Positions 1 through 64,000 of a stretch of 64,000 nt of DNA are shown piece after piece. The stretch is from Coptis chinensis (Eukaryota > Streptophyta > Magnoliopsida > Ranunculales > Ranunculaceae). The position numbers were made by a program, and so were the translations under genes. The notes beneath the pieces were generated by a model. The model saw nothing but the letters and a program-made list of their open reading frames with translations, had not been told where the DNA came from and ran no database searches. The first letter of the stretch is position 1; every line of letters starts with the position of its first letter. The DNA lies in contig CM027385.1 of the NCBI GenBank assembly GCA_015680905.1, positions 17,056,501 through 17,120,500 of the forward strand, given 5' to 3'.

Positions 1-438
1 TCCTAGGGTTAGAGCCCGACCCTCACCGCTTGTGAGTTCCCTTCCATCTTTGGACTCTGTCTTCCTATTAGGAATCCTCTTCTTATGGAAGTCTGAATCT
101 AGACCATATCTTGTTAGAGGCTGGTTTCCTTGTTGATCATAATGTCCCATTGTATATGGGAAGATTATATCTAAAAGGTAACTCTTAAGATATGTCATTA
201 CGACTCCTTCCTTATCATCAAAGATCACCCTCTTCAATTTCTTTCAGTTCAGGAACTGTCCATATCAGTTCCTAACGAATTGGAGAACTTTTATGCTTAG
301 AGACACATACCTACTAAACACGAGATCACTTATTCACAGAACTGATCCGATGGTCCTCATCTCATTCTAGATATCTATAGTCCTGGGTTATTTCCCATAC
401 ACGTGTCATCTATCCAATTACGGGAAATCCCCCCTACA
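1..438 (-). repeat. LTR of family B, partial copy running off the left edge
   Basis: This stretch is the inverted counterpart of 62233-62705: the same sequence can be followed from the left edge to 438. Read on the minus strand it starts TGTAGGGGGGATTTC. The plus-strand copy ends with the mirror of this (GAAAATCCCCTACA), as expected of LTR ends. The G-box-like core ACACGTG lies near the LTR start in both copies. Only the first two thirds of the LTR are in the window; the TATA and primer-binding end lie to the left. The LTR start directly abuts a BED zinc-finger exon scrap, so the element appears to have inserted there. It is an old LTR-retrotransposon piece, exact family not determined. Confidence 0.75.
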
Positions 439-663
439 CTCTTTAATGCTCTTTTTCATCTCAGCCAAGTGCTCAGCAGTGACTTTGGCATATGATTTAC
501 TCCCACTACCAACAACTTTCAGTAGATGACCCCTCACTCTTGGATACGACCTGACAATTACTACCGAACAAAAATTGCATTGAAAATGGACATTGCCTCC
601 TCCTGGAATTTTTTCCAAAACAGTAACATACTTCCAAAGAGGAGGTTTTTCTTGTGAACTCAT
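439..663 (-). pseudogene. BED-type zinc finger fragment (hAT transposase-like N-terminus)
   Basis: The minus strand encodes about 75 residues starting MSSQEKPPLWKYVTVLEK, followed by a C-x2-C pair (FQCNFC) and a GHLL histidine, the order seen in BED fingers of plant hAT transposases and of domesticated BED proteins. The downstream cysteine that usually completes the finger is not there (a tyrosine stands in GSKSYAKVT), so the finger is probably dead. The reading frame is cut at 438 by the LTR of family B. No dimerisation domain or other hAT part is seen. Just upstream (664-730), a segment of about 30 bases including CAGTGGAAT and GAAACAACTGCCCTT occurs twice. It could instead be the first exon of a host BED gene whose rest lies outside. 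Confidence 0.6.
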
Positions 664-1585
664 TTCAGTGGAATTGAAACAACTGCCCTTGCTTGAAAAT
701 TTCAGTGGAATGGAAACAACTGCCCTTTTGCTAGAAGTCGTAGTGCTAACAGTGCCTACAAGTTAAATAAATTCAAAATTAACAATATTCCACGTAATAG
801 GTAGAAACAAATATGCAAAACACCAAAGACAAAGAAAAGCAATCAAATACATCACTATGTTTAACGTGAGTTAGTGGAGATATACATGTTAAATCCTAGC
901 CAGAAGTACTGACAGGAGCGACAGCGACAAACTAAACAACTGTTAAAATGCAATGTAAGTCCTTGATTCTTCTTTTGGCTGTTCCAACAAAAGACAAAAT
1001 GCTCAGATCAGCCTCAATGGCAGCAAAAAGAGCCTCTACTACAAAAAGAATACTAAAGACTAACCATCCTTTGATGAATCGCTAGTCATTATTCTAGCTA
1101 ATAAAAATTAATCCTTGTTTGATTAGAAGTTTAGAACAAAAGGAGTAAAGGACAATAACGTTTTCTAACCTCACCTTTTCTGAGCAGTGAGCAGCAACCT
1201 ATGTCTTCATTCTTCAACAAACAATCAAACACAAACATCAAAATCTCAAAACAAAGCGAGGTGAGAATGAGAATTAGTCAATTAGGTCATGGGTTTAATT
1301 GGCGACTTCGATCAGGACTTCAAGACTTCGCGACTTCAAAACTCACAGCAGAAGCAAGGTGAGAATGAGAATTAGGTCGTGGGCTTTTTTGCTTACTTTG
1401 TCTTTATTGTTTATTTGTTTTTAAAATGTTTATATGTTAACCTGCGTCTTGACCTTGGTTTGACCGCATCCCAACGCGTCCGGACTTGTGTCTAATGTGA
1501 TTGACTGCGTCTTGACCATGTTGATCGTGTCGGACACGCGTTCGTCCCCGCGTCCGCGTCCGACGCAGACACAGACACAGCTCTT
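664..1585. other. Intergenic, no gene seen; CG-rich GTCCG/CGTCC tract at its right end
   Basis: No coding region can be supported. A segment around GGTGAGAATGAGAATTAG occurs twice (about 1258-1290 and 1350-1385), a short direct duplication. At about 1440-1585 the sequence becomes unusually CpG-rich for this region, with repeated CGTCC, GTCTTGACC and GTCGGACACG motifs. Such tracts are common near ends of plant DNA transposons, but no paired end was found. Confidence 0.4.
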
Positions 1586-1983
1586 TACCATGTGCGTCTG
1601 TGCTTTAGAGGTTTTGTCCCACTGAGTTTTCCTAGTAAGGTTTTAATGAGGCAACTGTAAATGAATAGTAATAGAACATTGGGATCCAAAAAAATGCTAC
1701 GGTAGAAAAATTGCACATTGCACTCTTTTTCTTTTGATTTGTTTTTTATTTCAAAAGATTTTCCAATCAAGACTTCAACGAGGTAGTCTTTCTAATATAT
1801 GCGGTGAACACTCAAGGGGGAGTGTTATGAAAGTGACTTATGAATTATGTGAACTATACAAAATGTGATATCTTGTATTCAATAGTCCTCTCATGTATAC
1901 TATAAATTGAAGCATAAGTTAATGAGAAATCCTATCCCAAGTTCGATATCAATTCTTCTATCTAGTTTCATCTTTCTATAACA
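1586..1983 (+). mobile_element. 3' end of a Copia element with its short LTR
   Basis: A purine tract (AAGGGGGAG, ending at 1822) is followed by an LTR of 161 bp from TGTTATGAAAG at 1823 to TTCTATAACA at 1983. It has a TATA-like ACTATAAATTG in the middle and TG...CA ends. The 240 bp before the purine tract resemble the usual 3' untranslated region of small-LTR Copia elements (GGTTTTGTCCCACTG, AAGGTTTTAATGAGGCAA). No coding part and no second LTR are present, so this is a broken 3' remnant. The lineage is probably Ale/Retrofit-like, by the LTR size and pre-PPT text only. Confidence 0.75.
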
Positions 1984-3165
1984 CTTTCTTGATTGTATTT
2001 AATTATTGAATGCATTTTTTATGTACAAGTCCAAAGAAAATACAACAAGTCCAATTGTTCATGTGTCCATCAAGCTTACTCTCAACATTGGAGTATAGTT
2101 AGAGTCAAGGTATCGATCACACCTCAAAACAAGGGAATTCATGTTTAAAGATATTGGAATTAGATCATTGAGGGTGGAGGAGAGAAATGATTTTTATCTT
2201 GTTTTAGGATTTTTGATTATCTATTTGATTTAAAGACAATGAATTATAAAGAACTTAAATTAAGATGGAGAATATGGTAGAGAGAAAAGTGTGGAGAATT
2301 TATTTACCATGTGAATCAAACTACTATTAATGAACATATTTCAATTCATTCTCTCATCTTTACTTCAATCGTAGACAAATCAAGGTAAATATTCAGACTT
2401 TGATCCCTAGTAGAATTTCCAAATCTCTAAAGAGATTCTACTAGCATGAGAGACTAAATTAGCACCCTATCTCTAGGAGCACTTTGATCTTAAATCTTTA
2501 GTTTGTTCTCCACTTCAAAGCATTTTGTAGTACGGAAGATAAGATCAAATAAACTTGTTAAAATTGAAGCAATTGATCAACATTTTCATTAATTGAGTCA
2601 TCCTTGCATTGATTTACCAACCCTCCATAATAGATGGGTTAGCTCATGGTAAAATAACTACAATTAATGAAGATAAAATAAAAAAAAGAGAATTGAAATT
2701 AAAGAAGAAATGTTTAGAATTTAATTGAGGGAAAAGATTTCTAATTCTATAAATAACTAAAATGGGTTCTACTACTGCAAGTAATTTATGCCTAATTTTA
2801 TGACTATAACTAATACCTTCATTGATGATCTCTACCCTCTTTATAGTTGAAGGAGGGTAGAATGAAGGGTTGAGATTATATCTCATCTAACTAATCTAAA
2901 GGTTACAAAACATTTTTACCTAACAAAATCTTAAGGTTATAAAACAAATTAAACTTGCCTAACAAGATCTAATAGTTACAATTTTGATCTTATCCACTTC
3001 ACAACTAAAGTTGGGCCTTGGCAAATATTGAATTGGGCTTCTTTGAACTTCTAAAGGGCTTCTCTTAATCTTTATCATAGGGGCTTTGTCTCCAAATAAT
3101 GCCTTAGCCATTATTCAATGTTAAAATGCTGGTTTTACTGGATTTTCGCTGTTTAAGTATCAAGA
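1984..3165. other. Intergenic, nothing recognisable
   Basis: AT-rich sequence on both strands, with no coding, RNA or repeat-end signal that I can support. Short open stretches here are not conserved-looking. Confidence 0.4.
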
Positions 3166-3905
3166 CCTGCAAAAGCATGAAAACCATTATTATTTTAAAT
3201 AAAATGTTCTTAAGGGGTTATTTACACAGCTTTGGGTCCTTATCACCTGCAAGTTTTTGAAATGATCTAAACGGAAGTGCCATGGTGTGATATACCACAA
3301 TGCTCTAGTGAAAGAGCATTTCAACAAAATATGATGAACAGTATCAATGGGCGAGCCACATAATAGGCAACATTTATCTGGAACATGGAACAAAAGATTT
3401 ATATGATCTCTAGTTGGTAACAACACATTATAATAACATTTCCAGGCAACACATGGTAGCGCAGCTCTAGGATGATTTTCTATATGCCAGAAAGCCAAGT
3501 TTGTGGGATTATTTTTTGTTACAGAGTGAGTACTTAGACTATGATACATTAATTTGACTGTGTGTTCTCCATTTTTTGTGTGTCTCCATTTAAGGTTATC
3601 TTCAGTGTTGCGTTTTAAGAGAAAAATGTTTTGAATCTTAAAACTAGTCTGGGTGTCAAAAAGATTATTGAGAGTATCAACCTTCTAGGATCTAGTGCTT
3701 GTGTCAATGGGGTCAGAGACTTTGTTGTAGTCAGGATGACCTATTGTGTCTTGTAGTCAGGATGACCTCTTGTGTCTTGGGGTACTTTCCCATATGGTGT
3801 ATTAGGCGGTATCCATGAGTCTTGCCAAATGTTGATGTTATCACCAAGACCTACTTTCCAAATAGAGTTGTTTACTAAGGATTGTAGATTTTTTTTTTTT
3901 TGAAA
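3166..3905 (-). mobile_element. LINE 3' fragment with zf-RVT domain
   Basis: The minus strand encodes the zinc-binding region found after reverse transcriptase in plant L1-type LINEs (zf-RVT, PF13966): a CCLLCGSPIDTVHHILLKCSF segment gives the C-x2-C...H...C pattern, preceded by HINLLFHVPDK and followed by an ALW motif. The frame is best between 3190 and 3549; upstream coding is decayed. No RT core is present, so the copy is 5'-truncated. A 26-bp direct duplication (TGTAGTCAGGATGACC...) lies at 3726-3777. A T run sits at 3890-3901, and element A interrupts the flank at 3917. Confidence 0.7.
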
Positions 3906-3917
3906 CCTCTTTGGAAC

Positions 3918-5393
3918 TGATAAGAGCCCAAAACTGTAGTTTTAACCCCTTAACTATCATACTTTTAGACCAATTATGTGAGTAATAATTAAGAGTTAAC
4001 ACCGATTACGTGTTTTATGCATTTCGGGCTTCAAAGTCCATGATGTGCGAAATGTACCACTTTAGCGAGATAAAGGAGCAAAGGTCGGTTACTAAGGAGT
4101 TCCGTGATTAAAGGTCAAGATTCAAGAAGATAAAGCCTTTCTAAAGCCGGTCAAAAGCTGAAAAGTCGACGCGTAAAAACATCATACAAGTCGTGAGAAC
4201 TTCCGAAGGCCATATCTTTGGACTCGGACCTCGAATGGGGTCTACCTTATGTCAAAACGACCGCTCGGGAAAGAGCTTTCCAATGGTCCAAGCCTTGACC
4301 CAATCAGAGGAGTAAAAGTGGACAAAAGTCTGTTGAAGCCAACTGCAGCTGAAGAGGCCTTTTGGATTTGAAAGAATTGGGTTTTGGGCACGATTCTCGG
4401 CCCAAAACATGGCTCCAAGCCCATGCACGATTTTTGGATCTAAAAGTATAAAAACAAAAGCTTAGCTCTTTGTTAATGGTAGATAGTTAGACCTAGATTA
4501 GAAATTAGATTAGTAGCCTCCATTAATTAGTTTTAGATCTCGGTTTTTAGAATTTCATTCCCTGTTTTTAGATTAAAACTTTAAATCATTGTTCTTTATT
4601 GATTAGATAAATAAAATAGTTATTCTTGTCAATTTTCGATTTTTTGTCATTTACAATTTATTAGATCTAATTTCAATTCTTGTTATCATTCAATTCTTAG
4701 TTATTAATTAGATTTCGATTATTGTTTAGTTAAATTTCATAAAGTTAGAATCTTTGTAATATGTTGTATTCAATTTCAATGGGAAATAATGGTTTGATGA
4801 ATCAAGGCTAAAACCTCAATTAGAGGGGTTGATGAAGCCTTGATGAAAACTTAGTTGTATAGTGTAAAAGTAAAAGCGTAGAGTTTATTCCATTCTAGAA
4901 GGTCGTGTTTCGCCATGAGAATGGGTGGACGACCTCACATGCTAGTTATAATTGGTAGAAATGCCATGTTAATTAGGGATTAGAACTAGCAATTCTGACT
5001 GTAAGAACGTAAGAATTGGATTACAACAGTCTATTCTAGGTGATTAAGTTGGATTCGAGGTGGATTCAATTCCCCTCTAATTCTTTATCTAGATTCAAGA
5101 ACATTAGTATTTCCATATATTTCGTAGTGACATTCAACATATTGCTTTCCATATTGCATTGTAGTATAATTCCCCTTCGTAAAGCTCTCATTAGACTTAA
5201 GACCGACAAATTAGACTAGAAAACATTCCATGCTAGAGAACTAGGAGTGGAACGAACTTCCTACTCCACTATATCTCATAGTATTGAGAGTAGAAACTTT
5301 GATAAAAATAGACACGTAGATAGTTTTAGTTTACTTGCGTTTTGAGTTCATCGTTCATTTCGTAGGTAAACTATTCATTTTTATGTTTTATCA
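3918..5393 (+). repeat. 5' LTR of element A
   Basis: Starts TGATAAGAGCCC and ends TTTTATCA. A TATA-like GTATAAAAAC lies near 4447. It matches 11668-13142 nearly throughout. A 98-bp fragment of the same LTR family recurs at 62937. Confidence 0.92.
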
Positions 5394-5395
5394 AA

Positions 5396-5408
5396 TGGCG
5401 CCGCTGCC
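5396..5408 (+). promoter_or_regulatory. Primer-binding site of element A (tRNA-Asp type)
   Basis: TGGCGCCGCTGCC, two bases after the LTR, matches the complement of the 3' end of plant tRNA-Asp(GUC) (TGGCGCCGTTGCC) with one difference. This primer is typical of the Athila/Tat branch of Gypsy. Confidence 0.8.
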
Positions 5409-5539
5409 ATCTTAGTTGCACTTTAGCATTGTTTTCATAGTAGAATTAGTCATTTTTAAGTCCCATTAAACCCACCCACCCTTGTTTGATTCATACTGTG
5501 GTTATCCGTTTCAAGCGTGAAAAATTCCGCCAAAAATTA

Positions 5540-5735
5540 CATCGAAGCGACGACCCTATAAAGAGCACACCTGCGCCTATAGCTGGAACAACCAGCCCTC
5601 ATACCGATCCGCCCTGATTTTACTGGACCACGAGCGCGACCCGCCCTCATACCGAGCGCGACCCGCGCTAACTTACTGGAACACGGAGCGCGACCGCGCC
5701 CTATGCGAGCGCACCTGCGCCCTAAGCAAAATTTT
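5540..5735 (+). repeat. GC-rich degenerate tandem repeat in the leader of element A
   Basis: The untranslated leader contains repeated GAGCGCGACC, CGCCCT and CCCTCATACCGA units, far more GC-rich than the surroundings. Copies of GAGCGCGAC occur at least three times. It may fold strongly; its role in the element's RNA (packaging, dimerisation or translation) is unknown. Confidence 0.6.
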
Positions 5736-5953
5736 CCGGATTTCTACAGGTTTGTTTCGAACTTCGATTTTTTAAGTTTTTCAGTGTTCTAACTTGTTAA
5801 TTACACTGAACACGCGTAAACAAGACGCTATTCATAAGCGAAGCAAGGACGCTATCAGGTATTCCTTTCTTCCATACCTCGCATCTCCAGTTAGAGGTTC
5901 ATACTAATATATCAAGATTGTTTGGATTGTTGTCGTGTTTAGACTTAGACTTG

Positions 5954-8440
5954 CATGAGATTAAGATCTGGTCGGAGAAAAACACCGAACGTAATTAACC
6001 GTCAACATCAACAAACAAATCTATCGAGTATACCAATCACTACCCCTCTAACTACTATCCCACCAACCACACCGACCTGAATGGTGAAGAAAGAGAGACT
6101 CCTCTCTCGACTTTTTTAAAAGCCTTGGCGATAGCCCTAAATCTTGCATCGTTCTAGCGACCCGATGGGGATTTTTGAATTCCCCAAACATATTTAATTT
6201 GTTACCCGTTTTCATGGTTTAGACCATGAAAAACCTTATCGGCATCGCGTAGGATTGAACAAGTCCTTACAACATTCCACCATCCTACGGTTGGTGCGGA
6301 ACAAATTAAATTGAGGGTATTCCCTTTCACCTTAGGCGATAAAGGGCGTCTTGGTTAACGCCCAAAGCGCCTAATTTCAAGGACTTCGTGGGCCAAACTT
6401 GTTCACCGTTTATGGAACATTTTTACCCACCCCAAAGACGGATGAAATGCTTTCCAAGATTCACTTCTTTTACGGAGAATCCTCATGCATCATTTTCAGG
6501 AGGCTTGGAATCGTTTCACCGATCTTCTTATAGAGTGTCCACACCATCACCTAGCAAAAGACCGTTAGTTAGTGCCTTTTTTCAAAGGACTTCTACACCA
6601 CCATAAAGAAGTCCTAGACATAATGAATGGGGTAGTTTCCTAAGTAAAGGAGCCTCGAGGGCATATAAATTTGTGGAAGATCGGACTAAAGCGTAATAAT
6701 AATTGGGGGGGTAGTGACGATTACTCCCCGCTCCCACTAGTTCTTCTTCAACAGCGATTAAAATTACCAAGATGTTTGAGGTTAAATCAGATCCCGAGCT
6801 TAAAACTCTAATTGAATCCCTCACAAAAAGGTAGAGGCCATTTACGTACAACAAAAACCTATCCCCGTAATGAATGTAAATTCAAATCCATGTAGTTTCA
6901 CGTTGGAGTCCCGAGCATCCCGACTCCCATCGTCCTATAGCCTATGAACATTCTTGTTCCATTAATAGTGAACCTAACACCCTTGGAGACAAAATCCCAA
7001 CTTCGGTTGGAGAAATAACCAACAAGTCACACCTACGGGTACAATAATCAATATGTTAGGCCAACGCTTACGGTTATAACCAAGCTCCACCACAACAAGG
7101 ACGGGATCGGGGTAATTATAATAATTATAACAACCAAAGCGCAACCTCGACAAAGTCAAGCACAAGGTCAATGTAGTTATAATAATTATAATGCTAATAG
7201 AGGTATCGTTCGATAAATAATAACTATCACAATCCGCCCATAAATAATCAACGCGAGTTAGTTCGTTCCACACCACCCGTGACTACTACACCCACACAAC
7301 CGGATCGTCTTGACACCTTCATACAAGTGAGCCAACAACTTTTCCAAACCATGGCTCAATCTAACCAACACATTCTACAATCCGTTAATAATTTAAACCA
7401 ACGGTTAGCCCAAGAGAAAGCCCAACCAAAGGCGTTTTCTAGGCCAAAGCGATACCCAACCCTAGAACAAAGCAAACCACGACCTTTGAGGTAAATGGTA
7501 ATACTAGTACGGAAACTACATCCGTAGGTCATTTTAAATGCCATCACCACTTTCCGTTCTTGAAGAGTGGTTGATAACAAAATAACTATGCCTATAGTTA
7601 CCCCATCAATTCTCCACACGGATATCGAACTAGATGCGAAATAGAAACTGAAGAACCTACCACCGTAGAGGTACCGGTTAAACCATAACCTAAGAAACAG
7701 AAAGCCAATGTTACACATCAAGTCGAGCCATACACTAAATATAGAAGCGAAACCACCGTTCCTCGAAATTAGCCATGCTAACCGGGGATACTAACTTTGA
7801 GGAGATTAGGAATGTTTTCAAAAATCTAACGATAAACCTTCCTTTTCTCGAAGCTATAAAAAGCTACCTAACCACGCTAAGTTTCTTAAGGAGTTGTGCA
7901 CTACTAGGCGTAAGACCAACATACCTAAAGGCGCTTTCTAACCTGAGCAGTTCCCAACTTTATCCGAAAATAATGGAATTGTTAAGTACAAGGACCCCGG
8001 TCGATCCCTTTGTCTAAATGCACCTTAGGAGATTCTCACCGACGACGACCCGGCTACTAGACCTAGGGGCTAGTGTTAACTTACTCCCATTTTATTTGTA
8101 TAAATAAATAGGTCTAGAGGAGATGCAACCTACTAAAAATGACATTGCAATTAGGCGATCGGTCTATTAAATTATCCTAAGGGTGTGGTTGAAAACGTCT
8201 TTGGTTAAAGTGCAAAATTTTTACTACCCAAATTAACTTTGTTATCCTCGACCACGAAGTCACTAACGACTCTGTACCTATTATTTTTTAGGGCGTCCCT
8301 TCTTGGCTACTACCAACGCTTTATAAACTGCCGCGATGGTTCGATGTCCTTGTCCTTTGGCTATCTTTACGTTGAGGTAAATGTTTTCAAAGCGAGGACC
8401 GCGATATCTCGATTCATCTACAAATGGCGAGGTTAGCATG
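5954..8440 (+). pseudogene. gag- and protease-like region of element A (fossil)
   Basis: The first ATG after the leader opens a gag-like start rich in arginine, matching the start of the gag of element D near 59909. Farther along is a glutamine-rich stretch (around 7330-7420), then a retropepsin-type LDLGASVNLLP motif near 8060 and an INCRDGSMSLSFG segment near 8330, the usual tail of Athila gag-pro. The region is heavily decayed, with many breaks. Confidence 0.6.
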
Positions 8441-8643
8441 ATCGAGATCTTAGCTCAAGATTACTTCAAAAACATGTTTCGGAGAAACAGATTAACAAAT
8501 TCATTTCCTTCAAAAATTCCGACTTTAACAATGACTCCACGGTAGTAGGCGAAAATCGAAGAAGAATTCACGCAACTCTTTTTGCACCACTTCTTTACCA
8601 CTTCGAGTCCCACCTTGCCAACAACCATTCATCCCTTGATGCT

Positions 8644-8943
8644 ATGACAGAAGATGAATTTTTCAATCTCTATCCCAGTGATCCTTTTGACCCACCTATT
8701 GAGGAATGTCTTGCATATATCAAGATTTATGATGATATGGACTTGAGAGCTCTAGGTGAGAATCATTCACCTTCCATCACCAATATTCCCCACCCTCCAC
8801 CTTTTCAAAGGAACCTTGAGTTTGCACTCGATCCTTTAGTTTCTCCTGTGCTTCATGATTTTTTAAATCCACCTAGTAAACAAATACTTCCCAAGGATAA
8901 ACCACTTGAAACCTTCATTTTCGGACTTGAGACAGGTCCCTAA
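8644..8943 (+). pseudogene. C-terminal gag-pro-like segment of element A (fossil)
   Basis: An acidic, proline-rich open stretch (MTEDEFFNLYPSDPFDPP...) follows the protease-like part, at the place where Athila polyproteins continue towards reverse transcriptase. No RT motif follows. It is the longest open piece in the element; function is not recognisable beyond its position. Confidence 0.45.
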
Positions 8944-11667
8944 CTACACCCATGAATGAGTTTTGTGCTAAACCCACATCCTCATTTTTTCCATGCTTTC
9001 CCTCTAAAACTTATCCCAATCCACCATATTTTCCACAACCATTCACTTTTCCACACTTATTCACTAGGACACCCTCTCGTTCAAAGATGAAACATAAGGT
9101 GCATGCTCGGTTATGTTATAGGTCTATCCGACTTCGCTTTCATTCCACTAGGCTGCGTCGTAGGAAATCTTGGTGCTTGATTGTGTTTGGATATGTTTTC
9201 TATGATATTTATTTATGGAACGATCCACAACTATTTCGGTTGTTGATATATGATAAACTGCATATTCATACATATATTTAGATAAAGTCTCGAGTATCTG
9301 ACTATAAACGACTCAATTTTTGTGTTTGGTGCATTTCCTTTCATTTCCATATATTGGTGAATGCACCATTCAGGTAACCGGCCCTCCCCTATGGAGTGTG
9401 TGGTTGTAAGTACGGATCCTAAGTCCACGGTTCACATAATTCACGTTTTCCACTCTTGCATGTTTTCTTGGTTTTGAGTCATGTTTCTCTATGGTGTGAA
9501 TTATGTCTTTATCTTTGCTTATTATTGTTTTCCTTTATATTAAACCTAATTCATAAAAAGTAAAAAAGTTTAAAGCTATAAAAATAGTAATCTAGCAAGT
9601 CTCGAATCGACCTTAAAAGACCCAAGTTTTAGGTATAATACCAACTTTCTAGAGTATAGGCCAAACAAAAATTCAAAACTTAAAAAGAGTTTTCCAATTT
9701 TGTTTGGGGGTGGCGTATTTTGGTATTCATTTCAAATCTTGTTGCCACCCTAAGCCTGTCATGTTTTACTCCATAGAGGTTGTGTTAGTTAGTGCGTAAT
9801 GGTTTAATTATGCTTCATATTATCATATCATCTTTACAATATTTACATTCACAGTCTTTGCCAATTTTGCCACGTTTCTATGGTAAATTCTTTCCTTATC
9901 TCTTTACACTTTGAGGACAAAGCGTTCGATTGTTTGGGGGTGGGATAGAAACATTTGCAAAAATTAGACACTTTTAGGATGTAAATTATGCACTTTTATT
10001 TATAAAATGTTAAAAATTATAAAAATTAGTTAGTTACATAATTTAATTGTGCTATTGAATTGTTTCATGAACCCCCTTCTCCCAAATTGTTTGGGGGTGG
10101 TATAGAAACACGATGTAAATGTTAAGCACATATTAGGTTGTATATTACGTATTATTTGTCTTAAAAAAATAAAAATAAAAATAAAAAGTTTATGCTATAC
10201 ACTTAGGAATATTGGTATTGTTTCTTTCTCTATGCTCTTAATAATCTAGAAGTCTCAATGTAGCTTTTGCATTAGAATAGTTTTTAGAAACTTAGGTTAA
10301 TATGTAGATAATAATCTTTGCATCTATCTATAAATATATTACATGAGTATCTATGATTGTTTGGCAATAAGTTTTAAAATCTAGGCTAGAGTACTTATTC
10401 TACAAATCTGTGAGAATATAGCCTAAAGCCTTATATGATGTGAAAACATTTGAGAAATGACACAAGGGAGAAGTATATTCGAATAGAGAAATCACACGTC
10501 CACTTGCTTGACCACTATACCATGTCCTAAAAGAGAATTTAGGCCATTTTTGGATCGATATAGCTAGAAATTCGACCTAAGTATATTTTCCGCTAAGTTA
10601 AGCCCCCATCGAGCCTTTCTTTAGCCTTTTATAAACCACAAATCCTTTACCCCTGTTACAAAAAACAAAAAAAAAAAAAAAAAAAATCAACCTACCCAAT
10701 TTAGAATAAGTCTGAGAATAGAATGAGGAAGAAAGAAGAAGAGAAAAACCTGTGTAAACAAAAATTAGTTAGTTGCTTCAGAAAATAAAGAAAAGAAGTT
10801 TCCATCCAAAGAAAAGAAAAATAAAAATAAAAATAAAATAAAAACTCCAAAAAATAGAATAAAAGGAGTCAAAAGCCAAAGAAAAAGAGAAAAAATATGG
10901 CTAAGGATGGAAACAAAGTGTAAAAGCAAAAATAAATAACAAGGTTTTCTCTAGTTACATAATATGAAGACTCTATTATCTCAGATTTGTCCTTTTTGAA
11001 TATCCATTTCCTTCCTTCTTAAACCATCTCCTAATCCCCGAAACACCTAATAAAGACCTCTAGCTCAATTAGGAGTAGGTTAGTGTGATAGTAAGTGGCA
11101 GATGTGTTTGATCGACTCCGGCTTCCTTGTGTGTCATTGAGATTGTAAGGTAAAGTGTGCCCACTTTCTTGTAGCTTAGAGTAGCGAAACTTGAGTGGAA
11201 AAATCAGAGTGTTGTATCTTGACTATTATTGTGAGAACCTACTTAAGGACGCTTATTCCGAAGTTTGAAAACGGACCTGCTATTGCATTTCATAATATTA
11301 CTCATTGTATATATGTTTATTGTAGATGATTGATTATTATGCATATATTAGCTTAGGTTTTTGACTTGGTTATTCTTGGTCATAGCTAGTGAGATGTATA
11401 GATAATTTGGAGCATGAATAAGGAAACAATAGTTTTCTTTCTTAGTCGTTGTAGTATAGATGAAGTTTGTGAGTACCTTCACTTGGAAAACTCTCACGAG
11501 GCTATAACTCGTCCACTAGGGAATTCCTAGTGGTTTAAGGCCTTGTTGCATATGGTCAATGCAATCGCACTCAGCGAAACGAGAGTAGATAGAACTCCAT
11601 TTTTGGTCACTTATTCTAATTTCTCATCTTTGCTTGAGGACAAGCAAAATGCTGTTTGGGGGTGGTT
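8944..11667 (+). other. Non-coding 3' region of element A with four purine-tract-like motifs
   Basis: About 2.7 kb with no supported coding part. The 13-mer TGTTTGGGGGTGG occurs four times, its GGGGGTGG cores ending at 9713, 9943, 10100 and 11665. Only the last abuts the LTR and is the presumed polypurine tract. An A-rich tract lies at 10667-10686. The part near 11000-11660 is found again, inverted, at 61130-61770 in element C. Confidence 0.75.
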
Positions 11668-13142
11668 TGATTAGAGCCCAAAACTGTAGTTTTAACCCCT
11701 TAACCATCATACTTTTAGACCAATTATGTGAGTAATAATTAAGAGTTAACACTGATTACGTGTTTTTATGCATTTCAGGCTTCAAAGTCCATGATGTGTA
11801 GAAATGTACCACTTTAGCGAGATAAAGGAACAAAGGTCGGTTACTAAGGAGTTCCGTGATTAAAGGCCAAGATTCAAGAAGATAAAGCCTTTCTAAAGCC
11901 CGGTCAAAAGCTGAAAAGTCGACGCGGCGTAAATGCTTGACACAAGTCGTGAGAGAACTTCCGCGTATCTTTGGACTCAGATCTCGGAATGGGGCCTACC
12001 TTATGTCAAAACGACCGGCTCGGAAAGAGCTTTCCAATGGTCCAAGACTTGATAAAATTAGAGGAGCAAAAGTGGACGAAAAGTCTGTTGAAGCCAACTG
12101 CAGCTGAAGAGGCCTTTTTGGACTGAAAGAATTGGGTTTTGGGCCTGATTCTTTGGCCCAAAACATGGCTCCAAGCCCATGCACGATTTTTGGATCTGAA
12201 AGTATAAAAACAAAAGCTTAGCTCTTTGTTAATGGTAGATAGTTAGACCTAGATTAGAAATTAGATTAGTAGCCTCCATTAATTAGTTTTAGATCTCAGT
12301 TTTAGAATTTCATTCCCTGTTTTAGATTAAAACTTTAAATCATTGTTCTTTATTGATTAGATAAATAAAATAGTTATTCTTGTCAATTTCGATTTTTGTC
12401 ATTTACAATTTATTAGATCTAATTTCAATTCTTGTTATCATTCAATTCTTAGTTATTAATTAGATTTTGATTATTGTTTAGTTAAATTTCATAAAGTTAG
12501 AATCTTTGTAATATGTTGTATTCAATTTCAATGGGAAATGATGGTTTGATGAATCAAGGCTAAAACCTCCATTAGAGGGGTTAATGAAGCCTTGATGAAA
12601 ACTTAGTTGTATAGTGTAGAAGCGTTGTAGAGTCTATTCCATTCTAGAAGGTCGTGTTTCGCCATGAGAATGGGTGGACGACCTCACATGCTAATTATAA
12701 TTGGTAGAAATGCCATGTTAATTAGGGATTAGAACGAGCAATTCTGACCGTAAGAACGTAAGAATTGGATTACAACAGTCTATTCTAGGTGATTAAGTTG
12801 GATTCGAGGTGGATTCAATTCCCCTCTAATTCTTTATCTAGATTCAAGAACATTAGTATTTCCATATATTTCGTAGTGACATTCAACATATTGCTTTCCA
12901 TATTGCATTGTAGTATAATTCCCCTTCATAAAGCTCTCATTAGACTTAAGACCGACAAATTAGACTAGAAAACATTCCATGCTAGAGAACTAGGAGTGGA
13001 ACGAACTTCCTACTCCACTATATCTCATAGTATTGAGAGTAGAAACTTTGATAAAAATAGACACGTAGATAGTTTTAGTTTACTTACGTTTTGAGTTCAT
13101 CGTTCATTTCGTAGGTAGACTATTCAATTTTATCTTTTATCA
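11668..13142 (+). repeat. 3' LTR of element A
   Basis: Starts TGATTAGAGCCC directly after the purine tract and ends TTTTATCA before the target duplication GGAAC. It is nearly identical in length and sequence to 3918-5393. Confidence 0.92.
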
Positions 13143-13761
13143 GGAACCATGAAACATCATGCTTATTTGGTGAATTGAAAGTAAGACATTTGAGTTGTGA
13201 AAATACTTACCTTTGAGCTATTGAAAAAGAAAAGAGAGTAGATTAGTAATAATATGCCAAATAGTTTTGCTCAAGTGATCGAGCTTGATTATTAATAGCC
13301 ATATCTATACACTACCAAAAATTTGATTTTCCCCAACAGTCGAGTAAGAGCTTCCTCGATACTCATCAATTGTCGTTACCTAGCAACGGTTTAAGACTGC
13401 AAGTACTAGTAAATGACCGTCACAAATTTTTCGAGTTTGTCATATTTTATAATTGCAACTCTTTGACACTCATTTTTTGTTGGGAAATGTGTCACATCAT
13501 AGATGTCGGTAAGAAAAACCGTCGCATTGTTATCCTCGATAGTTTTTTTAAATTTGCTCGATGTAATTTAGCCGTTGGAAATAGTAATTGTTCCAAATTG
13601 TTGCAGAAACTATCACAAAATCTTCTATTATCATTGTTGACTTCTCTTAATTTCTTTTAACTGAAATTAAAACCTTTTACATTAATATTATTATTTTTTA
13701 TTGTTTTTCGAATAGAAGAAGCATAATTGTAATAATTTTGAATATGGAATGAGGTTTAAGA

Positions 13762-13763
<2 letters not shown>

Positions 13764-13834
<71 letters not shown>

Positions 13835-13871
13835 TATATTTATTATTTTTTTTTTTTTTTTTTTTTTTTTT
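13764..13871. repeat. (TA)n microsatellite followed by a T run
   Basis: About 33 TA units (13764-13831), then a short AT-rich spacer and a run of about 26 T (13846-13871). It lies just inside the left end of the CACTA element. Confidence 0.95.
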
Positions 13872-14479
13872 ACATACAAATACAACTTTAGACTCTTTTA
13901 AATATATTCAGCCAAGTTTTTGTTCAAATTCCAATAGAACACCAATATTAATTTGTTCCATTCAAAAAACATGCATGATTCACTTATATACTTATCGAAT
14001 TAAACTTTAAAATTAGTGATAATCATCTAGCTAGTTACAAACTTGAGATAATTAAAATCAAGAAGTGATGATATTATTATTATTGTTAATTAATTATATG
14101 CAGTTAGGTACAGTTTAAAATTAAGTTTAATATTATAATCTAATTAATCAATAGGACGAAGTAATGTGAAGAGTTCAAACATCAACTATACAAAGTTTAA
14201 ACTATATATGCGCGCAATATATATTAACCTACAAGTTGTTAAAAGGCATGAGCATCACATCCCTCTTTAGTTCTTAAGTGTCGATTTGTAATTAATTAAG
14301 GTTGTCGCTCCAAGTGACGTCGAAGTTTAAAATCCTGTTTTTTTAGCGTCTCTCAATCCATTGGCGGGGAACTATAGGGTGTAGATAGTTATAATTTATA
14401 CATTAGTGTGAAATTGGAGTATAATTTGAACCCCGGCACACCCAGTTTGCTAGACATGTTTACACCCCCACCCACGGCC

Positions 14480-14731
14480 CCTACTAGGGCAAGGAACGGG
14501 TTGGGTTCAGGTTGGATATGGCTATATCCAAATCCAAATAAAATTGAAATCTTGTATCTGAACCCGACCAACCCGATCGGATAACACTAAAAATGCAAAA
14601 AAAGCCCAAAAAATATATCCAAACCCGAATCCGAACCCGACGCAAATAAATAAACGGATATGAAAATCGACCCAAACCCGAACTATTCGGATTCGGGTCA
14701 AACCCGACTCAATTCGCTGCCCTAGCCCCCC

Positions 14732-14763
<32 letters not shown>
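14480..14763. repeat. ACCCGA-type low-complexity tract and (AC)n microsatellite
   Basis: Many AACCCGA/TCCGAA/GGATAT words repeat from 14490 to 14720, followed by a C run and about 14 AC units (14735-14763). It has no coding content. Confidence 0.8.
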
Positions 14764-14765
<2 letters not shown>

Positions 14766-15559
14766 GTTTAGCGGGGTTTCACCCCACTGAACCGCACACA
14801 TGCACACATGCACAATTACATAGACTATTGACTATAGTAAAAAGAAAAGAACACAAGTGGGCCTCTAAAAATGGGTTAACATGGTTTTTGCCCATGGACT
14901 TGGTTAAAATAAGTGACCCGAATCAGACCCCAAAAAGCATGATCAAATGTGACTGACCTAAGTCGTGGATGATAACAAATGAGAATGGGAATTGCCACGC
15001 ATATCGAAGCGCCAAACCATCGAATTTCTTCTAAAACACCCGCGAAATAACTAACTCCCTCTAGAAAGATTGCACGAAACCCACACTCCATGGTCGTGCA
15101 AGTTAGTTTTCCTCCATCTTCTCCATAATCCAGGTGCTTATATATATGTGGTTCAGCCCATGTCATTTTTCACAAATCCAGAGCTTTCTTCCAAAGAGTT
15201 TGGTATGGAAACTTTTACTCTGTGAAATAGTTCTTCTGCTTTATTAGAATCTTTACTTGTTACTTCTTTAATTGTTAGTTTTAGTTTGGGACTTTGGTGT
15301 TTGTCACTCTAACTGGTGTCTTGGATTTTTCATCCAGATAGACTTATGGATCCTTTGGACGAACAAGATGGTAGCAATTAAGCAAGGTGCTAGACAAGAA
15401 GACGATAGCAATTAAAGGTGATGGACATGACCGTAGCAATTTGCAAGGTGCTGATTTGGGTGACAATGAGATAGGTGGTAATATACTGTGTACCCTAAAC
15501 ATTCTTGTTTTATAACATTTTATTTTATGGTGTTACCATATTTATTATTCTGACACATG

Positions 15560-16735
15560 TAGGAGGGACACCTGCAGTGACTTCTTCTACCAAGAGAGGA
15601 CCCTCAAAAGGCCCTAAAGCATTACCTGATGGGAAGAAAAGGAAAGTTAGTACTAATGAGCTAGGACAGCCCAATGGGTTAGATCTGGGTACTAGGGCAT
15701 TTATTACCGGGTTAGGAGTGAACACTAGGAAATATGTTCCAATAACATACCGTAACTTTTAGTGTAGTGCCAATTGACTATAAAAAAGAGTTTTGAGTGT
15801 TACGGAGGTATATTATCTTTTAACTATGTTTATTAAATTTAAGTATGAGTTTATTGCTTTAAGACATACTACAATGTGTACCAATCAATGTTACTTTTAC
15901 ATGCATATTAGGACAATTTTGATTTTGATGACGTTTCACTAGAGTACCTCAGAGAGAGTATGGATCAAGCTTGGAGAAATCACAGGCATAACTTGTATAA
16001 GTGCCATATCAAAGGTAAAAGTTGGGCATCGGTGAGAGCAGCTCCACCCCTCCTTTTTGAACAGAGGAGCAAGGGGTATTGGTTTTACGAATACACAAAA
16101 GAGTGAGAAGTTTCAGTCTCAATTACATAATCCTATTTTTTTTTCTTTGACTCCTCTTTGATTAAGTATTTGACAACTTTAATTAGTAATGAGTTAATGA
16201 TTTTTTTTTTGTTGGATTAACTTAGGCTGCAAGCAAAAGAAACAAGGCTAACCGTTCGAAACTCAGAGCACCAAATACACTTGGCAGGAGGAGCATGGCT
16301 GCCACACGGCATGTCATTGTGAGTATGGTTCAATTCTTTTGTGGAGTGTGATAATTAGGCATGTTTTATTTTTTTTAAAAGATGCAATAAAGGAATTAGA
16401 AGATTAAATTAACATAGTTGTTTTTTATACTCACATACACCTATATTTTAAGGCTGTGGAAAACAAGTTCAAATCTGACTTGGAGGTTGGGAGGGCAGAG
16501 GTATACATTCGAGCCCATACTAAGAAAGACAAAACCATTTAGTGTCCTGAGATCGCTGTAAGTGCTAAAAAATTGACTACATTTTATTCTTCAGTCACTC
16601 ATAGTTTTACAAAGCTTATTAGTTTATATTGCTAACTAATTAAAAATGTTTTAGGAAAAAATTCAAGGAATTGTGAATTCTGATCCTTCATCCAACATTT
16701 TGAGTGTTGTTGATGCACTTGCACAGTGCAAGTAA
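15560..16735 (+). pseudogene. CACTA-associated Transposase_24-like gene remnant
   Basis: The plus strand has a series of exon-like pieces matching the plant transposase family PF03004: a basic linker (KRGPSKGPKALPDGKKRK, about 15590-15650), then FDFDDVSLEYLRESMDQAW with YKCHIKGKSW, a LRAPNTLGRRSMAA segment (about 16250-16310) and VNSDPSSNILSVVDALAQ (about 16675-16735). Intervening segments look like introns. At least one stop interrupts the part after HTKKDKTI. The order and content fit the accessory (TNPA-side) gene of En/Spm elements, so it belongs to the surrounding CACTA transposon. Confidence 0.7.
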
Positions 16736-18007
16736 TACTTAATGCATTGGTATATATCTTTATATATTTATTCCATCTGTTTTTATGTGTAAATCGGATT
16801 AGTCTACGACACTTGGAAAAGACAAAAGTGGACATATGAGAGGTATAGGTCTTTGGTGTTAGTAGTACCATGGTGAAAAAACTGCTCGGGTTCAAGAAAA
16901 ATGAAGAGTTGAGATGTGAAAACACTACTACAAATTCAAAGTTGGACGGGTTAGAAACGAGCTTCAAATGGTGAAGGACATGATAGTGGCATCACATGTA
17001 CATGTGGTAGGATTGTTGAACTTTAGAGTGGTGTTGTTTCGGTTTTCCTTAGTTGCTAACATGTGGTTTGTCTACATTTAGCCCCGCATCCCAAACTCAA
17101 AGAAATCCTGTTTCGAAAACACCTATTGTAGAAGTTCCATTAAAGGCAGCCTAGTCGGTATATTTTTTTTTGGGATAGTTTTATATATTGGTGCATTTTT
17201 TTATGGTCTATTACTTTAAAAGGTATTTATGTTAGTTCAAAATTAATGCAGATGCATTATTCATTTATGAACAAGATGAGAGATTTGTATTTTGTCGGGG
17301 GTTTAAAGGTTGCTAATGGAGAGAGATTGTTGCAGTAAACCCACAATCTATTGTCCATGGTAGGCCCATGGGAGAGGGGGTTTTCAAAATTCTCTTTAAC
17401 GAGGTGGTTGACAAATGAGGCCAGTGTTCTTTCCAAATGATTTTGCTAGTACACTTGGAGAAGTGGGTGTGCATGGATATGTCACTTGGCCAACAGCTTT
17501 TCTACAAGTTCCAAAGGACGACGCTTAATGTTTATTTTGTCCGGGCGTGGGTGCCAAGCCTCCAAGCCTAGGATCGGTTACAAAGATCCAAAAAAAAAAA
17601 AGTTGTTTATTTTACTAGTTTTGTTTGGGCGTGGCTGTAAGTATGTTATTTGACTACATTCGTTTAGACTTCTCCATTTGTACATACGTTATCTTTGTTG
17701 TTTGGCAATGACTACTTGTGGATATAATTCACAAGGTTTGTCTAAGGTTCCCTTGTACATTCATTTCTTTTGCTGCAAAAGCTTGGTTCTATTCTTCCCC
17801 ACAAGCTTTTAGTAATAATGTAATTGAGTAGTCCCAAACAAATATATATCTTACATCATATTCCCCTTCTAGTTAACTTTGTGAGGCCCATCCGTGCTAG
17901 CTTTTAGATTCATTTTGTCTGCAGCATTTTTGTTTTCCTTTGGCAATGAGCACGATCCGATCTATATCCCAATTGTCTCTTTTCCTTCACTTTTATTAAC
18001 TACAGCC

Positions 18008-18646
18008 ATGGGTAAGGAAAAGATTCATATAAGCATTGTTGTTATTGGTCATGTCGACTCACAGGAAGTCCACAACCACCGGGCCCCGATCTACAAGCTC
18101 GGTGGAATTGACAAGCGTGTCATTGAAATAACTTTGAGAAAGAAGTGGCTGAGATGAACAAAAGGTCTTTCAAAATGCACGCATGGGTTCTTGACAAGCT
18201 TAAAGCTCGAGTGTGAATGTGGTATCACCATCGACATTGCCTTATGGAAGTTCGAGACAACCAAGTACTCTTTGACCGCTCATTGATGCTCCTCGACATC
18301 GTTGACTTTATCAAGAACATGATCACCGGAACTTCCCAGGCTGATTGTGCGGTCTTGATCATTGACTCAACCACCGGTGGTTTTGAAGTGGAATCTCCAA
18401 GGATGGACAAACTTCGTGAGCATGCTTTGCTTGCATTCACTCGGGAGTGAAGCGGATGATCTGCTCTTTGTAACAAGGTATTGGCTTCACCTTTTTGTAT
18501 TTTCTTTTGTTCATATCACTTTTGCTAGTGTGAAGTTTTGTTACTTATCTTGTAAATTTGTGTTTATTCCTTTTGGTTTTGTTTGTAGATGGATGCCACC
18601 GCACCTAAGTACTCCAAGGCGGGTATGATGAAATTGTGTAGGAGGT
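18008..18646 (+). pseudogene. Captured EF-1alpha gene fragment with its intron
   Basis: Starting at the ATG at 18008 the sequence matches the N-terminal third of eukaryotic elongation factor 1[32 protein letters not shown], then [13 protein letters not shown]-like text, [25 protein letters not shown] and REHALLAFT. The GTPase P-loop text after GHVDS is altered ([10 protein letters not shown] instead of the normal GKST), and several shifts and a stop break the frame. A 111-bp intron with GT...AG borders (18478-18588) sits after the AACAAG of the NKMD motif, and the next exon resumes ATGGATGCCACC...AAGTACTCCAAG. Retention of the intron means capture at the DNA level and not a processed retrocopy. 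Similarity ends near 18646. Confidence 0.85.
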
Positions 18647-21100
18647 GTCCATAACTTGAGGATCAGTCAGGAAGCTACTCTCTCACCGCAATCTTGCAAC
18701 ATGGATTCATCAAAAGACAATCATTCCTATGATGGCTCAACATTTCTTTGTACCTTTTGCGGGATCGATTATCGGTGCCACCCCACCAAGGTGCTTGGAA
18801 TTAAGAGCAAGCGACTCTTTCAATCTCCTCGATGATACCCTTTTACTTGAATGTGCTTCGATGGTCCTCCGTGGGGAAACTATGATGAAATAGGGAGTAT
18901 GTTGACTGACATGGATTGACTCCCCAAGTACACAAGCCCAGATAATGGATTTCGTTCAGTAAGGGGTTCAAAATATGCAGCTTCTGATGCCGAGGGATCA
19001 TTTTATCTGATTTTCATCTCTGCATAGCACTGAGCTTTGAGGTAGCCAATTCATATGACTTTTCGTCACTCTTCAGTGAAGTGTCCACCATCTGTGCAGT
19101 TAAGATTGTAATGGTATATGTTTAGCCCACATAGGCCCCTACCATAAACACTAGCTTAATGCATTTCTAAGTTTGTGTATACCTGAACTTGTACTACACC
19201 ATTGCGGTACACATCCAATTGTTGCATTTGTCAGGTAAAGAGATTTTAGCAACATATATACAATTCTTCCCCCCAATCATCACAGAGGTCCTTTGGACCT
19301 TCCCTAGAACAACCCTGGGTGAACTCATGTTGCTGAGGAAGAGTGCATCTTGGTTCTCCATGACGCTAGGACTACTCTGTTGGAGCTTGACAACATTGTT
19401 CCCCTAGTTGTTCGGTATACCACGTCATCCATGTTGTGATTATTCATATATGGAGAATTAAGCAGAGTTTTCAACTTTCCTGCAAACGCAACAAATGGTT
19501 CATATGGGTTGAGGAAATATTACAAGGACCTTCTTTACCATTATGAGCATGTGTATTTCCATAGGCGAGATAGTCCACCTCTAAGTAAAACTCCAACAGT
19601 ATCTGATTACAAACTCTCTGTTTGATTTGTATCTTTCCATATCTTTTAGGCTTGTAGTTGTATATATAATTATATATATTGGTATTTTTTTATTTCTTTT
19701 GAGTTTTAATCTAGTGTCTCTTATTTGCAGTAGTACTTCCTTATTTGAACATATCTCTTTATGACCAGGAATTTGATCCTGATGGTAATTTTTTATGTTC
19801 ACATTTACCTGTACTTTGCTCGATCATTATTTTCAGTTGATTCATTAGTCATAACTTCGTTTCATATTATGGTCTCTCCATGTAAGAGTGATTGAGTACG
19901 ATTTATAGTGATGACCTCACACTTAGACTTCGAGAAAAGAGAGAAAGAAACAAATGCGATGAATTATATCCATCGGGTATCATTAAACATTGATATCAAT
20001 AAGCAACGGATGAATTTAGCCATTAATTATTATATTTGTAAATGCATGCTATGTAATGCATCTCAATACTCAATCCAGAGGTATGCATAAGGTCATCACC
20101 TTAAGATTCGGATTAACTACGCACTATGATCTTATACTTTGCTAATACAATTTTGTCCCGTTTGCTTAACCCTATTTCCTCAATATTGTCATGTCTCAAT
20201 TATCATATTGTCCTTCGAATCGGAAATTATGAACGTGATAGGGAAAGTTGATGGCATATTGTATGATGGAGACTATTTAGGGAATCTAACGCGTTTTTGG
20301 TCATTAAGTTACATTGACTTGAGCAAATCAGCACAAATTCCTCCCCACGGCTTCCTGAATTTTCAAATATGTGTAGAGTGCTTTCGGTGACCCGTGTGCT
20401 TGGAACACCACCAACCTAATGATTTTTCTCATCTTCTAAAACACCGATATTTCAGATTGCAATCAGATTCAATTTGTGTGCATGACTCAATTACATAGTC
20501 ATGTCGTTCCTTGTTGAGTTGGGTGCGACCCTATATTACAAGAGAAAACTAACAAATCCCAGGCTGTTTGGTACGCAGGGAATTTTCAAAATGGGACAAT
20601 CTCGGGATGATAGATCAAAAAGAGTAACACTAAAAGTTGATGAATCATACATCATGTTTGCCTTGCAGGTATGCATCAAAGTATTTCCAAGGCATCTTAT
20701 GCTCCAATTATCAATCCCTTCATAGAAGTGAAACATTTTTCTTATATTTTTTGGAAATTCCTTTGTCTTCACAGGCAATTAGATTTTTTCGGAACTGTCT
20801 CCAGTAACCAGGAAATTTCTTCTTGAGCTGGATACGGTGGCTATTTGTTGCAATGTAGGCCATTACTTTCGACAATTCTTTTGGACTCACTAAGCGAGAT
20901 GAGTTGCTGATAATCCATTGATTTCGGGAGCTAAACATTCTGTAATGTAGTATAAAAAATTGTAAATGTTTTGTACTTCTATGTCATGTATATTGATTTT
21001 TAATAAAAAAGGGTATTGGTTATGAAATTTTGTTTGAGGTGGTTTTGTGGTGTACGAATTGTTTTTATATTATAATCTTTAGCGGCTATGCTTTAGTATT
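18647..21100 (+). other. Unrecognised interior of the CACTA element
   Basis: One stretch (about 18690-18900) reads as protein-like text (AQHFFVPFAGSIIGATPPRC, SDSFNLLDDTLLLECASMVL) directly after the EF-1alpha piece. It may be a second captured gene fragment, but I do not recognise it. Beyond 19000 only short open pieces occur (for example 20501-20725), with no family match I can support. Confidence 0.4.
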
Positions 21101-21584
21101 GGTTTATGCCGTTTTCAACAGTAAAAGCTCGTCATTGTTGAGAATTAATGACACATTCTACAACAATTTATAAGTGTAGGCCATTCTGAGAATTTAAAGC
21201 CGTTGGGAAAAAATTGGCTATATTGACCATTTTGAGTCGTCGAGATAGTTGTCGATGATTTTTAAAAAGAAAATAGCTGTTGGCAACTCTGATGATTTTA
21301 AACCATTGAAATATCTTGTTTAAGCCGACAATTTTGGGTCATCACGCTAATTGTTGGAATTTTTGACAAGCCTTAGTTGTCGTTCTAGGTCATGGTTGCA
21401 AACAGTCGCATAGGTGTCGCGGATGTGGAAACATTGACAACGGTTGTAGTGACAATTTTAACCCATTAATGATGCATTTGTGACACCACCTTCGCCAACG
21501 ACTTTTCTGACAGCCATAACTATCACGAAAGCCTTTTAGTGATAACTTTTAGCCATCGAATTATATCGAATTTTTGTGGTGATA

Positions 21585-22440
21585 ATCCCCAAACTTTAAG
21601 TTTTTTATTTACTGGCAAATAGACTTCTAATTTTTCAGATAGAGAGGATTTGACTTTCTTTTGTTGGTACCCCACCAGAAATTTGTACCATTAATGGTTT
21701 AGGTGACTACGTTTGGTAGCATGAAAGTGGACATATTGAAAATAGACATTGTTGAAGACACTAATTTGTGAGGATAGTTCTAGGAACTTGGGATATAATT
21801 TTACCTTTCTAACTTGCAATTTTCTTATTCACCTTGGTTATGATCTCATTGAAGATAACATACTTTGGTTGGCGCAAAGAACACAAGGGGGCAACCATTT
21901 CTTTCCAATGGTTTTCAAGATTGAAGCAGTGAGTTCTAGATCCATATTATTACTAAAGTTGACGAGTGTTATGAGTATTATTCCCTTGCAACGGTCTCAA
22001 CACAGGATGCATTATAAGGAAATATTCGTACCCCCAATATTGAATTAATAGATCAAATATAATGTCAACATAAATATTAACATACTAATATCAATAACTA
22101 GATAAATATATGAGATGGAACAATAACTTAATAAATGAGACTTAATTAACGGTATAGTCCAAACAAAGTCGCACAAATTTCCTTTAACGACTTTAGTCTC
22201 AACAACAAGGTCTAACCAACGGTAAATGTACACCAAGATTGATGCTCCCAGTCATAATCCCACATCATCTCTACGTCTAAGACAGCTGCCACCCACACGA
22301 TGCGTAAGAAGCTATCAGAGTTTCCATATAGTACCGCAACAACAAAATAAAAAAGAGGAAGGCACATACGTACTCTTCGATTGACTCAACTTCAATGTGA
22401 TAGTCTTGGGGCTTCCCTTTTAGCCTCTTCAAATATAAAG
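21585..22440. other. Intergenic, nothing recognisable
   Basis: AT-rich sequence between the CACTA right flank and the plant mobile domain scrap. No gene or repeat end can be supported. Confidence 0.4.
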
Positions 22441-22449
22441 TAAACTAGC

Positions 22450-22900
22450 CCATGCTTATATCTCATCCCTTAAATTGCTTAACCGATAATCTCAAAAACA
22501 TATCTTCTACAAGATCAAAACCTTTGAAGCAACTCATTGCAGTGGTAAAACCCTCCAAACTTTCATCAAAGGGAACAATATCTCCATAACCATTAGGGAT
22601 ACCCATGAGCATGGTGAAATCAAGAGGGATAATCCCAACCTCACCCCATGAGAAATGGAACGTATAGGTAGATCTCCACCACCGTGCGCTCAATTAACCC
22701 AAACATCAACGCTTGGTCATTTTGCTCCCAATGTGAATTTAACAACTTCCCAAATGGTGTGGCAGCTATAATGTTAGTAACCATAATAAAGTTAAGGTCC
22801 GTCTTCGAAGTCAAGCAATGCCACCATGACATGACATTTGAAAATGTACAACGCATTTTCCATTGGTGTATTTCCTACGTAAATTTCACACGCAATAAAA
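22450..22900 (-). pseudogene. Plant mobile domain (PMD, PF10536) fragment
   Basis: Minus-strand text reads LLNSHWEQNDQALMFGLIER followed, after a frame change, by RWWRSTYTFHFSWGEVGI, then PLDFTMLMGIPNGYG. This is the N-terminal signature of the plant mobile domain (an ERW...THTFH...GE...PLDF...L-G-IP pattern) found in transposons and in MAIN-like host proteins. Only this part remains, and it is spread over two frames. It differs clearly from the PMD gene in the MULE at 46.4 kb (TFHMP-GEMTITLDDVSQLLGVPI), so it is a separate lineage. The carrier element is not visible. Confidence 0.7.
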
Positions 22901-23449
22901 CAAACTATTTAACACAATATTATTTTAAAAAAAGCGACTCAATCGCAATGTAACAAAACAACTTCAAACAATTTTTTTTTTTCAATTCCACAACTAACAA
23001 AAATACTAATACATAAAATTATAAAATTTACTTGAGAATCCACTACTTTATTTGCTACGTGTTGGACGAATTTTGATGCTAATGGTGGGTGTTCATGGAC
23101 TTCACATCATGGTAGAAATAAAGTTGAATCCAAGCTCAATTTCGTCACATTTTGAATTGTTGAAGTCAATCATCTTTGCCCACTTTTTAAGTGATTTTAC
23201 ATTTTTCAAACCATCTACTTCACTTGATGTGGTGAAACAATGCAGAATCATTTGTGGGTTGAGAATTTATTAAATGTGGGTTTAATTGAAAAAAATTGGG
23301 TTGAGGAGGGGAGAAAATCGTAATGGAGGAGAGAAATTTGATAGGGAAGATGAAGTTGGGTCGTATGCTTTGAGTCTTTAAAAGTATACTGAGGGGACGG
23401 GATGTTTCATTCCATCTCGTTACCAAACGGGATGTTTTATTCCATCTTG

Positions 23450-23960
23450 TTCGTTTTTTTTTACAAGTGAAATTTTTATTAATAACAAGTTTTACAAATA
23501 ATTAATACAAGCATGCAACAAGCTGCGCTGCAAGTCCTTTCTGAATGGCAAATCCTATCCTCCTAAATAGAAACTCGTTAGAACCAATTGTCATTACGTT
23601 ACTGTCTATAACTTTCTGTAATATCTTAAAGAGCAACAGACTATTGTGCCAATAAACCAAAAATATTGAAACCGAACGGGATAAAACAATGTTGGTTAGC
23701 CCTACAAGCTTCTTCGTGCTTCTCAATCTTCCCTACAACTTCTATATTGGGTGCTTCTCCCAACACGAAGACCCCATTCCCAAACCCTACTAACAGAGAG
23801 GCTTTAGTTACATCAACACAAGCATGGTTTCTCTCAGACCAACTGTAGATCAAGACATTCGCAGGCCGAAATGTCGATCTACCCTTATTCCAGAAAGACG
23901 GAAGTCTGAATTTTAAAGTCATCCTTGCATTGGACAACACCTGGTAGCTTCTGGCCAACT
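23450..23960 (-). mobile_element. 3' tail of a non-LTR-type retroelement (post-RT C-terminal domain)
   Basis: The minus strand reads FRPANVLIYSWSERNHACVDVTKASLLVGFG, then KIEKHEEACRANQHCFIPFGFNIFGLLAQ and, in another frame, SNVMTIGSNEFLFRRIGFAIQKGLAAQLVA. This is the C-terminal segment that follows reverse transcriptase in a widespread plant RT family (LRPADVLLY...CVDVTG...F.PF.FDTFG...FAIQKG.AAQLVARLP). A T run at 23452-23461 on the plus strand fits a poly(A) tail of a minus-strand insertion. RT itself is missing. A second, shorter copy of the same tail lies beyond the other end of DDI1 at about 43005-43140. Confidence 0.65.
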
Positions 23961-24029
23961 ATGTAACTTTGAGGGTAAATAGTCCTGTGGGGAGGTAACA
24001 ACTTTGCTACTTGCATTAGTAGCATGGTG

Positions 24030-24193
24030 GGTTTGGGCTTTAAAATATAAAACAAGCCCAAAGTCACTAACGTCCGGCCCAATTACACCTAACTTGCAAC
24101 TCCAGCAAAGTATAAATACACTAGATGTAAACAATTAAAGTATATATGTTGCTTTCTCCTCAAGAATAATCCTGAAACAAAGTTTTTAGAGAA
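24030..24193 (+). promoter_or_regulatory. DDI1 promoter and 5' leader
   Basis: A TATA box (TATAAATACA, 24111-24120) lies 74 bp before the DDI1 start codon. Three site II-type motifs (TGGGCT at 24034, AGCCCA at 24055, GGCCCA at 24076) lie just upstream. Such motifs are bound by TCP factors and are common in promoters of growth-linked and housekeeping plant genes. Transcription probably starts near 24145-24155. The retroelement tail ending near 23960 limits the unique promoter to about 230 bp. Confidence 0.65.
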
Positions 24194-27100
24194 ATGAAGC
24201 TCACTGTAATGACGGCCGACGAACAATTCATCACTCTAGACGTTGATCCCGAAGAATCCGTACTTGTTCTTCTCTCTCCACTTCCCAATTTCTTATTACT
24301 TTAATTTCTTATTTCTTATTATTTTTGTGGACCACGCAGGTTGAAAACTTAAAAGCCTTGCTGGAAGTTGAAGTAAGAAAAGAAACAAACCTCTATTTTT
24401 TTTTTTTTTTTTTTTGGTTTTTAAATTAAGAATCAATTAATTTTTTTTTTTTTATAATTGCAGACGAGAGTGCCACTTGAGCAGCAACAATTGGTTTTCA
24501 ATGGGAATGAGATGACAAATGAGAAACGATTAAGTGGTATTGGAATTAAAGACGGTGATTTAGTCATGATGATGATTTCTAATGCCTCATCTAATAGGTA
24601 ATAATAACATTTAATAATACTATTTTCATATTATCTGTTAACATGACTAAAGTCGAGCTAGTCTGACTGCTATAGGATTACAGGAATAGTTAATGTTTAG
24701 TCATTAGTGGTTAAAAACTTAAGATTATATGTTGGAAGGGTTTCTCTTGTTATGCTTCAATCTCCAAGGTCGTGTTTCCAGAAAAGCTGTATTGTCTTTG
24801 CACTGTGCTTATACTGATAAGTTTCTGTATAGACTCAAGCTGCCATAACAACTCGACCTAAATATTTTCTCAGGGCACCTGCTAGTGATCTGAGGTTTGA
24901 CCCAGATGGTTCTGCTGTGAACCCTGGAGCTTTCCAGCAACATGTTCGGAATAATTCGAATATGATATCACAACTGCTTCAGGTAATCTTGCTCATTATC
25001 TTGAATAACTATATGTTTTTGACTTTTTTTTTTTTTTTTTTTTTTTTTATTATAGTACTCCACTCTTAATGTGATTACTGCTGCACTTTCAGATTTAGAA
25101 ATTTTATGTTCAGTAACTTAGTTAACTTCACAACTTGTATAACTCGATGTTTGTATAACTGTTTTCGGACCTTGTCATTATTTTTCGTATAATGAGGGAA
25201 TCTGTGAAATCTTACTGGAACTATACTAACATTTAAGTGGTTCATAGTGGCATGGAAATGACCTAGATTGTTGAGTTTCAAATAAATCTTCTTCATGTTT
25301 TAACTGATTTATGAGCTTCCATCAGTAATAACTTCTCCAAAGGTCTTCATTGACGGCTGAGAAACTGGATGCATTTGTTGGAATGGAGGCATCAGAAACT
25401 AACCAGATTCTTTGGAAGAGAGAGAGATGCATAGTCAACGATTATTTGATAGCACATGTGGGTTCAGTCTTTGGAAAGGAATCATGAAATATAATCAGTT
25501 GGTGGAGAATGAATTAAGTTTCAAGCTGGAAAAGGAAGATAGAATTCTTTTTTGGGATGATAGGTGGTGTTCTTCGATCCCCCTAAAAATCTGCTACAAA
25601 AAATTGTATATCATCTCAGATAACAAGCGTGTGACTGTTAAAGCAACATGTTGCATGGGAGAATGGGGTTCGGTCATGGGTTTTAAATTGCAGTAACATT
25701 TTATTTGAAAGAGAGTTGCAACTGATTCATGAATATCTGAATGTGCTGGCTAATCAAAGAGTAAACGAGGATAATGATACATGGAAGTGGTTGGGAAAGG
25801 TACAGCCATTCAGTATGGAGACTATGTATGATCTGATTGAGGAGTCAAGGATACAAGCATTGCAGTTTGGTGGTCTGAACTTCCCATTAAAAAAAGTGTG
25901 GAATAAAAGAGTCCCTACTAAGGTTTCATTATTTGTTTGTGCGTTATGTTGGGGGTAGGACTTTGACTGGTGATTATCTCAGAAAGAGGGGTAAGATCCT
26001 TGTTAACAGGTGTGTGATGTGCATCAAGGAGGAGGAAACAATTCAACATTTATTCTTGGATTGTGAAGTCGCGCAAGTGGTCTGGGGGTTATTTCACGCA
26101 GTCTCGCGAGTGTCACAGAGATGCATCACAAGGGCTTATGGAAATATTTAATTGCAAGCGACAGGGTCAGATTTCAAGGACGGGTCGTTTACTCTCAAAG
26201 ATTGTAGCTCACGCGGTCACTCGGTCATTATTGCTTGAGCAAAATAGAAGACTTTTGATGACGAATCTAGGGATGTCCAACAGCCTATCGTTAAATGCAA
26301 GTCACTTATGTGGGATTGGGTGTCGTATTTAGGGGTTTAAAATTGGAAGATCTTGTATTTAGGTGGGATGCTGTGATTGAGGCTGAGCCTATGTAAGCTT
26401 TCACCGTTTGTAGTGTGTACCTCTCACACTGCATTACTATTATTAATATAATATATGATACCATTTACCGATAAAAAAAAATAAAAATAAAAATTTGATA
26501 GGTAGAAATCAGCAATCAATGTGATTTGCTAAAGCTCTAATAATGCACTGTGAAGAAGCACCGAGTGGTCTTAACTGCATGAGAGAAGACAAAGATGGAG
26601 CTGGATGGAAGAAGATGGCAGAGGGGGTGAGGAACTTTGTCAAAGAAGTGACTGCAGTAAATAATGGTGGCCATTGCAGTGGTTCACCAGAAATCTCACC
26701 TGTTTTGGTGAGGAGGGAAGTACTATTGGCAGAGGCTTCATTTGATGGAATATCAGCTGTGAAAGTGAAGGTAAGTGGAGTGAAAACTCTGCCCAAATCA
26801 GTAGAGGTGGCTTATTAAGAAAACAGAAAAACCAGTAGAGTTGTTGGTCCCAAGTACAGCATCAATGTGGAGCAAACTTATTCTTCATGAGATCCCTACA
26901 AGCTCATGAGGATCTGGGTTGCCGTGATCATGGGGAAGTTCTTTCCGTTCAGCGAAAGGCCGAAGATTTTAGTGGTTCAATGCAAGAAGCAGTCCAGACG
27001 GTTTGAGGGTACTGGAATAGATCACTATGATTTGGAAAGTGACTCAACACATGGCAGTGACCAGTTGGTTAAAGGTGGTTGGGCTAGTGCAATTAGTACA

Positions 27101-30100
27101 ATGGTTGTATGAAGGTGGTAGGAAGGTTCTGGATAGGCACGGGGAACGCCTACATAGTGAATTTGAGAAATGGCGATCTTCTATCACCTTTTCTCTATGG
27201 TATGATTTTCTAAGTGCTTAGCAAAATGATGGGGTTGTTTCGGAGTGTTGGTCTTATTGATGGGTTTAAAGCATCCACTAGGATGGAAGCAATATCTGTC
27301 TCACACCTACAATTGATGGATGACATAATGTGTTTTTTTTTGGGTGCTACTATGGAGAAAGCTCGAAGTCTCAAAAAAAACTTTAGTTTGAGATGGCTTC
27401 CGTCTTGCGTATTAACATGACAGAATCGACACTTTTTGCACTTAGAGGTTAGTAATTGTACTTTGGAGTTTGTTGTAACATTTCTTTTGAAAACATAATT
27501 TAGTATTCCTTTGGGAGCACATAATTTAGTAAGTCCAAGATCGTTTGGAATAAGGTGATTGAGAAGGTGTCGATTAGATTGGCTGGTTGGACAGCAAAAT
27601 GTTTATCCAATATTCCAATGGGAGTAGGAGTACACTACTCAAGTCCACTCAGTAACATATCTAAGTACCTAACTACTTCCTATTATCATTTATATTCTTA
27701 ATTGGGTGGTTAGGCAAATTGGGAATGCATTTCAAATGTTTTTTTTTGTTGTGGCGATGGAGAAACTATATAGGTTCACCGGGTACTCCTAAGAAAAAAA
27801 GGTTGCATTGGGAGAAAATACACCCCAACAGTAATGTAGCCCTCTTGGCCAAATGGATGTAGCAGTATAAGGAGGAGAAATATCATATTTGGCTTAGTTG
27901 ACTTGGGCATGTATTATTCAGCTGAAGAAATTCCTCAATCTTTTCGTCTCATTGAGATTGAAGAGTTACAACCTCCTCTTGTCTTGGTCAATTCCAACCT
28001 CAGTGCACCTCATGATTGTCAGGCACGATACATGATCGGCATTAATGGCTCTATTGCTACTCTATTGATATCAGTCGTTGTTAATGCCAGGAACTCGACA
28101 AAGGAACCAACACACGGTGTTGCAAGACACAGACGCTATAGTCTAACATAGTCCTCAAGTCCCCACATATTATAGACACTCGTGATGGGGCAGATTTAGT
28201 TGAGTTTCATGACAGTGGTTAGTTGGTTCGATTTCTAAATGTTATATATGTTTCTTTTGTGACTGAAGTATGTCAATCGTTTGCTTGAATATGCGAAAGT
28301 ATGTTTTGTCAGAAGAAGCACCCACAAAGTAATTCCATGGATCCTCTCGCTTTCTATTCCCATGGAACTTTTTCTTCACAAAGTTCATATGGGTTGTGTC
28401 TCAGTGTCCTACATATAGGTTGCCGTGTCAGAAACTCTGTATCTGGGTCAGGACACCAACACACGTTCCCGTGTCAGTATTACTTGGGTTTACAAGGGAA
28501 TTACGTATCTCTAAATGATTTTGTATTCATGTATGATGAACTCCTTGCCATATTTATATTGTAAGAAAACATTACATATCAGATCTTATCATTGATTGCA
28601 ATTTGACATACAGAATGACCCTGAGTTTGCACAAGCAATTCTTGGAAATGATCTTAACAGGCTGCAGCAAATCTTGCGTGAACGCCATCAGCAACGATCC
28701 GAATTACAACGTAAACAGGAAGAGGAGATGGTAAGGGACTTAATTTGGCCTTTCACTTTCATGCTATTCTATTCTATTTTATTTTGATTTTATTTTTGCT
28801 ACATATCATGGTGGTTTCTCTACCTTCCTTCATCATAGTTAGGTTCCAATGTTTAGTCTTGTGATTATTTTCGTAGATGTACGTCAAGATCTATCTGCAT
28901 AAAACACGACTAGTGCTGCCACTGATTAACAGTAACTTGATGCAATATAAGGCTTGTGGAGTAAGAAATGAGAGGGACTGAGTTTTCATTTTAAACTTTT
29001 TGGCTGTTGGTCGAGTAGTTCTTGAAAATTCTATTAATTAGTAAAACCTTAGGTTTTGCTTTGAATTCTGTGAATGATATTTATCAATTCTGTGAATGAT
29101 ATTTATCTAAAATTGATCTAAAAAAGTGCTAAAGGCTGTGCTCGAATGGTACAGTCCCTCAGTCGCCCCTTTCATTCTGGATTGATCTTGTAGTTCTTCA
29201 TTACTTGGCATGTCATAAAGTTAAGTTGTCAAGCGTTAATTTATGTTATATCAATGATAACAATTATTTTTGGATCGATAAAAGATATTTCATTGATATA
29301 ATCATATAATAGAGAAAATAGTACATTAACACCATGAGTACTAGAATAGGAATATAAGCTACTATTCAAGGACCAGAACCCAAAGACACGTAGGCAAGTA
29401 CCCCACCTGGAAAAGAGAAAAATTACAACAGACACCCAAAAAGCCAAAAGACTTTCAATACTTGGAGGTTATACCCCCCTTCTCACCGAATTCTAAAAAT
29501 TTCACCTCCAGCCAAACATGTCCCAGCAGCATTAATCATACGACTGCCATCTGTCTCCTTAGTCACCACCTCCACTCCCCTCGCAGAGAACTCAATACTT
29601 AGAGCTAGAACTTACGCCATATACAGTTGGAAAAATCTTCGAGTCTAGTTTCCAATGCAAGCAACTAAATTGATAGTGCATAATTTGTTAGTTACGGAAA
29701 TTTGGTTCAAGTTCTTTTACTGTCTGATGTGATGTCTGACCTTTGAATATTAGTGGGCTAAATTATGTTTTAACTTTTAAGTAGTTGTTCACTGATAAAT
29801 TGTTATTATTATCTGTAGGCACTGCTGGATGCGGATCCTTTCGATGTAGAAGCACAAAGGAAAATTGAAGCTGCAATCCGCCAGGTCCGTGTAAATTAGT
29901 AAATATGTGTGACGCTGCTTTTGTATACTTGTGAGTTTATTATTAAAAGAATCTGAGCATTGACAGAGATGAGTGTTGTTGTATTATGGCTAGGGTATTT
30001 GTTTCTCTATTGCTTGACTATATTTCATGGCAATGATAGGTTCGGCCCAGAATTTACAGTTTTAGATTAATTTCCATCTCCCACTGGTGACATAATTCAC

Positions 30101-30609
30101 TTGGTCTAGAGTCGAGGACTGGACTGTGCATCAACAATTAACTTCTTGTTCAGAGATGACAACAGTACTAGAAGTCAATACCTTCTCAGTTTCTCAGTTG
30201 GCGTTTTTGTCCTTCCAAAAAGTAAGGGGTTGTTTGATTTTTATTGTTTCAGCATTCAGAGCCTCTGAAACTTCAGTTTTTTTGAGTTCCGAGTCTCAAA
30301 CAATCTTTGTTTTTTTTTCAGTAGTTTCAGTGTTCAGAGGCAAAATATGGTTTCAGCATTCCGCACCAAAGTTGTTACTGAATTCTGAATTGAAATGATG
30401 ATGCCAAAGAATTCCATTCTTACCCTTTCTTCAGTCATTCACAATCATGTTCAAACTTGTGATTTCAGCCATGACAATCTTCCCTCTCACCTCTCACCTT
30501 CTTTGAAGAACCATTTTCCTTCTTTACTCTTTAATACCTTGAGATTGTTCTATGGGTTGGAAATGGTTTGGATATAGTTTTTATTGTTTGTATTTGAAGT
30601 TTTTCTGGT

Positions 30610-30663
<54 letters not shown>

Positions 30664-33600
30664 ATGGCCTCCACCAGTCATTTGCATGATTGAACCTTTA
30701 GAATTTGACGTCAATCCTTTTTTTTTTGTGATTATATCGATTCCCTAATGTCAGTTTGTCTGTGTACCAAAAACTTTTGAGTCCACACTTGATACTTAAT
30801 GTGCTCTTATTAAATGCAGAAAGGAATAAATGAAAATTGGGAAGCTGCACTAGAGTACAATCCGGAAGCTTTTGCCAGGGTGGTACGTGCAGCTTCTTTC
30901 TTTTTAGGTGCTCTGTAATTTCTCTTTACTCTTTGTATTGTTATTTATTGTTTTTTTTTAATCTTCAGGTTATGTTGTATGTAGACATGGAAGTCAATGG
31001 AGTTCCTCTGAAGGTAGTGATTTCAAGAACTTACTTTCTTTGCAGTTAAACCCGTCTTCCACCTATACTTTCTTTGTCTTAGTTCTTTTAAAAAAATGGT
31101 GTTCCACCTACAGTGATCCGCAGGTATTTTGTTTTTCCAAGATTTCCCCTGTCCAAATTCATAAATTACAACAAATATATATCCATCAAGATGTAATTTA
31201 TGTCATGGTGGCCAGGGCAGTTCGGTATACAGCTCAGCAACACACAACTACCACTAATATTTTTCCGCCTATATACCTCAAATTTTTGTATATGTCGTCT
31301 CATTATAGGGAAAAGACTGAGTGAATAATCCAATGTGTCTTCCACTTTGAAATATGAGATGGGGAATGAAGGAAAATTGTTAGTTTCTCTTCATTTTGAA
31401 CTTTACCATTAGTCCATGACCATAGTCCAATTTGAAAGACAAAATGATCCCATGGGCCAAAATCATTTTGGATATTATGCTTCCACTTCATTGGGTAATA
31501 AAGACTCAGCAACAGTTAACAATTTTTTGAGTTTAACATCCATCTAATCCAACGTCGCACATCAGTAGACTTGAGTATACTTGAGCACTCAGAGAACAAA
31601 GTAAAAAAATTGAAATAATAAAAAGGAAAAGAATAAAGAATAAAGAAAATATTAAACAAGAAAAATATAATCAACAAACTTTCATCAGTTATGCCCTCAT
31701 TTAGCGTGTGCACGTGACTAGTTATGGTAAATATTCATTCATTTCTTTTGGATATAAAGATACTTTGTTGAAGTGAATGTAACTATTGTTGCATTGATTT
31801 TGTTGAATTCTTCAACTATAAGAAAAGTACTATGGATTTATTTGGTATAGTCACATTATTTCATTCTCTATTTTGTGATTTACTTTTCACGCAGCTGAGC
31901 GTTTCAAGTAGAAAAGAGAAACCCATACCTCTTTTGCCTTCATCTTGCATTATGTCCATCATCTTATCACGTTCCACTCATCTCGGGGCAGTGATGAGAA
32001 AGAATAAGGCAATATTATTCCTCGTCTCATTCAAGGGGATGGTTGTATGAACTCCATCTTGTTAAGTACACTCCAAAAGGAGTTCCACTGCAAAAAGTGG
32101 ACTAACAAGATGAATTGAGTGCTGATTTTTGGTGAAGATAGTCCGGCTCCCATGATGTAGATCAAGTGCACAAAAAAATCGGTTCAATTGAATATGTTTA
32201 ACCATATCAAAATATGTTTGAAGTTGTAGATTTAGGCCGTTGGATTTATCCATAACATTCTAAAATACTTTTGACAAAGTTATACATTTTTGTGAGGATG
32301 ATCTCTATTTTAGGGTGAACATCTCCACCAACATTCAGCCTCTAATTCATTGTTTTCAGTGGTTGAGCTTTTTCCTAGTTTTTTTAAGTGTAGTTCTGAT
32401 GTAGTGGAATGGAGTTCTCGAGGGTGATTTAGAAGAAAGGAAAGAAGAATTAGACGAAAAGAATTATAAAGGAATTTAGTTTGGGAAGAATTTTGATTAG
32501 ATAGATAAGTAGTTGAGATATATTTTTATTGATAAGAGCTTCATCAAATTCATTCATGTAGCTATTTTTATAGATACCTCTCAGTCTCTCATGAAACAAT
32601 TTAGAAACCTACGAAACCAAGGAAAACTTGATTCCTAAGCTTTCTATAACATAAAAGTAACTGCCTAAACCTATTAGAACTTAAATTAAAATCTTATCTT
32701 CTAGACACTTCTAAAACTAGTTTAAATAATATGGACGAAAATTATATAAAATCAATATCTATAAGTTGTCCTTCATTCATTTAAGGATCCTTGGTGTAAA
32801 CAAATACAAGGTTTTACCTTTTGTCAAAGCATGCAAGCACTTTTAATGTATAAATATGGTGTTAGATAAAGTGACAATTGTGCACATCAAACAGTCTTGG
32901 TGTGATTGAGGGTGTTAGGATAAGTCAAGAGAGGGGCTTAGTCTACCGTTTACTGTATGCAAATGATGTGGTGGCTTTTCTTGGTCGCGACCTTTCCAAC
33001 TTAGATTTCTCTGTGGACTTTCCCTGTGCTCAAAGTCAACATGCAAGATTAAATCGCTGCGATATTAGCAATCTCACCATTGGGTGTGGTGATGAGACCT
33101 TAGTTCGTGTTGTGGCAAGGCATCATACTGGTCATTTGAAAGATATTTTTGGTAGATTTCAGGTGTAATGGGTCCGCAAAATGAGGTTAGGAATCACTGA
33201 AATATTGGCAAATTGACATAATATCGGGAGACTTAGAAAACTTTGGCAGTTAGGTGATGTTTGACAATATCTTATGGAAATTGGCATTATTCTGGTGTTT
33301 GAGTGGTATGTTGCAGAACGCCCAATAACACTGGTGGTAAGAAGTGATTTCTACTTTTTACAATCATACTCAAAAGTCAAATTCATCTTACCCAAAGCTT
33401 TTAAACTCTAAATCACAAAAATGTCCCACTTGTAAACGTTTGCCAAGACTTAAAGTTAAGATAAATTTCAACAACAAAAAATGTCCAGTGCTTTCAATTT
33501 TTTGAGGATATCATGTTTTTTGAGATTAAAAATCGTTAAACACTAAGCAATTAGTCTCACTCTCTCCTTCTTTCATTGTTTCTTAGTCCGAATTTTTTTC

Positions 33601-36600
33601 GGATGACTTTTGTAGTTTGCTAGAAAAAAATCTGTTGAAATAAGTTGGGTTTCTCTTTGAAGTTAATCTGCTAGAGGAATCGGTGCTTTCTGTGAAGGCA
33701 TTTTTCCAGAGAAATCACGATCTGTTCAAGAAACTTTGGTGATATTATCTTGATACCTTTTGTTGGTAAGTCGAGTTCCTCATTACATGGTAAGATTCTC
33801 AATATTTTAATGCTGGGTTGTTGAATAACTGAGATATATTTGACAATAGATTGCGAAATACCTTGGCATTTTGTACTATGGCTTTCCCTCTTCCTACCTT
33901 GGTGTCAGTCGTGGTTATTTGGGAACCTGTTAATGAGAACTTTTGCTGGAATTGGAGGGTTGGCAACGTACCTACCCTCTTCTTACCTTGGTGCCCCTAT
34001 TGGGGAGGTGAATAAGTCGGTAGTTATTTGAAAACCGGTTATTGAGAACTTCTGTTGGGAATTGGAGGAATGGCAAGGGTGATACACATCTGAAGGGGCT
34101 TGTGTTATTCAAGTTGTCGAGTCTACTTGTGTAACTATTTATGTTCACCATACCACGAGCTGTGCCTAAAATGACAGAATTATTAGGAATGTTTTTGTGG
34201 GACTACTCGGAAGAAGCTCATAGGTTTCACTTGGTGAACTGGAAGAGAGTAATTATTTCTGAGATAGATGGGGGTTTTGGAGTTAAGATTAATGCACAAG
34301 TCTAATTTGGCGCTAAGGTAGGGGATTTGGATAGGAGCTGGATAGTGGTCGGCCTGTGGGCCATACGGTTGTAGGTGTGGAGAGTATCCTAAAATGTCTT
34401 GAAGCTTTGAAAAGATTGGATTTAGTTTGGGGAACTGGACTGTGATTAATTTTTTTTGGTATAGGTGGTCAAGGAGACTCTGCTTTTGTTATTCACGAGA
34501 TGTTATGCCATCTTTGTGTTTAAGAATCAATCATTTGTAATTTCATGCATATATTGTTAATGGGCATCTTTGGTGGGAATGGATATTCATAATTTCATAT
34601 TCCCATGGTTCACAGGGACATTATGAGTGTTGTTTCTGTATTGGATTCTACCCCTTGTATGAGATGGTGTAAAGTTTTTCGTATTTGGACTTCTGACAAG
34701 AGTTGGAGATTTTAGTGCAAGTATTTCTACTTTGCCCGTTGCTCTGATCTTCCAACTGCAGAGCAAAGACCTCCCACGTTGGGTTTCCTTATACTTACAT
34801 TTGGTGAGCAGTCTAGGATTCAATAGTTTCCATTGATTGTCAATTTAAGAGAAGAAATTGAAACATTAAATTCTTCCTCCTTTGCTTGCCATATGGGGAG
34901 TTGGTTAGTCACACTCTCATCCATTGTCAGTATTCCTTGGAGGTATTATCTCATTTTGTCCATCAGTAGGGTGCTTTGGCTAGCTCCTTGGTCAGTGAAG
35001 TAGCTTTTAGTTTCCTTGATTCAGAGCATTCATTCCTCTAAGAGGAGCATATTGCGGAGCATCATACCCTTTTCCCATCACGTCAAACTTTTGGTTGGAC
35101 TGGAACGTGAGACACACTCAAGATAGGTTCGAGGATATCATTGTCCCAATCAAGGGGATGATGTTTCTTTAGTTGGAGGTTTGGGACGAGTGGAGTGGCA
35201 CGCTGTTTGGTTGCTTTATGTTATTTGATGGGCACTAGCTAAGGAACTCTCCAGAGATTGTACCGTTTCGGTTATTTTTCTTTTTGTGTAATATCCTACA
35301 CAACTTTCATTTTTGTTCTTTTGCTTGATCATATGTACTATAAGTCTACCTCTATCAATCAGCAAAATATATATGAAGTGATTATAGTGGATTATAGTCC
35401 TTACTGAAACTCTGTCTGCATATACCTCTTATAATATCTCCTACACCTTTTTTCCGGTAATTGCTACTGCATTAACTAGATTTCCTATGATTTTATTATT
35501 ATTTTTTTCTTTGTTTTTCGATAGGTAGAACATTTATTCCCTAATCCCTTTTATTATTTTGTTGGTACCATCTTTATATATCTTTGCAGTATGCACAATT
35601 TAGTAGAATGATTTTGCTTCTCAACCTTAACTGGGTTGATGAAAGTCTTATTGGAATCACTAGTATCATGATCTCCTTTGGAATTTTCTTTCTTTCTTTC
35701 CTCTTTGTTTGTGTAAATATTTCTTTCATTTTAATTGTGCAAGAGTAACCTTTACTGGTCTATCTTGTTCTAGGCATTTGTCGATAGTGGGGCACAGTCC
35801 ACAATAATTTCTAAGAGCTGCGCTGAGCGTTGTGGGTAAGTTATTTTGTTTGTGTAACTAAGCTGTCTCACTTTAGTTATTCTTTAATGCTGAAAAACCA
35901 AATTCTTTCTTTCAATAAATTAGTGCAACATCTAGTCCTTCAATGGACTATGGGAAACAATGATAGAACGAATTCTAAGATAGAGATCTTTGGTATCCCT
36001 TATGCCAAGAAAGTCGCTAATGGAAGCCATCTATGTGATAAGACAGGTAAAGGAATTTAGGAGAGCAATATAATCTGCACATGTATTTCATAGATTTAGG
36101 AAAACCTTAAGACAAGTCTCAAGAAACATAATTTACTGGTCGTTACAAAGAACTTATATATACTTTTTATCGGTATAATTCATTCTTTCATTGTAGTTTT
36201 GAAATTTAGTAGAGTTTACAAGGATTTGTTCATGTAACATGATTCTACAAGACACTGAGAATTCGTCCATATACAACCCCATTTTACAGAACAGGAGTGT
36301 CTCAATTACAAATAAAATCTTGATCTGTCACCCCATTAAAGCAAGAATTCATGCATGCCTAATCGTGTAGCTCCTCTTTGATCCTTTCCACAACCTTGTT
36401 AGCATCCCATTCCACTTGCTCAAAAATCCTTGTATTTCTCTCTTTCCACAAGTTTGTTATAATAGAATACAATAGCACTTGGGAGATGCTCCACTATCCA
36501 TGTGGGTTTGGTGAAAGCGGTAGAGAGATGACCTTTTTGATGGTTGTCGGTAATCTCCAAGGTTAGTTAAAAGATGAAAAAAAATCACCCATACACCCTT

Positions 36601-39600
36601 AAGAAAGACACAGCAAGATGAATATGATTCACTCTCCTCTTCCTCTTTTCATATTGAATAAATATTCTGTAGTTCCATACCTCTTCGAGTCAACACACAT
36701 ATGGTTTTAAATCTCTCCAAGTTTGCACCTATGGTTTTAATTCTCCCAAATTGTTAGTGGGTGGAATGATTTTGTCAAAAGCGTAAACTTCAAACACGGT
36801 ACCGGCCAATCTATTTACTTTTACTTGGATATGTGGATGGGAGACATGCCATTATAGGTGAAATTTAGTGATACGTGTATGCTGGCCTCTAACAAAAATG
36901 TGAAGATAGTGGATTATAACAAAAGAGAGGGGAGCAAGGAGTAGTATGGGATGTGGCATTAAGTAAGGGGGTTAAATGATTGGGAAATTAAAAGCGATGA
37001 GTCTCCTATGATGATTTATAATTCAGTGTGCAATAAAAATTCTAAAGTTGCTAGTCTTATTGAAGATGGGAAATGGCACCTACCACATCAGTTTAGGGTG
37101 CATTGCCCTGAACTAGTGCAAGGAATAGAGGAAGAGGTTCTCTTGCATACAGGAGATGATGAAGTCATATAGTCTGTATCAATGACAGGGGAGTACACAA
37201 TGAAGGACACCCTGAGAACTTGAGGGAGGAGAAACAGCAAGTCAACTGGCATAGTTTAGTATGGTTTACTAACAGAGTACCAAGATATTCATTCATCAGC
37301 TGGTTGGCATTAAGCCATTAAGTAATGGACTGAAGACATTGTACAAATTAAAGCAATGGAAGAAAGTGGAGTCTGATTCTTGTGTACTATGCAATTCAGG
37401 AGTAGAAACTGAAGAGCATTTATTCTTTTCTTGTAGATTTTCTCAAGTTGTCTGGGAAGGTCTATTTAGGAGAGCTGGTTACAATAAGTTCAGAGAGCAA
37501 ACATGGCAAGAACAGCTTAATTGGGTCTTGAATAAGAGCCGAGGCAAGGGTGGGTACCAGGATGCAGTTAGGCTTCTTTTCACAGGCTTCATTTATTGGA
37601 TATGGAGGGAGAGAAATTTCAGAATTTTTTAGCACAAAGTCAGCATAGAAGCACAAGTAATGGAAGTGATTATGAGAGAGGTAAAGGTGAAAATTCATGC
37701 TCTTATTATCAGAATGGAGGAGGGACCAGATAGAGAAAGATTTAAGCAGATATGGAATAGAAACACCGAGTTAGTAGAGCACAGAATGATCAAATGCAAG
37801 TGGAAGAGAGCTGAACCAGAAAACTACACTTTAAACACACAGATGGAAGTGTACAAGGCACAAGAGGTCAATGGACAGCAGTCATAAGAGATGGAGAGGA
37901 TACAATCATAGCAGCAGCACATGGAGTGTCTGATCATCACACAATAGCTTTGGTAGAACTACAAGGACTGGAGCAAGGAATCAGATTAGCATTGAGGCAT
38001 AACATGAGAAGGATAGAAGCTCAAACAGATTCAGAAAATGTTATGGCATTTATCAAGAAGAATAGGTATCCATGGCAAGCAAAGAAGCTGATCAAGAGTA
38101 TACAAGAGATGCAAGCAGATCTTATTTATTTTCTATAGTTCATATTTATAGAGAAACAAACATGTTAGCAGATGCTTTAGCTGCAAATTGTACAAATATT
38201 AGGTGTCTTGATATTGTACCTACTTCCTTTGCAAAGGATGTAAAGAAAATAGCATATGATGATGATGCAATAGGTAGAGAGTATGTGAGGATGTGAGCTT
38301 GTAACAAGAAAAGTTTTTTCATTATTAATGATAGGGGTAGGGGTCCTTGTTAACAACCTCACTTGCCAATCAAAAGAAAATTAAAAATATGATGATTATC
38401 TATAAGGAGAGTCTGTTGGGGAGATTGTCAGAAGGCGATGGGTTTGGGAAGCCAAGGAGGAGTTCCTTGTACGATGTTATATTAAATTTTGGTCAATGAA
38501 CATTTTTTTGTAGCTTTACAAGGTGTAGGAGGTCATTCACGATTTTCCTTACTTGAAGATTTGGATGGCTTCGGTTCCCGTTTGTAGTTGCTTTCTTTTG
38601 GCTCTCCTACTTGGGGATGATCAAGACCATTGGCATCTTGAATGGAAGGGTCATGGAACTTCATAATGTTTGTTGTTTACGTAAAGAGTGGAATGAAATG
38701 TGGATCACCTACTTCTCACTTGTTCTTTCTCGTATGCAATTTGGGATTTATTTTTTCATCATTTGGCGAACCATGGATCTGACCACTAAGTTGTCTTGAC
38801 TTTAAGATGTACCTCGATGCCCAATCTTCAGTCCGCCACCTAGTTTTGGAGGCTGAATAACTTTTTGCTATGTTAAATTCATTTTGTAACTTTTCTATAT
38901 ATTTACTTTCTTGACAAAATTATCACCTTGATTAATTTAATATTTGTTAGTTTTTTTTTTTTTAGTTAAATAATTATGATAAAAGAATGGTACATAAGAG
39001 TAAAATGATATTATTGCTAATGGAGAAAAACTTTAGAGAGAAAAGAGAGTACAGCTTAATTAGTTTCATCTCTCACGCTTCTTATATAGGAAAATAGTCT
39101 GTCTACAATACGGAAAACCTCTAATGACTCACCTATCTAATAACTCGCGCAGAACTCTAACATCAACATTGTTACTTTTGAAATAGAAATCAGTCTGTAA
39201 AATTTATTTTCCGAAAAACTAGATGAATGTTCTAATTATTTATTACTTATAAATCTCTTTTTGTGGAATTTACATCAGATTGCTAAGACTCCTAGACGAG
39301 CGATTCAAGGGCATTGCTCATGGAGTTGGTCAAACAGAAATTCTGGGAAGAATTCATGTAGCACCAATAAAGGTAGTAAATCCATGCTTTGTTGAATGGA
39401 AACATGGTACATACTACTTATGAAACTTGTTGGCATGTGTAAACAAGATATGAAACATGATTTGAATATCTCCATCTTTACCTTCAGATATTTTCACTTT
39501 GTCAAATAGAACCGTCATATGTTTTATAAACTTCGATATAATATATTATCCTTTTTCCACTCCTTAGTTCTGCCTCAACTATTATTAGCAACCTTCCTGA

Positions 39601-42600
39601 CAAGTAAGCGCATGCTTATGCTTCTGCTCATATATATAAGCAACCATGAAATTCAGTAATTTGACCTCATTTATTTCGACTTCTATATTTCTCAGCTTGT
39701 GGTTGTTATCTTTGACTATCCCACCGTTTGCACCTACACGTCCTACAGTTTTAACATATATCGCAACAAATATTATGACAAGCTCCATATTGCAGTAGTT
39801 CAATACAGACATAAAGTGACCCGAATGTGAATGTAGTAGTCCCAACTGCACCACTTTATCCAAGAAGCGTGCTCACTCTTTGGGACACCCTTTTCAAGGC
39901 AGAGTAACTGTAAATTTTGGAGAACTGGATAATTACATTCTTCTTCTTCTTTTATGATGTATATATAGAAAATTACAAACCAAATGTGGCAATGTATTTG
40001 TTATGGAGCGCATCATGGAAGGCTTGTAGTGACAAGGAACCAGGAGAGGGGTGAATGAGCTAAAGGTAACGTAAAATACGTTTGACGACATTGATATGAT
40101 TAGTTTGTAGTGCACTCATGACCTGGGCAACATGCACAGTATATGCTATGTCTGGTCGGGTGAGCATTAGGTACTGTATACAACTAACTGAGGGCGACAA
40201 TGTAATGCATCAGAAAGGGGATTGATGATCATCATCTTGATTGGGGCTTTCGTCGATCAAGTTTGCATCAATAGATCCTGGATCCTCTCTTTTGAACAAC
40301 GAATAATATATTCTGTGCATGACACTTGCTTGTCAATTCATTTAGTACCTCAACAGAGTAACTACTTTCTTCAGGTTAACTGTTTTATCTACTGGCTTTT
40401 CTTTGTTGCAGATAGGGAATGTCTTTTACCACTGCTCCTTCCAGGTATTAGATTCACCGAATATGGAATTCCTTTTTGGGCTCGATATGCTTCGTAAGCA
40501 TCAGGTGATCTGCTAAATAAGTTGAATCTGTTGCTTTGTCATATACTACAATTTCTAACTAAATTGTTTGCAGTGTCTGATAGATCTAAAGGATAACGTA
40601 CTAAGAGTTGGCGGAGGAGAGGTATCCGTACCATTTTTGCAAGGTTAATCTTTTGGTCTCAATTTCCCGTTCATTAACGTATTTTCCTTGATCATTCATA
40701 TCACTTTGAACTATCCACATAGTAAAAGAATGCTACTGTGAGATCATTGATTGGTACTTCACTTTGTGCTTAATATATTGGGCTGTATCCAAATTTCTAG
40801 ATATTTTGATTTGACTCCTATTGAGAAGTGCACTAAAACTCTTGTTATATTCAGAAAAGGACCTCCCGTCACATTTTCGAGATGAAGAGAAATACTCAAA
40901 GAATGATTCAGGATCAGCTTCAGTAAGTAAAAATCGAAACCTAGAATGCTGCTTCATATGCAATGGCTCTTTGCAAGACTTGTACATGCTATTAACTGTT
41001 GTTTATTATGTTAGTTGTCTTTGTACTCTATATAACCCATTCTGATCCTTAACCTATCTAATTTGACCATCAATTCTTTCATGCAATATCTTTATTCATG
41101 TGTTCAGGAAACCTCTGGAACAAAAGAAAAGAATATTAGTAGTATTGTGTCTACAGGAGGTCAACCATCAGGTTAGTTTTCAAGTTGCGCTAACAGATGT
41201 CATGCTCTGCTTTTTCTTAAATTTTATTGTGGTTCTTCTTGCTAGTCTTTCCCGTTTGCTCTAATTTCTGAAGATCAACATATCAAAAACATCGAAACAC
41301 CTGCTCTTATGTAGCACTTTTTTGAACTGTCAGACACTGGCTCCCTTAAGTTTAGGGACACAATCTCTATAAAGTATACCTGGTTTGTGGCTCATGGGAC
41401 AACAAGGAGTTTGGTTATTGCGTATCTGTAGATTCATAGAGTTTGTTTCCCCCCTTTGAGTAAAAAAGTCCATGTGAAGGATTAGTAAACAGAGAAAGAA
41501 AGCAGGAACAACTTTTTATTACTCAAAAACAAACTAACTGAAAAGGAGGCTCTATTGACCATATGTAGGTTTCTTGAGCTCCTTGCTTCTACCAAAAATA
41601 GAACCCTTCTAAGCCTTCCAAATAAAACAGATTCCTAATAGAGTAAAATAAAATAAAAATACAAAGTATACATATGAGGCCATCATGGATGGATGCCTAG
41701 TGTGGACAAAATCTGGTCAAGCTAATCAGATCATTATTCATCCCTGCTCCTGAGTACATCCCTGGGAAAGTGAGCCTTGTATTCTTAAGTTCACCCTTTC
41801 TAGTGAACAATGAGTTTGAAGAGCTTATGAATCAAATTCTCTTTCCCGTTCACCACAATGTTATATTCTGCACTACCTCTTGAGATTTTTGTGGGGCTGA
41901 TTTGAGCCCTCAACATATTCTTTTGATTCTTCATCCCCCATATCTTTCAGTGCTCTTTGATCTGTAATCTGAGTCGTTTTTGTTACTTCTCCCTCTTCAA
42001 GTTCAATCTGTTTGAACATGTGGCAAAATGCTGTAAAAAAGGGGAACTTTACCTAGAGTATCTATAATCCATCTCCGCTTTACACTATAAAATACTGAAT
42101 CCAGAAAATTTCCTAGCAAAATGTATGTTATATGTAAATTTCTTCCTTGTTAAGTATTAAACATCGTTGTAAGAACAGGGCCAGCTAAAGATAAATATAA
42201 TTAGATGGTGTCAGGTTTCTTTCTATTTTGTTGTAAAATTTACCACAATAATGTATTTACTTTTTTAATCGGTAAATACAATAATTGCTTTTACAACTGT
42301 TGTATTGATAGGTTTTTTATTTTTTGTCCATGTATGTCTTTTATTGAAGTATTGTTTTTCTCTGTAGGAGTTGCAGGCAGTGGTTTGACACAGGTAAAAT
42401 GCACTTTCTTTCAACTATTGCAATATCAATTCCCTGTTGAGCTGTTTATTGTGTATTAGTGTATAAAACCAGGGAAAATAATCTTACCCCTTGCCTCAAA
42501 CACTTTAATGCCCATTAACCAGAATTTGCATGGAAATACATGGGATAGGGTGAAAGTATAAAACCACCTATTGCTCATAAAACTTTGTAAGCAACCCGGA

Positions 42601-42879
42601 AATGGTGACAGCAAGGTGAGAAGATGGGTGCCCGTTTTGTTAATATGGGTGGGGTATAACGCTACTCGTTAGTATGTAATTGATTTCCACATACTGCCCA
42701 AGTTGAAGCTAATATTGAATGTTATTGCTGGTTTAATAACTCACCTGCAGGGACATGATTTTGAAGCCAAAGTTTCCAAGCTCGTTGAGTTAGGATTTGG
42801 GCGGGATGCAGTATTACAAGCTCTAAGGCTTTTCAACGGTAATGAGGAGCAGGCTGCTGGATTTCTGTTTGGGGGATAG
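24194..42879 (+). CDS. DDI1: DDI1-type ubiquitin receptor protease (UBL-RVP-UBA)
   Basis: Sixteen exons join in phase to about 412 aa, the usual plant DDI1 length: 24194-24259, 24340-24372, 24464-24597, 24874-24982, 28614-28730, 29819-29884, 30820-30882, 30969-31013, 35774-35835, 39279-39372, 40412-40504, 40574-40643, 40855-40922, 41108-41171, 42368-42393, 42751-42879. All introns are GT-AG. Residues 1-75 form a ubiquitin-like domain (MKLTVMTADEQFITLDVD...), about 114-195 the helical DDI domain, about 196-315 the retropepsin-like aspartic protease with catalytic D215 in FVDSGAQSTI and the FGLDMLRKHQC segment, and 373-412 a UBA domain (VSKLVELGFGRDAVLQAL...AAGFLFGG). DDI1 proteins shuttle ubiquitinated clients to the proteasome and cleave some of them in cytosol and nucleus. 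No break was found; the gene looks functional although the introns hold many transposon pieces. Confidence 0.97.
25388..26495 (+). mobile_element. LINE 3' fragment in DDI1 intron 4 (zf-RVT)
   Basis: Sense-strand text ILWKRERC...NDTWKWLGKVQPFSMETMYD, VWNKRVPTKVSLFVCALCWG and then RKRGKILVNRCVMCIKEEETIQHLFLDCEVAQVVWGLF gives the C-x2-C...H...C zinc-binding region after RT of plant L1 LINEs, spread over at least three frames. A-rich sequence at 26474-26495 (AAAAAAAATAAAAATAAAAA) marks the 3' end. It is 5'-truncated and lacks the RT core. Confidence 0.75.
26500..27900 (+). mobile_element. LINE fragment with RT motifs in DDI1 intron 4
   Basis: From 27214 the sense strand reads like the palm of a plant LINE reverse transcriptase: VSHLQLMDDIMCFFLGATMEKA (the L-Q-F-A-D-D box, here altered), then LRINMTE in another frame. 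It continues to text resembling VWNKVIEKVSIRLAGWTAKCLS...PMGVGVHYS, and at 27780 to a KKRLHWEKIH block. The part from 26540 to 27200 has an open stretch (MHCEEAPSGLNCMREDKDG...) that may be upstream LINE coding sequence but is not recognised. Because the zf-RVT fragment at 25.4-26.5 kb lies upstream, this is a separate insertion. Confidence 0.6.
27903..28148 (+). pseudogene. Phytochrome GAF-domain fragment
   Basis: The open stretch matches the chromophore-binding GAF domain of plant phytochromes. MGMYYSAEEIPQSFRL parallels LGLHYPATDIPQASRF, and LQPPLVLVNSNLSAPHDC then QARYM and GSIATLLISVVVN parallel the LMQPLCLVGSTLRAPHGC, HAQYM and GSIASLVMAVIVN text of PHY proteins. The cysteine in APHDC stands where phytochromes attach phytochromobilin; the following histidine is Q here. 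About 25 residues between the two blocks are missing. No other phytochrome domain is near. It lies in DDI1 intron 4 directly after LINE sequence, so it was probably carried or copied there; exon or retrocopy origin cannot be decided. Confidence 0.7.
28149..28613 (+). other. Rest of DDI1 intron 4, nothing recognised
   Basis: Contains CGTGTCAG/GACACCAACACACG-like words around 28420-28480 but no coding or repeat end that I can support. The branch and acceptor region of intron 4 ends CATACAG at 28613. Confidence 0.4.
30611..30662. repeat. (GA)n microsatellite in DDI1 intron 6
   Basis: About 26 GA units, perfect by eye, 160 bp before exon 7. Confidence 0.95.
31014..32870 (+). other. First half of DDI1 intron 8, no gene seen
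   Basis: AT-rich, with no supported coding sequence. The part at 32400-32780 (GATTTAGAAGAAAGG, then TAGCTATTTTTATAGATACC) has the look of an LTR or leader of a retroelement, but no TG...CA ends or partner were found. Confidence 0.4.
32870..35260 (+). mobile_element. LINE RT fragment in DDI1 intron 8
   Basis: Sense-strand text includes GVIEGVRISQERGLVYRLLYANDVVAFLGRD (the L-Y-A-D-D box of plant LINE RT, with N for the first D), later LPSSYLGAPIGEVNKSVVI, and SEEAHRFHLVNWKRVIISEIDGG (about 34200-34270), all in the usual order. A segment of about 90 bp around TACCTTGGTG...GAGAAC is duplicated (about 33890-33970 and 33980-34075). The copy is old and spread over several frames; no zf-RVT or tail is clear. 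Confidence 0.7.
36760..38395 (+). mobile_element. LINE 3' fragment with zf-RVT and RNase H in DDI1 intron 9
   Basis: The sense strand encodes a zf-RVT block (MYKLKQWKKVESDSCVLC then GVETEEHLFFSCRFSQVVW, 37339-37632) followed by an RNase H-like domain of the RVT_3 type (PF13456) with LRHNMRRIEAQTDSENVMAF, YRETNMLADALAANC and the expected spacing (about 37830-38270). The tail is A-rich near 38378-38395. Frame changes separate the two domains. The RT core is absent. It is younger-looking than the intron 8 copy, since two open stretches of about 75-97 aa remain. Confidence 0.8.
38396..39278 (+). other. Rest of DDI1 intron 9, nothing firm
   Basis: Contains some protein-like text (about 38611-38799) but no recognised family. 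A T run lies at 38953-38964. The intron ends TTTACATCAG before exon 10. Confidence 0.4.
39900..40300 (-). mobile_element. Copia reverse transcriptase scrap in DDI1 intron 10
   Basis: The minus strand near 40080-40200 reads QYLMLTRPDIAYTVHVAQVMSALQTNHINVVKRILRYL, in pieces, the segment at the end of Copia reverse transcriptase (YLTLTRPDIAYAV...ILRYLKGT). It is antisense to DDI1, short and broken; no LTRs are recognisable. Confidence 0.65.
41172..42367 (+). other. DDI1 intron 14, nothing recognised
   Basis: About 1.2 kb. No domain or element end can be supported. The stretch at 41500-41680 has retroelement-like composition only. Confidence 0.4.
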
Positions 42880-43004
42880 ATAACTTCATGTAATACTAGC
42901 AAACAAAAAGAAAGAGAGAAGCAAGACTATTTTTCATAGGAACCGGCTATTTGCCAAGGGCCAAAATACCCTCAAATGCTCCTATTATTTTGAACTTTCA
43001 GGTT
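42880..43004 (+). terminator. Presumed 3' untranslated region of DDI1
   Basis: The 120 bp after the stop codon are A-rich (GTAATACTAGCAAACAAAAAG) with no exact AATAAA. Plant poly(A) signals are often degenerate, so the end is inferred only from the next element starting near 43005. Confidence 0.35.
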
Positions 43005-43250
43005 TTTTTTTAAGAGTAAATTTGATTGATAACGAATAATACAAACAACGACGACATGTGAGCTACAAATTGCACCGTGAGTCCTTTCTGAATACAAATT
43101 CATTAGACCCAGTGATCATTACGTTAATGTTATGTTAACTCAAAAGCACTATTTTCAAGCCCTGCCATCTGGGATACTCTAGTTATGTCAACTCATGCAT
43201 ATTTGCTCTCTAACTAGTTGTAGATTAGGACATCTACATGTCTGCACTTA
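43005..43250 (-). mobile_element. Second copy of the retroelement 3' tail seen at 23.45 kb
   Basis: A T run at 43004-43012 is followed by sequence sharing GAGTCCTTTCTGAATxCAAAT...TTCATTAGA-CC-A-TG-TCATTACGTTA with 23530-23605, in the same order and orientation. It is a short, 5'-truncated copy of the same minus-strand retroelement family, just past the end of DDI1. Confidence 0.6.
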
Positions 43251-43748
43251 TATATATTTTTTCCCAGTGAGCATATATAGTGGTTAATTAAACTAAAATT
43301 AAAGAGTGATATGCCCATTATTGCAGTAGATTGTTTCTTAAGGTATTATATAGAATTTGTTTTTCATAATTTTTTTATATATATAATATTGTTACCATTT
43401 AATTGTGTACAATTTACTAAGCAATGAAAGCATTTGCTATTAAATCCATTCAAATAAAATGCTAAAACATTCCTAAAATACATTTATAAATTTCTGCTAC
43501 AAAATTTTGAAATTCATCCTCCTACTATCATATGGTCCAAAAACAGCACAAATTTCAAAGGCAATTGCTAAAAAATAGATACTAACAACAAAAAGAAATT
43601 ATATTATACAAAAGACCAAGAAAATTTAATGTCGTTAAAATATAAAAGGAAGCATCTTCATAAGTTCTTTGGTTGTTGCTACGCACTCGTTCCTCAAATT
43701 TTATTTTGTGTATTTTGGTTTACTATTTTGTAAAATTATGCATAACAT
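43251..43748. other. Intergenic, nothing recognised
   Basis: Very AT-rich sequence up to the outer MULE target site. No gene or element end is seen. Confidence 0.4.
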
Positions 43749-44224
43749 TTTAAAAAAGGGTCCTACTATTGACACCCTCTAAATTGTGTTGGCAGACCCT
43801 GGCCCAACTCGGTCCAATTTGGGGTTTGTACTTATGTTGGCCACTACACAAAGTCGCGTACCCCATTCACTAAGAAACCAGTACTAACTAGTTTCAACCT
43901 TCGTGTATTTCTTCTTTTTTTGTATATTTCTTTTCTCTTCGACTACCCTCTAACCGCATTCACCATATTATCACCAAATTTTGTATCGATATTTGTGAAA
44001 AATTTAAAACATTTGTAGAAATTTTGAGTAAAATTTATACGAGACTTTGGCACAAAATTTGTTAACCCTAAATCCTAAACTAGTTGATTCACAATTGCAC
44101 AAAAGAAAATGGAAAATAACAAGTTTAGATTTAAAACTAAATATTATTTGGAATTTGCAAATGTTTGATTATAATCATTCTTATTCAATTTGTTTATGTA
44201 AACCCTAACTTTGAGTTTTAAATG

Positions 44225-44290
44225 GAGTCCTGTTACTGCCAGACCCCAATTTGTATTGGGCAGACCCCGAGTTGGGCCGGGGTCTGCCCA
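44225..44290 (+). repeat. Left terminal inverted repeat of the inner MULE
   Basis: GTTACTGCC-GGACCCCA--TTGT-TTGGGCA-ACCCC is shared, inverted, with 53985-54038. A second local palindrome (GGGCAGACCCCGAG...CGGGGTCTGCCC) lies just inside, at 44268-44299. Confidence 0.8.
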
Positions 44291-44299
44291 TTGTGTTGG

Positions 44300-46388
44300 G
44301 CGCAACTTCTAAACCATACACCCCCCAACCAAAACACTCAACGAACTAAGAAACCGCAATAGCCAATACCACCCTTCGTCAAATTCACAAACCCTCGATT
44401 TCGAAACTCTCTATCAAACCCTCGATCAAAAACTCTCCATCAAACTCTCAATTTGATAACTCTCCATCAAACTCTTTCGAAACTCAACCCTCGATTTCGA
44501 AATTCTCCATCAAACACTCGATAAAAAACCCTTGATCTGTGCGGTCTGCTTAGCTTGGTCGATCTCGAACTAGTGCTTAGCTTAACATCACTCGATCAAT
44601 TATATTATATATAAGGTCAGTTTATTACAAATTTTCTTCTTCCTTGTTAGTTGCTATTATACACTTGATTACTTGTTTTTTAAATGGGTCATTCATTGTT
44701 AAAGGTTAACAACATAACCATATTTTGCAAACTTAAACTCTTGTATTAGTATGAGTATTGAGATTGAGATTGAGATTGAGAACACAATATGTTGATTTTT
44801 AAGTTTTCATTCTATTGTTATTGATTTTTAATGTTGTTTACATTTGTTAAAGGTTTGTTTTTCTTTAGTTCAATTGATGAAAAATGGAGAAATGTTGCTT
44901 GTATGTTCTGACAGGCGGAACAGTTATCTAGCTTATTATAATACTAAAACAAAAATGTTTAGGTATAGTGATACTGGTTCTCTTTGGAGAATATTGCCTC
45001 ATCTGGGGAGCCTCATATCGCCAAGGAAGACGGGTTAACAAAGATAGAGGTAACTAATATTATAGTCTGACTTAAATATTATGCTTGTATTTTGCTTATA
45101 TGCTTTCACATTTTCAATCTTTGTCCAATGATCATCTAATTCCGTGAATATTGTTGCTCTGTTTTTCATGAACGTTGTTGACTAAGAGTTCCTTGCGGAT
45201 ACTTGACATATTGTTTTTTGGTATTATCAGATGTAGTTTGCTTAGGATGTATTATCATCTCAAGTGAACCTCATGTTTGATCCCTAAATTTTGTAAAAAA
45301 AAAATAGTTTTGACAAAGTAACAAGTGGTGGGTAATGATCTTAATGGTATATTGTGTAGACAAATTGTCATTGTTTTCATTTTACATAGCAAAGGGGCGC
45401 AGTTACGCCCACATTCCCATGTTTATTTACAAAGGGAAAATACAAGAATATAAAGGGATATGATGATAAGTGTATTCTGCTACAGTGTTACTGTGATTAG
45501 TAGCACTATATTAAGAAGACTTTAGAGGAGGAAGGGTGAAAATGACTTGTAAGATGAAATAGCGGAGAATATAGAGATGTGACTAAAAATGGAAGTAGCG
45601 GAGTTCACAGTGGTGGAGGAGCAGAGAAGAAAAATAACATTCATATTGTTATTGGCAACTTTAGAGACGGGAAAGACGGACAAAATGTTAGAAACTCTTT
45701 GTGGAGGCATAGTCGACTTATTTTCTTGTTTCCCTCATTTACTAAGACTGAAGAGTTCTGGCCTAGTCTGAAATTGTCGGGGTTACATCTCTAAGCTGTT
45801 TGATGCTTGGAGATAAGAGATTTTAATTAGAATAACAACTGTTTCTTTTGTCACAGTTGTTTGTGGGAAAATTTGGTCAACTATAGGAATATTGTTTTGT
45901 TACTGAATCTCTGATTGTGATTCGTCCAAAGCTGATTAATAATGCAAGGGCCTCTAGGATGGAGTTCATAAAAATAATTGTAGGTTTGTACTTTACAAGA
46001 AAACTTAAGACAGAAAAAATTTCTATATTGTCTTTGAGGAAAGTCCCACCATAATTAACGTGCGTCCCCATCAAATGTCTTGTTTATCTCTGGGACACAA
46101 AAAAAATATCTATAAGAGGGATGGCTTGGTGCTTCTCTCCTTAGAACTCCTCCATATACAAAAGTGCATGTATAAAATTTTCACTTGTCTAGATGTATAA
46201 ATTGCGAACTTGATCATATCTCCTTACCGACTAAAATTTTTTGATGGCTAAATTTGATCATATTAATTATGTTTGCCTGAGATAAAATAAAATTTTGTAG
46301 TTTTACATACAATTGATACATTATTCACCCCTTTGTGTTTCTCGGCAAACTTATTCTTCTGTGTTTGTGTTAGTTATATTTTGTAGCA
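44300..46388 (+). other. Leader region of the PMD gene inside the inner MULE
   Basis: Holds degenerate tandem copies of CTCTCCATCAAACTCT and ACCCTCGATTTCGAAA (44385-44530), pyrimidine-rich as in 5' leaders, and AT-rich sequence to the PMD start. No coding sequence can be supported. Short GAGATT repeats lie at 44756-44781. Confidence 0.45.
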
Positions 46389-48835
46389 ATGCTTCGAACA
46401 AAGAATGTGAATGTGAAGAATGTAGCAAAAAGTGTTTTCACGGGTGCTAAGAAGTTGTTAGGTGGGGGGAGTAGTAGTTCAGGTCGCGAGGAGCCTGAGA
46501 AAAAGAGAGAAATGGCAACAACCACCTCGGCATCAGTGCGTAGAGGGGATCGGAAAGCGGATGATCCCAGTAATTTAGTAAGTGGTGTAGAGTTAGGAAA
46601 TCAAAAGAAAAGAAAGCGGACAGTTCTGAGTGATGTAGATGTAGATGTAGATTAAGATTTAGATGAAGATGTAGATGACGTAAATATGGATCGTGGGAAG
46701 AGTGTAGTTGTAGGTGATGGTGAAGAAGATGATAGTGAAGAAGATGACGAAGAGGGTGTTGATGATGCAGAAGAGGAGGACGCAGAGGATGAGGATGATG
46801 ATGAGGAGGAGGAGGAGGAGGATGACGAGGAAGTCCCTGTACCTGTACCTCCAGTGAATATTGTGAGAAAGTCCAACAATGACTTGGAGTTCTAGAGAAG
46901 TGTTTATGGAGGTGGCCCTCGTGTGTCACATCTGTTGAATGACTATACGGTGCACGTGGCTCGTGATGTTTGGGAGGGGCAGGTAATATTATCATATATT
47001 GTCTATTAGTATTTAAATTTTGTATTACGAAACCTTGTGCATACATTAATACTGAGTTTTTATTGTTTTAGGCAGAGCGAGGGGTGTTGAAATGTCATGG
47101 GCACCTAAACAAGTTGGTACAATGGGATATCGTCGGAGAGTGTTCAGATTGTTCTAATTTTCATGTGGAGCTTCAAAGGATCGGTTTATGTGCTCTGGTC
47201 TTAGGTGTATATAGGCATCAGGATCCTGTGTTGGTCTCTGTGTTTGTGGAGAGGTGGCATCCAAAGACCAACACGTTTCATATGCCATAGGGCGAGATGA
47301 CAATCACGTTGGACGATGTTTCCCAACTCTTAGGAGTTCCGATCAGAGGCAAAGCAGTGACTGGGGACACTGATTTGACCCTAGAACAGACAAAAAGACT
47401 CCTCCACCAAGGTCTTGGCATACCCATGGACAAGATAGATGTGGAGATGAAATCCAATAAGTTCACTTCCAAGTTAGGATGGATTTCTTGATGAAGTAGT
47501 TTGCTGGGAAGGTAACATATGAAGATTTACGGGATGAAAATGGGGTTGTTGTGAAGAAGGCATCAACCCAAAAAGAGTTGCGGTTTGCTGTGAGAGCTTA
47601 TTTGTTGTTTTTCTTTGGATGTACCGCCTTCACCGACATGTCTGGAACTGCAGTTCTCGTTTGTTATCTGAGACTGCTTATGAAATTTGCCAAGATCAGA
47701 GACTACACGTGGGATGCAGCCTTACTGGCTTACTTGTACAGGGGTCTTGGGACTGCCACAAGTGCCAAGGTGAAGGGTGTTTCAGGCTATTTCACTCTCC
47801 TACAGGTATTAGTTTTTTTGTTTTTCTTTTCAATGTCAATTTTATCTATCTATTACAATATTAACTGGGTGTCTATATTAATCTAGGCATGGATTTATGA
47901 GTACTTCCTGGTGTTCAGGCCATTCCCAAATGATGACTATCAGTTGAGCATGTCGATAATGCGAAAGTACTCGATTACTCGATCTTTTATGCTAGCACAA
48001 CAGCTGCATTGAAGCATACCCGAGCGATGATTGATAATATGACTTGTACCGATGTAAGCATTTTTGTATGTAAATAGTTTTATTTATTAATTGATATTAT
48101 TAGTATGTGGTTAATGATTAATTTCCTCGATCATATGCTATTTGACAGGTTGAATGGTATCCCTATACTAAAGTCCGAGCTACACGGCCGGTGGATGAAA
48201 TAGCATTTTTCGAGGGATTTATATGCTTTCTTGATAATATCGAGTAGTACAATGTTTTGAGGGTTGTGCGTCAGTTGGGTCATATGCAATTTGTACCTTC
48301 AGATCCCCCAAGACCAAAGACCTCGACGCGAACTATTTCCGGACGCGGGTATGATGTGAAATTTAATATTGTGTCGTCCTATTGGAGTAAATGGCAGAAT
48401 CACTTGATACAACTTGAACATCGAGGACCCATTCCGTCTTATCCATGAGAGTGTGTTAGTAGATATATGAGTTGGTACGAAAACAATAGTCATATTCGAA
48501 TGATAAATCCTGATCATCTTAATCACTACTCCCTACAGAGTCTTCCATATCATAATCTGGTGAGTTAATACCTTACAACGTTAGGTTTTTTTATTTTTTT
48601 TTTTTTTTTTTTTTTATTTTTTGGTTTTGTTTTGGTATTTTATAAATGTAAATGTATATACTAATGTAGTTTTTCGTTTTAATTTTGACAGCACCCCGTC
48701 GTCGATGAAATTTCTCGCTTGCTCAATCAAGGCCTGCAATTGGGTGGGGCTGCGATTCCAGACAATGCACAGAACGAGTTCATGGAGGCATACAATTTGA
48801 CCCGGTGCAAGTTCATTGGCGGACGATATCGTTAA
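46389..48835 (+). pseudogene. Plant mobile domain (PMD, MAIN-like) gene carried by the MULE
   Basis: Five exon-like pieces are joined by GT-AG introns: 46389-46982, 47072-47805, 47887-48053, 48149-48559 and 48692-48835. The N-terminus is basic (LRTKNVNVKNVAKSVFTGAKK), followed by a long Asp/Glu run (46660-46850). The PF10536 domain follows: ERWHPKTNTFHMP then GEMTITLDDVSQLLGVPI, ELRFAVRAYLLFFFGCTAFTD, WDAALLAYLYRGLGTATSAK, YEYFLVFRPFPNDD, and the end LTRCKFIGGRYR. In-frame stops lie at 46653, 46893, 47288 and 47489, with a frame shift near 47480 and more decay in exon 3, so this copy is dead. PMD proteins occur in plant transposons and, domesticated, as MAIN/MAIL factors in silencing and genome stability. 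The gene converges on the transposase. Confidence 0.85.
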
Positions 48836-49475
48836 GGAGCATTGGATTTAGCAATGTTGAGTTTGGTTAGTTTAGGGTTTAGTGTGTTGAGCATTGGCAG
48901 TCTTGTTGGAAGTGTGTTATAGAGGCAGTCTTTTGATGATGTTTATTTAGATCCTTGGTCTGTCTTGTACTAGTGTTTATGTGGAGAAGTTGAAGAGAGA
49001 TTGATAACTGAGTTGTTTAGTTTTTTGATGTAAGTGGTTATTTTGTGTTGGAAGAGAATGATGTAAGTTACTCTTGCTGGTTATGTGAATGGTTTGTTTG
49101 TCAGTTCTCAATCTTATGTGTGCATGCTAGTGTTTAGTTTCCTCATAGAGTTCTGAAAGAGTTCAAATTGTCCTGCTGCTGATCTATTAAGCAAAGATAA
49201 CTCTATTAATAATCTAATGCAGAACATAATGTTTAGTGCCATTTTTTTTGGTTACATGTTAATATTTGAAGTTAGATGATATTGTATAACAAGTGCTCAT
49301 TGTTGTTTATGTGAGGGTTAACTGAGAATGGAACTTACATGAATTAAATTTTCACACAAGTTCTTGTATTTTGTTTCGTTTTATATAATCTTGTTGCCAA
49401 TATGCCAAAACACCGTTTTTTTGCCAAAACATTGATAAATTGTCAAAACATGAAACATCTGTTTTTTTGCCTCTT

Positions 49476-49800
49476 GAACGGTGTGGCCACACCGTTCAAG
49501 AGGCAAAAAAAACAGACATTTCTTTTTTTCCAAGTTTTAGTCTCAAACGACATGGCCACACCGTTTGGGACTAGACTAAGTCCAAACGGTGTGGCCACAC
49601 CATTCAAGAGGCAAAAAAACAGACAAGTCTTTTTTTCTAAGTTCAAATCCCAAATGACATGGCCACACCATTTGGGATTTGAACCAAACGGTGTGGCCAT
49701 GTCGTTTGGGACTAATTCCAAACGGTGTGGCCACACCGTTCAAGAGGCAAAAAAACAGAGAAGTCATTTTTTCCAAGTTCAAATCCTAAAAGTCATTTTT
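49476..49800. repeat. Palindrome array A between the convergent MULE genes
   Basis: Three units of roughly 100-120 bp. Each has the perfect 14-bp palindrome GGTGTGGCCACACC (49480-49493, 49588-49601, 49724-49737) and the spacer CAAGAGGCAAAAAAACAGAC + AAGTCTTTTTTTCCAAGTTC. Between cores lie longer inverted pairs: GGCCACACCGTTTGG and CCAAACGGTGTGGCC, 10-12 bases apart (49553-49598), able to form a 15-bp hairpin. The array lies between the PMD stop (48835) and the transposase stop (49933). It is not CRISPR: units are degenerate and palindromic and the spacers are shared. Confidence 0.9.
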
Positions 49801-49932
49801 TCCAAAATCAAACAAACATACATACATCCATACAATTAATTCGACAAAAAAATACCATCAAATTTAAGAAAATTGTATCAAAAACCAAATTACAATTCCA
49901 ACCACATGAACAGTAATTACATAGACTTATTC

Positions 49933-52900
49933 CTACTCAACATCTATTATTGGTATTTCGGACCCATCATTAGTGTGCTCGTCTTCCAATACTAAATTGG
50001 GAATGTTCAATGCCATAAATTGCGCTTGTCTTGCTTGTAATGCAGTATCCCAACTATCTGCAATTAAGTGTCGAGCTCTACGCTATCTTCGCATCGGTTT
50101 TGGAACCGGACAATCATCAATAAGTTCAACATGGACAAAATGACATCCCTGTACGTAAGCGGTACCCAACACTTTCTTTACTCTCTCAGGATTTGCTTGG
50201 GTTCTCAGTGGCAAAATAAGATGGCAGTACATACTTCCTAAATATACGAGGACGACATTAAATCTCGAAGCAAATAGATATCCAGCAAAGGGCATACTCA
50301 TCCACTTACCAGGGGGTTCCCAACCGCATTCATGGGAAATTGTAGGTTTCACGTACCTAATCTCACTGTGAGTGTACAATGTACAATATAGGGGGAGGTT
50401 GTCATTAAGTTCTTGTAACAACTCATTTCTCATCCACGACCACTCTTCCTGACTTCTTCCCAGTGCAATGCACATTGCTCTATACCCGCAATTGCCATCA
50501 CCTACAGGGTAATCCACTTTAACAATATATTTGTGTAGTTCTTATGGAATATCCAAACCGTAATGTTTCGGCCCCCTCAGGATGTCAATGTCTAACTTTT
50601 GAGGTGATTTTTGAGAAGAGTTATTCTGTGGTGTGGTTGTTTTAGGTGGTAAAGGTGATTTTTGAGAAGAGTTATTTCGTGGTGTGGTTTTTTTTGGTGG
50701 CAAAGGTGGTTTTGGAGAAGACTTCTCTGTAGGTGGGTTTGGAGTAGCGTATTTCGATGGTGTGGGTGTTTTATGAGAAGGCTTGGAATTTGGCGTACAT
50801 TCCGATTGTTGCGACGAGACCCACTCTTCATGCTCACGTTGGGAATGTTCAAAACCAAATGAATCTCGCTTTGAAGAGTTCTCATCCTCAGTTGGAAGCT
50901 TTCTCTTGCAGCTACCCTTAGGCCGACCTTTGGTTTTTGCCTCCTCATGAGGTGGTTCTAGCCATGTACTTTATGGCACAACAATCTCCATAAGTTTCCT
51001 AACCATAACCCTCTGCTCTTCTTCAGAAGCCATTTTATACCTTTTCATAAACATATCCATCGAAGGTCTACAATCGGGACCAACACCCACCGACACACTT
51101 TTGAAAAAGCGGTGAGTTTTCCAAAAGGGATTGATAGCACTCAAAGATATGGAACGTTCTTGCTTTTGAAGTTCAATGATTTCGTGAGCACATGGCAATC
51201 CATGACTGGTGCGCAAATAACACCCACAAATGAACTCAGAGTCCTTAGCAGCACGGCTTACACGGGTATCTAGTTCTTCATAAAGCAAGTCCAAACATTT
51301 TCTTGAGACTAGGTTTCTGAGTTCACGAAATAAAGGAATCCGGTGGTGGTGCTGGGTTACAATCAGACTCTTCTCAAACGTACCTCTAATCTCAGACAGC
51401 TGGATCTCTAAAATCGGGTGGATCAAGTAAAACATACTTAGAAAATCATGTCTGTTTGTGTTTCCTAGAACACGTTTCACCTGAGCATGAGACCCTTCGA
51501 CTCTATTGGTCGTTGTACTCCCAAAGTGAATGTGTTGATCTGTCCAACAACATACGAATCGATCCTTATAAGGCAACCAAGTCTCTTGCAGATAACTAAC
51601 AAAATTGGAGTACTCAACCCTATACTATTTTTCCAAAGCAACAATTCTACGGTTGAAGATATCCTCAGTCCTCGATTTCACTACAGTGTTCCACGAGAAC
51701 TGGCCTTTTTCTACAAGTTCTGTGGTGGGAAAAAAATCATTGCATTTCTGAAGGACGCACATAGAGATATGCCATCTACAGAGATGCTTGTGCACGTCAG
51801 GAAACACAATATCAGCGGCACTCATCAAGGCTAAGTCCCTGTCAGACACGATCACAGATGGCCTTTCTTCACCCAGTAAGCCGTTAAACTGACGCAAAGC
51901 CCACTCATAGTCTATCGTTGTTTCGGACTGGAGCAACACTTGACAGACCGTGAAAGACTTCCAGGTTGAAGTTACCCCCACAAATTGTACAAAAGGCCAC
52001 TGATACTTATTGGTTTTGTAGGTTGCGTCTATGATGAAAACTTTTGGAAAAGTCCGAGCCATTTTAACACCGTCCGGATGGGCCCATAACAATCCCGTTA
52101 TCTCATCCGTATTCACATCCTCCCTCACCTCCCCGAAATAATGGTTTTCTGCTAACAACTCATGCAATCTCTGCATTTGCGAGTGATCGTTCATATCCAA
52201 TGTCCTCACCTTGTGCCTGACATTGTAAACTTGATATATGCTAGATAGGTTATCAGGAAACGTATGTCTGATGGACTTCAAAACTTCTTTAGGCTTAACT
52301 CCATTTTGAGTCATCTCTGACAAGAACTCGAATTGTGGAACAGTCAGTCGAGTAGCAAATGCATGTCCTTCAAGGGTCTTCGCCAATGGATGGTTGTGAA
52401 CACCATTAAGAACGACAATTTTCCAACTATCAACAGTGCCGCGTTGGAAAATACATCTGAACTTAAATGGACATCCACGTTTCTTGGTTCCCGTATTTCT
52501 CTTATTAGCTTTCTCTGCTTTTTTGCGTGAACGATACACGCTCGAACTCTCGCAATCTAAATCCAGCCTTGGTACTCGGTTCCCGTTAGCATTCTGCGAC
52601 TTCCCAATTACCACAATCACATTACATTGTTTTCCCCGAGCAGTTGCCCAACCAATTACGTCATTACGTGTATGAAATACCGAAAGATATGAAAGAAAAC
52701 AACAATCAATAAACTAATATAATTTCATTTAGAAAATAAAAACAAGTGAAAACAATGCCTACTATGTACCTCTTCCGTAGTAAATATTTATGTTGTATCC
52801 ATTGAAAGCGGTTGAACATCATCCATGTCATTCGAGTTTCCAGAGTTCTCGAAACACACCGAAGGATCCTAAATAAAGAACAGTTGTTAATTGATGTTTG

Positions 52901-53806
52901 CCTTAAGTACCAAATGCCACAAACACACCGTTTTACCACTATTTGTGTTTTTCTATGTTCAAATCCTAAAACAACATGGCCACACCATTAGAGATTCCAA
53001 AAAACAGAACTTCATATTTTTTCCAAGTTCAAATCTCAAATGACTTGGCCACACCGTTTGGACTGGCCAAGTCGTTTGGGACTAAGTCCAAACGGTGTGG
53101 CCACATCGTTCAAGTGGCAAAAAAACAGACAAGTCTTTTTTTCCAAGTTCAAATCTCAAATGACATGGCCACACCGTTTGGACTAGAGTCCAAATGGTGT
53201 GGCCATGTCATTTGCGACTAAGTACAAACGGTGTGGCCACACCGTTTAAGTGGCAAAAAAATAGACAAGTCTTTTTTTCCAAGTTTAGATCCCAAACGAC
53301 ATGGCCACACCGTTTGGGACCTAGTCTAAACGGTGTGGCCAGGTCCCAAACGGTGTGGCCATGCCGTTTGGGACTAAGTCCAAACAGTGTGGCCACACCG
53401 GCAAGTTTTTTTTAGTCCATATGCCAAACGACATGGCCACATCATTTTGGACTCAGTCCAGACGGTGTGACCAGACCGTTTGGTGTGAAATACAAACGAC
53501 CTAGCCGGGTCGTTTAATTACTACATGCATAATTATTACATGTATAATTACTACATGCATAATTATTACGAGTATAATCACTGTACACATCAATAATTAT
53601 TACACGTATAATTATTACATGTATAATTACTACATGCATAATTACATTTAGTTTAGATTTACCTTATTCTTATTAAATGCATCATCATCCATTCCTCTAT
53701 TTTCTTCACTTTGAACTTGTTCTACATTTTCTTCTTGAATGGGGTCATGATGCATTACATTTTCTTCGTCATCTTCATGTTCTAAAATGGGTTTGGGCTC
53801 TTCCAT
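49933..53806 (-). pseudogene. MULE transposase with C-terminal OTU cysteine-protease domain
   Basis: Three minus-strand exons, all phase 0: 53806-53663 (acidic start MEEPKPILEHEDDEENV), 52868-52770, and about 52680-49933, giving about 996 codons. Exon 3 holds a FAR1/MuDR-like zinc region (FHTRNDVIGWA...CPFKFRC...NGVHNHPL), the DDE core (D in FIIDATYKTNKYQWP, D in VIVSDRDLAL, E in TTTNRVEGSHAQVKRVLG, with CRWH) and a SWIM finger (CGCYLRTSHGLPCAHEI). After a Pro/Lys/Ser linker with three repeats of NNSSQKSPL type comes an OTU domain (VGDGNCGYRAMCIALG with the catalytic Cys, GCHFVHVEL with the likely His). No frameshift is seen. Five in-frame stops (one in exon 2, then 51625, 50971, 50542, 50083) are all TAA or TAG. 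The exon 3 acceptor lacks a normal AG. Array B fills intron 1. Confidence 0.9.
52965..53520. repeat. Palindrome array B in intron 1 of the MULE transposase
   Basis: Same unit as array A: GGTGTGGCCACACC (perfect at 53230-53243, near-perfect at about 53094, 53193, 53333 and 53391), inverted pairs CCACACCGTTTGG/CCAAACGGTGTGG, and the spacer GGCAAAAAAACAGACAAGTC followed by TTTTTTTCCAAGTTC. It starts just inside the acceptor side of intron 1 (52869-53662). To its right (53520-53645) is a degenerate repeat of ATAATTATTACATGTAT words. Confidence 0.9.
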
Positions 53807-54038
53807 TAGTGTTTAGTGTTAGTGTTAGGGTTTAAGGGTTTAAGAGTTTATGGTTTTTTACGTGGAAGAGAAGAGAATAGAAGAGAAGGGCTGAAAAGGT
53901 TGCAACAAGTCAAATTCACTTTGGTTTGGGAGGTGCCCAACACAAAACAACTTTTGGGACCAATGACACATTTGTAATAAGTGTTTTAGTTTTTGGGGTA
54001 TGCCCAACACAATATGGGGTCCGGCAGTAACGAATACC
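53807..54038 (-). promoter_or_regulatory. Transposase promoter side and right TIR of the inner MULE
   Basis: The 230 bp between the transposase start and the element end hold a telo-box-like TTAGGGTTT (53825-53833) with further GGGTTTAAG repeats and the right terminal inverted repeat (53985-54038). As in other MULEs, the terminal repeat probably contains the promoter. No clear TATA box is seen. Confidence 0.5.
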
Positions 54039-54201
54039 TTTAAATGTGGGGGGAGAAGGGCTATAAGAGGTTGCCAACAGGTTAACTTGATGTATTTGGG
54101 ACACAAAATATGTTTTTTAGGTCAATGACAAACTTATAATAATTTTTTTTTGTCTGCCCAACACGAAATGGAAGGTGCCCATAGCAGAAGCCTTTAAAAA
54201 A

Positions 54202-54933
54202 TATTAAATGTAGAATTGTTGTTCTTAGTAAATTGTATGGGATAATTTATTCAGAAAAATATTTTTCCTTCTAAATTATTTCTTGATAGAAAATTCTATT
54301 ATAAAATACAAAGAGAGAAGATAACCAACATATATTAATTTCTTTACAATGTGGATGCTACACAGCTGCAACACTTTGGCCATAGAAGCAGTAGTTGCCA
54401 TCATGACTAAAGAAAAATTTGCACTCTCGATACAAACAATTAGTTGATTGCGATAAATCAGGTTATGAAAATCATATTGCGCTCTCATTGTTAGAGAAAG
54501 CATGCACTTGAAAGTCACTTATCCCAACATTGGAATGGAAGCCATATGCAAAGCTGGTCAAAATAGCATAAAGGTACACATTTTGTCTCTTAAATAAATA
54601 GGCTTTTTAGGCTTTAATTTGGTCCTAATTAACATTTGTTTGTTTATTAGGCTTTGGTCTAGAAAAGCTTGAGTATTAGGGTTTAGTTCTAGTTCAAGTA
54701 GTTGACTGTCAGTCCTAAGGCCTGGTCAACTACCGAAACTAGGACGTCAATAGCTATTTACGTTTGTGTTGAAAGAATATGAATGATTCAACATGATTCA
54801 AAATACAAATTAAACAAGACAAGAAATAGTCGGGTTTGGGTAGAGACCATTAGGCACCAACCTGTGATTGATTGCTAACCGCTAAAACCTTTCAGGGGCC
54901 AACCAAATTCAGGTGAGCCACGAGCATATATTA
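54202..54933. other. Intergenic, nothing recognised
   Basis: AT-rich sequence between the MULE target site and a Harbinger-like end. No supported coding or RNA feature. Confidence 0.4.
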
Positions 54934-55560
54934 GAGCAAGTCCAATAGGGGAGCTATATGGGCTGCTAAAATACATATACCAAACACCAAATGACCATTC
55001 CAATGGGGCTGCTAGGAGGGTCTCAAATTTGGCTCGTGTGATAAATCAGCTAAATTTGTAGCCTTCTGTAGTAGCTGCCATGATTAAGTTGCAGGTGACA
55101 GACGACATAAATTCTGCCATCTATGTGTTAAATTGTAATGGACGGCAGAAATTATATCGTCTGTCTGTTTTTTATTTAGTTATCGGGTGGCAGACTTTCT
55201 ACCATTTGTACCTGGCAGAAACACAAACTCTTCTCATAGACTCCACAATTCATTCATTAACACAATCCACAATCCATTCAAACAACACCACAATCCATTC
55301 ATTAAAACAAACATAATCCATGCAAATATCAATCCATAAAAGAGTATAAACATAATCAATCAACAAGCAATCCATACTACCTTCGGCTCGAGCCCTCGCC
55401 ATGTTGCCTCTTCCTTGATTTCCTCTTTCGTCGTTCTTCTTGCAAGCTCATTTCTAACACCCTAGCTTCAAGAGCTTTGAGTTGATCCTCTTGCTCTCTC
55501 TTTGCTACTTGCTCAGCCTCCAAATAATGATAATACTCATTGTTGCTAGCTAGTCATAAA
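54934..55560 (-). mobile_element. PIF/Harbinger-type transposon piece with Myb-like ORF tail
   Basis: The left end GAGCAAGTCCAATAGGGG follows TTA (54931-54933), as in Harbinger-type ends with their TWA target site. On the minus strand at about 55375-55555 a coiled, charged tail ends at a stop: NNEYYHYLEAEQVAKREQEDQ, LKALEARVLEMSLQEERRKRK, then SRKRQHGEGSSRR. This is typical of the C-terminus of the Myb/NAM-associated second protein of plant PIF elements. No DDE transposase and no right end were found, so it is a fragment. The family call rests on both cues together. Confidence 0.5.
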
Positions 55561-56110
55561 CGAGTCACGCATTAGCTGTGACTCGTCATATCTCCCTAAG
55601 CATAGCCTACAAAAAATCAATTAGGGTTATTTTTTTTATAGAAAAGTCATAACTATAAACCAAATATAATTCTATCACTATAACTAAACTAAATATTAGC
55701 CACATTTAGAGTATCAAAATACGGGACAAGGTTCGGAAGATAACTACGATCAACTTGAGTAGGTACATCGACTGACAACCCTTGAGATATCAAATAATAT
55801 CCGATCCGAAAATTAATATTAATTAAAATTTATTTACTTTGTTTAATTTACTTTATCATTATAAAATATTATATTATATATTTATACATAATTTGTCATT
55901 TTAATATGGGAGGGATAGAACCACATTGTAAACAAATCCAAGCAAACTTGTGGACTTAAAAGTTGATTTAAGGATTGAACTTTTGAAGATATGATCTCCC
56001 TACCATGGAGAACATGCTCACAAATATTTTGAACTGTTAGATGAAAAGTTAAAAAATGAGCACTAATTTTTACATGGTTAGACATTTTTACATGTGATTT
56101 AAACAATGAT
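55561..56110. other. Intergenic, nothing recognised
   Basis: AT-rich; may still belong to the Harbinger-like element, but no end is visible. Confidence 0.35.
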
Positions 56111-56118
56111 TTCTAAAT

Positions 56119-56207
56119 GGATGTTTAGCTCAAAAGGCAAAGCGCTTTGAATCAAAATGAGGCACATACATATCCCAAGAGATGGTGGTTCAAATCCACT
56201 AAGATCC
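56119..56207 (+). tRNA. tRNA-like sequence (pseudo-tRNA or SINE head)
   Basis: The ends GGATGTT and AAGATCC can pair as an acceptor stem in six of seven positions. TTAGCTCAAAAGG resembles an A box and GGTTCAAATCC an exact-type B box, flanked by GGTGG/CCACT able to form a T arm. The segment is 89 nt, with a middle part too long for a plain anticodon arm (a weak CTTTG/CCAAG stem with a 24-nt loop). It could be a decayed intron-containing tRNA or a SINE head; an anticodon cannot be assigned. Confidence 0.35.
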
Positions 56208-56510
56208 TTAGACTTGAAATAGATGCCAAATTAGTATTGATTGCATGTATTCAGTTTCTTTTGTCTTGTCCTCGAAGTCGAATTAGTTCTCTTCACAATA
56301 AGATATCTCATTCGAATTTTTCCCCACTTGAATATTCGTAGTGTTCAAGCTTAGAGCTATTTGCAACTTAATACCTCCCTCATTCTCAAAATAGCCTGTG
56401 GTAGCACTAGTTAATTAGCCATAGCCACAAGTCACCTAAGCTATGTCTGGTGCTCTGAACTGAACTATGGTAGTAGCCCTAGCTTGCAACTCTATTTGAT
56501 TGATTGTTCT

Positions 56511-58041
56511 TGATAAACACCAAAACTGTAATATTAAATCCCGTAGAGACATAGCAAATTGGTTGATTATGTTTTTAATAATCATGAAATAATTATATTT
56601 TCATACTTTTGCAGGGTTTCGCAGTTAATGTAAAAATGATGATAAAACCTGTATTAAAGCACGGGAATAGTGTATATATTTGAAGTCTTCCTACCAAGCC
56701 CATATAAAGCTCAACAAAGCTGGACTAAAGCCCAGAGACTCAAACAGGACAAAATCAAGTCAGAACGGGATTACGTGCACAGAAGCATCAAACTTCCGAA
56801 GCTCATATCTCTTGAACTAGGACTCCGATTTCGGCAAGTGAGATGCTCAGACGATCAGTGCAACGAGCTCTACTCAAAGGCAGGAAGTTGTAAATTATGC
56901 CAAAATCCTGGCCCGCCACTAGACATAGCACGTGGACCCACTTTACGGGCCCATAAAATTGGATAAGTCATCAATCATGGAGCAAGTCAAGACAAAATGT
57001 GCAAATTATTGGCACAAATTGACACCTTGCATGTCTTTAAATGCCAATTGACTAGACTTTTGTGCAATAATAATGTTTAGTTTTGGCTTGATTTGTTTGT
57101 AGATAAGATGGAATTGAATGTGGGAGGTGGTTTCACGTGGGAAAAATGAGGGAAGGCTCTAATATTTATTGAATGGAGAATGGGAGCATTCACTCTCATT
57201 CATGCATGTTTTATTTGTTAGTAAAAACTTAAGTTCTTGGAATAGTGTTAATGGAAGCCATTTTTTAGTTTTCTTAATAAAATCTTTTGCCTTCTAGCTT
57301 AAATTCAGCTCTTTACATTATTCTTATTATGTTTCTTTTCATTTTAACTTAGCAAACATCAAACATGATGCTTATGTGAGGATTAGGTTACGAATTAGGA
57401 TTCCAATTTCACTGCTTAGATACTTAGATTTTCTTTGACATCTCGTCACAAAATGACGGAGACTGACCAAATTTGGAGCCTGGAGCTTTAGATTAGCTCA
57501 CGCGCGCAACCCATTGACACTGGGATAACTCGGACGTGCGAGTTTCTAGCGAAACAGACCCTTGAATTTGATCGGCTGGTGGAAAATGACACTAGGAGCT
57601 GAGGGGATATTTCAAAGATGAAATATCAGTTCAACTCCTCATGCTAGCAAGATGGACTCAGAAATGAGTACATCTTGCTAGGGACTTGGGATGTAGTGAT
57701 ATTGTTTTCTAAAAATTATGTAACTAATTCTTGCATGAGTAGGTTAATCATTTCCCTATCTTTCTCTCTCTATCTCATTTAAGAAAACAACTTGTAATCT
57801 CTAGATAATTTGTATAGTAAGTCATCTTTAGGAAGTAGAAATCTATCTATCAAAATCTTCTCACTAGTTCCCTCTAAAAGATAAATTTCAGTTGTGATAA
57901 TTGGCCTAGTCCTAAGGTTTGGACGAATACCCTTACTCTAATTATACACGCGAGCAAACGTGAGTAAGGTGACATTGAATATTAGTATCTTTTGAGGATT
58001 CGTGTAGCAAATACAATAAACTATCAAAAGAGCTAACATCA
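56511..58041 (+). repeat. 5' LTR of element D
   Basis: Starts TGATAAACACCAAAACTG and ends GCTAACATCA, two bases before the primer-binding site. The text of the first third (AAGCTCATATCTCTTGAACTA) is reminiscent of the same zone in the LTR of element A. Confidence 0.75.
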
Positions 58042-58043
58042 AA

Positions 58044-58059
58044 TGGCGCCGTTGCACGC
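58044..58059 (+). promoter_or_regulatory. Primer-binding site of element D (tRNA-Asp type)
   Basis: TGGCGCCGTTGCACGC agrees with the tRNA-Asp complement TGGCGCCGTTGCC over the first 12 bases. Confidence 0.8.
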
Positions 58060-59565
58060 TTGAGGACTAAAGGAACATCCCTAAACACCTGGATTAACTC
58101 AACGGGGAACCCCGCATCTCTAAACCCTTCATCTCTTTCATTTTTTATTTATTTCCATTTCCGTTTGTTTGCGGCAACGTGCCTGACGTGCTCACTGGAT
58201 TTTTTTTTCCACAAACAAGTATCGCGGACCCAGATTTGGAAAAGGACTTGTAGGAATTTCTAAGGACTCTGTAGAAATCTGAGGTTCTGTAGTTAGGAAA
58301 AACTCGCGGACGCGTGTGTTTTCCAAGCAGACGCGAGCCTTACTCACGTGAACTAGTTTATCAATCGCGATCGCTAGTGACATTTTATTTCACCAGTTCA
58401 AATTTCGTGGTCATAATCAACTGTTATGTAGTAGATCGCTGTAGATCCGAGTGTCTCACTCCTGACTCGGATTTCATCAGTACGATCAGATTTCACTAAG
58501 TACACGTGAGCTCGATCGGACGCTTATTTCTTTGGCGGAGTGGCGGGACGCTTATAGGTTCTACGTTTTGCATCTTTTAAATTAATCACGCATGTGACCC
58601 CAATTCAGAAAGATTTCGGCGGCGCACATGCTGTCACCACCCAGCTATGCTCCGTGGTAGCCGTTTTCGAAGTCAAAATCCACTGTTTTCCCTTCCAAAT
58701 TCATCATTTTAGATTTTCTTTCATTTTTTACCGTTTCGGAAGTAAATCTGAGTCCGATTTGGGCTAGATTTTTGGTAGATTATGAATATATACGCATATG
58801 TTTGTTAATGTTTATATACATACACGTGATTATATTTTGCATGGTTATATTTATATATACATATAAGTGGACATTGTTGTATGCTTACTATCTAGCTACA
58901 TATGGGTAAACTGTCTTGTTTAATAACTTGATTTTGTCATGAAAGAGGAGAACATTCTAATGAGGGTTAAAATATGAGTTGGGTAAGTTGTTTCTAAACC
59001 CTTCGAAGTGAAGCTGCTCTCTATATGACATTCACAATCTCACTGAGTATTGACGAAATCAAATTATTATGAAAAACACGAGTAGTATATTAGTCTTTAT
59101 ATAATACGTTGCATGTTTAGTTTTTACGGATATGTTACGTCTTTGCCTATCAGTATATATATACACGTACATAGAATATTTTCGCATGCTACCATATCTA
59201 GATACGTATGAGTAATTTCAATTTGCCTGTTAGTGTAGATATACGTATACGTAATATATATTTGCTTATTAGCCTCCATATATGTATTACTGATGTGTAT
59301 TTGCCTGTTCGTATAGAAATATTTATAGATGATACATCTTTGCCTATTAGTATTTATATACGTTTGAGAAGAATATCTTCACATGCTACCATCTCTAGCT
59401 ACGTCTGAGTGGATTATGTTTGCATGATTAGATTTTATATGCTTATTTTGTAATTTAAAGTACTTAAAAACAATTAATTAGGATCGTGAATAAACTTTAA
59501 TAATAATAATAATAATAATATTTTGTGCCTTTATCCTATGCATAAATTTTAAATAACTTAAATAA

Positions 59566-59627
<62 letters not shown>

Positions 59628-59908
59628 ATTTTTAAAAAAAAAACATTACATAAATCTTAAACATATTCCAATGGTGTTTAGGAAACTTCAAAGATTGAGA
59701 TTCCTTAATTAGGACCGTGCTTGCACGGAAAACCTCCCTCATATCTTTCCTATGACCTGCCTATTGGTTTATGCACACGTATTCCTAGCTTCACTGCTAC
59801 GTTAGCATCAGCTTAGGCCTACGTTGTTCACTTCTAATGCTTAAGAAAATAATAAAATTCAAGTAATAATAAGTTCTTTTTGTGCATCAGATCTAATTTT
59901 ATGCTTGC
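58060..59908 (+). other. Leader of element D, with microsatellites
   Basis: Non-coding leader. Around 58800-59410, degenerate repeats of words such as TTTGCCTATTAG and ATATACGTA recur. (AAT)n lies at 59499-59520 and (TA)n at 59570-59624. Confidence 0.6.
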
Positions 59909-60284
59909 ATGAGATTAACGTCTGGTAATAATAAAGAATTTGAACATACTTATCGTAGGAGAAAATACGATAGGCAATTGCGTAAGTTCTTATCTCAACA
60001 AAGTTCTTCATTTGTTAATAAAAATCATCAAAATCCCTTGTCACCATTAACTTCATTCGTTATGGCCGACAAAACTCCACCAGCTGAGAAACCCCTTTCG
60101 GACTTCTATACTGCCTTACAGGAAGGGCCTTCTTCCTGCATCAAACTTGAGGATATTGCTGGTGATTTTCGAATCCCGCGCAACGTTTTTGGATTGTTAC
60201 CTGTTTATCATGGTTTAGACTATGAGAAACCGTACAATCACCTTTGCAAGATTCAGCAAGTAGCCACCATATTTCACCATCCAT
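59909..60284 (+). pseudogene. gag N-terminal region of element D (fossil)
   Basis: An open stretch of about 125 codons starts MRLTSGNNKEFEHTYRRRK, the arginine-rich gag start shared with element A, and continues through a MADKTPPAEKPLSDFY block. It runs into the LTR of element C at 60285. Confidence 0.75.
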
Positions 60285-61125
60285 TGAAGCTTTAGATAGT
60301 GGTGGTTACTTCAAAATAGTTTGTTTTAGAAGTGTGGTTCATCCTAAATTGTTTAGAGTTTGAGTGTGGGAGTTATGAAAAAGAAAGGTAGACTCTTGTA
60401 TAGATTAGATTGGTTTTAAGCTAATGAAAACATGAAAGCTTTAGTTGTTGGTATTGAAATGACTTGAAAACATTGAAAGAAATGTTGATTGAAGATTGAA
60501 ATAGAAACAAGTAAAATAAGATTGAAGATTGAAATAAGAACAAGTAAAATAACAAGTTTTGATTGAAAAGAAATAAAACAAACAATAAAGTAAAAACTTG
60601 AATTGAAAAACTAGACAAGAAATTAAATAAACCAAATGGTTTGGATCCTAAGACAATGGATGGTTTCTCTCTCCCTTACTTTTGGGTTATATACCCCTAC
60701 TTTTGCCTTTTACAGATTTGCCCTTCTTCATTACAAATTAGAGACCTCACACTTCACTTTTGCTTTTTGATTTCTTCTTGACCAAGGTAGGTTTTAGGAG
60801 AATGTCATATTTTGAGATAAGGACCTCCATCTCTGGTTTTTGAGTTGAGGGCTTTGACCTTTAACCTTGACCTTGACCTTGACCTTTGACTTTAACCGTT
60901 GCCTTTGACTTTTTCTGCACTTTTTCATAGCAGCTTCTGGTCTTCATAATAAGCCTGATTAAGGCTATTTTTGGTGTTAAGACACAGCTTTTATGATAAG
61001 TGGTCTAAAATACTCCATAACCTGAAAAATATAATAAAAGCTATGAGTCGTCTTTTCATTAAGCGTAAGAAGGGCAGTAATGCAGCAATATACGGGTAAT
61101 AAAATGCACATTTGGGAGTTGATCA
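60285..61125 (-). repeat. 3' LTR of element C
   Basis: On the minus strand it starts TGATCAACTCCC (61125) and ends AAAGCTTCA (60285), 841 bp. A TATA box TATATAA lies at 60693-60687 in minus-strand order. The last 95 bp match 63561-63654, the other LTR. Six WRKY W-box cores lie upstream of the TATA box. Confidence 0.8.
60854..60910 (+). promoter_or_regulatory. W-box cluster in the LTR of element C
   Basis: TTGACC or TTGACT occurs six times in 57 bp (60854, 60867, 60873, 60879, 60886, 60905), about 165-220 bp upstream of the LTR's TATA box. TTGAC[CT] is the WRKY binding core, so the cluster may give stress- or pathogen-linked transcription of the element. Confidence 0.55.
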
Positions 61126-62232
61126 CCACCCCCAAATAGCATTTTGCTTGTCCTCAAGCAAGGATGAGAGAAAAAACTAAGATCACAAATGAGTGATTTA
61201 TTATAAGTTATACTAATCTCGTTTCGCAGAGTGCGATTGCATTGATCATACGCAACAAGGCCTTATACCACTAGAAATTCCCTAGTGGACGAACTTTAAG
61301 CCTCGTGAGAGTTTTCCAGTGAAGGTACTCATAAACTTCTTCTATTTAGTACAAAGGGTCTTGTTTCCTTATTTATTCTCAGAAGTTCATACATCTCATT
61401 AGCAGTGAATAAGGACAAGCTCCTTTGAACTTAGAATAACATATATACAGTAATTTAATCATCTAAAGATAAATGGGCAAAACATGAGAAATGAAATGCA
61501 AAAACAGAGTTGTTTCTGAGGCTTTTGGAGAGCTTCCTTAAGATGGGGTTCTCACAGGGGTGTATTGCAATCACAACTCTCTAATAGATTCACTCAAGGT
61601 TCGTTCTCTCAAGTGTAGCAGGCACTTATATTCCTCACATACTAAAATGATGTCTAAAGAAACCGGGGTCAATTGATCACGCTTACCACTTACTATCACA
61701 CCATCCTATTCCTAATCGAGCTAGAGGTCTTTTATTATGATTTACGGGTCTAGGGTGATGGTTTAGAAAGAAAAAGAAAGGGAAAAACAAAATTTGATAA
61801 GTCAAGAAACGGGCTCTTCAAGATACTTGTAGCCAGAGAAGAACCTCGTTTTGTTCTTTTGCTTCCGAGTTGTGATACATTCTTTTAGTCATTTGGCTTT
61901 GTGACTCCATATGATTTTGAATTTTGGGAGTTCTAACTTTGCTTTTGTTTCTTTTTGTTTCTAATATTGCCTCCTTTTGATTTTAAGCTTTTGGGAGATT
62001 CGATTTTTTTTTTCTTTTGATTTTTTTGGAGTTTTGGTTTTTGATGGGTCTTTGTTTTCTTCTCTTTCTTTTATTTTCTTTTTGAAGCAAATAATTGTTC
62101 TATTTTTGTACAAGGTCTTCTCTTCTTTTTTGATATCCATCCAGTTCTCAACTTGTCAGCTGGGTAAGTATTTTATTGTGTGTTATAATGGGTTAGGAAT
62201 TTTTGGTGAAGAATAAAAAGGCTTTTATAAAG
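61126..62232 (-). other. 3' non-coding region of element C
   Basis: Contains the inverted counterpart of element A's PPT-side region: CCACCCCCAAA at the LTR edge, ATTTTGCTTGTCCTCAAGC, ACTAGAAATTCCCTAGTGG and CTCTAGCTCGATTAGGA. T-rich towards 62200. No coding part. Confidence 0.7.
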
Positions 62233-62922
62233 TTTAAGGGGGATTTCTCGTCATTGATTAGATGACACGTGGATGGGAAATGACCTAGGACTATGGATAC
62301 CTGGAATAAGACGAGAACCATCGGATTAGTTCTGGGAATAAGTTATTTCATGTTTATCATGAGTGTGTCATAAGCATGTCCTAGTCACGTGATGACCCGC
62401 CTCTGAATATACCAGTTCTCTAAGTATTTAGGAACTGATAAAGATAGTTCCTGAACAAAAGAAAACTGAAGAGGGCGATCTTTGATGATAATGAAGGAAT
62501 CATAATGACATATCTTTAAGAGTTACTTTTTAGATATAATCTTCCCATATGCGATGAGATATTATGACCAACAAGGAAACCTATCTCTAATAAGATATGG
62601 TCCAGATTCAGACTTCCATAAGGAGATGATTCCTAATTAATAGGAAGGCAGAGTTTAAAGATGGAAGGGAACTCACAAGCGGTGAGGTTAACCCTAACCC
62701 TAGGACTCTCAAGGATCTTCCTATATAAACCATAGGAATTTGCTCTTAGGAACTACGCAAAATAGGGTTTGATTCTTCTAAATAAACACGGAGATACGTA
62801 GGCAGCCGCCAGATGGTTCAACCCTGAACACTAAATCATCTAATCCCTTCTCTATCAAGAAAAAGGTTCTAAATCACAAGGTATAGAGGAGGATCAGTGG
62901 ATACTCAGAAAATCCCCTACAT
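62233..62922 (+). repeat. LTR of family B, complete, 690 bp
   Basis: Runs from TTTAAGGGGGATTTC to GAAAATCCCCTACA, the mirrored ends of the LTR whose other copy is 1-438. It has an ABRE/G-box-like ACACGTGG near its start (62265) and TATATAAA at 62722. It is followed by a primer-binding-like TGGCACCATTG (62928-62938), cut off at once by an LTR-A piece. It is thus a 5' LTR with its internal part gone. Confidence 0.75.
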
Positions 62923-62936
62923 CTTTTGGCACCATT

Positions 62937-63035
62937 GATAAGAGCCCAAAACTGTAGTTTTAACCCCTTAATAATCATACTTTTAGACCAATTATGTGAG
63001 TAATAAGTAAGAGTTAATACTGATTACGTGTTTTT
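62937..63035 (+). repeat. 98-bp piece of the element A LTR family
   Basis: TGATAAGAGCCCAAAACTGT and the next 80 bp match the start of the element A LTRs (3918, 11668) closely, then similarity stops after GATTACGTGTTTTT. Confidence 0.85.
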
Positions 63036-63560
63036 GAGTGTTGATTACCAAATTGATTCATAGTGTGTGAGCTATGACCCACAACTTGCCTCACACATTT
63101 GAACTTCCCAATGCAATTAAAACTCTAATATCTTGGTAAGTATACAACTTAAACCAAGTTTAACTCATGTTCATCATAAAGAATCAATCAAAAACCAATT
63201 TTTCCTAATTTTTTTTGTTTTTCTTTTCATCTCTAACCAACTATTCATAAAAAACCAACCGAGCTGCCAAAAAACTATACCCACGTCTTTAGAGGTGATT
63301 GGGTGGTCGCCCCCTAGCCAACTCGCGGTTGCCCGCTGGCACCGGTGAAAATCGATCGTCTTTTGGCTGTGTCTTTAGCTCCTCTCCAGCTTTGTTGTCC
63401 CGAACCCTGATTTTCAAGAAAGTATATTAGTACTAAAAAACAATAAAATAAAATGACAAAAAATTGTAAAAAATAGAAATGGAAAGATGAGAATGATGCT
63501 CCCTTCTTAGATTCTCAACCAAGCACTCACACTCCTTCAATCCATGATGACGGTGCCATT
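63036..63560 (-). other. Probable leader of element C
   Basis: No coding part is seen. On the minus strand it follows the primer-binding-like site of element C, so by position it is that element's leader. Confidence 0.4.
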
Positions 63561-63654
63561 TGAAGCTTTAGATAGTGGTGGTAACTTCAAAAGAGTTTGT
63601 TTTAGAAGTGAGGTTCATCCTAAATTGTTTAGAGTTTGAGTGTGGGAGTTGTGA

Positions 63655-64000
63655 AGATTACAAGAAAACAGGTTTTTGCCCACAGTCTTAAACTGTGGCA
63701 AAAGACTTTTACCCACAGTCATAGTCCGTCGCAGGACCATGAGCTTTTTGTGTGTTAGAAATGCTCTACCTACAGTCATGACCTTGGGAAAAGCCCATCA
63801 ATAGCCATGGATGTCTCGTCGATCAATGCCGTGGGAATACCCACAGCCCAAAACTGTGGCAAAAGGTAAGATTTTCCTACGGACTAAATACATAGGCTGT
63901 GGGCTATACTATGTTAGCCATGACTTTGGACCATGGCAAAATACATTTTTTATATTAAAAAAAACTACAACAATTAGCATCATTTGTACCTTTCAACCTG
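63655..64000 (+). mobile_element. End of a second CACTA-type transposon, running off the right edge
   Basis: GATTACAAGAAAACAGG at 63655 is close to the common plant CACTA end CACTACAAGAAAACAGG, with the first bases changed. It sits exactly where the 5' LTR of element C stops matching its partner. Behind it, short inverted motifs CCACAGTC, AACTGTGGCAAAAG, CATGGCAAAA and CCATGAC recur many times (63675-63945), the subterminal repeat zone of CACTA elements. The other end is outside the window. Confidence 0.65.

Follow-up and report, generated by a model that had tools for sequence, protein, structure and literature searches.

Structure of the element

The window, the whole 64,000-nucleotide stretch of Coptis chinensis contig CM027385.1 that was analysed, contains at positions 44225-54040 a Mutator-like element (MULE) with a transposase gene and, convergent to it, a plant mobile domain (PMD) gene. 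This copy is dead, with stops in both the transposase-OTU and the PMD genes and frame breaks in the PMD gene. The ends and flanks are as follows.

44225..44268, + strand: left terminal inverted repeat, about 45 bp (end-to-end sequence comparison)
44269..46376, no strand: left 2.1 kb, upstream of the PMD gene; besides the terminal repeat, unalignable with the relatives compared
53995..54040, - strand: right terminal inverted repeat (end-to-end comparison and end of similarity in relatives L039 and L040)
54053..54198, no strand: degenerate duplicate of the right-end stretch 53883-54044, lying beyond the element (end comparison)

Terminal inverted repeats, as in other MULEs, were present, being short and imperfect in the window and 195 bp long (96% identical) in B1, the one complete element of family B (see below) that was examined. 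The repeat sequence GTTACTGCCNGACCCCAWW, derived from both ends, matched the window only at 44232 (+) and 54013 (-), and two matches arose in one of 100 shuffles. Local alignment of the two ends scored 53 against a maximum of 34 among 500 shuffles, and of 500 pairs of stretches drawn at random from the window, two scored higher (83 and 128). The right end is better supported by the similarity of relatives L039 and L040, which stops at 54040 and 54041, than by these scores. On the left, similarity to the relatives starts at 46377, from which they are collinear with the window to 54041. A candidate target duplication, TTTAAATG, flanks the element on both sides; it is ambiguous because TTTAAA is a palindrome and CCTT(T) is common to the relatives. 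The MULE ends in the preliminary description thus stand as regards the inverted repeats at 44225 and 54040, with the target duplication left ambiguous.

The transposase gene runs on the minus strand.

51625..52713, - strand: N-terminal part of the transposase, AFT/FAR1-like and MULE DDE domains (Pfam; 5' limit of the gene provisional)
50971..51624, - strand: C-terminal part of the transposase, SWIM-like CxC...CxH (by eye)
50542..50970, - strand: Ser/Pro-rich linker of the transposase-OTU frame (translation, comparison with relative L018)
50083..50541, - strand: OTU-like domain, GDGNCGYRA ... CHFVHVEL (motifs; Pfam sub-threshold only)
49933..50082, - strand: C-terminal end of the transposase-OTU frame, downstream of the fourth stop (by eye, from comparison with L018)

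A Pfam scan of 52713-51625 (-) returned the MULE domain PF10551 (1.7e-23, over the cut-off) and AFT PF08731 (5.9e-7). Downstream in the same frame, CRWH, CxC...CxH and the OTU-like GDGNCGYRA...CHFVHVEL were read by eye; the Pfam scan gave no match to the SWIM-like motif in 50971-51624, a part that is 75.6% identical in the lineage C copy L042. The window frame is interrupted by in-frame stops at 51625-51627, 50971-50973, 50542-50544 and 50083-50085, at the last of which the relatives' frame continues for about 50 codons. In L018 a single open frame of 688 aa runs from inside the MULE domain through the OTU-like domain, and the in-frame fusion that had been proposed for this locus is therefore real. 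Reading the stops as deaminated glutamine codons was considered and dropped, as L018 has other residues there.

Assignment of the tail to the OTU cysteine proteases is motif-based, so that the domain claimed by the preliminary description holds as OTU-like motifs in frame and not as a profile match. No OTU profile exceeded its curated cut-off in the Pfam, PDB profile or NCBIfam searches: the Pfam otubain profile PF10275 matched 17 of 24 OTU-like members, all below threshold (best E 0.036); the PDB profile search gave a single match, 5jze_A (E 0.6), across the GDGNC stretch, and none with the OTU domain alone as query; and no OTU model of NCBIfam matched. D15, C18 and H134, which we take to be the catalytic Asp, Cys and His, are retained in at least 90% of the 24 A2 sequences and altered in single copies, and some OTU-like copies are without the presumed catalytic residues. 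Plant MULE-OTU proteins are present in databases under misleading names.

The PMD gene lies on the opposite strand.

46389..46983, + strand: exon 1, acidic-rich, with two stops in frame (boundaries by eye)
47072..47805, + strand: exon 2, with the PF10536 core, one stop in frame and a frame break near 47489 (Pfam; boundaries by eye)
47887..48053, + strand: exon 3, frame break (by eye)
48149..48559, + strand: exon 4, with two stops in frame (by eye; with matches in relatives)
48692..48835, + strand: exon 5 (by eye; matched in relatives)

The five exons, with splice sites readable by eye, agree with the convergent PMD gene first described here. PF10536 matched in three pieces of exon 2, two under the cut-off (3.1e-4 and 1.6e-6) and one over it (6.1e-16; 47500-47886), and the family B stretch L044 gave a match of 1.2e-39. 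DUF1985 was absent from the PMD pieces of the window and of L044, for which the Pfam scans return PMD. We know of no DNA-binding domain in PMD proteins. Transposon-borne PMD proteins are suspected to act against the host pathway in which their relatives MAIN and MAIL1 function.

Three further repeat features were found by repeat analysis.

49445..49796, no strand: palindromic array between the genes, core GGTGTGGCCA, outer CCAAACG/CGTTTGG
52948..53517, no strand: second palindromic array, upstream of the transposase gene
53523..53660, no strand: tandem ACATGYATAATTA-type repeat close to the right end

The inverted repeats of the window arrays are 25-33 nt long and 97-100% identical. A smaller element around the transposase, ending at the 49.4 and 53.0 kb arrays, was considered and rejected, as the relatives' similarity continues on both sides.

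Recurrence in lineages A, B and C

At least 62 OTU-PMD pairs within 5 kb were found in the plant's own genome (45 in lineage A, 17 in lineage C), and all 62 listed are convergent; random placement gave a mean of 0.11 and a maximum of 2 in 200. An antisense PMD gene was present in all 13 further lineage A OTU copies examined by sequence, and the sister lineage C preserves the layout of transposase-OTU and convergent PMD. The two-gene layout put forward in the preliminary description is thus a recurring pair. Related MULEs without PMD, which it had named as evidence to the contrary, did not occur among those 13 copies, and where it had looked to separate PMD element ends inside 46-49 kb, the relatives are collinear across the interval. 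Between A and C, identity is 78% for the transposases (2917 bp) and 67% for the PMD genes (1317 bp).

A second MULE family, B, carried a PMD gene and an array of the A kind at 11 of 11 loci examined. The transposase convergent to PMD in this family is of FAR1 type, and no OTU was detected in it. PMD identity between A and B is 87.9% over 2554 bp (range 86-89%), and the transposases align at 24%; Pfam places the N termini of both families as FAR1/AFT-type. Element B1 has a 9-bp target duplication, TTACTTAAA, read by eye. Common ends for A and B were considered and rejected, the left end of B1 being without terminal-repeat similarity to either window end. Among the matches listed, 138 of 150 B-type transposases had no convergent PMD within 20 kb, and 92 of 150 PMD places had neither OTU nor B transposase.

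The location of the array between the genes, its outer half-sites and its 34-bp spacing recur in A, B and C, that spacing being the commonest in A but from five pairs; the core differs. In stretches of unequal length, the exact core GGTGTGGCCA was counted 69 times in five A elements, 117 times in 11 B elements and not at all in nine C elements, and the outer CGTTTGG 48, 205 and 109 times respectively. C arrays keep half-sites one mismatch away from those of A, 22 of them of CACACCGTTTGG type. Within L044 the motif of B1 lies only between the genes and the subterminal repeats are of another kind, and at the B locus C1:33558376 motif sites also lie upstream of the transposase. On contig C1, only 11 of 34 motif clusters fell within 12 kb of a gene, among the matches listed.

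Between A and C, dN/dS was 0.27 for one PMD exon and 0.38 for the OTU-like domain. Values within groups were higher (0.41-0.55), reaching 0.83 for B copies, several of which are frame-broken. Copies with broken frames, A1 among them, give inflated synonymous distances, which were excluded. Both Ka and Ks are higher for PMD than for the transposase gene here, in figures for L042 and the window that include the broken window copy.

Exchange between families and possible mechanism

It is very probable that the elements of A and C combine a transposase bearing an in-frame OTU-like tail with a convergent PMD gene, with intergenic arrays and, for A, arrays upstream of the transposase as well. That family B holds a PMD 86-89% identical to that of A, together with the same array core, on a distantly related transposase and with different ends (one complete element) is also probable. 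An A-like PMD and array core in B, beside a divergent PMD without the core in C, therefore indicate that A and B exchanged PMD and array once the A and C transposases had diverged. On comparison of the sequences, the array core tracks PMD rather than the transposase. The co-occurrence could be explained by linkage alone, because array and PMD lie 1-2 kb apart, and the cores shared by A and B may reflect merely less time, because A and B exchanged sequence more recently than A and C split. In the preliminary description OTU and PMD might act together against host defence, OTU perhaps on chromatin. The same PMD convergent to a B transposase without a found OTU argues against a strict OTU-PMD partnership, and the palindromic array, which that description does not mention, is the better candidate partner of PMD.

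A possible mechanism is that the transposase cuts and pastes the element, while the OTU-like tail trims ubiquitin off the transposase or off proteins present where the cut is made. Recognition of the array would fall to the PMD protein or to a complex that it recruits, which would thereby keep the element open to transcription against host silencing, on the model of VANC at VANDAL tandem motifs; PMD and array would then be a module of use to any MULE that acquired them. Such recognition of the array by PMD against silencing is conceivable but somewhat unlikely. The best explanation of the whole, a dead two-gene MULE, an A-B exchange of PMD and array and an anti-silencing mechanism, is offered tentatively. 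Weighing against it are the listed B-type transposases and PMD places that lack a listed partner, the motif clusters more than 12 kb from any listed gene, the one-mismatch half-sites kept in C, the higher dN/dS within groups, the sub-threshold OTU profiles and the want of a known DNA-binding domain in PMD proteins. More speculative is a general form, in which PMD and palindromic array make up a portable, transposase-independent anti-silencing cassette passed between MULE families, VANC-like and built independently from a silencing-factor domain, with a palindromic code that drifts, while in some carriers the OTU-tailed transposase would add a second layer.

Another possible explanation is that PMD, like maize MURB, helps transposition by promoting re-insertion, with the arrays as linked passengers and silencing uninvolved. 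The available text of PMC9168764 describes a typical MuDR as two oppositely transcribed genes, reports MURB as necessary for insertion, and has the opposite ORFR of Abermu exceeding the transposase gene in Ka and Ks, as PMD does here. However, highly similar PMD genes occur in two MULE families whose transposases are only 24% identical, an odd finding for a partner tied to a single transposase complex, and this reading is considered unlikely, though it keeps some weight. If the arrays were instead binding sites of the transposase and PMD independent of them, their presence on both sides of the transposase gene in A and upstream of it at C1:33558376 would be accounted for; yet the core is common to A and B despite transposases about 24% identical, it is not shared between A and C, whose transposases are 70-76% identical, and the motif of B1 lies between the genes only (L044), all of which leave this improbable. 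Less probable again is that the arrays are targets of host silencing, with hairpin transcripts yielding small RNAs, that grew by slippage beside a captured host gene kept for other reasons. Inverted repeats of 25-33 nt at 97-100% identity are consistent with this, as is the discussion of tandem repeats as RNAi targets in the available text of PMC5735166, but place, outer half-sites and 34-bp spacing (from five pairs in A) recur in three groups, and such recurrence despite a differing core suggests constraint.

That the pairing is an accident of the window copy, through nested or adjacent elements, would fit the left 2.1 kb not common to relatives, the duplicated right end, and a left end detected in only one of three lineage A relatives. 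Against it stand the convergent pairs (at least 62), the 13 of 13 sequence checks and the collinearity of relatives from 46377 to 54041, which contradicts two nested or adjacent elements. The accident is refuted for the PMD-transposase unit, the left 2.1 kb aside, and is extremely improbable overall.

A PMD shared by two distantly related MULE families along with one array provides a concrete candidate target sequence, and A, B and C are three natural combinations of reshuffled protein, array and transposase. Together these make the anti-silencing idea directly testable.

Relation to known systems

The preliminary description had called the layout a candidate for an under-described system. This holds in that no report of a MULE with OTU was found in the open-access literature, but the antisense PMD and the anti-silencing idea are already published. 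Dupeyron et al. 2019 (PMC6446971) tabulate PMD, often antisense, for several plant MULE clades; as here, transposase and PMD share an element, antisense being stated for groups 42 and 47-50, and groups 45 (VANDAL) and 46 have PMD with the strand unstated. In contrast, its FAR1-bearing plant groups 35 and 36 are without PMD, whereas A and B have FAR1/AFT N termini and PMD; OTU does not occur in its available text. An anti-silencing role for PMD captured by MULEs was suggested in 2017 (Ikeda et al., PMC5418596), in the available text for PMD-C/MULE fusion proteins of grasses and Amborella, unlike the separate convergent PMD gene and OTU-like transposase tail in the window. The palindromic arrays between transposase and PMD genes are new here.

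VANC binds short motifs forming tandem repeats in its own element (Hosaka et al. 2017, PMC5735166). In the available text, VANDAL elements resemble those described here in having a second MULE protein and short tandem motifs in non-coding parts, where the motif arrays of the present element also lie, with arrays and protein diverging together; they differ in that VANC has DUF1985, not found here, and the relation of PMD to the array as its target is in our case inferred. MuDR (mudrA/mudrB) and Abermu ORFR likewise have an oppositely directed second gene, which in Abermu evolves faster than the transposase (PMC9168764); PMD does not occur in the available text, and the likeness rests on description, not sequences. 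OTU protease domains on transposon proteins are described for Ginger1, where the domain is C-terminal, and for Helitrons (available text of PMC2836005), although Ginger1 has an integrase-type (Gypsy-integrase-like) transposase and the window a MULE domain; the Mutator protease named there is Ulp1, not OTU. An OTU-like domain in a MULE joins the ubiquitin and SUMO proteases of other DNA transposons.

Organization and decay of the window element

The minus-strand frame of the window element, a MULE copy in which a plus-strand plant mobile domain (PMD) gene converges on the transposase, encodes in order an AFT/FAR1-like domain, a MULE DDE domain (PF10551, 1.7e-23), a SWIM-like motif recognised by eye, a Ser/Pro-rich linker and an OTU-like domain. 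Both genes are broken in this copy.

Features of the window element, in window coordinates
44225-54040: whole element, its two inverted ends imperfect and about 45 bp each
Plus strand: PMD gene, five exons carrying stops and frame breaks
49445-49796: array of CCAAACG...CGTTTGG palindromes between the genes
52713 down to about 49933, minus strand: transposase-OTU frame, a single reading frame with four stops
52948-53517: array of CCAAACG...CGTTTGG palindromes upstream of the transposase

The in-frame fusion of transposase and OTU-like domain proposed in the preliminary description is real, since another stretch of the same genome (L018) keeps one open frame of 688 aa across both, which begins inside the MULE domain, takes in the whole OTU-like domain and reaches the C terminus.

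The left 2.1 kb of the element (44225-46377) has no counterpart in the relatives fetched. Over the 2 kb from the left end to the PMD start, the window could not be aligned with relatives 86-92% identical over the PMD (A1, A2 and A3 of its own lineage, and B1 of a second MULE family, were compared), and by arithmetic these relatives have just 42-192 bp more in common among themselves upstream of the PMD. Beyond the right end (53883-54044) lies a degraded repeat of it (54053-54198), both ending in CCTTTAAA, which reflects either a tandem duplication or the remnant of an older element. Tandem repeats by the right end (53523-53660) include CATGCA, part of the DOWN motif CATGCAGTTT as it appears in the available portion of PMC9899485, a resemblance that is probably due to chance. 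Outside the element, the 22 bp at 43791-43812 match, in inverted orientation and save for one base, the left end region around 44267-44288.

Recurrence of the two-gene layout

The Coptis chinensis assembly (935.6 Mb, 116 contigs), of which the window is C9:17056501-17120500, was searched with the OTU-like domain (best 150 of 1487 candidates), a PMD exon piece (best 150 of 1798) and the same exon piece from the deeper relative L042 (best 150 of 1904), and the 150 OTU places were compared with the 290 PMD places of the two PMD searches combined. Among the matches listed, a PMD lay within 5 kb beyond the OTU end in at least 62 pairs, all 62 convergent, at spacings of 1.5 to 4.5 kb (mostly 2.0-2.7 kb; 2.28 kb in the window); within 20 kb there were 73 convergent pairs, two divergent and one same-strand. 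Random placement gave a mean of 0.11 pairs and a maximum of 2 over 200 trials. Because absence from the matches listed means little, copies were also checked by sequence: 34 OTU places including the window were at least 90% identical, 14 had a PMD among the matches listed, and antisense PMD exons were present where expected in all 13 of the 20 others that were checked (L039, L041, L043 and L075-L084; exons 4 and 5 alone were visible in the 2.3 kb fetched for L079, L080 and L083). Among the matches listed, a PMD accompanied at least 31 of 68 OTU places 72-89% identical and at least 17 of 48 under 72%. The convergent PMD gene therefore recurs with transposase-OTU and is no accident of this copy. 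Two relatives (L039 and L040) also match the window in unbroken order, save for deletions, between 46377 and 54040/54041. In L041 the similarity takes in the PMD and most of the transposase, and of the three relatives from lineage A, one (A2, L040 plus L106) had a recognisable left end. The recurrent, selected two-gene MULE is real, and the window holds a dead copy of it.

Divergence and selection

A sister lineage with the same layout (C, which includes L042) accounts for 17 of the 62 pairs, its OTU being 66-71% and its PMD about 60% identical. Within 5 kb, OTUs of the window's lineage (A) are paired with A-type PMDs and C-type OTUs with C-type PMDs; in the lone same-strand pair, 9 kb apart, the OTU is C-type and the PMD A-type. 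By Nei-Gojobori counts on A and C sequences chosen to be stop-free, which lean to intact copies, the A-C dN/dS came to 0.27 in the PMD exon (mean dS 1.15 over 49 comparisons) and 0.38 in the OTU (mean dS 0.58 over 80 comparisons). Values within groups were 0.41-0.55, and 0.83 for the copies of family B, several of them frame-broken. The PMD is older or faster-evolving than its transposase, because synonymous distances between the window and L042 are larger for the PMD (1.1-1.8 in exon 2 pieces, about 0.7 in exons 4 and 5) than for the transposase (0.52; OTU, 0.76). Abermu MULEs are alike in this respect, their antisense ORFR showing a similar imbalance relative to the transposase in the part of PMC9168764 available.

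Exchange of the PMD gene with a second family

Among the best 150 PF10551 places, 11 had a convergent PMD at 5.2-6.2 kb that was 73-90% identical to the window's; of two further rows, one had an opposite-strand PMD 8 kb away towards the other side, and one a same-strand PMD. The transposase of this family B, as seen in L044 (FAR1 domain 2.4e-14, MULE domain 1.3e-33), aligns with the window's at 24% identity and is, judged by sequence, a distant homologue. L044 gave no match to OTU, though a highly diverged one could escape notice there because the transposase is broken; nor did any OTU lie near B transposases among the matches listed. With the B transposase as query, 12 of 150 places had a convergent PMD no more than 20 kb away, in 11 cases no more than 9 kb, and the remaining 138 had none, among the matches listed. 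The complete copy B1 on contig C4 spans about 13.1 kb, with 195-bp inverted repeats (96% identical) and, by eye, a 9-bp duplication, TTACTTAAA; its left end resembles neither end of the window element.

PMD genes of A and B are 86-89% identical (the window's, 87.9% over 2554 bp), near the 88-92% found among A copies, whereas A and C are 78% identical over 2917 bp of transposase and 67% over 1317 bp of PMD. These identities indicate that A and B exchanged the PMD once the transposases of A and C had already separated. In a small PMD tree A forms a weakly supported group (67) and B, next to it, is not resolved, so the exchange may have gone either way. Family B argues that the PMD needs no OTU partner.

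Palindromic arrays

Genome-wide, the array motif CCAAACGGTGTGGCCAYRYCGTTTGG has 622 forward and 614 reverse sites, those with the symmetric core counting on both strands, and its reversed control has 0 and 0. In family B the array lies downstream of the PMD at 11 of 11 loci (L044 and the 1.6-kb stretches L065-L074), with 7 to 27 half-site matches per locus against about 0 in shuffles; the subterminal repeats of B1 differ from the motif as far as L044 reaches, and one B locus other than B1 has motif sites upstream of its transposase (C1:33560047 and 33560150). Lineage C has, between the genes, an array with 34-bp spacing (repeat search, four copies), sharing the outer half-sites of A around a different core; no half-site was matched in the eight C stretches taken from upstream (L086 to L100, even numbers). 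In stretches of unequal length, exact GGTGTGGCCA was found 69 times in five A elements, 117 times in 11 B and 0 times in nine C, and outer CGTTTGG 48, 205 and 109 times, respectively. The core thus goes with the PMD rather than with the transposase, being common to A and B and absent from the nine C elements. A caution is that linkage could account for the shared core, as array and PMD adjoin and the A-B exchange postdates the separation of A and C.

Some places do not fit. Neither an OTU nor a B-type transposase was among the matches listed for 92 of 150 places of the window-PMD search; at one sampled place (L129, C2:62772300-62776300) a 93%-identical PMD and a downstream motif array are followed by what is, by eye, a LINE-like reverse-transcriptase gene in the transposase's expected place. 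Of the 34 motif clusters on contig C1, 11 have a listed gene no more than 12 kb away. The other 23 have no PMD, OTU or MULE gene within 12 kb among the matches listed, and are either solo arrays or neighbours of genes outside those matches.

Relation to known systems and possible mechanism

Plant MULEs with PMD genes, antisense in several groups, are already tabulated in the accessible part of PMC6446971, and anti-silencing by PMD on MULEs is suggested in that of PMC5418596. No report of a MULE transposase with an OTU domain was found in the open-access literature, and no title on PMD-linked arrays among the papers listed for PMD at large. What merits further work is the PMD-array module that the two families share.

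Given the transposase's family, the element would move by cut-and-paste. Beyond this we infer that the PMD-array module may act like VANC on its tandem targets in VANDAL elements, which it resembles as they are described in excerpts of PMC5735166. Arabidopsis PMD proteins are tied to silencing and a promoter motif, with direct chromatin contact unproved, in the portions available of PMC7156037 and PMC9899485. The OTU-like tail, with its putative activity, would remove ubiquitin; for OTU and Ulp1 domains of other transposons a role in transposition or repair is suggested in the portion of PMC2836005 available.

Other elements in the window

Direct repeats of 1.48 kb (3918-5393 and 11668-13142; 95% identical, starts 7.75 kb apart) are arranged as in an LTR retrotransposon, and a 100-bp piece of them recurs at 62935-63035. 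A minus-strand zf-RVT domain (3190-3684; PF13966, 3.2e-8) is probably the remnant of a LINE-type element.
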